From positions 873,001-937,000 of the forward strand of contig NJPS01000004.1 of the NCBI GenBank assembly GCA_002946415.1: 64,000 nt of DNA, written 5' to 3'. The translations under genes were made by a program, and so were the position numbers. The stretch is from Rutstroemia sp. NJR-2017a BVV2 (lineage: Eukaryota > Ascomycota > Leotiomycetes > Helotiales > Rutstroemiaceae). Shown here in pieces: positions 1 through 64,000 of the stretch (position 1 is its first letter; each line of letters starts with the position of its first letter). A model generated the notes under the pieces. That model was given only the letters and a program-made list of their open reading frames with translations, did no database searches and was not told where the DNA came from.

Positions 1-106
1 TCTTGTTTGCCCGGCTCCCTAGAGCATGCTTTCCGTGTAGTTGATTCCCGCTCATAATACCCTCCTGGTCCGGAGGGACATATCGACCCATATTGAAGCC
101 CTGCAT
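1..106 (-). CDS. saf4: SAF4/YJU2B-like splicing factor (DUF572), N-terminal fragment
   Basis: Only the first 35 codons are present; the gene runs off the left edge. The minus-strand reading from the ATG at 106 begins MQGFNMGRYVPPDQEG and continues with GNQLHGKHALGSRANK. This matches the start of the fungal CWC16/DUF572 proteins: the YVPPD motif, then the HALG.RA segment that corresponds to HPLRERARK in human CCDC130 (YJU2B). Family members are spliceosome-associated factors with a zinc-binding CxxC core, which lies outside this window. The HALG.RA element points to the SAF4/YJU2B branch rather than YJU2 itself. The gene is divergent from the SPF30-like splicing gene that starts at 623. Identity is inferred from a short stretch; the start codon is clear. 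Confidence 0.72.
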   Translation of the reverse strand, partial: MQGFNMGRYVPPDQEGIMSGNQLHGKHALGSRANK

Positions 107-622
107 CTTGGAAGTAAATATGCGCTCCTTCTGATGAAAATTAGTAGGGATCTGTTCGTGCAACACTGTCACGCCCGGCGAATGACGTAGGCTCGGAGCA
201 ATGTGTCTTCGTAAGTTTTGTTGTTAGATTCTGCAGTTCATCGACTTTAGATCAAGAAGCAAGAGTTTCAAGCATCAAGCGGGGTTCTGCTGTCGCAAAA
301 GTACTCGAAAGACGACTGATAGAGATCAGAGGTATGATTGGTATGAGAGTTTGTCGGCAAGTTTAAGTCCATGCCCGCGTCACGTGTGCAGTACGGCACT
401 CACGCTAGTATTGTTTAAGGTTATCGATTTTGGTAACAACGCCCTCGAACGCCATCCAGCGTTCGAAGACCATATCGAATTTAGACGTCACATCAAAACA
501 TACAGATTTAACAAATTTGTTTAATAAAGATAATTTAGCATCCTGACGCCTGCCATCACGAACCCAGTTAATTAATTGCTTCGGTTTCAAGGTTGGAGAA
601 CATACAAAAGCCCCTTACCAGA
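107..622. promoter_or_regulatory. Divergent promoter between SAF4-like and SPF30-like genes
   Basis: About 516 bp separate the two start codons. No convincing gene is present; the 61-codon minus-strand ORF at 405-590 has no recognisable features. The segment must hold both 5' UTRs and promoters. I see no obvious repeats or strong TATA box. Confidence 0.6.
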
Positions 623-1608
623 ATGTCGGATCTTGCTGGGCTTCAGAATGACATCAAGGAGTACAAACTGCAGGTAATGCCCCCTTGATTCATATGGCAT
701 CTTCAGTTTTGTACCATACTGACATCATAAAAGCTGGAAACAGTGCAGTTAGGTCTTCAAGCAGACCCCGAAAATGTAGAGCTTCAGACATTAAAAACTG
801 AACTCGAAGAAGTCATTTCCCTCACCGAATCCGCGATCGCAGAACTAAAGCCAGCTCCAGCACCTGTAGCTCAACCGAAGAAATCCGAAGAAGCGCCAGT
901 AAAGGAGAAATGGTCGAGAGAGAATCATCCAGCATTTAAGAAGGCCGCGCCTCCTCCTCCAGAAGAGCCCGAGGCTCCTACCAGCTTCTCTGTCAATGAT
1001 ATGGTTTTGGCGAAATGGTATTCCGGTGATAAGGGGTTCTACCCCGCTCGTATCACGTCTATAACGGGTTCCTCGACATCGCCAGTCTATATCGTTAAGT
1101 TCAAGAATTATGACACAACAGAAACTTTACGAGCCAAGGATATCAAACCCATTGTTAATCCTAATAAGCGTAAGGCTGATGGTACACCAGTCGTAGCTTC
1201 GATACCTACGCCCCCTTCGACTTCCAATGTCATTTCTGCAGCCGCCGACATCAACCCTGAGCTTGCGCAACAGTCTAAACGCGAGCCAAGCAAGGTCAGT
1301 GACGGCCCAACTAGACCAGCGAAGCTCCCAAAGAAGATAAAGGCGAAGAAAGAATTAGATGATGGCAAAAAGAAATGGCAGGATTTTGCTGCCAAAGGGA
1401 AATTTGGCAAAACGGGAAAGAAGGAGAGTATGTTCCGTACTCCGGAAGGGGTCAACGGAAGAGGTAAGAACATAGCTTAAAGATCCCTGATGACATTAAC
1501 TGACATTCAGCAGTCGGCTTTACTGGTTCTGGTCAGAGTATGCGAAAAGATCCGACACGAAGTCGGCATATTTACCAGACGAATGGGGATGATGAAGGGT
1601 TTGCTTGA
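623..1608 (+). CDS. SPF30/SMNDC1-like Tudor-domain splicing factor
   Basis: Three exons (623-673, 734-1463, 1514-1608) give 291 codons. The N-terminus is helical (MSDLAGLQNDIKEYKLQ, then a Leu/Glu-rich region). A Pro-rich linker follows, then a Tudor domain around residues 100-155 with the signatures DMVLAKWYSGDKGFYPARI and VYIVKFKNYDTTETL. After a basic linker comes the conserved tail FRTPEGVNGRVGFTGSGQ. Tudor domains of this family bind symmetrically dimethylated arginine on Sm proteins, and human SPF30 is needed for tri-snRNP entry into the spliceosome. The last exon is supported because splicing at CAG/TC joins G to TC and restores the VGFTGSGQSM segment found at the end of family members. 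The product is probably nuclear. The gene is head-to-head with another splicing factor. Confidence 0.88.
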
Positions 1609-2046
1609 GCATGTTGGGAATCAAGGGATGGTGAAGCAACTCTTTGCAAGTATACGGTGTTTAGAATGGAGTTTCCCTTTGATTGTGTTTGATTGACTTT
1701 TAGCGATTTGATGGAGGCTAACATGGACTTGGGCATGAGAGCTAGATTTCTGGATGCTTGTTCACCAGTTGAACATATTCCGAGCAGTTCTGTGATATAC
1801 TTTTTCTTTAAATGAAACATGCTAAATATGGCTTTCAATAGGTTCGCTTTTGGACATCATAGGCGTTTGATGATTGTCCTGGTTCACCTATGTTCAGGTG
1901 CGACGTGTTTGATACTCGATCCAGTAATGATTGACTTTACCCTTTTCTGTCACCTGCTTTCCTCAATGTTATGTTTAAACACTCACGGTCAATAGTTGCA
2001 GCAGATTGCTTTCCGACTATGATTGTACAGGATCTAGTGTTTCCTA
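1609..2046. other. Convergent intergenic spacer, SPF30-like/IND1
   Basis: About 440 bp of 3' flanking sequence between two converging genes. Only short ORFs without recognisable content occur here, and I see no RNA gene or repeat. Confidence 0.5.
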
Positions 2047-3131
2047 TCAAAACAAGTCTACTTTCCCTCCCACCACGTTTGTAAGTTCCATAAAAGCTTT
2101 GGCTCTGTCGCTATCTGGCTCGGCTACGACTGTGGGCTTCCCCCTATCTGCATCATCACAGATACTCGCGTGTAGGGGTATATCGCCTAGAAAATCGATT
2201 CCATGCTCTTCACAAGCATGTGTAACGCCTGAATGCGACCCAAATATATGTGTGCTATTGTGACAGTGTGGGCATGTGAACACTGACATGTTCTGCACCA
2301 TCCCCAATATTGGGATGTTAATCTTCTTGAACATGTTGATGCCTTTCACGGCGTCCTTGAGCGCAATGTCTTGAGGTGTAGATACAATCACAGCACCTAG
2401 AATTTATGAGCTTCTTGCTACTATAACTTGGGAAAGACGTACCATCAAGTACGATCTGCTGCGTTATAGTCAGCTGTGTATCACCTGTTCCTGGCGGTAG
2501 ATCTAGCACAAGAACATCCAATCCACCCCAATCGACCTCATGTAACAATTGCTGTAATGCTTTCATGACCATCAGGCCGCGCCACACCACTGGCGCAGCG
2601 TCACCGACCAGATACCCCATAGACATCGACTTTACGCCATAATTTGAGAGAGGGATGAGCTGGTTATCTAACAGAGACATATCAGACACGCACATTCCTC
2701 TGATGTCGGAACTTAAACATACTTGACGATAGCCTAGGCTCCCCAGACAAATTCAGTAATGTAGGTATCGAAGGACCGAAGATATCTGTGTCTAAAATCC
2801 CACTACGTAACCCGCGACGAGCGAAGGAAAGTGCAAGATTAACTGCCTCATTGTCAATTGTCATTCTAATTTCTCCTCATGCAAGAACCCGGACCAGCAA
2901 TTGTAGATTTCCCAACCCCTCCCTTTGCAGATGAAACAGCAATCACTTTCTTAACATCTTTGATCTTTCTTCGTTCTGGCAAGCCCCGCTGCATGCGCGG
3001 AATAGTGCCGGTTCGTGGTAATCCCTTTGCCACACAATTAGCTTTAGGGACCTTTCAGTTAGAACCGATAACCATACCAGAGGATTCTCATGTTGCAAAA
3101 CTCGCAGTGTTGAAAACAATCGTTGTTTCAT
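2047..3131 (-). CDS. ind1: IND1/NUBPL-type mitochondrial Fe-S P-loop NTPase
   Basis: Five exons on the minus strand (3131-3078, 3051-2895, 2842-2723, 2667-2443, 2396-2047) join to 301 codons. Order: a short basic presequence ([12 protein letters not shown]), the GLP..R motif before the NTPase, a deviant Walker A ([11 protein letters not shown]), [28 protein letters not shown], a Walker B region ([17 protein letters not shown]), and a CPHC pair near residue 225 that would bind the bridging [4Fe-4S] cluster. Family members deliver Fe-S clusters to respiratory complex I, so a mitochondrial complex I is implied. The intron after the Walker A has the atypical donor GTCCGG; using it restores [12 protein letters not shown], as expected. 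The gene is divergent from BFR2, with only 180 bp between start codons. Confidence 0.9.
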
Positions 3132-3311
3132 TATGTCATTGTCTCGCAGACATTCATTCAGTCCATCAAAGCTTCATATAATCTTTAGCCCTCGGCGCGG
3201 GCTTTTCGGCCGCTAGTCCTGCTAGGATCCGCGGAGCTCCAAAATAATTTTTGAAGTTCTTCAGGAAACAAAATTTCTTATGCAGCCTTTTCTCAGCGCA
3301 ATAAATTAACA
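3132..3311. promoter_or_regulatory. Compact bidirectional promoter IND1/BFR2
   Basis: Only 180 bp lie between the ATG of the minus-strand IND1 gene and the ATG of the plus-strand BFR2 gene. Both 5' UTRs and core promoters must share this interval. It contains a GC-rich centre (ctcggcgcgggcttttcgg) flanked by A/T-richer ends. Confidence 0.65.
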
Positions 3312-5210
3312 ATGGCGAAAACGAAGAATCTGGCAAAACAATTTGCGGAGTTGGAGGATCCCATCCCAAAGGGTGAGTAAACACAGCTAGTTACAGTATA
3401 CTGGCTTCCAAGTGCTAATCTGGTATGCATTTTGCAGATTTCGATCCGGAGGAAGAAAGACCCGCGCAAGACAGCGAAGATGAAAGTGGTAGTGAGAGTG
3501 ATGATGGATTGGCGGGGACTGAGCACTATGTTGAAGTTGGGTAAGTAATACCCGGATTCGCACTGAGACCAATAATTGCTCATTGATCATTGCAGAAAAA
3601 GTAAACTTCGCAAAGCAGAAGAAGTTCCTCTCGGACCCGAATATGCTGGATCTCGAGTTAGTCGCAAGCAATTGATGGATGGCGATGATAATGATGTACC
3701 TGATCCGCAAGATGAGAGCGCCGACGAAGTTCCGGATGGAGAAGACATTGGTGTTGAAGAAGATATGGAGGTCGATAGTGATGAAGCTCTTGGAGAGAGT
3801 GATGAGGAAAAGTTGAAGGATTTCGTGTTTCGAGGAAGTAAGAAACCGAGGAGACCAGCGGAGGTCAATGGCGTGAAGAAAAGACCCACCGCAGCGGATT
3901 TTATGTCCGATTCTAGTGAAGGAGAAGGTGCAAATTTGGGCGACGAAGAGAATGAGGAGGAAGACAGTAATGATGTGGCAAACGAGGACGAAGCGGACGA
4001 AACTGACGAGGATATTCTTGATGTTGACGCGCAACACCCAGAAGCCATGGACGGTGTTCAAAAAAGTTCCGCTGACGAGGAAAGTGAGTCGGAAAACCCT
4101 GATCAAAGTGGCGAGGAGGCTGGCGACAGTGAAGAAGAAGAAAGCGAGGACGAAGCATCTGACGACGATAACGAAGACAACGAAGATGAAGACGCTAGAC
4201 GTGCCGAGCTGCGAAAGATCATGGGAGAAGAGCAAAAGACTGTCGTAGCGACAATCTCTCAAGCAGCCAAAGCCGATGCCGACAAGGGTAACGCTGTCAA
4301 GCAACAACGCAAGGCCTTCGACTCTCTTCTCAACGTTCGTATTCGACTCCAGAAGGCACTCGTTGCGACCAATTCGTTGCCTGTAGCAGAAGATAAGGAC
4401 AAGGTGGACGCCGAAGGAAACCCATTCCAAGCTGCCGAAGAAGCTGCTCTCAAACTCTGGAACACCATCGATAGTCTTCGACACGATCTCACTAAAGCAA
4501 CAAGTACCGCCAAAACTGGGCAGAAACGCAAACGCGACATCGATAGCAGCACACCTTCCTTCACCATCTGGGACCGCATGCAAGCCACCGAACTCACAGT
4601 CCTTAACAACCGACAAACCGTCCTTGAGAAATGGTCCAGCAAAGTCCGCGCCACAACCGCAGTCCCCGTCTCCCGCAAACTCAACCCCACCGCGCCCCAA
4701 CAATCAATCACCTCCCTGCTCCACGACACCCTCGCAACATCCTCATCCCACCTCATCTCCCGCACCCGTGTCCCCCGCTCCTGCGCCCCCATCCAAGCCC
4801 GTCAAAAACTGACCATCGCGCCCTCTATCTTCGACGACGCTGACTTTTACCAACTGCTACTGAAAGAACTGCTCGATCAGCGAATGGTCGATTCCTCCAA
4901 CGCCAATAACAGCACGGCGCCTACGGCTATCAAGCAATGGACTGCGGTGAAAGAAGCCAAGACGAGGAAGAATGTAGATACGAAGGCCAGTAAGGGCAGG
5001 AAGATGCGGTTTACGGTGCACGAGAAATTGCAAAACTTTATGGCGCCGGAGGATCGCAATAGCTGGGAGGAGAGCGCGAGAGACAGGTTTTTCGCAACGT
5101 TGTTAGGGAGGAAGATGGATTTGGGCGAGGAAGAAGGTGGAGGAAGCGATAGGGATGAGGAGGACGGTGGAAATATGGAGGAGGAGGGCTTGATGCTGTT
5201 TAGATCTTGA
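3312..5210 (+). CDS. bfr2: BFR2/AATF (Che-1) ribosome biogenesis factor
   Basis: Three exons (3312-3372, 3438-3540, 3596-5210) give 592 codons. The N-terminus MAKTKNLAKQFAELEDPIP and the following FDPE segment are typical of the AATF/TRAUB family. Residues about 55-210 are extremely acidic (long Asp/Glu/Ser runs). The AATF domain follows from about residue 230 (NVRIRLQKALVATNSLP, then WNTIDSLRHDL). The C-terminal TRAUB domain holds DDADFYQLLLKELLDQRM, KGRKMRFTVHEKLQNFM and FFATLLG. BFR2 works in the nucleolus in the SSU processome during 18S rRNA maturation, with a role linked to Golgi transport in yeast. The acid-rich stretch creates a long open antisense frame that I regard as a shadow. Shares a 180-bp promoter with IND1. 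Confidence 0.92.
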
Positions 5211-5833
5211 ACTGATGGCCTTAGACATACCCGAGCTATAAGGGTATTGGAATAGTATGAAGAAAATAAATGTAATTTGTGTTTGCCAGAAGCTACGCTA
5301 CCTTCACGTCCATCATCAACATATGATTGAGTGATTAATCGGCCGTTCATTCGTTGGACTTCCTGTCTAATGCTTTCCCAGTCTCATATATCTACAACCT
5401 ATGTACCGCACACCCATTACGTTCGCCAAAACTTCCCTCAGCATTTCGTAACCTCCAGGGCTCAATGATGTCTGACTGCTACTGCCCTTGCTTTCCCTTC
5501 CCGGTTCGCCCATTCGTCGAAGAGTCTGAATAAAAAAACATTACATAAAAGTAGCAGTGGTAGCAGCTAATAACGGTTTATATATAAACCACTTTTCACA
5601 TGAGACCAGACCAGGTCAGACAGGACCAGGCCAAGCTTAGGGGGTCGGTCATCTAGGTACCGCTCATGCTGATCCAACCTGATCTGATCTATGCTTGCCA
5701 AAAGTAAAACTCCATCCAATAGCCAACTTCCCAGCTATTCCATCCATCCATCCATTTAACCATATGAACCTATTCATTTCCCTTCCCGCAAACTCCATGA
5801 TTCCTCAAAGCAGATTCGAGGAATTCGTCTATC
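5211..5833. other. Convergent intergenic spacer after BFR2
   Basis: About 620 bp between the BFR2 stop and the stop of the minus-strand disordered protein gene. It includes an imperfect repeat of the form ccagaccaggtcagacagg around 5605-5633 and (ccat)-rich sequence near 5740. No gene is supported. Confidence 0.5.
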
Positions 5834-7441
5834 TCAATCCGCACTCCCACCCATATCACAATTCTTATCCCACAAACTTCTCAGCAAAGCGCCGATTCCC
5901 TCATCCTCACCATTTAGTTTCGCGTCTCCGTCTCCACCGCTCCCACTCCTATCGTCATCATAATTCTGCTTCAGCACGCTCCTACGTGACGTATTGCCAT
6001 TCCTTTCTTTCAAGCTGCCATTCCTGCTCAACGCACTTCCGTTGAGTCCTTTCCCAGGGATATGTTTTCCTCCTACCACTCCCATCTTCTCTAGTCTTTT
6101 TATGCCGCGTCCTATCGGGTCTTGAAATCTTCGCACAACCAGATATTCGGACCCGGTTCGCTCGAGTTGCACTTTTATCCGCGGATCCCGTCCATCGTAC
6201 ATATTGCCCAATCCCAATCCGCTTCCCGTCATTCCCATTCCACCACCGCCTCCATTCAGCATGGACAAAGCTCCCAGCCCTCCTTCACGCGCTGGCTCAA
6301 TATTTGAACTCGCCCGCTGCAACCATAGTTTTTGCTGCGTGCGGGAATTGTAAGCATTGGGAGGAACCGGTGTGCCTGATGTAGAACTCTTCCTTGACCG
6401 CGGTAAGAGCGCTGATTCCTCTTCGTCTTCGATATCATTATGGCGAGCCAAATTGCCCATCGATCGAGCTCGACCAAGCTCCCCGTTTCCATTAGTATTC
6501 GCCGATGTACGAGATTGCAATGCCTCATGGTTCACATTATTAAACTTTGGGGAATTCTCTCCCGGCGTGCCGGAGCCGCCGACGAAGCGTGATATTAATT
6601 CTTGATTCCCGCTGGCAGTTCCGGGTCCTAGGCTTTTCACCCCCATTGCTCCGGCGCGGTCAATACTCGAAGAAGGTGTATGGCCTGCCAGGGGCGTGGG
6701 AGTGGCGGTCGCCAAACTCATTTTCGTGGTTGTGGAGTGATGACTAGGTCCTCTTTGTAATAATTTCTCAGTGATGACTTTCGCGTCTGCGCTGGAAGTA
6801 GATTGCTTCGTTGCTCCTTTTCCACCTGTAGCGTTACTGCTTGCAATGGATTTCTGGCTGGGCGATGGGATCGGAGTTTCTGAACGTGAATTTGTAGTAG
6901 AGTTGGCGGCGGATTGTTTGGCGCTGATGCTGGCACTTCTGCTTATTGCTGGGCTTGCACTGGAGCTTGCTTCTTCCCAATCACCTTCGTCGACAGCCTT
7001 GCCTGGTGTGCTGTCCCCGATTTCGAAATGTACACTAGCTGGCCGCTTTTTTCCTTCTGTGCCATCTGAGGATGTTGGTCGTCGGGTGCTCGCGGGATCT
7101 TTATCCTGGACGTCTGCGCTCGATCGATTGCGTTTCAAATTCTTCAGCCCTGTCTGGGAACTGTTTTTGCGAACAAGATTGCTGCTTGAATTGTTCTTAT
7201 CTCGAGGTAATTTGTGTAAGGACTTGCTGCTGGAAACTCGTCCGTGAGTATATCCATGCTTATGGCCTACAACATGTTTCTGTCCACCTTTCGTCTTATG
7301 CTGTGTAGCAGGAGGCGTACCAGCTGGGGAATCCGTTTGTTGGCTGGTGACGGAAGACGTGGAGCGGTGATGGGCGGATAAATTGGGCCGTAATTGTGAT
7401 TGGGATTGAGGAGGATTTTCTGACGGAGCTGGAGGGGTCAT
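5834..7441 (-). CDS. Ser/Thr-rich disordered protein, possible TCO89-domain (TORC1) protein
   Basis: A single uninterrupted frame of 535 codons. The whole protein is low-complexity: rich in Ser, Thr, Asn, Gly and Pro, with no membrane segment and no catalytic motif. Blocks that look conserved rather than random are HVVGHKHGYTHGRVSSSKSLHKL (about residues 57-79), KKRPASVHFEIGD followed by EGDWEEASSSASP, and RIKVQLERTGSEYLVVRRFQDPIGRGIKRL near residue 420. The arrangement of a HGR.SSKSL element with a VHFE.GD.EWEE acidic block resembles ascomycete proteins annotated as TORC1 subunit TCO89-domain proteins. That assignment is from memory and uncertain. TCO89 is a non-essential TORC1 subunit at the vacuole. 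The reading frame itself is convincing; the function is tentative. Confidence 0.6.
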   Translation of the reverse strand: MTPPAPSENPPQSQSQLRPNLSAHHRSTSSVTSQQTDSPAGTPPATQHKTKGGQKHVVGHKHGYTHGRVSSSKSLHKLPRDKNNSSSNLVRKNSSQTGLKNLKRNRSSADVQDKDPASTRRPTSSDGTEGKKRPASVHFEIGDSTPGKAVDEGDWEEASSSASPAISRSASISAKQSAANSTTNSRSETPIPSPSQKSIASSNATGGKGATKQSTSSADAKVITEKLLQRGPSHHSTTTKMSLATATPTPLAGHTPSSSIDRAGAMGVKSLGPGTASGNQELISRFVGGSGTPGENSPKFNNVNHEALQSRTSANTNGNGELGRARSMGNLARHNDIEDEEESALLPRSRKSSTSGTPVPPNAYNSRTQQKLWLQRASSNIEPAREGGLGALSMLNGGGGGMGMTGSGLGLGNMYDGRDPRIKVQLERTGSEYLVVRRFQDPIGRGIKRLEKMGVVGGKHIPGKGLNGSALSRNGSLKERNGNTSRRSVLKQNYDDDRSGSGGDGDAKLNGEDEGIGALLRSLWDKNCDMGGSAD

Positions 7442-8035
7442 TGTATTTTCCTTGCTCTTCCTTATTGTTCAATTCGTGTTTGGGATGTGATGCAGGGCTG
7501 TGGAAATTGGTGTAAGGTGGGAGGTGACGGGTTTGCTTTTTGCGGATGGAGATGCAGATTGAGGAAAGGGCTGGATGTGTTGGTGCATACGAGCCGATGG
7601 ATTACCGTCTAGAGCTAGTCCAGAAATTGACTTTCTTGCATTTGATAGGAGGCTTGCAACGTGGATTTTCTTTATTCACCCTTTTTGACAAGAAGAGATC
7701 ATCAAATTCACAAGAACATTCAGAGCGATAGAAATTGAACTGTCGAAAAGGCAAGGGAGGGAATCATATGCAGGATCCGATTGAAATCATCCTGCTCCAG
7801 CCTCGTCAAGGAGGCTGTCGGAGAACTTGTCCGAAGCCGATCACAAGGAGCAATGGCGTCAACTGCAAATTGCACTGTAGCCAACCGAGGTATTTAACGA
7901 ACTTGACTATTCCATTTATCATTCACGATGCTTAGTGCTATTGATACATGTATTAGATGCCGATAAAACGCCAGACGTGTGATCGTGATATATCCAAATT
8001 TCGACCCAACCAAAAGCAAAAGAAAGAAACAGCAT
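7442..8035. other. Intergenic, upstream of the disordered-protein gene and downstream of PCK
   Basis: About 590 bp. It should contain the promoter and leader of the minus-strand gene starting at 7441 and the 3' UTR of PCK. Nothing else is recognisable; the ORFs here are short and featureless. Confidence 0.5.
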
Positions 8036-10514
8036 TTAAACCTTCACAGCAGGTCCAGCCGCGATAACGTCATCAGTGGCTTCCGACTGGTACTTCTTGA
8101 AGTTCTCAGCGAAGAGTACACCAAGTTTGGTGACCTCGGCCTTGAAACTGTCATGTCCCTGACTCCATGCATTTCTGGGATTCAGTAATTCCGATGGCAC
8201 GTTGCTGCAAGTCTTGGGTACTTGAAGGTTGAATGTATCATAGTTCTCATATTCGACTTTAGCCAGCTCTCCAGAGTGAATGGCATCAAGGATAGCACGG
8301 GTATATTTCAATCTAACAATCCATTAGTGAGGGGTCCCGTATGAGCATATCATAAAGTATAAACTTACGGGCAACGCTTGCCACCAGTGGTAGCTCCAGC
8401 TCCAACCCACCCAGTGTTCAACAACCAGGCGTTCGCCTTGTGGTGCTCGATCTTATCGGCCAACATTTTGGCGTAACGCATGGGGTGAAGAGCCAAGAAA
8501 GGTTGAGCGAAACAAGATGAGAATGTAGCTTGTGGCTCTGTAACACCATCTTCTGTACCAGCCATCTTTGAGGTGTAACCAGAGATGAAATGGAACATGG
8601 TTTGTGCAGAGTTAAGTTTTGAGATGGGTGGGAGTACACCACGGGCGTCGCATGTGAGAAGGATAATGTTGCTTGGGTGGTTTGTAGAAAGGCAAGGGAT
8701 CTTGGCGTTGTGAATGTATTCGATAGGGTATGCACTACAAAGGGGTCAGTACCATTCGGGAAAGTGTGCACGTGTGAACATACCAGCGAGTGTTTTCCGT
8801 CAGAGTTGTATCGTCATAATCGACAAGACGGGTGGTTGGGTCAAAGACAACATTCTCAAGAACGGAACCGAACTTGATGGCGTTGAAAATATCGGGCTCC
8901 TTTTCACCAGAAAGGCCGATGCACTTTGCGTAACACTGCAACAAATTATTAGCAAGGCCATGGACATGGTTCTAGGAACACTTACACCACCCTCGATGTT
9001 GAAGACACCACGATCACTCCAGCAGTGCTCATCGTCGCCGATCAAGGCACGATTGGGGTCTGCTGATAGTGTCGTCTTGCCAGTACCTGAAAGCCCGAAG
9101 AAGACTGTTACATCTCCGTCCTTGCCTTCATTTGCGGAGGAGTGCAGAGTCAAGACATTGTGCTTGACTGGCATCTCATAGAAGAGCACTGTGAATACAC
9201 CCTTCTTCATCTCTCCAGCATACTCGGTACCCAGGATAACCATTTCCTTCTCGGCAAAGTTAATTGCAACCGAAGTACCTGAGGTCATGCCCTCGGTGTA
9301 TCTGTTCGCAGGGAAAGATCCGGCATTGTAGATGGTATAATCTGGGTGGAAATGTTCGAGATCTTTGCGGTCTGGTCTGATAAGCATATTACGCATGAAG
9401 AGCGCGTGATAAGCACGAGCGCAGACAACTCGGACTTTGATTCTATATTTTTCGTCCCATCCTGCAAACCCGTCAACAACATAGATGCGATTCCTTGTGT
9501 TGAGGTAATCGATGGCACGTTCACGATTAATTCTCCATACCTGAATAATGTTAGTTCCTCAAGCCAAGACTGATGTTCAAGGTAAGATCGGATTATGTCG
9601 CTGACACATGAAAATCCAATAGCGGCAACACAGACTAGGGTGGGTGCGTCGGTAACCATGCACCCCGCATTTTGCTATGCTTGGAGGGTACAGTAAAGCC
9701 GAGGGTAACCAAGAAGTTATGACGATGTGAAACTGCGGGGCAAAATTGAAAACTTGCCAGTGGCAGGGCAGAGATGTATTGAGATTGATGAAGAGAAATT
9801 TGAAACGTGTGGAGAATATGTTTACCATCATAATGAGGCAAATTCACTGTCTGATGTAGACCGTTCTCCGGAACGTAAAGACATGCTAAAATCGAGCACA
9901 TAGAAGATAAAAATAGGAATATGGTTCTCTTACATCGGGTGTCATTGGCTTGTTGACTGGTCCCCACCAAATGTCGTTTTCTGAGCTGGGCTCTTTGACA
10001 ATTCTTTTATCTAGCGGTGAACGGCCTGTCTTAGCCCCAGAGTATGCGGTGAGAGCACCGGTCGATGTGATGGCTGAGCCAGTTTCGTAAACGAGGGCAT
10101 CTTCGTAGAGTGCGGCAACACTTGGGTTAGGAACCTGGTGAGAGGTTAGAAATTAGTCAATGGCAAACGGAAACGTAGGGGCAAATGGAGAATCATACAA
10201 TAGCTACTCGGTCGTAATCAATGTGTGCTTTCTCGTGAAGTTCCTCCTCGAGCTCAGTATGCTCAACCTGGGGTTGGACACCACTTGGGTGAAGTGCTAG
10301 GAGGTAGCATGTGTTAGCAGGGTGAAGCTAAGGAGAAGCTATGAACAAGCTGTGATGAGGGACGCTCAACGAGCATTGTAGAAGAAGATAGACGCAGCAT
10401 GTATGCAAAGGTTATGATCGTGTGCTGCGTGAGCGACACAGAAACCGCAGATTGGGACGTGGACAGATAGAGATACTAACATGTTCTGTTGACTGGATGA
10501 TGTGTAGAAACCAT
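8036..10514 (-). CDS. pck1: ATP-dependent phosphoenolpyruvate carboxykinase
   Basis: Seven exons (10514-10481, 10296-10199, 10134-9934, 9540-8986, 8935-8784, 8734-8369, 8312-8036) join to 560 codons, the normal size for fungal ATP-type PEPCK. The enzyme converts oxaloacetate and ATP to PEP, CO2 and ADP, the committed step of gluconeogenesis in the cytosol. Visible landmarks: [19 protein letters not shown] near the N-terminus, [16 protein letters not shown], the GSFPANR segment, the kinase-1a loop [16 protein letters not shown] and the kinase-2/metal region [17 protein letters not shown] followed by CYAKCIGLS. Then come the [10 protein letters not shown] motif and [17 protein letters not shown]. 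The start at 10514 gives the usual MVSTHHPV.. N-terminus, but the frame stays open upstream to about 10874. The third intron (9933-9541, 393 nt) is much longer than any other in this window. Confidence 0.95.
9541..9933 (-). other. Long (393-nt) intron of PCK
   Basis: Donor GTAAGA after the MTPD codons and acceptor TTCAG before VWRINRERA; both sides are in phase 0. Other introns in this window are mostly 45-110 nt. Short ORFs inside it are not recognisable. Confidence 0.8.
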
Positions 10515-13500
10515 TTTGAGAGTGGAGAGTGATGAAGAATGATAGTTGTTGGTAGGGGATTGCTTAGCAGTGAGATGAGGACCAACGCTGTTTTTATCAG
10601 GATAAGGCGAGGCAGTCCTTTGAATGGGATCCCACGCCTTCTTATTCAAAGTAGAGGTTGACATTATTCGGGTGTCGTAGTTCTGTTTATGCCGAACTTG
10701 GTTGGAATAATGATGGTTGTGGAGTAGAGGAGACGGCGTATAGCAAATTAGACGAATATTATTGGCCGCAATGGGTAATGCCGGAAAGAGGATGTTGTTT
10801 AATCGGGAGCGCCGGGTGACTACGGAATGGACTCGAGGTTTCAACGTTTGCATGTCCAAGAGCGACTCAGACAACCAAATGATGATTTCAGAAGTACCGT
10901 GTACGAAGCAGGCTAGGGGTGGTGGGGTAGGGGTAAGTTGGGGCGGAGGATCCAGAAGATGAACGTGAAATTATCGCGCAAAAGATGGTGTACAATGGTG
11001 CAACTGCAAGATGCACAATGCAGGATCGAAAGATGGTTCAAAAGATCAACAATGTATGAGGTCAATGCATGATCGAAAGCTAGGAAACATGCACACGAGG
11101 TATCGTGGAATAACACCGTCCTACCTGAGCCTGGCAATTCAGCCAGAATACAAAATACCTCTCCAACATGAGCTTACAACTACTACGGCCTCTCAACCTT
11201 CTCGCCCTCTGGGACCGCAGGACGTTCTTTTGAAATACACCGTCCTTAATCACCAGAACAATGAGCTGCTAGGTCTAGTAAATTGTCCCAAACCCGCCTG
11301 TTCTTTCTTAAGGGGCTGATGCTCACGCGAGCAGATTTGAGACTGGGGGAAGTGCTAAAATAGTTATCGTCTCAGCAACGAGAGGTCTGGAATAACACTA
11401 AGACATCTCTACTCCGCATATAGTTTCTCACCGCGGCGTATGGGGGTTATCATACATCATGGCGTCCAACCTATCCTTTGACAGTATCAACATGTCGTTT
11501 CGCTGAGAGATTTTCCGTGATAGATCTTCCGGTGGTGGGACGGGAATCTTCAATGTCGATATCGGTAACGTATCTCGCTCCACCACCCACCCCCTTCACG
11601 AAATCCCCACAAATGCCTTTCACATGCTCCGAAGTTCCCCGCACATTGGATTCGGGTAACTTGTGCGGCTGTGCCCAGCTTGATTGGGCTGAAACTTACA
11701 GCCGCTAACCTTGGAAGCTCTCGACCTCGATCGAGTACGTACCTCGTGCTAACCGGGTAGCACGACAACTATTCTCCATATGACTCGATAGACAGAGCAA
11801 AGATGAGGATATTTTACTTGTAGTTCACATAAATAGCATATCACAATACAAAAAGCCGTATCCAGAAACCGCAATCAGATCTGGAGCGATAGACGACGAA
11901 AACAAAATCTGGAGGACGCAACCAGCTGCCGTCCCAAGAATGCTAAGCTCTTCCCGCCGTTCCCCAAAACGCGCCTTTGTACGTAAGCGGGTAAGCTTTT
12001 AACCGAAAGGATATGCACGTGCGCCCCCGCAAATCCTCCTCAAATATTAAACCTTGTCTCCCTCGTAATGCTGTCTACGAAGTACTTCCGTATTGAAACA
12101 ACGAACATCAATCGACCCGAAGTGGCGGAGCAACTTCCTAACTTGCAGCCACCATCACAAGGCTTAGTCGTCAGACTCAGTCTGATCGGAAACCCGATGA
12201 AAGCTTCATCTTATCTGTTCCCAGGTATAGAAAGTCACTCAGTACCTGCAGCCGGCCGTTTGGTGAAATAGCTCATCCTGCGTTACAGACATAACTTAGA
12301 TTCTGGAAAGCACCCGTGAAATTGAGGGAATTAGTCAGTGTCGTTGGGTTTCGAGTGGTGGAAACTTGATAACGAGTCAAAGCCATCGTCGTCAAATGAT
12401 TATCGTGAAATCCATGGGGGTAAGTGCTCTGTATGGATTTCAATGCAGCATGAGGTTGTGTTTTCGACTTGGCAAGCGTCCACAACAACGTGTTGTGGTT
12501 GCACATTGTCTTGATAACATATGATTTTGTAGTTAAAGCTGAGAATAACTTGATCAATCAACCTTTGTCGACGTCCTTTCAGCAAGTGCCTCATTTCTGG
12601 GACGGGAGAAGCCGGGCTCACATGTTGACAATATCAAGTGTAAGCTGGATCACAACACGATGAGTAACGGCTGGGTTGGTTGCGGTTTTCGACGCTAGTT
12701 TCATTATGCGTCGATTCCAGCATTGCCACCAATGAGCACGACAAAGCAGGAAATGGCAAATGAGGGGTTGTTGCGACTTCACGCTCGCAAGTTACCAACG
12801 TCCCGAGGTGATGTTTACGTCGGCCGCAAATTCGCACAAGGGGGAAGCGAATTGCATACCTGGGACGAAAATTATTCGGAAGCATACCAATTTTGATATG
12901 CCTATTTTGGTACATTCGATATATCTGTTATCTACCTGCGAGAAAGGCAATCGTTGCAGCGTTTTTTATTCGACGACGCTATCTGCGGAATGCTTCAGAA
13001 TTAGAAAGTGTCACCAACTTGAGTATCCATGATTGCGGTGCATAATAATCCCAAGGAAGCCGGCACCTAACAGCGACGAACTAGCGACATATTGTGTGTT
13101 GCGGTTTGTTAAACTAGAAGATCTATCATATCAACGAGGCTTCAGCAAGGCTGCTGACTTCCCATGTGCCAAATTTTCTCTACAGTTGGAGGACTTGGTC
13201 TATTCCGATAGCTCTTTCCTCTAAGCCGCAACATGTCGTCGTCCTCGCCTCCTTCTCGTCGTTCGATACCCGTCCACCGATCACAATCCTCTAAACATTC
13301 CGAGATATATTGCAGAATGGATTACGGCTGTGAGAGTCAGCTCTTGGGTCCTTTACAGCATGCGCTTTTCTTTTCTCTCCTGTCGTTCCAGATCCTTTTA
13401 GGGACTGCACTGAGTCACAGACCAATGTCACATTTTGATTACGGACCGATATTCTTTAACTTAACAATAACGAACATCTGATTGTTCAAGCACAATGTTG

Positions 13501-13942
13501 ACTTTGAGGATCGAATCATCCACATCAAATTGGACATCTCAAAACTAGATTTAGTTCGAATATTGGACTTCGGAGTTGGTCAATGACCTAGGCTAGCCCC
13601 TGGTGCACTCACGATTGACTTATGCCGACCGTGTTCCATCCTGTTAACTCTGAATGAACGAACATCCAAACAGTTATGGCAGCCGACCCTGCATGTTCTC
13701 CTGAATCTTTTGTTATGTTGAGTATCAAAATTTCATATCCCCGCTCCTTTATTGACAGTACACCTAAGCTACAGCTCAGCGCATTCCTCCCTAGCAGCAC
13801 CGGCCTCCGCCCGTTTATCCAATCTTTCAAACAAGTCACAATCAACAGAGCTATTAATTTACGATGCCAACCCAAACCTCCAAGCCTTTTGTAAAAGGCT
13901 TTATACTTATGCCTTCTATATCTGCAGTTTCTGCCTCTAGTC
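10515..13942. other. 3.4-kb gap between PCK 5' end and the MFS transporter 3' end
   Basis: No ORF here shows a recognisable domain or a convincing spliced model. The right-hand part is the 3' flank of the transporter. The left-hand part (10515 to roughly 11500) should be the PCK promoter, which in ascomycetes is under strong carbon-source control; I could not find a clean CCG-N7-CCG AcuK/AcuM-type site by eye. An 82-codon ORF at 13233-13481 (MSSSSPPSRRSIP...) is possible but unsupported. Confidence 0.5.
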
Positions 13943-15451
13943 CTACTCCTTAACGAACCGATGGAATATTCCACTCACGGCCACCAACAGACCACCGCAA
14001 GCCAAAAACACACCTCTCCTGTACGCCTCTCCTTCCTTCACCAATGCCAGACTTACTACAACGAATATGTTCAACGGTATCCTCAAAACGCCATAGACTC
14101 TCGCTCTTACGCCATCTTCGACTACCTTTCCTTTTAAGTATCCTATCGATGGGAAATACATACCAACCATTCCTTCAAAAACACAAAATGCTAAGAAAGT
14201 CAACGGCTCAGACTTAGTAAGCAATGGAATAAGAAGGGTGATTGAGGCCGTAGAGAAAATAATGGTAAGAAGTCTGGAAGGAGGAAGCTTAGTAGCTAGG
14301 AGCGGAGAAAGATGTGTGAAGAGGAGGGAGCCGAGCATAACGGACGCCATGAAAGATGCGAATATCATCCCGAGAGGTAAGGAGGGCGCGGCAGGAGACT
14401 GGGTGGACTTCAAAGCAGGAGTCCAGAAGAATACAAATAGATACATGGAGCCTTCGAAGAAACAGGAGGCCAGTCCAAGAGTAAAAATTCGCGAATTGGT
14501 TAAGACAAGGTTTAAGATGGAGGGGTTCGCTGCAGGAGCCCTCGATACTGGAGTGGGCGACGAGCTGCGCGAGGAGGGTTGGCTAGAGGGAGTTTGCGTG
14601 GGCGTTGTTGTTTTCTGCTGGGTCGCACTGTCGCCGTAGTTTTCAGTCTGCGGTCAATAATCAGCCATCATACCTGATATGAATATAGAAAATAGGTCTA
14701 GCATACCCAGTATAACGTAATAACATATGCCGAAACGCACAACAGAGCAGCGGATGCCATAAACGGCATCCTTCTATCGTCTGTGACCTGGACCAGCCAT
14801 TCACTAAACACGCCAGAAAGAATGGCCATGACACTATTCAAGGTAGTCATGATCCCAAACATAGTACTCAAGCTGGTCCCTGCTTGGTGTATTTTCCTCT
14901 TATGATATTCTGTAACCATCCAGCTCTCAAATGCGCTGTACATCAGACTTGTGCTCAATCCTCCGAATACCCGCCCGAGGAACAGAACTGGAGTAACAGG
15001 GGAAAGCGTAGAGAAGCAGGATAGCATATATGTAAGGCAGAATACCAGACATGCTGATTTCCGGCCATATTTATCGGCGAAAGATCCTACAAAGTAGCCG
15101 GATATGCCGCCGGAGAGAAAGCCGGTTGTGAAGAGGAGCGCAACGGTTTTCTCGTCGAGCCCGAATTGGTCGTGGTAGAGGCTGTATATGTATGGACCTT
15201 TGCAAGAGATTAGCAAGAGCTACGGCGAAATTGGGTAATATAATACCTTGAAGCCAGTCCGAGGCCATTACCAAACAGTACACTGTCAGGAATAGCTTGG
15301 TAAAGCGGCTAGCTTCTGCCTTTGCTAAAGGCGTCGCTACATCCGCATTTTTCTTGTCCTCTGCAGAATCTCCCTTCATACGGTATCGTTGCCATGTCAG
15401 AATGCCGCAAGCTGAGATCAATACCAGGAAGGCAGAATCGTAGAAATCCAT
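13943..15451 (-). CDS. MFSD5-type major facilitator (molybdate-anion transporter family)
   Basis: Three exons (15451-15247, 15197-14707, 14647-13943) give 466 codons. An N-terminal membrane segment (SAFLVLISACGILTW) precedes the MFS core. The core has KLFLTVYCLVMASDWLQGPYIYSLY, the loop motif GSFADKYGRKSACLVFC, FGGLSTSLMYSAFESWMV, and a second half with IFTLGLASCFFEGSMYLFVFFWTP and GMIFASFMASVMLGSLLF. The WTENYG element at the middle-loop junction is restored by the second splice and corresponds to the WGENY region of human MFSD5. Relatives (PF05631 type) include the Chlamydomonas MOT2 molybdate transporter; substrate in fungi is inferred, not shown. The Ser/Pro-rich central loop is cytosolic. 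An in-frame upstream ATG exists, but MDFYDS is the usual family start. Divergent from PAN2. Confidence 0.88.
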
Positions 15452-15935
15452 GGTGGTGTTTGGGAGGTTCTGAATGGAGGGGTAGCGATGACTTTCGTTC
15501 CAGCAAAGAGAGCTGGCTAGCCAGTATGATTGCAATTGAAAATAACGAAGGTGATAGTGAGTCACTTGATAGAAATTAAGAACAAAGAAATACTTGCACC
15601 TACAAGAAATACAAACTTACTGCGACCAATGCACAATTCCAGCGGCTGAGACGTGCTCAGTTGGAGAAACGAAGGTTGAGCGTTTGGCGCTCGCGCGATC
15701 CTGATGTTGTAGGTTCGGGATTCGGGGGGATTTAACGAAAGGTGGGGGCAGAAGGCTGCCAGCCTGCCAGGCACTCCAGGGCTCGCCATGGCGGTAAGTG
15801 CCTGTGGCAGAATGCTAAGAAACCCCCATCAACTTTATCGATATCTCCAACCTTCTTTGTTCTGTTTTTTTGGATTTTGCTACCACTTTTTATATACATA
15901 ACCATGGTTTGGTAACAGGAATTTCAGCTAGATCC
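15452..15935. promoter_or_regulatory. Divergent promoter MFSD5-type transporter/PAN2
   Basis: About 484 bp separate the start codons. A 75-codon minus-strand ORF (15789-15562) ends just upstream of the transporter start. It could be a uORF in a long leader but has no recognisable content. Confidence 0.55.
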
Positions 15936-18900
15936 ATGGATGGCGATTGGGAGGAAGTAAGTCACTATTTTCTTGTCTCATTATAAGTTTCCTGTCACCC
16001 TAAAGACGACGCCTTTCTTCAGCATAGCTCCCGGGGTAGCATCGCAGCCTTGTCGTTATCTCCTTGTTCCATGAGAAGCAATTGGCCGCGATGGCCAGCA
16101 ATTTCCTAACAGGATATGGTTCTGATTTCCTTCAGGTCAGTCGACTTCCGCTGCCGCCTTCGGGTGCGCTGTCGGATCATATGCAAGCTCCAGCAAGGGC
16201 GTTTGATACTTCGCAAGAATTGTTCTGGGCTGGAGATGAATATGGACGCGTCTCGAGTTTCTACGGCCGCGATTTACGAGCCTATACCTCCTATAAGTCA
16301 GGAACGGATCCTGTGCGACAATTCCTCTTTCACGATAAGGGTGTGATTTCAGTGGGCGGGAAGAGTGTGCATATGGCGTCGAGGAGGGGTCTATTTATAT
16401 GGCATATTACGTACGAGTCATTCTGGGATATATATCTGGGCAGTGCTGATCACTTGGATGGTATAGTCATGACGATATGAAGGATTTACGATGTATGAGT
16501 TATACTTCCAAGGGAACTTCAGAGATACTTGTTGCGGGGTTACAGGATCGGATGTTTGTGATCGATGTGGACAAGGGGATTATAACGAAACAGGTAATTG
16601 CACACCTGAAGCTATGCCGGAATGCCTTCTAAATGATTAGATACCCACTACCGACCACTACAAGATTATGAGGAGGAGTCGGTATATATGCGCCGCGACG
16701 CAAACCGGATCGGTCAACATACTTGATCCGCTGAATTTCAACCTGATCAAGACATGGCAAGCTCACACGTCTCTTATCAACGATATGGATGCTCAGCATG
16801 ACTTCATAGTCACTTGCGGGTTTTCGCTACGGCAGCAGCAAACATACATGCTTGATCCGCTGGTCAATGTGTTCGATTTGAAGAAAATGGTCGCATTACC
16901 TCCTATTCCTTTCCCTCCTGGTGCAGCATTTGTACGAATGCATCCTCGAATGCTGACGACGAGCATCGTTGTTTCTCAAACTGGTCAAATGCATATAGTG
17001 GATCTAATGAATGTTAATACAAGCAATGTGAGACAAGCAAATGTTTTGACTGCGTTAAGATCCCTTGAGATAGCTCCATCGGGAGAAGCTATTGCCCTAT
17101 CAGATATCGAATGCAATGTACATATATGGGGTTCGCCGACGAGACTACGATTTGCTGAACTTAGCACTCCTACGGAGTTTGCGGATCCTGATGAAAAACC
17201 TACACATACAGAATGGTCGAATGATACGTAAGTTAACTGGCTAGCTGTCGAGAACTCACTAACTGAGAATCTGACCAGCCCCTTGAGCACCGTTGGCATG
17301 CCATATTACAGAGAACAGCTTCTATCTGCCTGGCCCAGTCATATGATCTTCGAGGTTGGCGCCCCGCCACTAAAGGTTGACTCGAGCTTTCTTATATCGC
17401 CAAAAGCCACCGAGTGGGCTATCTATGGACGAAATGCGAGAAAGGGTTTAAGGAACCAAGTGGAGAACACGAGAATGTCGGAGAAGGCATCCGCAGCTAT
17501 ACCAGCACCCAAATTCTTGAGTGAAAAGGCTCGAGAAGCCGATACCACTCCCGAACGGAAGATCAGTGATCTAGCCGAAGCGACGGGGCTCAAAGAACTC
17601 CCTAGCCTAAAGGCGCAAGTTGATCCGTTGTATCGTAATGTTGAGATCAAATACAGCAAGTATGGTGTGGACGATTTTGATTTTGGGTAAGTGATTACAT
17701 CCCCTCTTGGACTATCCAAACTCATACAGTGCAGATTTTATAATAACACTCCGTACTCGGGTCTCGAGACTCATATCTCAAACTCATACGCAAATCCTTT
17801 GTTGCAGCTGATGCGATTCACACCTCTAGTCAGGAATCTTGCATTACAACATACTGCAACGAATTGTATTAATGATTCTTGTTTGTTGTGTGAAATGGGA
17901 TTTCTATTTGATATGCTTGAAAAGGCAGAAGGTACTGCATGTCAAGCTACTAATCTACTAAAGACCTTCAGTCATGACCCTCAAGGTAAGAGAATACTCG
18001 TTGTATGGTTGTGAAGATCTAACCTGTCACTAGCCGGACCGATGGGTTTACTGGAGGAGGATTCTCGGGGCGCTTCACTTACGAACATGCTTCAACAATT
18101 AGATCGATTCTTACTTGAGAAGATGAGTCAAGATTATAGAAGCATTCATCCTTATTCGAATGCTCTTGGCCATGTTAGTACTTCTGCTGAAGGTTGGGTG
18201 CCTCCTGACTAACGATATAGGCACTTTCTACATCCGCCACAACCACTATTCGATGTGTAGCATGCAAGAGTGAGCACACAAGGCCAGGCAATACTGTCTA
18301 TGGCGATCTCATCTACCCGCAACCTTCACTTGTAGGCATTTCATTACTACTTATTGGGCTGTGCTAACTGTAATAGAAACCTCACAATCGCAATGGTAGA
18401 GCCCCAATACCGAAGAGGTCGTTCTCTGAAATATTAAAATCGAGTATTGAACGTGAAGGGACGAATCGTGGGTGGTGTATGACATGCAGAAAATACCAAA
18501 CAGTACAAACAAAAAAGACCATACATAGCGCACCAGCAGTTCTGATGCTTAATGCATGCGTGGTTACACCCGAAGCGAAGCAGTTCTGGGCTACTCCAGG
18601 CTGTTTGCCAGAAGAAATAGGAGTTATCATCAGCCAAGGACAAATATTTTGCTACCAAGGGGAAGACCTGCGACTACATCTCCAACGGGGTGCTCACAAC
18701 ATTACTGTGTATTCTTTAGTTGGCCTTGCTGCAGAGATTGATAGTGGGCAACATGAGAAACCGCATCTGGTATCTTTAATCAATGGTAAAGATCCCTCCG
18801 CCGTTCTTATCTTACCAGTTATTAACCATAGGTAGTTTCTCATTCGGCCCAGACAGCCCCCGGCGAAAGTCAATGGTATTTATTCAATGATTTCTTGGTT

Positions 18901-20052
18901 TCAAGAATGTCAACAGAGGAGGCTTTGACATTCAATACTACTTGGAAAGTACCATCTGTTATCACTTATCAAGTGAAAGATTACAATAATCGTGTTGACA
19001 ACACGTGGAAGCGAACTCTGGATACCTCCATTTTATATCAAGATAACAAGTACGTCCCCTTTTCTCAAAATCGGACACAATTCTGACATAACCCCAGCAA
19101 TCGCTTCCTAGAAAAAACATACCGCACCCTAACTGAACGTGAAGCGCCCACCGAAGGGACAATAATCGCCCTCGACGCCGAATTCGTCTCAGTCCGCCAA
19201 CCCGAAATCGAAGTAAACTCCGATGGCGAGCGCGAAACCATCCGCCCCACCGCGCATGCTCTTGCCCGTGTCTCCGTCCTTCGCGGCTCCGGCGACGACG
19301 AAGGCTTCCCATTCATTGATGACTACATCATAATCAAAGAACCCATCGTCGACTACCTAACCGCCTTCTCGGGCATCAAACCCGGTGACCTCGACCCGCG
19401 CACCTCGCGCCACAACCTCGTCTCCCTCAAACACGCCTACAAAAAGCTCTGGATTCTCCTCAACCTCGGCTGTCGCTTCCTCGGCCACGGCCTCAAGACC
19501 GATTTCCGCGTCATCAACATCCATATCCCGAAATCGCAAGTCATCGACACGATTCACTATTTCTTTATGAAGAACCAACCGCGGCGCCTGGGGCTGGCGT
19601 TCCTTAGTTGGTATCTGTTCAAGGAGGATATTCAGGTCGAGACGCATGACAGTATCGAGGACGCGAAGATGGCGTTGAAGCTGTGGAGGAAATACGAGGA
19701 GTATGTGGATGCGGGCGTGCTGGAGGAGATTATTAGGGAGATTTATAGGGTGGGCAGTGGGAGGAACTTTAAACCGCCGAATCTGAGGAGGGAGAGGGAG
19801 GGCGGGAAAGAGGTCCCGACGGGGTCGGGGGCTGGGGATATGGCGAGGAGTGATACGCCGCCTGAGGGTGGGGGCACGGCAGGGAATAGTGCTGCTGTGG
19901 GAGGAGGAGGTGCTGGTGCTGGTGCAGAGGCACCGGTAACGCCTGTTAGGAGACCGTTGGGGTTGGGCCTGGCTCCTGGGACGGGGGGGAGTACGGGGTT
20001 CGGTGGGGGTGGTGGGGGCTGGACACCGGGGAAAGGAAGTCCGTTGAGGTAG
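15936..20052 (+). CDS. pan2: PAN2, catalytic subunit of the PAN2-PAN3 poly(A) nuclease
   Basis: Eleven exons (15936-15956, 16136-16410, 16467-16593, 16641-17227, 17279-17686, 17735-17985, 18034-18173, 18221-18331, 18377-18785, 18836-19049, 19098-20052) join to 1165 codons, normal for the family. Order: [15 protein letters not shown], a WD40 domain (about 20-350), a linker that binds PAN3 in relatives, a pseudo-ubiquitin-hydrolase domain with zinc-type pairs ([16 protein letters not shown]), then a DEDDh 3'-5' exonuclease. The catalytic acidic residues are visible as [15 protein letters not shown] and THDSIEDA. The tail is Gly-rich and ends [12 protein letters not shown], a conserved fungal terminus. 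The complex shortens poly(A) tails early in mRNA decay and is cytoplasmic. One intron (18332-18376) is only 45 nt. Confidence 0.96.
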
Positions 20053-21373
20053 GGGGGTGGGAGCTGGTGGAAGAGGATGCATGGAGTGGGTTGCATAAAA
20101 ATTTAGTTTGAATATTATCTGCATGGAAGGAAATGGAAGGGTGGGGCGAGGCGAGGTGGGAAACTTGGGGAGAGGCAGAGGCAAGCAGAGATGATGGATG
20201 GAGATAGGTGACAGATAGATAAAGAGAGATAAAGGAAATGAGTATGAGAAGTAGGGAGGAGAATGAAAATGATTTCTTACTTAATTTTGTTCTTAACTTG
20301 CGTGTTTGGGCGGTAAGTAGTAAGATACTAGTTACTTAGGTGGTAGTGATGGTGCCCTTCACAATGGCCAGGGAGAGTGAAGAGAAGGAAAGGCAATGAG
20401 ATTGGAAAGGGTGCGTATGCATGTACGGATGACGCCCTAGAACAAAATCAAATGCATTTAAATTACATCCGAATTGCTCACTCACTCACTCACCCAATCA
20501 CGCATTCAGCATACATTAACAAGAAATAGTAACAGCAACCGCAACGATAATAGGAAAAGGGATATCTCATATTTCTTCTTGGTATCATATCTACAATACA
20601 CCCCGTCCGCCGAAACCATCCGCTCATCCAAACCATATCTCATATGCCACCCTCCTACTCTCACCACACCTAGCCGGGCCCAGTTTGATTTTCTTCCTCA
20701 AACTATGCTCCATGATTGAATGTGCTCCTCTCTCTTTGCCGCACGCAGTCCGGCTATTTTCAATCATCCAATCCATCGACAATGGTATCTTAACAACTCT
20801 GTCTCTTTTCCTCTATCCACATCTCCATCTGTATTCACCTACACCCAATCGACGAACGCGGCGTGCCTCCTTATTGAAAAAAGACAAAATGTCCGTACGT
20901 ATCGTATGGAAGAAGAGGAGAGAGTCGAGAGTCCAAAACGAGAATCGACGCCAACTTTCCAGGTCATGGCATATCCTCTTGTTGTCTTGCTCCTCCATTC
21001 CTCTGCTCCCCTCCTTATCCGACCCTCCATCCAAAAAAAAAAATATAACTCGCGGGAAAAAATGGTTCGTGGAAACCGTCGTCAAATCTCCAACATGTTC
21101 GGTTCTGTTTCTCATAAAAAAGGGAATGGTGGTTAAAAAAAGGCGGGATTAAAATATTCTGAGACTCCTTCGAGAATTCCCCCAAAGACATCAAACCAAG
21201 TCAAGTAAAGCGAATGAACTCCCGCTAGCTCCTGTAAATGCAACGAAAATGCAAATCTGTACAATAATAGCGCCGAAAGGTGAAATAAAAAGGTGATGGT
21301 ATTCGTAAGCAGTTCGATGTGATATCCTGAATCGTCAATGCTGGCGCAATGCCAGCGTGTTCGATCTGGGCCT
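20053..21373. other. Convergent spacer PAN2/YANK kinase
   Basis: About 1.3 kb between two stop codons. The left part is G/A-rich and the right part C/T-rich, with an A-run near 21033. Several overlapping ORFs of up to 155 codons (20685-21152) lack any recognisable motif, so I treat the segment as 3' UTRs plus spacer. Confidence 0.5.
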
Positions 21374-23419
21374 TCATCCACTGCTGATAATGACTCTTGC
21401 GCCCTCCTTGCCGAGAATGCCCCTCTCTTGTGGTTTCGGGCTATGACCTCTGCCCTTCTTCCTCGTCAAGAACCCAAGCATTCCAGTAGGTTTCGAGCTG
21501 GCTTCAACCAATTTGGCATCTGCTGGCAGAGTGGCATCTTGCTTGGCTAGTTCGGACCAACTTCCTGTTTCACCTAGTACAACTTGCATTCCACCTCCTT
21601 GCGATTCTTTACGGATGCCAGTGGGTCGGTAAGGCCTGTTATACGGTTGTGAATATGGTTGAGGTACCTTGTTTGCACTTGCCGTGTGCGCGTGCGGCAC
21701 CGAGCGAGGAGGCCCTAATACAGGACTGGTATTTTGTGACGGTTGCTGCGAGCGAGGAATGGGTGGAATATTCGTTGGCGATTCCGAGCGTGATGACGGT
21801 TGAGATCGTGAATGGGTTCGTCTGCGGCCTTTCGAAATGGTCCGGGTTAGTGTTGCCTTAGGGAACTCGTCAGATGTCTGGGAAGCTGGGGTCGAAGGTG
21901 TGAAGTTCGTAACGGGTGGAGGTGAATTCGGATCCATTCCATCATTATACCTAGGAAAACTTTAATATTTGGGGGAATTAGTAGTGGAAGGCTGCTGACC
22001 TGTCATACGCTGCCTTGGTGTAGTCAAATGTTGTGTATTGCTGCTCAATCATTTTGTGTAGTTCGTCTTCTTTGATCTCCTTCTCTGTTGCATCTTCCTT
22101 CAGGGCTTCCCTTGGCTTCTGTCGTCTTGCTCGAGCCTCCAATGGCGCCTCCTCCAACAACAGTTCCTCAAGATCGTAGGTAGCATCAAAGTTCGTCTTC
22201 TCGCTCGATGGAACGAAGACCGGCTCGATTTCTTTCCTCTCCAGTGCTTCGAAATCTATAGGACGGAAGAAGGGGTTGTCTGTGAAGGTTTGGAAGCCAG
22301 CGGAACCCATTCGTTTAGATGGATCCTCCTCCAAAGCTGAGCTGATTGCATGCAGACATGGCATCGTAACCGGCGGGGATGTGATCGGGAAATTGGGACT
22401 GGCCCTCGTGATTTGTGCTGCTAATGACGTTTGTGTACTACCTTCAAAGGGTCGCTGCATACTCTGATTAGATTTGAATGGCAGAGATTGAAGGTTAGAT
22501 AACGCACCTTATTGTAGATGCACTCATAAAAGAGTACACCTAACGACCACCAATCGGCCCCTGGCCCATACCCACATCCTTTGTAGACTTCTGGTGCGAG
22601 GTATGCTAGAGTACCGGATTTACTGGTTAACTTTCGATTTGGAGTATAATCAGATGCGACATTCTGCACACTGTTAGCGTTGTGCCCATCCTCGCCGGTG
22701 GACATGGAGGCTACGAACAAAATCTGCCAAATGGATATGTCCTTCGGAGTCCAGTAGAACATTGTCAGGCTTAACATCCCGATGTATGATTCCTTGCTTG
22801 TGTATATATTTCAAAGCAATTCCCAGCTCCGCAATCCAAAATCGAACAGCTTCTTCTGTGAAGGTCTTTCGTGAAATGTGAAATCGTAAGTCACCGCCAT
22901 TCATTAAATCCACCACCAAGTACCTGCGACGCCCATTAGCAATTGGCCCCACCCACGCAGCCTCTTTGAACTTACATATACTCAATATCTTGAAAGCTGT
23001 AACGCAAATTGCAGATGAAAGGATGATTCAGATGCTCCAACATCCTCCGCTCTCGTATTATATTCCGCACGCTTTCCTGTCGAACGACTATCTTCCTGTC
23101 AGCTACTGTTGTGCCGTGGGCTGTGAAGCCCCCAATATACCATCACCCACCTTCATCCTTCCGAATGTACTTCAGCGCGAATGTCAATCCGGTATCCTTC
23201 CTCTCTACTATCCTCACTTTCCCAAAGGCACCCTTTCCTACGACGCGCAGTAATCGAAAGTGGTTAAGGCTCACTGTTAGAAGGCAGGAGCAGGTTAGCA
23301 TGTGAATATGTACGCTACCGACAAACAGCATTTGAGACGTCTGAACGTCTTTGGAACATCAAGTATGGATCCGTACCTTCATCGTCGAAGTTCACCGGTT
23401 TCCCCGAACTATTCCCCAT
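21374..23419 (-). CDS. YANK/STK32-type AGC serine/threonine kinase
   Basis: Seven exons (23419-23377, 23273-23151, 23105-22976, 22923-22719, 22663-22508, 22454-22000, 21950-21374) give 562 codons. The protein starts [14 protein letters not shown], like the MG.NTS.KP start of STK32 kinases, suggesting N-myristoylation. The kinase domain follows: [15 protein letters not shown] (glycine loop), FALKYIRKD (lysine), [15 protein letters not shown], catalytic loop [10 protein letters not shown], then LADFNVA. The DFG motif is therefore DFN, as in human STK32[13 protein letters not shown] and [11 protein letters not shown] complete the C-lobe. The tail has FDYT and a long Ser/Pro-rich disordered extension. 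Two introns are noteworthy: one of 45 nt (23150-23106) and one with donor GTTCGT right after LADF. Cellular role in fungi is poorly known. Confidence 0.9.
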
Positions 23420-26400
23420 GGGCGCAACTGTCCTGCGACCTCCTCTCTTGAATTATACAAGTCTCTGCGGTCTTGTGTGGGTATATCGGTAGGCAGGGAC
23501 ATTCGGCGCACCTCCAGAGACCATGCGAGAGAACTATCGAGCTGTTGGGTCGAGATTCAATATTATTGGGTGGAAGTAATATTTGATTTGATGTGGGAGA
23601 GGTGTAGAATACTGGAAGCGATAGAAAGTGGAGGAGGTAAAGAGTTTAAGCTCCTTGGGCCTTGCGTAGGTGAGTATAGACGGTGAAGATTGAAATTGGT
23701 TAAACAAAGATGGGATGAATGTTGTAGATGATCTTTTTGGGGAAATTTTGTGGGTGACACTTGAGTAAGAGAGGATCAAAGACACTGAATGAGGTAAACC
23801 AGAATAGGTGAATGAACAAAGAGAAATGCAATGTCAAAAATAGGTTTTTAAGAATTGTCTCTCGTTTTTTCTTTTCGTACTGGTAAGTAAGGTTGAGGTG
23901 AGCAAAGCGCACAAGCCTTTTTCCCAGATACCGTCGGGGTCGTAGTCGACAGGTTCGAGGAAGGTTTTGGAAGCGGAGGAAGGGGGAGGAAGGCAAGGGG
24001 AGGGGAGGAGGTGTTGTCCGGAGGTCGGAGGTTCAAGGCTAGTTGGGTTGGAGATTTAGAAGTTTAGAATGGAAGTTTAGATGATGTTTAGAGGTCAGAT
24101 TAGATCTGGCGCGGTTGTGAGTGTAAGTGTGAGCGTCAATGTGAGGGTGAGCAATGAGCATGAGTGTCCGAAGTGGAGCGCATAGGATGGATTCAGATAC
24201 ATGGATGCCATCTTCTGCTAGCAGGCTAGGTAACCTTACGGTTTTACCACGCTACAAGTTTGCAACATCCATGCCTTTCAATGTCATGTAATGCTTAAGT
24301 ACTGTGCAAGTGCCTACTACGGGAGTATGCCACTGTGTGGCCATGCCTGAAAGACATGCGATATACGGTATGCTCCTCCAAGCTCGTTAATTTCATAAAG
24401 CACTACAGAGTCAACACGGAGCAAAGTGTAAAGCCATAGTACGAAAGGTAGGCAAAGGAAGGCAAAGCCGTAGCCACTATAGCGAGACCGAACTGTACAA
24501 GTAGAGCCATCAGGGCGTTTTTTACAAGCGAAACCATACACCGGCCTCATGCACCGCAACAAGATGTTAAGGGAGTTACAAGTAGGTAATGGGTTAGGGG
24601 GCGCTCTTAGCTATCCCACCAGTGGAGTAATGGACGAATCTGGAATAGTTAGACGTAGCTATTGTGAAAGGCGGAATGTTTGGCGGCGAAAGGGTTAATC
24701 TGACAAGGGGTAAAACTCAAGACACACATGGCAATCACAAGTCTCACAAGGGTAATGCATGGCAAAGAAGGAAAAGAGAAGGGCTTGGAAGGAAGAAAAG
24801 GATAGATTCAACGTAAGTTCCAACTAGACATGTCATCGTTTACGGTATTACCGTGGCTAGGTGCACCCCATAGGCGAGACGGTGTCCAGGTGGGTTTGGG
24901 TGTGGGTGACATTCTACGAAGTACTGTACCAAAGAATGTAAGTCGGAAATGGAACACGGATGATTGGTTGGTGGGAGCGAACAGTGCTTACTACTGAGGT
25001 TGTGTGATATGCAGATTTGGTGCTGATGGTGGTGGTGATTGACGCTCGTGTTGTACGGTATATGTAAGACGACCTTTCGGTGCTGGTTGAAGGGAAGGGA
25101 AGGGTAATAGTTCTTCGCGATTGCACTGTTATACTGTTGTACTGTACTTTACATAAGATGTAATTCGTTTTGGGTCTCATTCATCTACTCTCTGCACGCC
25201 TTTCAGTCCGAGCATTAGAAACACCTGAAGACCCAGAGGCCTAAAAGGCGTCTATTTCTTTAGCTGAATCCCCCATTATTTTTAGATCGCATGCTAAATT
25301 CCCCTATACAAGTATCTAGGTTCATCCTGTAGGGACTGTGAGCGGGAGATAGGAAATTAAATCTCACCGAAAGATCCATGATATAACACCTGGGGAACTG
25401 GGAGATACGGCATATCAGAATTTGGGAGACAGCAAGACGAGACGGATAGAAAGCAAAAAGCTGCCAATAGTATAGCTGTCTTGGATCTTCCATAAATGTT
25501 GTTGTGTAGTGGTATAGTGGTGTAGTGTCTCTTGTACAGTACATATTCAATGCAATACATCTGCATCTGCTATTCGATTATGTCTTCGCACCATGTACTC
25601 AGTATGCAGATACTGCATTCGGATCAAGCTTTGAAACGCTGCAATTTAATTTGCTGCGATTGCGGATTGTCGGTCAATCGATAACGTTGAGGTGCGCGTG
25701 GCGAGAGTGGCTTGAAGAGCGCATCCCTACTCGCCGCCGCACTGTAGCTTGTCGTCTTTCCTGGTAGATTCCTTATAGTTCCTATAGGCACTTACGACAT
25801 CTCATGTTGATCGGTGAGGCTAAGGTTACCTATGGACTGAATATCTTGCCTTATCCAACCTCATGCTAAAGCCCTTCCTGCGCGCCCGAATGACTATCCC
25901 GTCTTTCTCACCCACCAACCTGCTCTGACGATGATACGCTAAAGCTATTCGGAACATTACAATGTCTTAGATTATTCTAAGATATCCGTTTGACAACAGT
26001 AATCAGATACTACATTTTATCCAAGTCGGGCTGTTGTTTCCTGCCTGGAGAGCTGCACCTCTGCACCTCCATATTAAACCACGAGTTCTGTGCACGACTC
26101 AGTCCACCTGGCTGTACGAAGTAATTGTATGAAAGTAAAGGAATGATCTATCCTCCACTGTCGTTATCTTCAATTTAAATTTACACATGCCTGATAATGA
26201 TCGACGCGGTTACGAATTTTATGAAGATTCTTACCTATTTCTCTCCTTTTACATCAAGTCAAGCGATAATTCTCATCTGCGTGAGACATATGGAGATGGA
26301 TACAATTTTACCCTGTCCACGTTTCATCTCCCTACTTGTACGTACAAAGTGCGATAGACAACAGGGACCATAACCTTCTAGAAAAGCTGCCGAAAGGAAA

Positions 26401-26636
26401 GAAATGTCATCATAGACTTTACACCAGACTTTACAACAGAAGAGCAGACCTGCCACAATGATACGGCACAGCAATGGCTTGAGGTTCCAATCTGGAATGA
26501 AAAATAAAGGAAAAGATGACAAATGAAAGACAGAAAGACAGACAGACGCACAGACTACGCATTGAAGCTGCGAGACATCAATCAAAATCAATCCAAATTA
26601 CACGAGACAAAAAGATACGGGTACGGGGTACAGCTC

Positions 26637-26726
26637 AGTAGCATCAGTAGTATCAGTAACATCAGTAGCATCAGTAGCATCAGTAGCATCAGTAGCATCA
26701 GTAGCATCAGTAGCATCAGTAGCATC
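26637..26726. repeat. 9-bp minisatellite, 10 tandem copies
   Basis: Unit agtagcatc. Copies 1 and 4-10 are identical; copies 2 and 3 differ by one base each (agtagtatc, agtaacatc). The 9-bp period keeps reading frames open on both strands (Ser-Ile-Ser repeats one way, Leu-Met-Leu the other). Confidence 0.95.
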
Positions 26727-29700
26727 AATTCGGCCTGTGCACGGTATCGCTGTGAATCAATACTTTTCCTTACCGCCAGAACTACGCAGGCCGAGCCTCT
26801 AGCATCTCCGTGCTTCCAACTGGCCGGCGACCGTTGGGAGCATAAGCCAATATCAATATCGGCTTCATTCGGCCTGCTCATTTCCCACCTTTTGGTTGCC
26901 GGAGCGCCATGTCATGAGACCAGCACAAGTGCAATATGTTCTGAGCCGCCAATAGCGAGCATTCCATCCCACACCATATGCATCCCTCTCGTCGACGCCT
27001 CACCACTGCTGCACTGCATGTTGTTTGCCCCACAGGTAGGAATCGCTCCCACGTGGATGGATGCCAATTCGCGGCGTAGAATGCAGTCAGACCCCGATTA
27101 GAATTCTTCTCACTTCGTACTTTGGTATTCCAACCCCCCAAAACATAGCCAATATTTGCAACGCTGTACCTTGCATGCAGGAAGTGGAAAAACAACCTCG
27201 TGGATCGCACAAATTAAGGTAGGGCATGGTAGGATTCCAATCTTGTCCAGATCTAAACCCAGATCCCATCCTTCTAGAAAAACAAAAGGAAAATACTGCG
27301 AGACATCTCAGAGCCAGTGTCGGATATTGCGTTCAGGTCTAACTCAACACAGAAGTCTTCTAGAAAGCCAACAAATTCCAACAAGGAGGATTCAGCGAGG
27401 GATCTTCCATGCCCATGACGAAGGTGCAGTAAACCTTCCCTGCCATTCTTGCGTTCTTCTGAAAAGGTTGTCAGCACGGCTGAACATATCTGACCCATCC
27501 GACCCCGGAAACTTATGCGACAACCATATTTAGAGCATCCCATGTGGCCATATTGACATATCATCCCTCAGATATCGTGTGTGGTGCTGGACAGCCTGGG
27601 ACCTTCACGTTGTATCACGAGCAAGTACCTTGTTCGATGCTCTCATCATTCTAAATTGTGTAGGACCACAAAAAGGCACAGCGTCGTGGCGAACAAGCGC
27701 GGAACAGTCCCTTTCTTTAAATTTTGCCCAAGTGGGCGAATGACAAGAGCACATACTCTTTACAAGTATGAGGGAGCACAAGAATCCTTCCACATGACGA
27801 AGCATGCAGCACTATCACATAAGCAAGGCTTGACCCTGAAACAAAGAACGAAAAAACAGCCTTCCAATCCAGAGTAATGTGACGTGTGTTGCGTATATTG
27901 ATCCGAGCCCAGTCCGTCCGCGTCCAGCATGAATTCAACAGTTTGAGTTATGTGCCGGAGGGCGCCGGAGAATTTTCTACACATGGCATACACACGCGAA
28001 TCTGCAATGCGGGACATGGCAACGGCGCAAACTCCAGTAAGTACCTACTTACGATCAAGCTTTTTTCATCTACGGAGTACAGTAGCCAGAAAAGTCAAAA
28101 TAGAGGACTGTGTGGTTCGTGGTTTTTTTGTGACGGCTCGGCTCGCGAGTCAGTGCTCTCGGCCTCAGCGATGGTCCAGACCTGCGTCTATTCTATCTCG
28201 TGCTACAGACTTTGACACTGCGCAGCTGTTGCGCCATTGACTTACACTCCTTTTAAATTGCAGACGTCTCGCTAGGCGGGCTTACGTTAGGGCGGGACTT
28301 TATTGCCTAATGGGTGCGTCTCTGTGGTGGCAAGATAAGCGCGTCTTCAGGTCTAGATGTGATGTGGACAACTGCAGTACGCCGCCGTCCACTTCTGAAG
28401 AAAATTTTCATCTTCAACCCCCAAACCTCTTCCAGCAGCATGTCCGGTACTACTGTCTTCACTGCTGGAATATGGATGCCTTCAAAACACATCCGTGTCA
28501 GACTTTTTGACTGCTGCCTAGGTGCGTGGGCTATTGTTGGGTTGATCCTGCCACGGTGAGCATACGATGCTGCCGTGCTTCCATACAGTCACCATTCCAG
28601 CCCACAATATTGAATTTTACGCTTGTATCAACCGATGCAGTGTGTCGTCGTCGATACACACGCTACTATTGGGGACTATCGGAGCTCGGTGAGACTGTTT
28701 CAATGGCGTCCAGTATTCGGTGCACGACTGAGCTGTCGACAGTTCAGCCATCTCAACAAAAGCGTTTCCCGAGGTCATACGAAATAGATTGCTGAGCCGC
28801 TGGTATTCACGACCACTGTCCACCGTCCTCTTCCACTTCCGAGACTACCGCTCACCGTTATAGCAATATATTCTCCGAGTCCATACCACCTCCTGATCTT
28901 TCCACACGATGCACAACCCGCATTCTTCCCTGCACGAACAGCTTATACCACCACATCAATATGTCGTGGATCCACCGCTGTCCGTTCCTGAAGATCATGT
29001 CAGTCTACCTTGGGGATCGAGGTAAGTGAAAGAGAAGGCTACACTACCCCAGCGAGTAAGCATCGCATCATGTTCCGCGAGCGGCAGTAGGTAGTACGAC
29101 GACTCAGATCATATCGGTACGCATCTCATGAACCATCCAGCAACCCTGTTCTGCGATCCTTCCCGCGTACCCACTGAGATGTAATGTACATCAACTGGAG
29201 ATCCTGATCCTAGGCCAGATCTGGGACCCACTTCTATACGTATCTTGCATGTGTAACGACCCCTAATTAGCCGGAGGAGCTTGGGTGTGGTGTATGTACT
29301 CTATATAGCTATACGTAGCCGCGTGGTAGGATTCGGTCAGCGGTGGAATGGCTAGGATATTGTTGTTTGTGTGGATATTTGTTCTTGCTGATCCTACAAG
29401 TAGGTTAACGAGTGTTACTCTTGCTATGCTAGGGCACAATGGTAGTATTCACTCATTTCTCTTTCCTTAATTCTACAGGGTTGCACTATACAGTGCTGCC
29501 GTCTCTAGCTTGAAGAATTAACGAGACTCAATGGGTATGCTACCTGGATCTCATCTATCTCAGAGAGGTCTAGCCGCACTCACCACTGTCATCCCGCTCA
29601 TCTTCACTTCATTTGTAGCTACGCATCACCTCTTTACATCCCTCCAGCTCACATTGGATGTTGAAGTCATCTTCCTATACCCTTCTCCTGTGCCAATTCC

Positions 29701-29893
29701 CACTCGTAGTTGTCCAACATGTCTCAACTCCGAAGTTAATTTACATCACGTACTCAACTTTCATTTCCCAATTACATTACCATATCTGCTGCGATCCTTC
29801 GTACTCACGTATCAACCCATATGCATATTGTATCTAATAAGAAATATGATATTGCCTTTACGTGCACCTACGTCTTCAACGTGTAGAGAGATG

Positions 29894-29930
29894 ATTCAAC
29901 GAACAAGTTCTATATTCAACGAACAAGTTC
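29894..29930. repeat. 17-bp direct repeat with 20-bp period
   Basis: The sequence attcaacgaacaagttc occurs at 29894-29910 and again at 29914-29930, separated by tat. Confidence 0.9.
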
Positions 29931-30164
29931 GCACCCAGTTGCTATATGCTCTACTTACAACATCTTTAAAACCCATGGAAACAACCAACACCCCTATCCT
30001 ATCCTAATCTACCCATCTTCGTCGCCCTCTTGCCAACTCCCACTCAGTCCTCTATCTCCCACTTTCCTTCCACCGCCCATTACACGAGTTTGAAGATACC
30101 CTGAATACTTTACCTACGATATCCCACTAAACACCATCCATCTCCGCTGGACGCATTTTCTGCT

Positions 30165-30177
30165 CCCCCCCCCCCCC
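30165..30177. repeat. C13 homopolymer in pyrimidine-rich block
   Basis: Thirteen consecutive C residues, followed by ttcccctctc. Homopolymer length is prone to sequencing error. Confidence 0.9.
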
Positions 30178-30852
30178 TTCCCCTCTCACTGTAGCTGTCC
30201 AGCCCTTCCGCAGACATTATGAAACTTCACAATCCCTCATCTCCTCTTTCCTCTCCCCAACCATTCTCGTCACTCAACCAACCGCCCATTCCCCCTCGCG
30301 CCGTGCCATTCAAGATCTCCTCACTTCACTGAACCAGCGAACACATTCCTAACGCTACCCACTCTCTGCACAGGTAATAATCAACCAGCCTATTCCTCAT
30401 CACCACGCTCTTGCTTCCCTCCTCTTTCTACAACACACCTATAGTTTCCTGTTCGGCTTCACTTAACTCCATCCTGTATATCACGTCTGTTAAAGCTATT
30501 ATCTTTTGTATCTATCCCAGCATTATCTCTTCTAAGTATATAGCTCTTCCATGATGATTCTTCCCCACGCCATTCCCACTCATATCATATTATCTATCCC
30601 TCCTCCCGTTCTCATTTCCCATCCCGTTCCGCCCCCTGTTCACCAGTTCCCTATTTCCCATGCACTCCCATTACCCAGGGACGAGAAGAATATAGCACGA
30701 AGAAATTCTTTTCCTCCTCCTCTTCTTCCTCTTCCTCTTCTTCCTCCACCTCTCCCCTATACTTCTACAGGTCTTCGTCTCACCCTTACTACTACTGTGC
30801 ACTCTTTATGATCCGAGTGATTAGGAAAATGGATAGCTAGCTATATACCCAT

Positions 30853-30920
30853 ATAACCACTCTATAACTACTCAATAACTACCCAGTATAACTACCCAAT
30901 AACCACTCAATAACTATTCT
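30853..30920. repeat. 11-bp degenerate tandem repeat, 6 units
   Basis: Units follow ataacYaYYcN: ataaccactct, ataactactca, ataactacccagt, ataactaccca, ataaccactca, ataactattct. Five units are 11 bp and one is 13 bp. Confidence 0.85.
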
Positions 30921-31803
30921 ACACCCTGACAATCCCAATACCAGCCCAGCCCAACCCATCCCAGTTTATTCACCTATTTTTACCCCCTTTTCTCCATTTC
31001 AAAGATCTCCCTCGCCTCTCGCCCAGCAGCTACCAGCCAACTCGCATATCTACTTTACCTATCCATCTATGATCTATCTGCCCTACCTATCTCTACCTAC
31101 CCAACCCAACACAAGACACCGCTCAAGTCCAACTCGAATTAGGTTTCCTTTCCTCTCTTTATCGAGATGCGCATCATAACACATAACCAAATCCGGATTC
31201 TTAAAAGACAATGTTGTATGAATTTCCTTAAATATTTCCTTACATCTAACTACCAACCAACCAACTGATCATGGGATATCAATGCCCACTGCTCTTCCCT
31301 CCTGCCTTCGTTCATTCTCCACAACCCCACCCATCCCATCCCATCCTCCCCTTACCCCTCATTCAAGCCCCTCACCCCGATCCACGCAACACGCTCTCCA
31401 TCTGCGCCTCCAATCATCCAGCTTCCACCCATTCAAACTCAGTTTGTACTCATCCCGTACTAGTATTCACAAAGGAAGAAAAAAACCAACAACCAGAGCA
31501 CCTTGAACTCTCCACCAAACACAAACAAGAACGAGACCGCTGACGAAAAAGGGGAAAAGAACTCCAAGTTCCATCGCCTCCCATCCATATTCCATATCCA
31601 TTGCTCTGCAAAAGATTAATTCCCCTTTCAAACACCTGTAAAAAAGACGATATGCCGTATGCCAGAGTATGAGTGAGAACGCTTTGCGTTTGCTTCATTG
31701 TGGAGGTGCCCAACTTTCGATATTTTCTTGCTTGGCCGTCGAGTATACGAATTGTTCGACGAATATCGACAAGAGGGGAAGTCGCTTAACTGTTCAGATA
31801 AAC

Positions 31804-32854
31804 CTAAACATCCTCCATAGTTCCCGCCGGCTCATCATTATCCTCATCATCATCGAAACTCGCAACCGAGGACATGGTATCGTCATCTGAATCCTCTGCA
31901 CCCGCTTCATCCGCTGCATCTTTACTTGCGTATTTCGTTACGTATTCTATTTCCTCATCGTCAGTTTCTATGTCCCGTCCATCTGCACCCACCGGAAATA
32001 ACCCACCTTTGACCTTAACCTCATAACTCTTTGGCTCGCGCATAAGTAAAGCCGCTGCCTCGCCGTTCAGGGGGTCGGTTGGGTTGGGATAGCGGAGAAG
32101 TTGTGGAAGGAAGACTTCGAAGATGTTGATCATGTCGAACATAGGGGACCAGGTTTGGTTGATTACGTCGAGGCAGACGGAGCCGGATCTATTTATTTGT
32201 GCACGTCTCAGTTCCATATCCTTCTTCAAGCTCTTATGCAGTTGGGGGAAACTGACAACTCATCGATATTGGGGTGGAAAATGCGGTTTACGAAACCGAT
32301 GCTGGGGGATTTGTAGGGATACTGATCGGGAAGTTCGACGTGGACTTTCCATAGTCCGCCTTCGAATGGTGCTGTAATGCTGTTAGTGTATGCGACGGTA
32401 GAGGGGTAAAAGGAAGGACGAACTTTCTTCGGGACCCTTAAATCGGACGTAGAATTCCTGCCTATGTACCACATATGAGTCGTGTGTTTGGGCTGTTTCA
32501 GTGTGAATACATACACTGCAAAACATTAGCAACTTCTATTTCCTCGCGCATAGCGGTATTTACATACTATTATCATTGACCAGAGTCACCTCATAATCCG
32601 ACATCAACCTATACATCGGTAAGTATGAGCTCGAAGTGGCGGTTGACAAAGAATCGCATACATCCTACAACAACAAACATTAGCAAGTCTATCTTAGATA
32701 TATCACATATCCGCAGAGGAGAAAACTTACTTCATGACCTAAATACCGCGGAAAAAACAACCACATATTAGTCTCCTCACTATCCACAGTATGAGTATGT
32801 CCATATCGAAACATTACTCACATCAGTCTCGATCCGACGTCTAGGACTGGACAT
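31804..32854 (-). CDS. ubc8: UBC8/UBE2H ubiquitin-conjugating enzyme E2, with micro-exons
   Basis: My model has nine exons: 32854-32822, 32738-32731 (8 nt), 32664-32662 (3 nt), 32608-32568, 32515 (1 nt), 32461-32424, 32371-32257, 32188-32007 and 31946-31804, giving 187 codons. It reads [20 protein letters not shown], then [20 protein letters not shown], then [20 protein letters not shown]. It continues [20 protein letters not shown] and [13 protein letters not shown] with the catalytic Cys, and has an acidic tail ending PAGTMEDV. The alignment remembered for yeast Ubc8 (DVMKLLMSD, INDSMQEF) has exactly this spacing, which is what demands the 3-nt and 1-nt exons. UBC8 is the E2 of the GID/CTLH ubiquitin ligase that degrades gluconeogenic enzymes in yeast. 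The final intron (32006-31947, 60 nt) has no stop in frame and may be retained. Confidence 0.9.
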
Positions 32855-33775
32855 TTTGCGTTGATTGTTCTTTATTTACGCTGCGGTAGGGTGTTCGACG
32901 TTTGTTTATCCGCAGAGCCAAATGCTGGTTCCGAGTTTTAGCAAAGAGCGGTTGTTGTTCGTTAGAAGGTTGTTTAGTGACGAGATGTAGTTGAAGAGAG
33001 ACAGGAAACGCTGTGCTGCAAGTGCACTCACTATCGACTGGGTACGTAGGAGTTTCTTATCTGCAATCGGAGAGATCGGTCGGTACTTACCGGCAGCTCC
33101 GCCTTGAATGATCTCGTGAGTAGCAGTACTGAGTCGTGAGAATGAAATTATTCTTAGTTAGGCAAGGTAAAGTGCAGCTTTAGAAACGAAGAGTTGAGTG
33201 TCTTTGTCCGGAAAAGGGATCTGGCTGTTTCAACATGAGCAGACCACGATATATGGAATGTTTGTGTGTGCCAATGTTGGCCCCGCAGCTCGTGGTTGGA
33301 TTTGATTCACGCAATAGAAAAGCAAAAGCAAAGCCGGTCAGGTACCGTTGAATCGCGGGGGAGCAACAACTTCGACTTTGTCCTGTCGCCATGTGACATC
33401 TATCACACCACAATTGCAGACGCAGTAAAGAGTCCATTATACTCAAGCTCTCTAAAGTATATGTCCAACATATTGATCTCTTTGACCCAAACAAATCATC
33501 AACAAGCAAATGCGCCGCTCCCCATGTGACTCTCACCGAAAAAAAGAGCTGACTCCCGACGCCTCGGTAATCCGACGGCACAAAGTGCCCATACTTTTTT
33601 ATTATCATCATCAGCTGCGATCCTCCAGTATGAATTCTCACAGCGCAATAATGATCACGACCTGAATAAAAGGGCTTTTGTGAGTCAGATTCCAAACAAT
33701 GGCTCTGAATTCCTTCTCTTCTCTTCCTCATCATAGTACTCTATCGTTCCGTAATCTCCTCCATCAATTACGGAT
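32855..33775. promoter_or_regulatory. Divergent promoter UBC8/PanB
   Basis: About 920 bp between divergent start codons. A 184-codon minus-strand frame (33734-33180) lies inside but shows no domain, signal or low-complexity pattern typical of real fungal proteins, and it abuts the PanB start; I treat it as chance. Confidence 0.55.
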
Positions 33776-34871
33776 ATGTCTCGAACTCTTTCCGTCTTGA
33801 GAGGTGTGCCTCGTGCTCTGGTCCGTCAACAGCACCAATATCAATATCAGCATTTACGACCGGCAACATTCGGAGGCCAGATATTTCTAGACAAGATACA
33901 ATGCCAGAAGAGACAAAGCTCACATAGCCCAATGGGTGCGCCAAGTTCAAGGAAGAAAGTTACGATGACTACGTTGCGCTCAATGTATAAAAAGGGAGAA
34001 CCGATAACGATGATCACGGCTCATGATTTCCCAAGTGGACATGTTGCGGATGTGGCTGGGATGGACATGGTTTTAGTGGGAGACAGTCTAGCTATGGTGG
34101 CATTGGGAATGGAGGATACTAGTGAAGTGGTCATGGAAGAAATGTTGATACATTGTCGGTCTGTATCTCGTGCTGCAAAGGCAGCTTTCACGGTACTGCC
34201 CCTTTACTCCTCTCGGCAAACCTTCTCCTGCTGACAAGATCCTGCAGATCGGTGACCTCCCCATGGGCTCCTACGAGATATCCCCCGAACAAGCCCTCGA
34301 ATCCGCTTTCCGTTTCATCAAAGAAGGTCGCGTGCAAGGTATAAAACTAGAAGGTGGTTCAGAAATGGCTCCCACTATCAAGAAGATTTCCTCCGCCGGC
34401 ATCCCCGTCCTTGGCCATGTAGGCCTCACCCCCCAACGACAAAATTCTCTAGGTGGTTTCCGCGTCCAGGGTAAAACCTGCGCCAGCGCCATGAAAGTGT
34501 TGGAAGACGCCCGAGCTGTCCAAGAAGCTGGCTGTTTCGCAGTCGTACTCGAAGCCGTTCCACAGGAGGTCGCAACACTTATAACAAAGTCGCTATCCAT
34601 CCCTACAATTGGTATCGGTGCGGGAAATGGTTGTTCTGGGCAGGTCCTCGTTCAAGTTGACATGACTGGCAACTTCCCACCCGGCAGATTTCTGCCAAAG
34701 TTTGTGAAGAAGTATGGTGATGTCTGGAGCGAGAGCTTAAAAGCAATCACGGAATACCGCGACGAGACGAAATCGCGAGCATACCCAGCCCCCGAGCACA
34801 CGTATCCGATACCAAAGGAGGAGCTGGATGAGTTTCGACAGATCGTTGAGGATAACCCTGTGAAGACGTAG
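33776..34871 (+). CDS. panB: 3-methyl-2-oxobutanoate hydroxymethyltransferase (PanB/ECM31)
   Basis: Two exons (33776-34192, 34248-34871) give 346 codons. The enzyme adds a hydroxymethyl group from methylene-tetrahydrofolate to 2-oxoisovalerate, making ketopantoate for pantothenate and CoA. The first 50 or so residues are rich in Arg, Gln and Ser without acids (MSRTLSVLRGVPRALVRQQ), a likely mitochondrial presequence. The TIM-barrel core shows KKGEPITMITAHDFPSG, GMDMVLVGDSLAMV with the metal-binding Asp, IGDLPMGSYE, IKLEGGSEMAPTI, PVLGHVGLTPQ and IGIGAGNGCSGQVLV. The splice joins KAAFT to IGDLP in phase 0. The next gene downstream, ATG12, converges with a 131-bp gap. Confidence 0.95.
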
Positions 34872-35002
34872 TGGATGATCGTTGCAGATGCATTGCAGGC
34901 GTACCCGGATAGATTTAGACCACAGTAGCAATATAATTTGTCATAGATGACCCGGTGTCTATATCTTTTTTGTAGCGGTCCTCCGTCTAATGACCCCAAG
35001 TC

Positions 35003-35517
35003 TCACCCAAACGCAGGTGTCATCGAGTAGCTGACGATCAGTTGATCCTTCGAATCTTTAAAGCACTGTCCAACATGAGCCACCGACCAAAAAACCTCTC
35101 TACCCAACCCCCAAAGCGGAAAGAAGTCCTACTCACCCTATGCAAATTCCCCACGACCTCATCCAGCGCCGGCGCAAAACAACTATTAACATACAAAAAC
35201 ACACTCGCCGTCTTCTCCAGCTTTAAAACCCTCCGCAGATACGTAACCACAGTCTCGAATCTTTGCTCTGCGCTGATCCTCGAAACCTGCTGACGCAGCA
35301 GCGGCGCGCTGCCAATAGGCTGGAACCGCACTGTGATTTTGGGATTCGGAAACGAGAAGGCGTTGCTGAGGGCGTCGCTGGAGTCGCGCGGGAGAGCGGT
35401 GAGAAGGAGTGAAGATGTCATGGTGAGTGGGAGAGGAGGCGAGGAGGGAGGCAGGTCGGGGATTCCGGTTGTGGTGGGTTTGCTGGGTGGGGAGGAGCTG
35501 GGTGAGGGGGTGGACAT
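35003..35517 (-). CDS. atg12: ATG12 ubiquitin-like autophagy modifier
   Basis: Two exons (35517-35137, 35065-35003) give 147 codons. A disordered Ser/Pro/Thr-rich N-terminus (about 45 residues) precedes the ubiquitin fold: KITVRFQPIGSAPLLRQQVS, FETVVTYLRRVLK, ASVFLYVNSCFAPALDEVVG. If the intron is read through, the frame ends in an unrelated tail. Splicing at CATAGG/GTGAGT and GGACAG/TGC instead gives CFKDSKDQLIVSYSMTPAFG, the conserved ATG12 ending. The protein ends at Gly with no extra residue, so it needs no proteolytic maturation, as known for ATG12. It is activated by ATG7, transferred by ATG10 and joined to ATG5, forming the E3-like complex for ATG8 lipidation. Confidence 0.94.
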
Positions 35518-35911
35518 TTTGGGATTTGGATGGGTGAGTGGGTGGATCGGTGCTAGGGCGGATGATTGTCGGTTATGGGTGGATTCGGAAGTTGTGAGGT
35601 TGATAATGCAACGCGAGACGTATGTCGTGTTTGTGGTTTGCGATAGCTCCGTGCTGATTTGGTGATGTTACTTTGCGCAAGATAGTAGGTGGTTGCACGA
35701 CAGATGCTACAGTAGGTAGCAATGCACGAGACAAGGCTGATTACTAGTGGTAGCCTTACCGGAGATGTCACTACGTATAGGTCCGTGCGCCAAGTCTATT
35801 TAATGCTCGAGGCTTGATTTAATGATCAGAGAAGAGCTCGAGTTAATAGAGAACCCGTTTTGTGTATCGAATTGCTTCCAATATTATACATGAGTGTTAT
35901 ACATACTATTG
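35518..35911. other. Spacer between ATG12 5' end and ICP55 3' end
   Basis: About 390 bp holding the ATG12 promoter and the 3' flank of the ICP55 gene. Nothing further is recognisable. Confidence 0.5.
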
Positions 35912-37512
35912 CTAGGATGTACCATCCCGCAAAGTCTCAATATCTATAACCTCCTTCACAGCTTCCGTTGTCAACACAAGCGGCGAATCGTCTCGTACAC
36001 ACACGCTGTCCTCGATTCTGATTCCCGTGCCCCTGAAGTGAACGGGCCAGCGTTCGTCCTGCGGTACATAGATACCTGGCTCGATTGTGATGCAATGTCC
36101 TGCTCGAAGGATCTTATTCCGAGGGTACCCCGGACAATCATGGACGTCAAGTCCAATGTAGTGGCCGACATGATGAGGAAATAAGGTTTCAATGGCATTT
36201 CCTGACATGTCGAATCCCAGTTGCTGGAGTTGTTCTTTCAGGCCAATAGATGTAATAGTATGTAGCTTATCCAGCGTTAGGTTTGCGCTCTCCCTACATA
36301 AGGCGATACTGCTTCGTTGGACTCGTAAGATTGCTTCATAAAGGTCTCTTTGAGCGGCAGAGAATTTACCACTGACAGGCCAAGTCCTGGTAATATCTGT
36401 GATATACCCTCCATATTGGCCTCCCGCGTCCACTAAGACCATGTCATCTTTTCTCATTTGATCGTTATTCGAGACATAATGAATGCTGAGAGCATTTTTG
36501 CCAGCGCCAACCACTGGGACATAAGCGCTTGCCTCACAGCCTAGAAGTTTGAACCTGTAATCCAGATATGCATGAAAATCCTTCTCCAAGTTGAATCGTT
36601 GACCCATGGCTTCAGTGAATGCCTTTCCCGACAGTTTGCCAGCCATCCGCATGTTCTTGATTTCTGCCCCGCTCTTTATGACGCGCAATTCATTCATCAG
36701 AGGCCTGAGAGGTCTGACTTTGCTGTCCTTGATCATTTTCTTGATATCAGCTGATATAGGATCAGAACTTGTGGTAATATCGGTATAGACTTCACCAGCC
36801 CCAGCAACTAGTGACCGTAATAGATTGTGTATATTGTTAACATCCCCGGTCTATTTTGGCATCAGCATTGATACTTCAAGGCCTTAGAGACAGAGATTGC
36901 CTCGGATTGCCTCACTTCATCTGCGTTGAAAACATCCAAAGCTGCTTGCTCGCCGGACCTAGCACCATCCCATAATTCTGCATGCGAGTCCTTCGGCCGA
37001 ACAAATAAATGAAAAATGTATTGCTCCGCTGACTCAACTCTCTGTATCACTGCTACAGAATCTGGTTCGTTAAATCCTGTAAGATATAAAAAGTTTGGTT
37101 CTTGGTGAAATTCGTAGAAGACTGCTCCTGAGCGATATTTGAGAGTAGCCGATGGAAGAATCGCAATTCCATTCGGAGGCAAGCTCGCAGCTAATTTTGC
37201 GCGTCGATCAGCATATTCCTGAGCCGTGATATTTCGAGTTACTGCACAGAATGATGTTTAGCAGACCGTTGAAAGATATTGACTTTAATTCGTACTTTCC
37301 CCTGGGCCTAGTAAGTGCGGATGTGTTTCATGGACAGGTTGACCGAATTGAAGATCGGCAGCAGACACGGAAGTATATGTTCTCTTCGCTTGACATAGTG
37401 TACGACGTTTGAAGCCTGTCACAGCAATTTGCGCGGGCAATCGAGGGTTTGACGATGGAGCGGATGTTATCCAGCGCAATTGCTGCAATATCGTCCGTCT
37501 AGACCTCATCAT
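35912..37512 (-). CDS. icp55: ICP55-type mitochondrial intermediate-cleaving aminopeptidase (M24B)
   Basis: Three exons (37512-37296, 37241-36916, 36850-35912) give 493 codons. A strongly basic presequence (MMRSRRTILQQLRW; RRT..QAKRTY) precedes the APP N-domain (GITAQEYADRR-like region, YRSGAVFYEFHQEPNFLYLTGFNEP). The pita-bread catalytic domain follows. Metal ligands are visible: Asp in LVDAGGQYGGYITDITRTWP (two), His in LFPHHVGHYIGLDVHD, Glu in TIEPGIYVP and Glu in GIRIEDSV. ICP55 removes one residue from proteins already cut by the mitochondrial processing peptidase, raising their stability under the N-end rule. The N-terminal presequence and APP arrangement favour ICP55 over the cytosolic Xaa-Pro aminopeptidase. 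MRSRR one codon later is an alternative start. Divergent from DBF4. Confidence 0.9.
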
Positions 37513-38051
37513 AGCAAACCCGTGAAGTGCGCAGAGGAAATGTAGAGATCATGAGATATATTGGAACTACAAAATTCTCATCTCAAGCCTTGGTAGTCGT
37601 GCCTGTGTACAATCAGTCCAGTATCAAAATGTAATCATCATCAGAATAATGAATGGAAGCATAAATGTTGTGCAGGCGTGGCAGGGTGACAAATGCGAAC
37701 GGGCGGTTGCTCTGTGGAAAGATCCGCCTCGCGTTCTTAGCGCACTGTGATGCTTTGTTGATAAACCACAACATCCAAGCCAGGTCATCAACGGAAAAAA
37801 AGGGTACAGAACCACCTTGGACAATTCAGACGCACCACTCCAGCATTATCCCAATCACGTTCTCTGATTGAATAGGTTGCCCTCTTCTGTTACACCTTAG
37901 GTACCCGAGTTCTTGGACCATATACTTTTTAATGTCTTCATAAAAAGGGCTCAGGGAAGAGGTTAGAAACCGTGTCGAAAGTCGCGTGCCAGACCCCACT
38001 CCACTCGTTCCAAAGTTCTCTGGTACCACAGGGGATTGCTAGTATTTTCTT
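37513..38051. promoter_or_regulatory. Divergent promoter ICP55/DBF4
   Basis: About 540 bp between divergent starts. No clear MCB (ACGCGT) box is visible, although DBF4 is usually cell-cycle regulated. Confidence 0.5.
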
Positions 38052-40225
38052 ATGGCAGCAGTATCACTATCTCCTCTGCCGCTCTCTATATCTACAGCTA
38101 TGTCGACTAGGAGAGCGCCTCTCCAGAATAATCCTAATGCCGCGAATTCTCCTTTCCGTCCGGTAGTGTCGACCACTACCAAACAGAAGAGGTCATATGC
38201 CAATATACAACGCGAAGAGTCCTATGGACAACCACCTCCGGCAAAGAAGCAGATGCTGGATAGCCATAGCCAGGTTTTAAGAACGCCTCCACGTCAAACT
38301 ACTGCTCAATTGTCTACGGAAGGGAGGGTCTTAACTCGGAAGTCGACCACCACCCAGCCATCTCATTATGAGGGAAAGAGTGCTACTGTTAGAGAGAGAG
38401 GTTATCAGCATTATATTACCAAGGCCGAGAGAGTACCGGAAGAGAACTTGGAGTCGATACGGCAGTGGCAGAAGCATTATAGGAAGAATTTTCCCAAATT
38501 TGTTTTCTACTTTGAAAGCATACCGGAGGACGTCAGATTGAAATATACTCGGCAGGTTCTGGCTTTAGGTGCAGTAAGTCGCTGATGGATGGGATGCGGT
38601 AGCCACAACAGTAATATTAACGTGTATACAGCGCGAAGAAAAATTCTTCTCTAATGAGGTTACCCATGTTGTCACGACTCGATCGATTCCCGCAGAGGTC
38701 CCACAGAGCTCTAACGCCGCCAACTCCTCGACTACTAACGAACAGAATGGTACTATCAATCCTTCGTTACTGGATAGGTCTTCTGAAACCGCCGACTCAA
38801 GGGATCCCAGGTCGAAGTTTACCTTTGAAGCACCCATACCTCGACGACTTGGGACGTCAGATGCTAATGGGGATGTAAGACGCCAGCAGGTTCGCAGTTC
38901 GGATGTTCTGTATAAGGCGCGCGAATTGGGGATGAAAATATGGGCCCTGGAAAAGTTGCAACGAATGCTGACGACAATGTTCGATACTGAGACCGGATAT
39001 CAAAGCACACATAGCCACAACACGAGGAGCCACTCCATCCAGGGCAGCACGATAAGCAGGGCAGTTCGCGAAACAGATTTATCTCAGCTGTTGAGGCATG
39101 AACGAATTCATGGACCTTCTGATCGCGACCATACTGTTGCTACCAAGGAATTGAATATATTTCGAGGACCCTTCATTTACGTTCACGATATTGATGAGAA
39201 ACAGAAGCCTATCATGGTACGGGAATATGCAAAAGTTGCTCACAAAGAAGACGGAGACTGGCCTCAATTCCGGAGTGTTGCAAATGGCAAGTGCCCATTC
39301 GTCGAAGAAGTCGAGTATAGCCGGAGAGAAACGGAAAAGGAGAAGGAAATAATCCGCCTCCAGAAACAGAAAGAAAAGGAACGAGCTGTCGCACCAAGAA
39401 CACGAGCTGCCGCTGCGACAGAGGCAGCTAAAATGCAACCCCCAAAGACAGTTAGCAGTAAACGAGCATTGGCTCAAATGGATGACGGGGCTAATAGAAG
39501 TGCTACTACTACGACAAAACAAGTGAATCCTACCGAGCCTGCTAGAGATAGCCACGACGTGGATGCTGAATCGTCATCTCGAGGTCAGATCGCTTTTGTC
39601 AGCCGTGCTGGCGTTGGTCGATTATTTGGCGGTGAGCCTGTAGCATCAGGTGTTCAACCATCGAATATTACCTCAGCTATCCGCTCTCAAATGATTTCAT
39701 CCACCGCAGCTCAACCCGGATTGAAAGCCGGTACAAGTAAAGAAGTCCACGGTCTTCAGAGAAAGGTCCTAGAGAAAACAAGCGGTGGGCCAGGATCACA
39801 CGGATTAAGTTCTCACCGCATGACAGATATCACCGCGACTGTGAAAGAAGAAACGGCATCACGACCAGCCAAAAGGGAAGCTCAGAAAAAGCTCGGCGTA
39901 ATCGAGGAAGATTATGAGACTGGTGAAAAGGAAGCAGCTGCAAAGAAGGTTGAAGCAGCCCGTAAGGCAAAGGCTATTCAACAGCGCAAGCTCGAGAAAC
40001 GTGATCCTAAACCTGGTTATTGTGAGAATTGCGCCGACAAGTTTGAGGACTTTGATGAGGTATGTTTAGCAGCCACTGTTCAGCACAAGAGAACACATTC
40101 TAACGCTCATATAGCATGTCCTTTCCCGCAAACATCGCAGGTTTGCCGAGAAGATCGACAATTGGAGAGAACTTGATGCCCTACTTAGTCAACTTGTTCG
40201 TCCTCTGCGAGAACTATCCGATTAA
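38052..40225 (+). CDS. dbf4: DBF4, regulatory subunit of the Cdc7 kinase
   Basis: Three exons (38052-38573, 38632-40059, 40115-40225) give 686 codons. The N-terminal third holds the BRCT-like motif N: PKFVFYFESIPEDVRLKYTRQ then EEKFFSNEVTHVVTTRSIP. Next comes the conserved VLYKARELGMKIWALEKLQRML. Motif M is visible as IFRGPFIYVHDIDEKQKPIMVREY with CPFVEE. The C-terminus is the motif C zinc finger: GYCENCADKFEDFDE, completed after splicing by HVLSRKHRRFAEK (Cys2His2). DBF4 activates Cdc7 to phosphorylate MCM helicase at origins. Two starts are possible: 38052 or MSTRRAPLQN 16 codons later. The middle region is disordered, with Lys/Glu-rich coil-like segments (RRETEKEKEIIRLQKQKEKE). Confidence 0.92.
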
Positions 40226-41696
40226 AAATCAAACTCCATCTCAATCTTTGTCACTTCTTTTCAATCTTGCAAATTTCCTTTCAAAGTTCAAATGCGTTCC
40301 TCGGATATGAAACCATAATAATATACCAGAGACGATATGCCATTCAAACAAGAACCTAACAAGATGGTTGCCTTTGTTCCGGCACATGGATTTGTCTCTT
40401 CCTCGTCCCCCAAAGAAATTTCACTATTTCCTTCTACTTCTTCTTCGTATTCGATACCACCAAATACCCCCACTGTTCAGCCGATATAACCTTTGTTCCC
40501 GCTCATGACAGTGTGAGGAAATCGGAGGTTGGAGTGGTGTGTCATTGCTTTCGCTTTTGCCTTCCCGTCTACGGACGGAAGAGGAGGGGTCGGTCATTCA
40601 TAACTTGGCATTGGCATTCGCATTGGCATTTTCATGCATGGGCGTCCATTTTCTTTGCGGTTTCCTTTTTTGATCTCTAGGTTGTGTATGTGCGTGGCAT
40701 GTTTGTGTCTGTCGATTCACTCTACACGATCACTATCAGTGTAGGGTAAGAGTTATTTCTCTTTTTTTTTTTCATCTTTGGAGTACGGGTGGCAGGGCGT
40801 AGGGCGGGGTAATCGATGGCGGTTTGTGCGCTTGATGGGTGTTTGGTTTTTTATGCGTTTTGGTTGGGGAGAGCAAGCGGTGCGTGCATGCATGCATGCG
40901 GTGAGGATGGGTGGATAGTTGGTTTATCGGTTGAGAATGAGGATTTGAAAATGGAAAAGGAAGGGAAGAAGGAAGGGAAAAAGAAAAGATGTACTGCGTG
41001 GTATTGCTAGCTAGTTGGTTGGCTGATCTTTCGTTGTAGATATAGAATGTGTGTGTGTCGATGTGGATGGATGCATGGACGGACGGATGGGGCTGGCTGA
41101 CTGTGTATAAGGCTGATTGATGGTAAATGATGAGGTGATGAAGGAAGGGAACTGGGAATTGGTATAGGAAGATATGAATCAAGGAATTACTCAATATACT
41201 ATGGTGCCGGATGACGTGACATGGGTAGATATAACCTAAACAGTGCAAAGCTTTGTATGAACGAAGCAGATTAAGTATGCTCACTAAGTCCTAGAAAGCC
41301 CATCTAGAGATCCCAAAGATGCTGTTGGGCTATATTGGACTATCTCTTGCAGCCCGGTATCTCGGCCGCTTGAAGAGTTGATGGATGAGCGCGACGATGA
41401 AAGGAGGAGAACTCGAGTCCTTCCTCACACATAATGGCAACGAACTTCTATTTGTTCTACCTAACCCTGACGTAACCCGAGATCCCCCACATATCCATGC
41501 ATCATAGCTCTTCATAAGGGAGATGAAAGCTCCTTGGTCTGTCCTATCTGCGTATAGTTCGCTTCCGCTACATGAATATGAGCACTGCATGCATCCATTT
41601 ATTCATGTCATATGTAGTTCATCATAGCTTTACCCCTTTTATTTACCCCACCCTCCCCTTCCCAGACACAGTCAATTCAATTCTATTGTCGTTTAC
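40226..41696. other. Convergent spacer DBF4/SUP35
   Basis: About 1.47 kb between two stop codons. Short simple repeats are present, for example ttggcattggcattcgcattggcatt around 40606-40632 and a T-run at 40762. The 170-codon minus-strand frame (41284-40772) is low-complexity His/Ser/Pro and unrecognised. Confidence 0.5.
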
Positions 41697-44084
41697 TTAA
41701 GCTGCTGGAGCAGGGGTCTCAGAAGTGATCAACTTGGTGATCTTTCCAATAGCAATGGTTTGTCCCTAGACTAGATGTTAGTATTATACCACAAGCAATA
41801 TGAACGTCTAGCCAATCTTACCTGATCTCTGAGCGTAAAACGACCCAGTTGAGGATAGTCTTCGAATTTCTCCACACATACCGATCCCGCACCACCGATG
41901 ACTTCCATACGCGCGATGATGCTATCACCCCTCTTAGCATGCGTAGGTGGTACTTTACTCTTTCTGCCTGTTCCCTTCTGCAACTTGTGGAGTAGAACAG
42001 CGAAAGTGACTTCTTCGATGGCGGAGTGGACGTGCATGACACAGTTGAACCCAGCCGACAGAATACTCTTCAGTTCCAAGACACGAATTTGTGCCTCGAA
42101 AGCTGTGACGCAGTGCACGAGACGTTTGGGCGAGCAGAGCACGAAGCCAGGAAGAATATCTTCTTCTTCGATACCACGGAGTCGAAGTCGGACTTGATCA
42201 CCGCACTGCGCGGCATTTACTTCTTCTTCTGTTTCGCCGTATGTTACGACTACTTCGACCTTTTCTTTATTGGGCATCATGACCAAGCTCATGCCCTTCT
42301 TGACAACGCCGGATTCGATCTTGCCCTCGACGATCGTACCCATATCTCTGTATTTTCCGTTGACGGGCATCATGAATGGCGCATTAACTTTACGCTCGAG
42401 TTGGGTCATGTTGTCGAGGTACTCGAGGAGAGATGGGCCATTGTACCATGGAGCGATACCTTCTGGAATGCGGTCCTTGATACCCATGGTTTGTTGAGCA
42501 GCGATTGGCATGAAGAATACATCGGTCTTCAGATTGTAGCCAGTTCCCTTCAAGAATTGAGCTAGTTTGGTTGTGCACTCCTTGTATCGAGCTTCTGACC
42601 ATTCCACCGTTGGATCATCCATCTTGTTGATAACCACGACTAGTTTGTTCACACCTTGGGTCTTGGCTAACATAGCGTGCTCTCGAGTCTGTCCACCCTT
42701 TTCGAATCCAGTCTCGTATTCTCCCTTTCGGGCACTGATGACCAGAATTCCTACATCGGCTTGCGAGGCACCACCAATCATACTAGGAACATAGGTCTTG
42801 TGGCCAGGGGCATCTAAAATACTGTATCTTCGTTTTTCCGTCTCGAAGAATCCTCGTCCAACTTCGACAGTCTTTCCCTTAGAACGTTCTTCTTTTGTCA
42901 AGTCGAGTGCCCACGACAAATACCATGTCTCACGGCCCATTTCCTTGGCTTCTTTCTTGTTCTTCTCCATTGTTCTTTCGTCGACCATTCCGGTTGCATA
43001 CAAAATAGAACCACCGAGTGTTGATTTACCAGCATCAACATGCCCAATGAAGATAATGTTCACGTGCTCTTTTCCGTAAATTTCCTTCAGGGTGTCCTCA
43101 TCAACATCTGCAGCTTGTTCCTGTTCGACAATATCAGCAGCGCGAGCAGCTGCCTTTGCAGCACCGGTAGTCCTAGTTGGACTGGATCGGCCTGAAGATG
43201 GAGTAGGTGAGGTTTTCCCACTGGCTGAAGCGGGGGTCTTTTCTGTTTTTTCGATAGCTTTGGATGCGGTAACCTTGGCTCCGGCTTCCGCAGGTGTTGA
43301 TGCTGACACTGATGCAGCTGCAGATGCTGGAGTGGCCTCCTTCTTTGCCTCTTCCTTTTTCGCCGGAGTGGAAGTGGTACCGATAGACAGGACCTTGGTA
43401 GCCTTTGGTTTCGCTGCATCCCCTCCAATGCTCAAGACTTTTGGTGCGTCTCCTCCAATACTCAGAACTTTTGGCGCACCATCCTTCACGGCCACAGGTT
43501 TATTGAGATCTGCTGCGCCAGATGAGCCATCTGCTGGTCTCTTCGCAATAACAGGTGTCTGTCGAGGTTGTTGTGATGGTGCAGCAGCTGCTTGTGGTTG
43601 CTGAGCATAGCCGGGGTATTGCTGCGCTGTTGAGGTAGAAAGTATGGTGGTTAGCGGGGCATATCATGTAGAGTCCAACCAGAATCGCGAGCAGACGTGA
43701 AAAGTGCAGAAGCTAGATGCCTATGTGTTTAAGAAATCGAAGAAAATAGTAAATACCATATCCTGCGTTGTAGCCTCCCTGCTGATATCCTGAATTGTAG
43801 CCTCCCTGCTGATATTGATTGTAACCTTGCTGGCCATATTGGGGATATCCGCCATAGCCTTGGTTTTGGTATTGGTTGAAGCCCTGACCATACTGATCAT
43901 ATCCTCCGTATTGTTGATATTGCTGACCAGGCTGGAAAGATTGCGCTCCTGGCTGAAATGAATTTGCGCCGGGTTGAAATGTACGAGCTTGTGGGTTGTT
44001 CAAGTTCATTTGTTGAGTTTGTCTTGCCAGGTTATTGTCCTCCTGGGCAGCAGGGTCGTCCTCCCACGAGTTTAAGTCGGACAT
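41697..44084 (-). CDS. sup35: SUP35/eRF3 translation termination GTPase with prion-like N-domain
   Basis: Three exons (44084-43757, 43626-41822, 41765-41697) give 733 codons. Residues about 15-125 are rich in Gln, Asn, Tyr and Gly with repeats of QQGGYN and related forms, comparable to the yeast prion domain. A charged middle region contains three copies of KVLSIG, then Ala/Ser/Thr/Lys-rich sequence. The GTPase core shows G1 GHVDAGKST, G3 DAPGH, G4 NKMD and the C-terminal domains end GQTIAIGKITKLITSE. eRF3 binds eRF1 and GTP to drive peptide release at stop codons. Without splicing of the last intron the C-terminal 22 residues are lost. Divergent from the YRB30-like gene. Confidence 0.96.
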
Positions 44085-44769
44085 GTTTGATGATTCTAAG
44101 AGATGCGGCCAGGTATAGTGGTGTTCGTCGGATTGACTGAGGTCGAAGATGCAGAATGGGAGGCCAAAAAGTCGAAAGGTTAAGGATTAATTATTGTCAA
44201 TGGAGAGAAGTGGCAGTAGGTGGGGCTATAGTTTCCAAGGCTTAAAGCGGAACGAGGGGCTTACTTTCGAAGGGCTTTGAGGCTTTAATGGGAGAGAATT
44301 GTGGCGGGGAGAGCTTGAAGGATTGGGCATCGAATGACTCAGTCTTCAAAGTCGGTGACTCGACTTATTTATCTACGAGCTTTAATACGTAGCGATACCA
44401 GGGCACCAGGGATATCAGATTCAGATGCAACACTGTCGGTCCTTTCAAATTTTTTCGCTTTCTTTACTGTGGTTTTGCCGTAGGACGAGGAGCAGTCCCC
44501 GCTAATGACGTCTTGACCAATCAACTCAATGTTTATACGCTTCCATACGAAACCATTGCTTCATTTGCTTCATTTGCTTCATGTAAACCTCACAGTCTTA
44601 ATAAATTTCAACAACAAAACGCCCTTCAAATCTCGTTCACGTCGTACATAGCATCGTGTAAGATTCATTGACCATGCTCGAGTTGAAGAAGTTCAACATT
44701 TCACTCTGGTTATGATACGTTTTGTGCACTCATTCTCCTGACCTCTGCAAACATCTCCAAACATTCACC
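44085..44769. promoter_or_regulatory. Divergent promoter SUP35/YRB30-like
   Basis: About 685 bp between start codons. It includes a 9-bp triple repeat, gcttcattt, at 44558-44584 (last copy gcttcatgt). Confidence 0.6.
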
Positions 44770-47278
44770 ATGGACTTTCTCTTAGGCAAGGTATGTTACA
44801 CCAAAACGGTTTGCCTCACTGGAGTTCACTTGCTAATCATCCTCAACTCCTCAGGTCACTCAACATGCTATGAACTATGCTATTAGGTCAGATCCTTGAT
44901 TTGATGATCAAGAACTCCAGCTAACAATGAATCAGGTCTGGTATTGGAATAACTGCTTCTTTCGCGATCAGACAGACGTCAAGGCTCTTGAAAGTGCGAG
45001 GCCCTGTTTTCCTTCTCTCAAAATTCTGACTTACATGCTGCCAGACTGTGGATGATAATGGCGACTATCGAGAACTCCATGACCTTCAGCGGCGTCTTGA
45101 CAGTAAGATTAAGGTAGGATTATTGCCTTGAAATACTTCTAGTTTTGAGTGAAGGACAGTATGCTTACTCTGAATTCATAGATTATTTCGCCCGCCATAG
45201 ATATGGTCGAGCTCATGTGAGTTCTAGTCAGCGCTGATCAAGTTCTCCTGCTAATAAATATCAGCTCAGCAAGAGGCAATACAACGCTCGAATCAGCAGT
45301 AACTCTTACGAAAGCTCTTCGATGGGATATTCAATCTCTCGGGATGCGCCTTGCAAAGGCTGCAAGTGCTGAAGAGCTCTCACGTCGAAACAAGAACCGA
45401 GCAAAAACCAGGGCCGCACACGAAGCGGAAATAAGAGCGATAGTTAGGGATATCAAAAATCTTCTGACTAGGATTGAGGATGCAGTACCACTCATCAACC
45501 TGGCCATCACCACTTCTGGGGCAAGCCTATCAACGACTCTTCCACCTACTGTGTCACCATCGAGACTATTGCAAGCAAGTACCTTTCTCACTGCTGGTGA
45601 CACCCAATACTCCATGAATCCCAATGTACCTGCACAAATTGGACCAGCATTCACTCTTTCTCTTTACATGTTATTCGCTGGACATGCTTACCGAGCCCAC
45701 GAAGAAGAAGATGGCCCCAGAGAAACAACCTGGAAAGAGGTAATACATAAAGCAAGGGTCCGACTTTTAAGGGTGCCTCTACGTTCCACATATGGTTCGG
45801 AACAAGCAAAGCATACCAAGGAAACTAGGGATTATTTCACAGGCAAAGATTCATCTTTGATCACTGGCGAAGGCAAGATGACTGAATATGCGTATCATCT
45901 TGAAATTATAGAAGATTTTGATGACGATCGAGTTCATTCTCACGAGGACGGTGAACCGCAGCCGGCACCTTACGGAGGTGTGCAGCTAGCGGGTATTCGG
46001 GAAGCATTACCTATACATCAAGTGTCTAAAATATTCTATGCGGACACCGGTAAGATATTGAATATTGGTAATCAGGATGAAACAAACAGCCCAGTGCTGC
46101 TGTTAAAGAGAGATATCAATGCTCTTCCCCCAAGAAGAATGATGGAGGGGCAAGAAAGGCAAGAGGAGTGGTATGAGGATCTCGAAGATATCCCCCCCGG
46201 AAACACACCGCCATCTGAACAGGAAGACCGGGACGACGACGACGACGACGAAAACGATATCGATAGACAGCTTCGGAAAGAAAGCATGGCAACGTCATCT
46301 CCATCGCCAGCGAGGTCACCGGAGCTACCACAAGAGGTAGACACAGCATGGCGACTCCCACATGACCTTGACCCGGAGTGGCTTGCCTTTGAGGTGTACA
46401 ACGAGGCAGAAGACTCCGAGTCGGAAGATGAATTTGAACCAGAGCGCATAGAGGATTCGCCTTCCGCATCAGGTCGGCCCAGCTCTTCTGGGAGGCAAGC
46501 TACTACGAATGATCTCACAGCGGACCTATCTAAGCTCAAACTCTCGTCGACACCGGCCACCCCAATATCTCCGGCGCTCCCAAATGACTTTCAAAATTCT
46601 CCCATTCCTCTTTCCTTTAATTCTGCTAAGCCCCCAATGAACAATGCATCTCCCTTCGGTCCAATTCGTAGTTCTCTGTCCCTCCTCGAGATGCTCATTC
46701 GTCTTACTGCTCTTCAACAATTCCAACAAGCATCGCACTTATCTATCCCTGATGAACTGCTTACCTTCTTCCTGGAAGAGTCATCTACCACTGGTGCAGG
46801 TGGTGATGCTACAGAGCGAAAACGCACTCGTCTACAGGCGAGACGCAAAGTCGGTTTCGATCCTTACGATGAAAGTCCAGTGAAACGGCATGGGGAAGAA
46901 TATCAATATGGAGGTGGCGCAGACGATAGATATTCGAGAGAAGGAACACCTTATGAGGAACTACCTGGCAACCCGCGATGGGCCCGCGAAAGAAGTTCTA
47001 CGCCACAACGCGATACTGTTCGCATGAGTCGCGAAATACCTGATTCTCCAGTATCACCTTACAGACCAGTGTCTCGGTCGCAGCAAAGATTCCAGCTAAG
47101 ACAGGCAAGAGGTCCGTTAGAAAGAGTGCATGTAGATAGGAAAAGACAGAATGAGGTTAGGGCAAGCCCATTGGGAAGAGCAATAGGTGAAGACATTGAA
47201 AGTAGTTTGGGCACAAGTTCGGTGCTTGGAAGTCCGACTTTGGTTGTTGGGGAGGACTTGAAAGGCGAGGCAGAGTAA
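44770..47278 (+). CDS. YRB30-type Ran-GTP binding protein
   Basis: Six exons (44770-44790, 44855-44886, 44936-44993, 45045-45113, 45182-45216, 45265-47278) give 742 codons. The N-terminus MDFLLGKVTQHAMNYAIRSG is the typical start of the fungal Ran-binding family (PF05508). Conserved blocks follow in the first 250 residues: DYRELHDLQRRLDSKIKIIS, ALRWDIQSLGMRLAKA, and TLSLYMLFAGHAYRAH. The rest is acidic and disordered, with an Asp run (residues near 340, a gac trinucleotide repeat) and Ser/Pro-rich segments. Yeast Yrb30 binds Ran-GTP and interferes with RanGAP action, so a role in nucleocytoplasmic transport is inferred. Five short 5' exons (21-69 nt) are consistent in frame. Family identification is good; function in this organism is inference. 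Confidence 0.85.
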
Positions 47279-47746
47279 ATGGCATGGAATTGATGTATGC
47301 AGATACTAGATTGATACCCTAATACAGCGATGATAAGTCACTTTTCTGGGCTTCCGAGTAAATATAGCAAAGGGGGTCTGAGCGTAAGGAGGGCTTAGGA
47401 GTCTGACATATGTGAGATCCTTGCTTTTACAGTGTACCTGAAATCGATGAACTTGTTATATATGACGAGATGGAGTAGGCACAGCGCTCTTTCGTTTAAA
47501 ATGGTATGAGCCTCTGTAGATATCTGTTTAGAGTTTGAGCTCAAAGATGAGCTGTTTAATTCGCTCAGGAGGTTTCGCCTTAATTATACAGAATTCTTCA
47601 AAATGACGTTCACCTAATTAACACCCGCGCATAAATAATCGTGAGGCTGCGCCCTTGCACCTCGTCTATGTTTCACTCATCACGTACAGTATTATTAAAG
47701 ATGGCTCCATTCTTGATGCATTTCCTCTTGATCTCCAAGATGCAAG
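47279..47746. other. Spacer upstream of the Zn2Cys6 regulator
   Basis: About 470 bp holding the 3' flank of the Ran-binding gene and the promoter of the regulator. A different-frame ATG at 47701 precedes the true start and could begin a short uORF. Confidence 0.5.
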
Positions 47747-49455
47747 ATGGACGAAGAAAAGTCAATTGAACCCATAAAGAAAAGAACGCGAGCTTGCTTC
47801 AAGAAATCTCGAGGGGCTTGTCTTACCTGCAAGTAGGTCACGTTTTTTCCCAACACATGTTGAAGTCGACGATATTTCTCACAGCCATGATGCCACTCTC
47901 CGTGTTACTGAACGACCTCAAGGTCTGTCAATATGGCGATAAGCATTGCCAGTCAAAGCATTTCTGATTCAAGCTTCTTACCCCTGACACGTGTCTAAAA
48001 GCAGATCCCCTAGAATATCAGCTAATCACAGACCCAAGGATCCGGCACATAAAATGTGATGAGACGAAACCAGAATGCATCAAATGCAAAGGAACTGGAC
48101 GTGTTTGCGAATATCATAATCCTCAAGATGCTGCACTGGTGCTCAATCCAAACCGGGTATCCGTGTTACCTGGCCTGAGCTCCACTCGGAGTAGCAAAGA
48201 ACATCGTTACTTTGATCGATTTCGCCGGAGGACAATACTTGGTCTCATGGGCGTGAATGAGAAATCTGCGTTCTGGCAAGCCATAGTCCTTCAGCTCAGT
48301 GAAGCTTTCCCCGCTGTCCTCCATGCTGTGATCGCGATCTCGACATTGCATGAGCATCTGGACAATCCCACTTTTGAAACCCGTCGGATGTTTTTGCAAC
48401 AGTACAATAAATCGATCCGCCATATTCGAACGCTGCCGAGCGAAAACCAAATCCAAGTAACGCTGACTTGCTGCATCATATTCGTGTGTTTGGAAAATGC
48501 CCAAGGAAACCATGAAAGAGCTCTCGAGCACCTCGAAAGCGGTCTCAAGATACTCAATACTTGGAAAAGCCAACAACGCCTTCTTACATCGGAAAAAGAC
48601 GCACAAGATCACATATTGGAGATTATATCTCGACTAGATGCCCAAGCTACATCATTTTGGGACTCTCGAAAACCAACTCTCATGCCCGACCATTACGGCG
48701 AGGAGCCCGTATACCACGGAGATCGCTTCCCGGATCTTCACGTTGCCAAAAATGCTGCTCAATATTACGAAATCCGCATTCTCTATGTCCTCACCGCGGT
48801 GTCTCCAAAAGGCAGCCGGCTTTCTCCTGGTTTCGAAGATGACTATGCTTTGCGGATTAAGCTGCTACAAGCGTTCAATCGAGGCATGGTAAAGTGGAAG
48901 AGAGCATTCGACGGTCTCTGTCTGGCTGAAAACGAGAAATGGAAAAAGACTGAGCTTCAGAATAGTCTCGTGCTCCGATTACATCACGAAGCAGTCACTC
49001 TTCTAGTTGATCTTAGAACAAACTCACGCGCAGAAGACGACTCACTACCACCATCTGAATATCAACGGTATCAGTCGCTCATCGATATTTCCAGAACGCT
49101 AATTAATACGAGAAATCCAAAAGACGGGTTCGACTTTTCGGCTGATGCGGGTGTTATTTCTTCACTCTACTTTACGGCTATGACAGCGCCGACTGAAGAT
49201 ATATATCAACAAGCTATTGATTTACTTCGTCGGGTAAAGAGAAGGGAAGGGTTCTGGGATGCGGAGAAAGTTGCTCTGATTGCTGAAACTGTAGCTCAGA
49301 GGAGGAAAGCGGGCGAAAGGGGGGATCATTTGACTGGGGGAGTATTGAAGTTGGCTGAGCTGGCTGGTGTAGAATTTCGCACTGCGTTGTTCCCTTGGCC
49401 TGCTGACAATGCTGCACTTGAAAACCGTTTCAGTAACGGACTTACTATTCAATAG
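47747..49455 (+). CDS. Zn(II)2Cys6 fungal transcription factor
   Basis: Two exons (47747-47832, 48039-49455) give 500 codons. The split cluster is rebuilt by splicing: GACLTCK, then IRHIKCDETKPECIKCKGTGRVCEYH, giving all six cysteines. Preceding basic residues (KKRTRACFKK) fit nuclear localisation. The remainder matches the general pattern of short fungal regulators with a helical C-terminal domain (RRTILGLMGVNEKSAFWQ, AVIAISTLHEHL, CCIIFVCLENAQGNHERALEHLESGLKIL). The 206-nt intron is longer than neighbours and could hide a further small exon. The target is unknown. It converges with the alcohol dehydrogenase gene only 142 bp away, which hints at, but does not prove, a shared pathway. Confidence 0.88.
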
Positions 49456-49597
49456 ACTCTGTCAGCCCACTCACATAGCTTTAGAAACAGTGTCAGCGCA
49501 AGATCGGACTCCGCAACCAGTGTACATTAATAAAACTCAAATACTCCTACATACAAAGGCTCAATCAACCGATCAATCAATCAATCAAACCAACTCA

Positions 49598-51205
49598 TCA
49601 CTCCATATCGAAATCAATAACAATCCTCCCCGGCACCTCCCCCCTCCTCAACTGCTGCACGCTCTCCTCAAATCTTGACAGCCCCCTCACCTCACAAATC
49701 TGTTTCAACAGCCCACGCCTCGCATATTCCAGAGACGCAGCCGTATCTCCCATCGTGCCCACCAGCGAACCCATAATATGCAGATTCTTGAACGCGAAGT
49801 GTGAAGGGTCGGCGCCGAGGTTGACGTGATCTTTTGGGGGGAGCCCGACGCATACGATTACGCCCCCGACGCGGTCGCCAATCAGCGAGATGGCGTCTTT
49901 GTAGGCTTGGTAGGCGGTTACGATTACGCCGTGGGCGCCAATGCCGTTGCAGATGCGTTTGATTTCGGTGGCTGTGTCAGGGGTTTTACTAGGGGGCGGA
50001 ATTAGCTTTGGCTTTGTGCTCATTCCATCAAACATGCCCTCCTGTCTCTTTGCACTTCGAGGATGCGAAGGGAAGTGATGAAAGAATGGACGGAAGAAAG
50101 GGAACATACACAAAATCCACAAACTCCTCGGCACCCATCTCCAAACTCAACTTCCTCTTCGCGTCGCCGGAATCAATGACAATAGGTCTCATGCCCATCG
50201 CTTTCGCGAGTTGAACGCCTTGGATACCTACGCCTCCACCTCCGCCGGGGAAAACGACGAATTGGCTTGCTTTGAGCCTGCTGTCGATGAGTGCGCGGTG
50301 CATGGTTGATGCGCTGCACATGATTGGACCGGCGACGTAGTCGTTTACTCCTTCGGGGATGGGGGATGTGTAGCGTGCAGGTGAGGTTATATATTGTTGA
50401 TACGTACCTGTTCATCATCATTAGCTTCCAGTCTACCTCTGCCTCCGCTTTCCCCTCCGCTCTCTCCTTCCCTCAACCCCCTATATCCAAGCGAAAAAGA
50501 AAAGGAAAAAAAAAGGAAAGCCCACCAGTACTCATCAAACCCGTCAACACCGCCTTACTACAGTAATTCTCCCTCCCCTCCCAACACAACTCGCAGTTAT
50601 AACAAACATCCCAAATGGGCTTAACACCAGCGCGATCCCCAACTTTCCATCCCTGTACATTAGCCCCGACTTTCACGACGATGCCGGCGCCTTCGTGTCC
50701 GGGACACTGCACGGAAAAGCTGGACATGGAGGGGACGGCCCAGTCGTTTAGCATATAGTGGATGTCGGACATGCAGAGGCCTGTTGCGCGGAGTCGAATG
50801 AGGAGGTCGTTAGGTCCTGAGGGAAGGTTAGTATGGAAGGCAGAAAGGGGTGAAGGGAAGGAGAGTGCAAAGCGACGTTTAGGCGCAAGGGATGAGGCAG
50901 GCCGAGGAGGAAAGGAGGGAAATATACCAGGTTCAGGAACGGCCACATCTTGGACTTCGACATGGAAATCAGGACCTAGTATGCTCGTCAGTCAAATTGA
51001 TTCTATGATAATACTTTTGACACCCTTTTCTCCATCTTTGAAAAGAAACCCAAAGTTCCCGGGAAGAACACAATTGAGTTTGGCAAACGAACGCACCTTC
51101 ATTCACCACAACTCCAGCTTTACACGTCTTGGGGATATCGAACTGAGTGTCTTTCCCCATATCTATTGCTTGCGCTTGGCTTTGCGTTTGTGTTTGAGTT
51201 GCCAT
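49598..51205 (-). CDS. Zinc-containing alcohol dehydrogenase (MDR family)
   Basis: Five exons (51205-51097, 50975-50928, 50816-50526, 50407-50110, 49988-49598) give 378 codons. Visible: the catalytic-zinc Cys in GLCMSDIHYML, CPGHEGAGIVVKVG, a structural-zinc cluster (DVCYNCELCWEGRENYCSK), the nucleotide-binding FPGGGGGVGIQGVQLAKAMG with Asp at the end of strand 2 (IVIDSGDAKRK), suggesting NAD(H), and a C-terminal LKNLHIMGSLVG-like segment. The N-terminus is Gln/Thr-rich (MATQTQTQSQAQ). It oxidises primary alcohols or reduces aldehydes in the yeast ADH/propanol-preferring manner; the exact substrate is not decidable. All exon joins restore conserved residues. Confidence 0.92.
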
Positions 51206-51931
51206 TTTCCTCTTTTTCGGAGCGGCTATGTGCCTATTTGTGTCCTTGTATTTGGATAGAGATTGGGAAAGAACGTCTCTCTTCACTGCAAGCAGTATGA
51301 TCTTTCCACCAGGAAAACGTCTTTTTCCTTAATGGAGATTCACAGGAATCGTAAATAAGAACGCCAGGAATTACAATCCTTATATATAAATCCTCCCAGC
51401 CTCGCTTCCCGTCTACTTTCCTCATCGTAGCTCAGCTGCTCAAGATATCGTGGGGCGGAGATACAAGTGCGGGGTACATGTCACCCCAAGTCTTCGTTCG
51501 TCATACGAGTAGCTTCGACTTGTCATTTTTACCAGCAAATGAAATTTAAACCCCAGCTCCTGGGCGCTCTGGGATAGGAATGAGCTTGCAAGTGAGGTCT
51601 TATTTCCGAAGAGAAAGCATAGACAGTCGTGGTTCCTCGGCTCAGACTACATGCGCCGGAAAGACCCCCCTGTGGAACTGAGGATCTGCGTGTGCGGGGA
51701 AGTCGATTTTAAGTTGGTGCTATTTTGGAATGCGGGGGAAGAACGAAGGTGGCTCTGGAGGAACAGGCCGATTTGGGACAAGATATTTTAGCTGGTTACT
51801 CTTGTCAAACGAATTTCTCAGATATTATAACATTATTGTGTTTTCATTGTCCAACTGTCTTTGAGTTATTGTTGTCGGCCTGTTAGTTCTGAGCCGGAGA
51901 GGGTGGAGCCCACAAAGATCAAACGAAATCT
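51206..51931. other. Spacer between ADH 5' end and SRPK-like kinase 3' end
   Basis: About 725 bp, mainly ADH promoter. A tatata element lies near 51382-51387. No gene is recognised. Confidence 0.5.
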
Positions 51932-53448
51932 CTAGCTACTTGACGACCCATTAGTCCTAGCCACTGCATCAGAAAACCAAGGATCCTCAAGGAGTTCACT
52001 TGCAGAAGGACGCTTGCTGATATCGTATTGGAAGACCCATCGAAGAATACGCTTGGCCTGTCGCGCATCCTCGTCACTCAACTCAGCCGGCTTCTCCCGG
52101 TCAAAAAGCCCTTCCAAATTCGGCAGAGACTGCAACTCGCTGAGATTGGATCCTTCGGGAAGCTCTCCTACATGATTTCTGAGGTGTTCTCCTTCGGCGT
52201 TGAAGTAGCGGTCTGATCTTGGCCACTTCGAAAGGAGATCCAAAGGGACAGGTCCGAGTATGCCGAACAAATTCAGCAAATATCGATCCTCTGTATCTTC
52301 TCTATTCCCCATCATATGCACCATGGGAATGGCTCCTCCGGTGATTGATTTGAAAACCAGACAGCCGAAAGCCCAGATATCGTCACTGATTGTGGGGACA
52401 CTTCCAACGAAACGTTCAGGGCTGCGAAGCGTGATAGGTGTCCGCAGGTCTTCCGGCGGATCGTCAAGAAAAAATGCTATAGAATGTAAGTGAGAACTCA
52501 TTCGAGCAGATTTGAAAAGAGTGAAACGAACCACTGCCCATGTCTGAGACCTTGATGACAAAATCCTGATCGAGATTTGCGAACTCAGGCTCAGTCAAGG
52601 GCTGGCTGAGAAATAGAAACTTTGGAGCCCAAAGATCGGTCTTTCCATCTACTCTTTCCACGAGTTCGTACGTCCGAAACCGGCAACGGACCTCCTCTTC
52701 CATCGGTAGCAACGTTGGAGATAAGGCCTCTTCTCCAACAGCGCTTAAGTCTCTAGCCGAGAAGAGGAGATTCCCCTCCTGCAGATCACCATGGGCTATT
52801 CGAATCTGATGTAAGAAGTCGAGGCCGAGAAGAGCTTGTCGGAGTATCGATTTGGCCATCCAAATCGGACATCTCTGCGGGAACCCAGTTTTAGGCCGCA
52901 AGGGTTTTGGGAGATGTTGAAGCACGTTGGTAACACTTTGTCCCATAGGCTCGAAGACCAGACATCCATGTTCGCCATTAGTACCAGTGTGCTTGAAATG
53001 TTCTTTCATAGTCATGACGTGTTGTCTTCCCGGATGTGAAAGCTCGCTTTGAGCTATGGCTTTAAGTATTGAAGTTTCACTGTCTGAGACGGTCAAGTCG
53101 GCCGTCAGGATTTTGAGCACAACATAGCGCCCACCTCTGCTACAAATGTTAGCGAATTTGTACAGATATTGAGCAGCGTGTCTACCTTTTGGTGTTTGAC
53201 CTAAGAACTCTTCCTTGAGATATCCAGTGCTCATCTCTCGCTAACCATACTGCGGAATGCGCCCCGTATCCAAGTTTCCTAAGAACTCTGTACCTCCCAT
53301 TCTTGAACCTGTCACCCAGATTGACGGGGTGAAGCTCACCAGGACGATAGTCTTCGATCCATTCTGTTACGGAAACAATGTGCTTGAAACGGAAGGCGGA
53401 AGAGCATGTTAGTGGCAAGCTTGATGGAGTTGGTGGAGGAGAAGTCAT
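51932..53448 (-). CDS. SRPK-like serine/threonine kinase, divergent
   Basis: Three exons (53448-53186, 53139-52532, 52476-51932) give 471 codons. The N-lobe begins with the SRPK landmark IEDYRPGELHPVNLGDRF, then YRVLRKLGYGAHSAVWLARDE. Later come YVVLKILTAD with the lysine, CLVFEPMGQSV, and the catalytic loop IAHGDLQEGNLLF, where canonical SRPKs have H(T/S)D(I/L)KP.N. The DFG equivalent reads SDMGS. RSPERFVGS and DDIWAFGCLVFK follow. The spacer between lobes is short compared with true SRPK. Fungi carry many such lineage-expanded SRPK-like kinases of unknown substrate; RS-protein phosphorylation is not established for them. The second intron uses donor GTTCGT. The first join (about residue 88) is less certain because both readings leave an unusual insert. 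Confidence 0.82.
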
Positions 53449-54425
53449 GGCGTAAGCTGAGGTATAGGAAAGAAGACTGGCAGCAGTGATACTGGAGAAG
53501 CATCGTAAGGAAATGAAGACGGAGTGGAGGGCTTAGAGTGCAAGTACAAGTGAAATTTCTTTGTGTGGATAAGTTCTTTATTTTGAAGAATTTGGAAGAG
53601 TTGTATAACAACACTCACCAGACTCTCTTTGATGATGAGCCAGCGACTTTTCTCTGTACAGTGAACAGAAACGGCATCAGTATTTCCTGTGATTTATCAT
53701 TTATTGATTATTGCCATCTAGCACTTTTGGCATAGTTGGAATATGAGATATTTCAGCCCCAAATCTTGCAAAGTTCACCGTGTTTTGGAATTCCTTTGTT
53801 CTTCCCAAATTTCGAACAGAAATTCCGCCGCAGTCGAAGACTGGATTGCTGTGAACGTCCTGTCCCCCACTCCCCGCACCTTTTTTTCTTGCAATAGGTT
53901 GCTTCCCAAAAAATCGTTTTATAACACGATCCACACCACAGTCCAGCAAATATTCTCTTTCTTGTCCAGTGAACAGTTGTTGCGTTCTTTTAAACCTCTG
54001 GAGAGATCAATGTCTGCTTTGGATTCTGTGTTCGCACTCCCGGCTTGGAGGTCCAGGTGGTCCCCCTACGAACTTCAATCCAATCATTCCCTTTGCTCAG
54101 ACAGATAATTTGGGCTACACGGGGTGTCTTTTACCCAAAAGAAACCCAATGGGCGGTGCACTAATGAGGACTGAGTGAAGTCATAGACAGCCGTTTGTGA
54201 CTTCCAAAAGATGACATGTAGCATCTTCGGGCTGATTGACTGACTTTACTTAAAGTCCATCCCGTTTCTCCTGGATATATTTCACTTATAAAAGAAAGCA
54301 TTTTCCATCATTTGGAAATATTTTGAAGTAACAGACAGACACGTAACACGATTCCAAGTTCACATTCGAAGCATATATTCAGTAAGTTCGTGGTATCAGA
54401 GCACTCCTTTTGCACACAATGCTAA
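53449..54425. other. Intergenic upstream of the SRPK-like kinase
   Basis: About 980 bp. ORFs are short and unrecognised. The kinase promoter is expected next to 53449. Confidence 0.45.
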
Positions 54426-54638
54426 ATGCTTCCAGCACATCTGCTCTCGTCTCATCTCTCCAAAGCTCAAGCACAACGAAAGCGATCGCCAAACTCAAAG
54501 ATGCCTCTTACCGACGACGACATCACCTTCTACCCAGGCGAGACGCTCTCCGGGCCCGAAGCCGCCGCCATGAGACAGACCTATATCGACATGGTAAAAA
54601 TCGCTGCTCCACCTAGTGTAACTAAAGCAGTCATCTGA
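54426..54638 (+). CDS. Doubtful small ORF (70 codons)
   Basis: An open frame beginning MLPAHLLSSHLSKAQAQRKR, with an internal ATG at 54501 that starts MPLTDDDITFYPGETLSGPE and continues AAAMRQTYIDMVK. The internal portion looks protein-like (acidic, with balanced composition) whereas the first 25 residues are basic. Putative splice signals lie downstream (GTAAGT near 54643, CACATGCGACAG at 54702-54713, GTATGT at 54750), so it may be the first exon of a small spliced gene or a gene remnant. I do not recognise it. Confidence 0.3.
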   Translation: MLPAHLLSSHLSKAQAQRKRSPNSKMPLTDDDITFYPGETLSGPEAAAMRQTYIDMVKIAAPPSVTKAVI

Positions 54639-54926
54639 TGATGTAAGTCACCTCACCCGCAGGCCCGGGTTTTTGCTTGCATGCCTGATATATTTACTAA
54701 CACATGCGACAGAGAAGTAAACTGGACAAGCCAGGTATTACAGAACGAGTATGTGACCGCTTATTGTTATGATGCTGAAGGCTTCAGAACTTTGATGCAG
54801 CTTCGTCGAATGGTTGAAGATGCACCTCTCGAGTAAGCCGGGGAGTTGTGGAGGGAATTTTACGCGTAGGGTTTGGTCTTGACATGGTTGGGATTTTTGG
54901 ATGTGATCTTGTTTTGGCCATGATGC

Positions 54927-54950
54927 TTTTTTTTTGGGGGGGGGGGGGGG
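54927..54950. repeat. T9 followed by G15 homopolymer
   Basis: Nine T then fifteen G residues, directly upstream of a hairpin. Confidence 0.9.
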
Positions 54951-54957
54951 TTTCAGC

Positions 54958-54988
54958 GGGCCACTTCGCCGATATGGTGAAGTGGCCC
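54958..54988. repeat. Inverted repeat / hairpin
   Basis: The arms gggccacttc and gaagtggccc are perfect 10-bp complements. Including the next three bases gives 13 pairs with one G:T wobble; the loop is then only 5 nt (gatat). Confidence 0.9.
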
Positions 54989-55566
54989 ACGGAGCTTTGG
55001 AAAGTGTGCATGCAAAAGGATAATAATAGAAATACTGGTTTTTCATTTTCAAACATATATCTCCTCTTCGTGAAGTTTTTCAAGCTCAACTTGCCAGATA
55101 TCTTCTGAAAATTTTACCAAGGCAAAGACTACGTAGTGGTGGTATTTGATATTTAACATGAAGTGATAGAGGGGATCGTTGTAAAAAACCGTCTCTTTGG
55201 CCTTCGAACTGATTCCCTTTCGTCTTTACCATCTGTGGCGAGAAACGGGCACGATGCACTTGCTATGCTGCACCATGACCTATGCTGACCACAGGAAGAA
55301 CGATGACTTGGATGAGAAGGAATTTCGCAGGTCATGCACTAGCTGTAGCAATCACGCACTTAAAACTCCTGGGTGGCATGCACCAGCTTACTTAAGGCAG
55401 CAAATATCTCGTATCCAGCAGACACTACTTGATAACAATTATTAAGAATGACTACATTGAACTCATGTGTCGAAGCAAGAACGACACTGTCGTCCGACTA
55501 TAAATTTATAAACAGGATTATTGAAATACATCGAACACATCCATCAATATACACACACTCCCCCGA

Positions 55567-57594
55567 TCAACGTCTAGGGTCGACCTCCAAAATCGGTCCA
55601 GTATACACATGTCTACCATGCACAACCCAATAAACCAAACTCAGGCTCAGCGTACCGAAGAACACGACCACGGACCAATTCATCGACGCCGGGGTAGGAT
55701 TAGCTGCACCGGGCCAGAACGAAAAGAAGACGCCTATGATGCTGTAGATCAAGGATCCTATAATAATGGGAATACCAGCGCGACCGAGGTGGAAGGGCCC
55801 GTAGGTCATTTCTGTTGTGAGTCGTTTGTGTAGGAGGACGCATGCGGATATGCCGAAAGAGGTGTAGAACCCGGCTATGACGAGGGATGTAAGGGCGTTG
55901 AAAGCGGCGGTTGAGCCGATGTTGATGAGGGCTAGGAGGGTGCTGATAAAGGCGGTTAGGGCAATACAGTAGATTGGAAGAGCTGATTTCGTTCGGACCT
56001 AAGAGAGTTTGATTAGTGCTGCTGGATGACCCTAGGCTCGGAAAACTCACTTGAACTAAAACGGTATATCCTGGGATACCCTTCTCACGAGCAAAAGCCC
56101 AGAGCATACGAGATGCTGTTGCAAGAGATGCAATGGTAGCGAAAAGCATTGCTGCAACAATGATTGATGTCTGAACATTTTTAGTTGTTGTCTGGCTTGG
56201 AAATAAACTAGCTGGCTGTCTCGAACAGGGGCTAGTTTGAGAAGTAACATACCATGGCTGTTGCTCCAGCATTTGATCCAGTAGCATCATGAAAGACTTG
56301 GATGAATGGGAAGCCGGTAGGAGAAGCTAGAACTTGGTCCACGTTGCCCATACTGAACAAGATCGCGAGCACCATACCAAATCCTAGAAGGCCGTTGATA
56401 CCTACTGAAGCGATCATGCTCTTCGGGATGACCTCATCTGCTGATTCAATTTCCTCCGCTGCAAAGAAAAATAGGTTAGTCAATGATGAATATAGCAAAT
56501 TTGCAAGAAAAACTTACCCATATGGCTAGCAGCATCACAACCAATAAATCCAAACATGCCAGTAGACAATCCAATCATAAATGAAAGGCCCTGAGAGCCC
56601 CATTCACCTCCATCCACGAACGTCGCAAAAACCTCCTTCGCAGAGACGTGTGGCGCCAAATAGGTCAGTGGAATAAGGATGCAGAAGAAGCCCACCACAT
56701 GAATTACCAACACCAGGGACTCAAATCGAGGCAGCAGGCGGGCGAGCCATGTGTTGACTAGAAGTGCAAGTGAGACGAAAGCATACAGCAGCAAAGTTCC
56801 ATGCCAACGTTGATAGCCATAACTTGGGCAGTTCAAGACCAGAAGACCTTGAATCATGGTGCCCCCTAGGAAGGCGGAACTAGCAAGACAAGCTTGATAT
56901 GCGATGACAGTGACCCATCCAGTTATGTAGCTGAGGAACTTCGAACACCAAGGAGGAGATAATATGGCTACCCTGAGAGAATGTAAGTTCATATCTTCGG
57001 CGCAAAATGAGTGCACTTATTACCAATTATATTGACCTCCAGCAAGCGGTACCCTATTGCGATGTGAGCAATCTGAATATCTAGCGGTCTTCAGAGAATG
57101 CGCTATGCTCACATTGATGCCATTTCACCCATAACCAGAGCTTGAAGAGCGCTCCCAATCCACGCAAAGATAAACCCGTAAACGAGCCCGGATGGCCCAC
57201 CATTGGTAAGTCCCAATTGGAAAACTCTAGTCGAATATTAGCAGTATGCTCGGAGGATATGGTGAGTATGGGATCTCGCAGACGTTAGAGTGCCTTCCCA
57301 TGTTATCATCAATGTACAGGTGAGTCCAATGATAGATATCAGACCAAAACTACGCTGCCAGCTTTATCAGTGTCTATCATTATCAAATCGCTGGATCTTA
57401 GACATACTAACCTTCAACTGTTGCTTCTTTCCAAACTTTGCAAGAACCGCCTCATCGTGGTCATATTTACTATTCTCATATGATCGAGGAGTCTTGCCGT
57501 TCGTTATCTCATGAGATGTCGTTATTGAGCCTTTGATATTTGCCTCTTCGTCGGAAGGTAGCACAAACATCGGAATACCTTCTGAGTGTGCCAT
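55567..57594 (-). CDS. APC-family amino acid/choline permease
   Basis: Eight exons (57594-57412, 57354-57284, 57226-57113, 57053-57024, 56972-56518, 56458-56253, 56170-56051, 55998-55567) give 475 codons. A hydrophilic N-terminus (MAHSEGIPMFVLPSDEEAN) leads to RSFGLISIIGLTCTLMITWE, LGLTNGGPSGLVYGFIFAWI, MGEMASMVPLAGGQYNWVAI, then IGLSTGMFGFIGCDAASHM and AEEIESADEVIPKSMI, hallmarks of the fungal GABA/choline permease group (HNM1-like). About 12 membrane segments are expected. The E5-E6 join (HM/AEEIESA) and the 30-nt exon 4 are supported by the conserved GGQYNWVA motif. The second donor (GTCTGC) is weak, so that boundary is the least sure. Substrate is not decidable from sequence. Confidence 0.86.
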
Positions 57595-59813
57595 TATTAA
57601 GCGTGTAGATTGGAGGGAAAGGTTGAAAATGTCTCGCAACGGACCAACGTAGTTTGCGTGCTGCGTGTTGTGCACTGCCTTAAGGCAAGAGAGTATTTAA
57701 GAAGATACTCATAAACCAGACGCTCAAGATGAAATTTCCCACCCTCGCCTCCAGCAGGAAGTGCGCTCCCGCAAGTACACCGGTTACAGTATCAGGAGGC
57801 GAGAGACTAGGAATCAAGCACGGAAGTCGAAACCTAGGAGGCTAGAGGCTAGGAGCTAGGAGGAGGTGGAGGTGGAAAGAAGATTGCGAACCATTCTGTT
57901 TGGGATCGCAAGGATTGGTGTATTGGTGCATTGGTGCGACGAGGCCTGTTCAGATCGATTCTCGAAGCCGGGAGATCAGCTCCCAATTTCGATAACGGAC
58001 CGAGGTTTTTCTTGTGCAGCCCTCAAGGTAGGGTAGGTAGGTAGCTTTGCATCTCAGCTCGCCTCTCCACCCACACAAGAGAACGCTGGGCTGCGTCCAC
58101 TGCTTGGCTGGAACACAGATACTACAAATACCTCCTTCGGTCGCTGATGGCACGTATGGTCGCGTGTCGTTCAACGACTTCTAACTTCTATCTCCCCCGA
58201 CTTTCATGGCGGGCTCCAGAATGCAACGATTCACGGAACCCTCTGCTTCGTAAGCACTACCACACCTATGCACGAACGCGAACCTCTCCGCGAACATCTC
58301 CCCCAACGCCCGAGTCGCAACTTCGGGGAAACTTCCTTATCGACTATAGACCGACGGGTGTGGCATAATTAGGTCAGTCGGCATCCATGGAGGTACTTTA
58401 AAGCAATATGTTCGCACGTACGATTCTTGCATTTCCGAAGGTTCTAATACAATCCTGTTGGCTGAATGATGTGGCCTATCACGAAATAGAGTTGGGTGAT
58501 TTGGCGCCACGATAAATGCGATGCGAAGGTAAATGCCTAGTCTTGTGTACCCTGGCGCAACTGCCGGGTCGTCCGAAAAGGTTAATTCATACGTAAAGCG
58601 TTGGTTCCGGGTTGCTTCCGGGCTGGTTCCGGGCTGGTTCCAGGCAATTTTCCACCACTTGGACATGGACTGAATACGGAAGTCCTACCGAGAAAACTAC
58701 AGCGTAAACCCATAACATAAAATATTCTCGCACAAACAATGCTTCCACTTTATGGCTGCCCTTGCTCGCGATTGATAATCATTTCGAGGAATGCGATTTG
58801 CTTAGTATGTTAGTAGGGACAAGGTAGACGTCCTCCTTTGTATCTTGCATCAGACCATACCAGGGAGCTACGGGATGGTACCTCCCTAGCTACCCGGACC
58901 TTCCAATTTCTTGGCACTATCAAGCTGATGCGGCCCCACGGAATTCTCCAAAGTGCTTTCTCTGAAGCCTGCGTGGAACGGTGGAGCGCGGTAGGAGTTC
59001 TAAGGTTATGTGGAACAAGCTTTGAATCATTCGGTCGCAATGGCCAGGTGGTCGTAGGAAGGAAACGGGTGCTGCAGTGCAGTCCAATCCAACCCCGTCC
59101 ACCCCAGCTGCCCAGCTGCCCAGCCCAGTAAAATCCCTTAATACAATCAGATTTGCTTTTCATTCCTGGTCGATGATACTGTGATGCATATCCGCTGCGC
59201 CAAGGTAATATCGCATGGCAAGGACACCAGAACCATCCGCCATACATTCCTTATCACACGCACTTCCACCGTTGTACATCTTGTAAGCGGGAAATTTCTT
59301 GCGTCCAGCGTAAGAAATTGGTGGCAGACTCGGCGAGGAATCCAAAAATGGTGCGCTGTGGGCAGCCTCGGTAGGAGCAATAATCCCATATCCTGTCCTA
59401 CGCTGCTCGTTAATTGATTTCTCACAAGGAGGAGCACGCGTGAGGTACCGAATGTTGGATGCGGTTTTTCGTTCACTTGGGAGGGCTATCACAGACTCAT
59501 AGCACCTGTTACCTATCTATTCCTTTCCACTGATTGACTGCGGTTTCAATCTCCTTCACATCCCTACCGGCATGGAGTTGCTTTTTGATGAGCTCTGAGT
59601 TGAACGACGCTTCCAACACACGATTTCATACATGTAGGGAGGGGTGCCTACGAGCTTGGCTTGCGCATTTTGAATTTTTTAGAGCTGCGAATCTTGTGCA
59701 TTAAGTTGAATTTTTGTTTCTGGATTTCTACACTGCGTGCATTTTTGCATTGAAGACCAATTCACATCTCTGTTAGAAGATACCTTCCTCGAAGGTTGGT
59801 CTTGCGACAAGAT
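57595..59813. promoter_or_regulatory. 2.2-kb divergent region permease/rhodopsin-like gene
   Basis: Contains Gly/Arg-free simple repeats: ctagg-rich sequence around 57832-57863 and an 11-bp tandem repeat at 58603-58645. ORFs up to 145 codons (59247-58810) lack recognisable domains. A promoter role for both flanking genes is expected. Confidence 0.5.
58603..58645. repeat. 11-bp tandem repeat, about 4 copies
   Basis: Copies ggttccgggtt, gcttccgggct, ggttccgggct, ggttccaggc; one to two substitutions between neighbours. Confidence 0.85.
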
Positions 59814-61283
59814 ATGCCTACATCTAGGCTTGAGATAACAGCGGACAATCGGGGGCCATGGATAAATATCATAGTATGGATACTACTGGTGGTTATGTGT
59901 CTAGCGACGTTCGTCAAGATATTTGTGAAATGGACTATGGCCAAAAGATTTGACTTGGACGATTTATTTATGCTTCTTGGGATGGTGCGTTCATCAACTC
60001 TCCCGTTATCCGAAACGTGCTGACGATTTCGGTAGATCATCACCATCGGCTACGACATCGCCGTTTCTATGCAAGTTGCCGGTGGGCTAGGACAACATCA
60101 GTCGACATTATCAGAGTCACAACTTATCAAATACCAAAAGGTGCGATCTTCTTTTCCATATTCTATCAAGTCTAATGAATACCACAGGCGAGCTATGCAT
60201 CGCAAGTTCTCATACCGCTTTCCCTCTGCATGGCCAAGCTAGTCCTGCTCCAATTTCTAAGAGCTCTTGGTCGTCAAGATGTGCGGAGAAACGTAACAGA
60301 CATCATAATCCTCTTCACAATCGTCACATATATCATCCTGATGTTCCCCATCCTCTTCCAATGCCCACTACCAGATACGTGGAAAGTTCTCTCGCCGCAA
60401 TGCTTCAACCAGGTACGCTATGCTAAATTCCATATATAACCTCAACTTCTCATACTTATATTCTATAATAGACTGCTTTCTGGACCGCCTTCGGCGTAAT
60501 CGATATTCTCTCTGACCTCTCAACTATTGGACTACCTATCTTTCTTCTCCACGACATAAGACTTAAAACGCGGCAAAAGTACACCACCATCGCCACATTT
60601 GGCACTCGAATCCTGTAAGTCGACCGCCCCGCCCCCCTTTTCCTATATCTCTCCTCCCTCCCATCACCCCCTCCATCTCCTCCCATCACTAACCCACCCC
60701 CCGCAGCATAATCCCCCTCACCATCCTCCGCCTCATCTACCTCCACCGCACACCTCATCCCAGCAGCACCCCCGACTACACCTCCCAATCCTTCACGCTC
60801 CACCTCCTCACCGCGATCCTCATCAACCTCAGCGCCACCCTCACCGTAATCCCGTTCCTCAACCCCATAATGAACGGCCTGCAAACCAACATCCTAACCT
60901 CGAAAATCGGTCTCGGCACATTGACCTCCACGCACTCGCGCACCAACTATCCCTCGATCTTCGGCGCCGGCGCTTACCCGCTGAAGCAGTTCCGGCAGAA
61001 GATGGGGCTGGGGAGTTCAGTTTCTGGGTCTGGGATGGAGAGTGGGAGCGGGAGTACGAGGAAGTGGGCGGGGTTGGGTCATTCGGCGACGGCGACGACG
61101 ACGACGATGACGGGGGAGGGGGGGAAGAGGGGGGAAGATGGATTGTGGAGGAAGAATTCGGGGGCGTCGGATAAGAGGATGATTATTACGCAGGAGACGA
61201 CGGTGGCGGTGCAGTATGGGGATGCGGAGGCGGAGACAGAAGATGGGAGGAGGAGTCAGAGTCATAGTCAGATCTCGGGTTGA
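59814..61283 (+). CDS. Fungal rhodopsin-domain integral membrane protein (PTH11-like)
   Basis: Five exons (59814-59984, 60036-60140, 60188-60412, 60472-60614, 60707-61283) give 406 codons. The start MPTSRLEITADNRGPWINII matches the family. Seven hydrophobic segments are visible, including IIVWILLVVMCLATFVKIFV, MLLGMIITIGYDIAVSMQVA, the GLGQHQ motif, LIPLSLCMAKLVLLQFLRAL, IIILFTIVTYIILMFPILFQC, DILSDLSTIGLPIFLLHDI and the histidine-poor later ones. The AKRFDLDDLFMLLGM and FQC.P..W motifs are typical of the Fung_rhodopsin family (PF20684), which has no CFEM domain here. The C-terminal tail (about 120 residues) is disordered, Ser/Gly/Thr-rich. Such proteins are proposed receptors or membrane sensors, but ligand is unknown. 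Confidence 0.88.
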
Positions 61284-61583
61284 TGATCTTGGTAGGTCAT
61301 ATCAAAGCGGATTGATCGTAGTTAATATCTTCTAATGTTCATTGAGCGAATTGCTTTGACACAGGGAATATGCGCCTTTCCACATCTCATTCCATTTCCG
61401 TCTAGTCTTCCTATGTATGCATGCATACTAATAGACCCCAAACTGCAAGAATATGCCAGATTTCTCGATTCCCTATCTAGAGTTCTCGCTACAACGGCCC
61501 AGATCTAGCAAAATATAAAGCAAATCGGTCAGTCATTTGTAATATCCCATTCCATCAATCCACCAATCTCTAGCTCGAAATTA
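61284..61583. other. Convergent spacer rhodopsin-like/GNAT
   Basis: About 300 bp of 3' flank. It contains a tatgtatgcatgcatac element near 61411-61427 and nothing else recognisable. Confidence 0.5.
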
Positions 61584-62475
61584 TCACTCGGCTTTCTTAG
61601 CAGGTCTGACCATCCAGATGAACTTCTGCTTTCCTCTATGTGCCCACTTCTCAGGAAGTCTGCTTTCCCATCTTTCGATTTCCTGGAAACCTTCCGATTC
61701 GTAGAGGTCGCGACCATAATCGGATGCTTCGACAACGGCCTAGAATTTCATTGCTGTTAGTAAATATTCCCAATCTTGCGAGTAGCAATTTCAGAGCAAG
61801 TATGTGTAAGTTATGCTGGTTCTGGTGTCTGTGTAGATACGAAAGTAAATACGAACCGTAAAGCCCAATTCATCTGCCTTCTTAGTTCCCCACTGAACCA
61901 ACATACGACCTGCTCCACGACGCTGGTGTTTGGGATCAACGGTTAAGAGGTCCAGTGCTAGAGTTATCAATCACCATTAGCAATTCATTCTATTCACTCA
62001 TTTATCCCCTTCCCCTCTTCTTTACCCTTCAATCCCCATCCCACCCAAAACCCCAAAACACCCCAAAAGGAAAGCACATACAAACCAAATTCCCTCCACT
62101 CTCCCTAATCGCCTTCCTCCTCGGAATCAAATACTCCCTACACAAATGCTGCGCATATTCCTTCTCCTCCAAATCATCTCCCCAAAAGTCCCCATCAAGG
62201 TCCAATTCCGGCGGAATATTATCCTGGAAGATATTCCACTTAGCCTGCGCGATCATCTCGCCGGTCTCGGTATCCACGACTTTGAGAAACGTGGCCGTGG
62301 GATCGCTGTTCTTGATCGCCAGCATGCGCTCGCCGCCGGCGGCGCGCCCAGACGGGGTTTCGTGGGCTGGGAACGCGGCTTCGATGTACGGGTGCTCGTG
62401 GCCGAAGGCGTCGCTGAGGATGGCGAAGGTGCGGGCCATGTCGGCGTCGGTGCAGGGGAGGAGTTGGAGGGGCAT
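61584..62475 (-). CDS. GNAT-family N-acetyltransferase
   Basis: Three exons (62475-62082, 61957-61857, 61739-61584) give 216 codons. Fold landmarks: MPLQLLPCTDADMARTFAIL at strand 1, ATFLKVVDTETGEMIAQAKW at strands 2-4, the acetyl-CoA loop LDLLTVDPKHQRRGAGRMLV (motif A, QRRGAG), and AVVEASDYGRDLYESEGFQE (motif B). The first splice uses donor GTATGT within GGTTTGTATGT and yields NLVSLDLLTVDP, restoring strand 4. The second intron uses donor GTTCGT. This type of small fungal GNAT is common and its substrate (amine, amino acid or protein N-terminus) cannot be inferred. Confidence 0.88.
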
Positions 62476-63929
62476 GGTTGTGGTGCGGTGGGGTGGTGGT
62501 GGTTTGGGTGGATGTTGGGTTGAGGGCGAAGTGAACAGCGGAAATGTGATGGGAAGATTGACAAGTAGATGTTGATTTCAAATCATTCGGCAAACCATGC
62601 AATGATAGCAGACTAACATACGAGACCGAGGGAGAGGTTAATCTCTGGAGAGTACAGGATTGGAGGGGGAGAAAAATTGAAAGTGAATAACTGTACTGTA
62701 ACCGTTGGTTAGTGACACACAAATGCTACCTTGTACTTTGTGTGTAACAGGAAAGCAGACAGGGCAGCCGACTACTTATTGAAGGCAGCTTGCCCTCACC
62801 GACTTACATTTGCATTGCTGTGTTGTATCTCTGTTGGTCGTTCTTTCCCAGCTGGGTAAAGAAGGAAGAATTATTTGAACCCTCGTGCTCCCTACAGTAA
62901 CCTCACCTTAGCTCATGCATGCGATACTATCCGTCCATGTACCCCTTTTATAAAAGACTGCAGGTAATTAATATCCGCCAGTTTACAGTTCTGTCGCGAA
63001 TAAGTGAGCGAATAAGTGAGCGAATAACCCATGTATTTGGGCCAACCCGAAGGTCACTCTTTTAATTTCGGTGATGCATGTGAATGGAGGTCAGATTAGA
63101 ATTTGGAAAAGTATGCGTCCTTGCGGCGGGCCGCCATTAAGTACCAACTGGAAGGGCTAGCCCGAAGGACCGAGCTGGGAAGTACTTTAGTAGAGACCCC
63201 TTGATTGAGTGGCTTTTAGGTTGCGAGGTTCCGTGAGTTGCAATATTCATCCTCACTAAACATTGTCTTCCGATATCCCCAATAGGAAAAGAGACAGAGG
63301 AGCACGGAGTACCTTTGGTACAAGATAGTAGGCAGGTAAGGAATACTTCAGTTGGTCTTGTTACGAATTCGCTGATGATGGTCAAAAAAGAGCTCCATCC
63401 CATCACCGTCAGCTTTTACATCGCACCGAGGCCGAAGACGGAGAGGGGGTTTATGCAACAAATTCATAAATATGCATAAATAAATATGCACCAAATTACC
63501 CCTCCAAACGCAATGACATCTCCATCTCAATCGCAACTGCAATCTCAACCTCAGACTCCCGTGTTATCCATCCATGGTGGAAACAGTCTACCAGACACAC
63601 AACTCACCAGAACAGTGACGTCCATCTCATCATTCCAATGAATCTGATTGGACAGCTCCATCACACCCAGCCTATGAGCACTCTACCAGCACAACCCACT
63701 TTCCGAAGTTCTCGATTGCGAGATCCTTCATGACGTTGTTGCTCGTAAGAGATCTGGTGGTGTCGATGTTGCGGAATTCACACACACATATATATGTAAG
63801 TGCATAGACAAGAGAAGAGGTAGGTTGATAATACTATTTCTTTGGCAAATCAACTACTGTTATATAATAAATATCTCGAGATATTCTTCCTGTTGATAAA
63901 ACTCTCAAATCTCATTTTGCAGCTCCATC
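62476..63929. promoter_or_regulatory. Divergent region GNAT/short-chain dehydrogenase
   Basis: About 1.45 kb. A palindromic cttttataaaag lies at 62945-62956, and a 12-bp repeat gcgaataagtga (2.7 copies) at 62996-63027. A CATTTTGCAG just before the SDR start (63913-63922) looks like a splice acceptor, so the leader may contain an intron. Confidence 0.55.
62996..63027. repeat. 12-bp tandem repeat, 2.7 copies
   Basis: gcgaataagtga at 62996 and 63008, then gcgaataa at 63020; each full unit contains an in-frame stop in several frames, so it is not coding. Confidence 0.9.
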
Positions 63930-64000
63930 ATGCAATCCGCACTCCACGCCGTTGTTGGCCCCAAAAAGGAGATCCATGATCTCAGTGGGCGAACGGCTAT
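63930..64000 (+). CDS. Short-chain dehydrogenase/reductase, N-terminal fragment
   Basis: Only the first 23 codons are in the window: MQSALHAVVGPKKEIHDLSG followed by RTA. The DLSGRTA.. element immediately precedes the TGxxxGxG Rossmann loop in many fungal SDR proteins, so the oxidoreductase assignment is likely but made without the catalytic residues in view. Confidence 0.55.
   Translation, partial: MQSALHAVVGPKKEIHDLSGRTA

Follow-up and report, generated by a model that had tools for sequence, protein, structure and literature searches.

Exons of a single nucleotide have been described in nuclear genes for APC11 and VPS55 of plants (PMC4674806, PMC8831610) and for CYP621A of Fusarium (PMC12940212), which its authors call the first such case for a fungal gene (Nelson and Syed 2026). 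The authors of the APC11 study considered simultaneous removal of the two flanking introns very unlikely, and suggested intron definition together with recursive, stepwise splicing (Guo and Liu 2015, PMC4674806). In the case of VPS55, some plants have transcripts both with and without the single-nucleotide exon (PMC8831610). A mitochondrial case has been reported in placozoans (PMC5436844). The one-nucleotide exon is thus already known as a kind. The UBC8 case described here, its spread among fungi and the run of 8-, 3- and 1-nt exons were not found in print: the partially covered literature on exons of UBC8 and ubiquitin-conjugating enzymes yielded no paper on such a structure, and that on nuclear one-nucleotide exons in fungi, also covered in part, yielded none besides CYP621A.

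The window, i.e. the entire 64,000-nt stretch of Rutstroemia DNA that was analysed, belongs to an assembly of 43.4 Mb in 79 contigs, and carries a UBC8 orthologue on the minus strand at 32854-31804. As judged from its sequence, the gene is with high confidence UBC8, the ubiquitin-conjugating E2 of the UBE2H class, of a Rutstroemia-like fungus, with nine exons, three of which are micro-exons (8, 3 and 1 nt), and with two complete short introns around a single T, probably removed in turn by intron definition. The predicted product has 187 residues. Its UQ_con domain (PF00179) scores 134.9 bits against a cut-off of 27, and the 13-residue active-site region is present, with a Cys that we take to be the catalytic one. 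By overall sequence relation the protein falls into the UBC8/UBE2H group. The closest PDB chains are 8pmq_E (named E2-24 kDa, presumably yeast Ubc8; 244.8 bits) and the UBE2H chains 8pjn_2 and 2z5d_A (231 and 225 bits), followed by 2onu_A (213 bits) and 1yf9_A (189 bits), before the score drops to 98 bits for the next chain. The part of the product from residue 42 onward matches, at 100% identity over 99% of its length, a protein of Rutstroemia sp. NJR-2017a BBW (P0094), a species which a taxonomy look-up places in the Rutstroemiaceae, Helotiales, Leotiomycetes.

All parts of the gene are read on the minus strand, and all eight introns are of the GT-AG type. Exon 1 (32822..32854, 33 nt) is followed by intron 1 (32739..32821, 83 nt, GTGAGT..TTTAG), the 8-nt exon 2, GTCATGAA (32731..32738), intron 2 (32665..32730, 66 nt, GTAAGT..GCTAATG..GTAG), the 3-nt exon 3, GAT (32662..32664), which is supported by the sequence and by the models of relatives, and intron 3 (32609..32661, 53 nt, GTATGC..TATAG). 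Exon 4 (32568..32608, 41 nt) ends in AATA, in phase 1. Intron 4 (32516..32567, 52 nt, GTATGT..GCAG) has a probable branch site, CTAAT, at 32525..32529, and intron 5 (32462..32514, 53 nt, GTATGT..CATAG) a possible weak one, CTCAT, at 32475-32479, both positions having been counted by hand. Between these two introns lies exon 5, the single T at 32515. Exon 6 (32424..32461, 38 nt) begins G-CAG-GAA-TTC, in phase 2, and is followed by intron 6 (32372..32423, 52 nt, GTTCGT..TACAG), exon 7 (32257..32371, 115 nt), intron 7 (32189..32256, 68 nt, GTCAGT..AATAG), exon 8 (32007..32188, 182 nt), intron 8 (31947..32006, 60 nt, GTGGGT..CTGAC..AAATAG), which gives KVK|EYV, and exon 9 (31804..31946), with the predicted stop codon ending at 31804. 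The initial annotation had placed exons 1 to 5 and the start of exon 6 (32461) at these same positions, bounded each segment by AG upstream and GT downstream, and given the introns around the T as 52 and 53 nt, all of which we could reproduce. Intron 8 is an addition, and was the sole intron that it had missed. This intron is open in frame, so that its retention would yield a protein of 207 residues, and a model from Rutstroemia sp. NJR-2017a WRK4 (P0127) is annotated with intron 8 retained.

Two side observations concern the surroundings of the gene. Reading frames elsewhere in the window, at 3576-5210, 38926-40176, 41771-43495, 45344-47278 and 35912-36736, match AATF-Che1/TRAUB, Dfp1/Him1, an EF-Tu-type GTPase, a RanGTP-binding protein and an M24 metallopeptidase, respectively, and look like ordinary conserved genes. 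In the assembly, pattern and domain matches occur at identical coordinates on contigs C25 and C74, and identical intron-like sequences are found on C8 and C27, on C50 and C74, and twice on C4 (711011/764077), pointing to redundant contigs or segmental duplication.

The micro-exons are hard to avoid if the gene is to encode a protein of the family. When the first donor was fixed and all later GT-AG introns of 40-250 nt were allowed, up to five introns and up to the end of exon 6, 6474 chains were in frame and free of stops in the N-terminal part, and exactly one of them, that of the initial annotation, yields the family protein. Its residues 1-41 are identical to those of three transcript-like relatives (P0002, P0016 and P0072). 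The need for exons of 8, 3 and 1 nt is therefore borne out by the enumeration, and the sequences of relatives agree. The single T is flanked on either side by a complete GT-AG intron, and is required for the frame: as had been predicted, skipping it shifts the frame, and the product is truncated to 68 residues. The nearest rival chains read NDNMYEF, NDNSMQEF, in which a GTAAAT donor opens a single 102-nt intron, and VMKLMSD, in which the 3-nt exon is left out. With the micro-exons, the message should contain the junctions ..GTCATGAA-GAT-GTTG.. and ..AATA-T-GCAGG.., with the cDNA form AATATGCAGG. At odds with them would be cDNA in which AATA or AATAGTAT is joined directly to GCAGG, or the forms AATAGTATGCAGG or AATAGCAGG.

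To assess chance occurrence of the signals, the 106-nt interval was shuffled 20,000 times with its dinucleotides preserved and its first six and last three bases fixed. In 5.1% of the shuffles, AG-T-GT by itself arose between two introns of no less than 42 nt each. In 0.035%, it came together with YAG, GTRNGT and a YTRAY branch site located 9-25 nt upstream. The corresponding values for a 3-nt exon (GAT or AAT) were 0.64% for the bare arrangement and 0.02% with good flanking signals.

Three protein searches, from which the best 120 of 5726, 6048 and 6447 matches were taken, gave 268 distinct proteins. By source tag, 57 of these are transcript-like, two come from both kinds of source and 209 are NCBI/UniProt models, 203 of them from Pezizomycotina by name. 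The transcript-like status is deduced from source tags and uninterrupted frames, rather than from library records, class labels were mostly assigned by us, with six taxa looked up, and the gene models are mutually related, which makes the counts below counts of non-independent events. Among the matches listed, the junction at the single nucleotide is canonical (NDNM[QS]EF or a close variant) in 54 of the 57 transcript-like relatives; of the exceptions, P0158 has intron-like residues running into QEF, and the other two, P0268 and P0238, start at or after the junction. Among the Pezizomycotina gene models listed, it is canonical in 12 of 203, which may be right predictions or stem from genes without these introns. 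The other junctions served as controls: among the matches listed, exon 7/8 is as expected in 202, exon 8/9 (KVKEYV-type) in 194 and exon 6/7 in 152 of the 203 models, and the respective numbers for the 57 transcript-like relatives are 56, 51 and 56. Both proteins found in the two kinds of source (P0050 and P0056), which were counted in neither group, are canonical at the single-nucleotide junction, as are five of the six NCBI rows left out of the 203 for being non-Pezizomycotina (two plants, Saitoella, Dipodascopsis and two Lipomyces).

Since the first search had also scored the disputed N-terminus, a search scored on residues 42-187 only was included. Among its listed matches, five of six transcript-like proteins and two of 112 NCBI Pezizomycotina models were canonical. 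One close pair allows a direct comparison. The transcript-like P0098 reads MKMLMSD..NDNMQEF, whereas the model of Ilyonectria destructans (P0119) reads VMKLMSD..NDNTPF..RQEF, and yet the C-terminal parts are identical in 137 of 137 residues. The transcript-like proteins of relatives, 54 of 57 of them canonical, imply that the mature RNA probably contains the T. DNA of fungal relatives was sought in the viral_contigs and genome_contigs collections with alignment A1, which gave some pattern matches, none of them encoding a relative.

The signatures of the one-nucleotide exon in orthologues are strong, and were read from protein models rather than from DNA. Gene models that are wrong at this point, 191 of the 203 among the matches listed being non-canonical, still retain traces of its boundaries. 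In all 137 non-canonical models that have the NDN anchor, the following residue (K, N, T, S, R, I or M) has a codon starting with A, as expected if exon 4 ends in AATA, and in 57 of them this residue is S, as on read-through of the donor A|GT. At the other boundary, R precedes [QS]EF in 66 of the 131 non-canonical models that reach this motif, as read-through of AG|G to AGG would give, and P0191, with H before SEF, is incompatible with a G-ending codon. Both signatures are combined in 13 models, which leaves one base (modulo 3) missing. In 23 models, M follows NDN before the sequence goes wrong. The next residue has a T-starting codon in 22 of these (all except P0027), and residues with T-starting and then G-starting codons, as T|GTNNG requires, are found in 20 of 23, against a background of about 7%; P0155 and P0216 fail at the G-starting codon. 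The M-start models include Aspergillus (Eurotiomycetes), Lasallia (Lecanoromycetes), Sclerophora (Coniocybomycetes) and Hortaea (Dothideomycetes), as well as Lachnellula and Diplocarpon, which we take to be Leotiomycetes, and Fusarium, Beauveria and Cordyceps, presumably Sordariomycetes. In the Pezizomycetes Ascodesmis and Trichophaea, the models read NDNRSEF, of the same length, with R for M. We infer that these, and five similar models with NDNRQEF, are RNA-guided, and that the one-nucleotide exon was absorbed as a mismatch. Because the wrong models still bear the marks of a donor that follows AATA, of an acceptor that precedes GCAG and, in many cases, of a T followed by GTNNG, it is very probable that the one-nucleotide exon exists and is conserved across much of the Pezizomycotina. 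Protein records of many related fungi thus suggest that these small exons are widespread and often mislead automatic gene prediction.

For the 3-nt exon, the alternative is that it is skipped, as the main form or in an isoform, by use of a single intron (32730-32609) that leads to VMKLMSD. Such skipping would preserve the frame, and among the matches listed exactly the residue of the 3-nt exon is absent in 39 of the 203 NCBI models (VM[KR]LMSD). However, the skipped form was found in none of the 57 transcript-like relatives listed, 43 of which have the whole N-terminus, and all of these 43 read VM[KR]xxMSD; the cDNA form that includes GAT would read AAGATGTTG. Moreover, in all 19 NCBI models that read past the 3-nt exon after VMKM, the next residue is Y (16 models) or C (3 models). 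This is what a conserved donor at this place, of the form GTA[TC] or GTG[TC], would produce. Skipping would probably also cost one residue of the N-terminal helix. We regard it as very unlikely.

A one-nucleotide exon could be dispensed with altogether if a single 102-nt intron (32563-32462) with the donor GTAAAT (32558..32563) were removed; the protein would then read NDNSMQEF and be one residue longer ahead of QEF. This possibility, which was absent from the alternatives listed in the initial annotation, is in frame, free of stops and economical in introns, and five NCBI models (P0014, P0102, P0222, P0237 and P0251) indeed read DNSMQEF. None of the 57 transcript-like relatives does, however, and a good intron, GTATGT..CTAAT..CAG, would be left unexplained. 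The donors also differ in their use in this genome: in combination with CTAAC and CAG at intron-like spacing, a pattern that covers short introns with CTAAC only, GTATGT is enriched (455 occurrences versus 133 for the reversed pattern), whereas GTAAAT is not (103 versus 96). The 102-nt intron is accordingly most improbable.

Two further in-frame solutions are extremely unlikely. The 123-nt intron CTG|GTCAAT..GCAG|GAATTC would keep the frame and delete VNDNMQ, just as the initial annotation had stated, and a shifted pair of introns would replace Q to give NDNMYEF. The 54 canonical transcript-like relatives speak against both, and the remaining three (P0158, P0238 and P0268) have neither form. 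Finally, a single base decides the frame, which might suggest a sequencing error or a decaying gene near 32515, but the recurrence of the same two boundary signatures in models of many species and the 100% identity to P0094, over 99% of the part from residue 42 on, make this a negligible possibility.

For introns of about 52-53 nt, intron definition is the probable mode of recognition. U1 at the donor of intron 5 would cover the three bases ahead of it, among which is the AG of intron 4. With this AG hidden, introns 4 and 5 would not be fully recognisable together and would have to be removed one after the other. Sequential removal can soundly be inferred from this arrangement. Intron 4, which has the better branch site, is perhaps the first to leave. 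In the spliced message, the T would stand in the middle of the Met codon of NDN-M-QEF.

A premature stop results if any of introns 1-7 is retained or if exon 2, 4, 5, 6 or 7 is skipped, and among the cases tested only skipping of exon 3 or retention of intron 8 gives an in-frame outcome. In yeast, Ubc8 is the E2 of the GID/CTLH ubiquitin ligase. It is conceivable, if rather doubtful, that the 8/3/41/1 run is ancestral to the Pezizomycotina and owes its persistence to a benefit, in that the slow and ordered removal of two introns one base apart would serve as a checkpoint in splicing and so determine how much Ubc8 is available. The idea derives from the premature stops that retention of any of introns 1-7 would cause.

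Other known systems share some features with UBC8. In the fungal mitochondrial rnl gene (Ophiostoma, Ceratocystis; PMC12308204), two introns are likewise separated by an exon of one nucleotide, but they are group II introns of a mitochondrial rRNA gene, whereas those of UBC8 are spliceosomal. Fungal stwintrons (PMC12403724, PMC5639578) share with UBC8 two introns placed so near each other that they have to be removed consecutively, and the term stwintron-like, used in the initial annotation, fits loosely in this sense. However, in a stwintron the outer intron has one of its splice signals interrupted by the internal intron, whereas in UBC8 the donors and acceptors of both introns are intact, and the T is retained in the sole exact chain. 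A stwintron in the strict sense was therefore rejected. Xlr2 of Trichoderma (PMC11121469) also has a micro-exon in a filamentous fungus, which is a switch by being included or not, whereas skipping of the UBC8 one-nucleotide exon would lead to a premature stop.

The one-nucleotide exon of APC11 (Guo and Liu 2015, PMC4674806) is missing from annotations, like that of UBC8, and is conserved over a deep clade, the land plants. APC11 and VPS55 are other genes, in plants, and were verified by RT-PCR and RNA-seq, whereas the UBC8 case is predicted from its sequence and from protein records of relatives. CYP621A (PMC12940212) is, like UBC8, a nuclear fungal gene for which nearly all automatic models are wrong, and in both an exon end in phase 1 and a start in phase 2 force one base, in the middle of a conserved codon, between two introns. 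In CYP621A this base is a G in a Gly codon of a P450, and the exon is supported by SRA reads and found in Fusarium orthologues. In UBC8 it is a T in a Met codon, near exons of 3 and 8 nt, and the T|GT signature occurs in models from six classes and shows itself indirectly in Pezizomycetes. If our reading is true, the N-terminus of Ubc8 is wrong in most of the public models examined, and such models would mislead structure or alignment work on the fungal protein. UBC8 would provide a conserved test case for the removal by the spliceosome of two introns one base apart, and a one-nucleotide exon beside exons of 3 and 8 nt in a housekeeping gene. It would also be the second nuclear fungal gene with a one-nucleotide exon in the part of the literature covered, and a far more widespread case than CYP621A.
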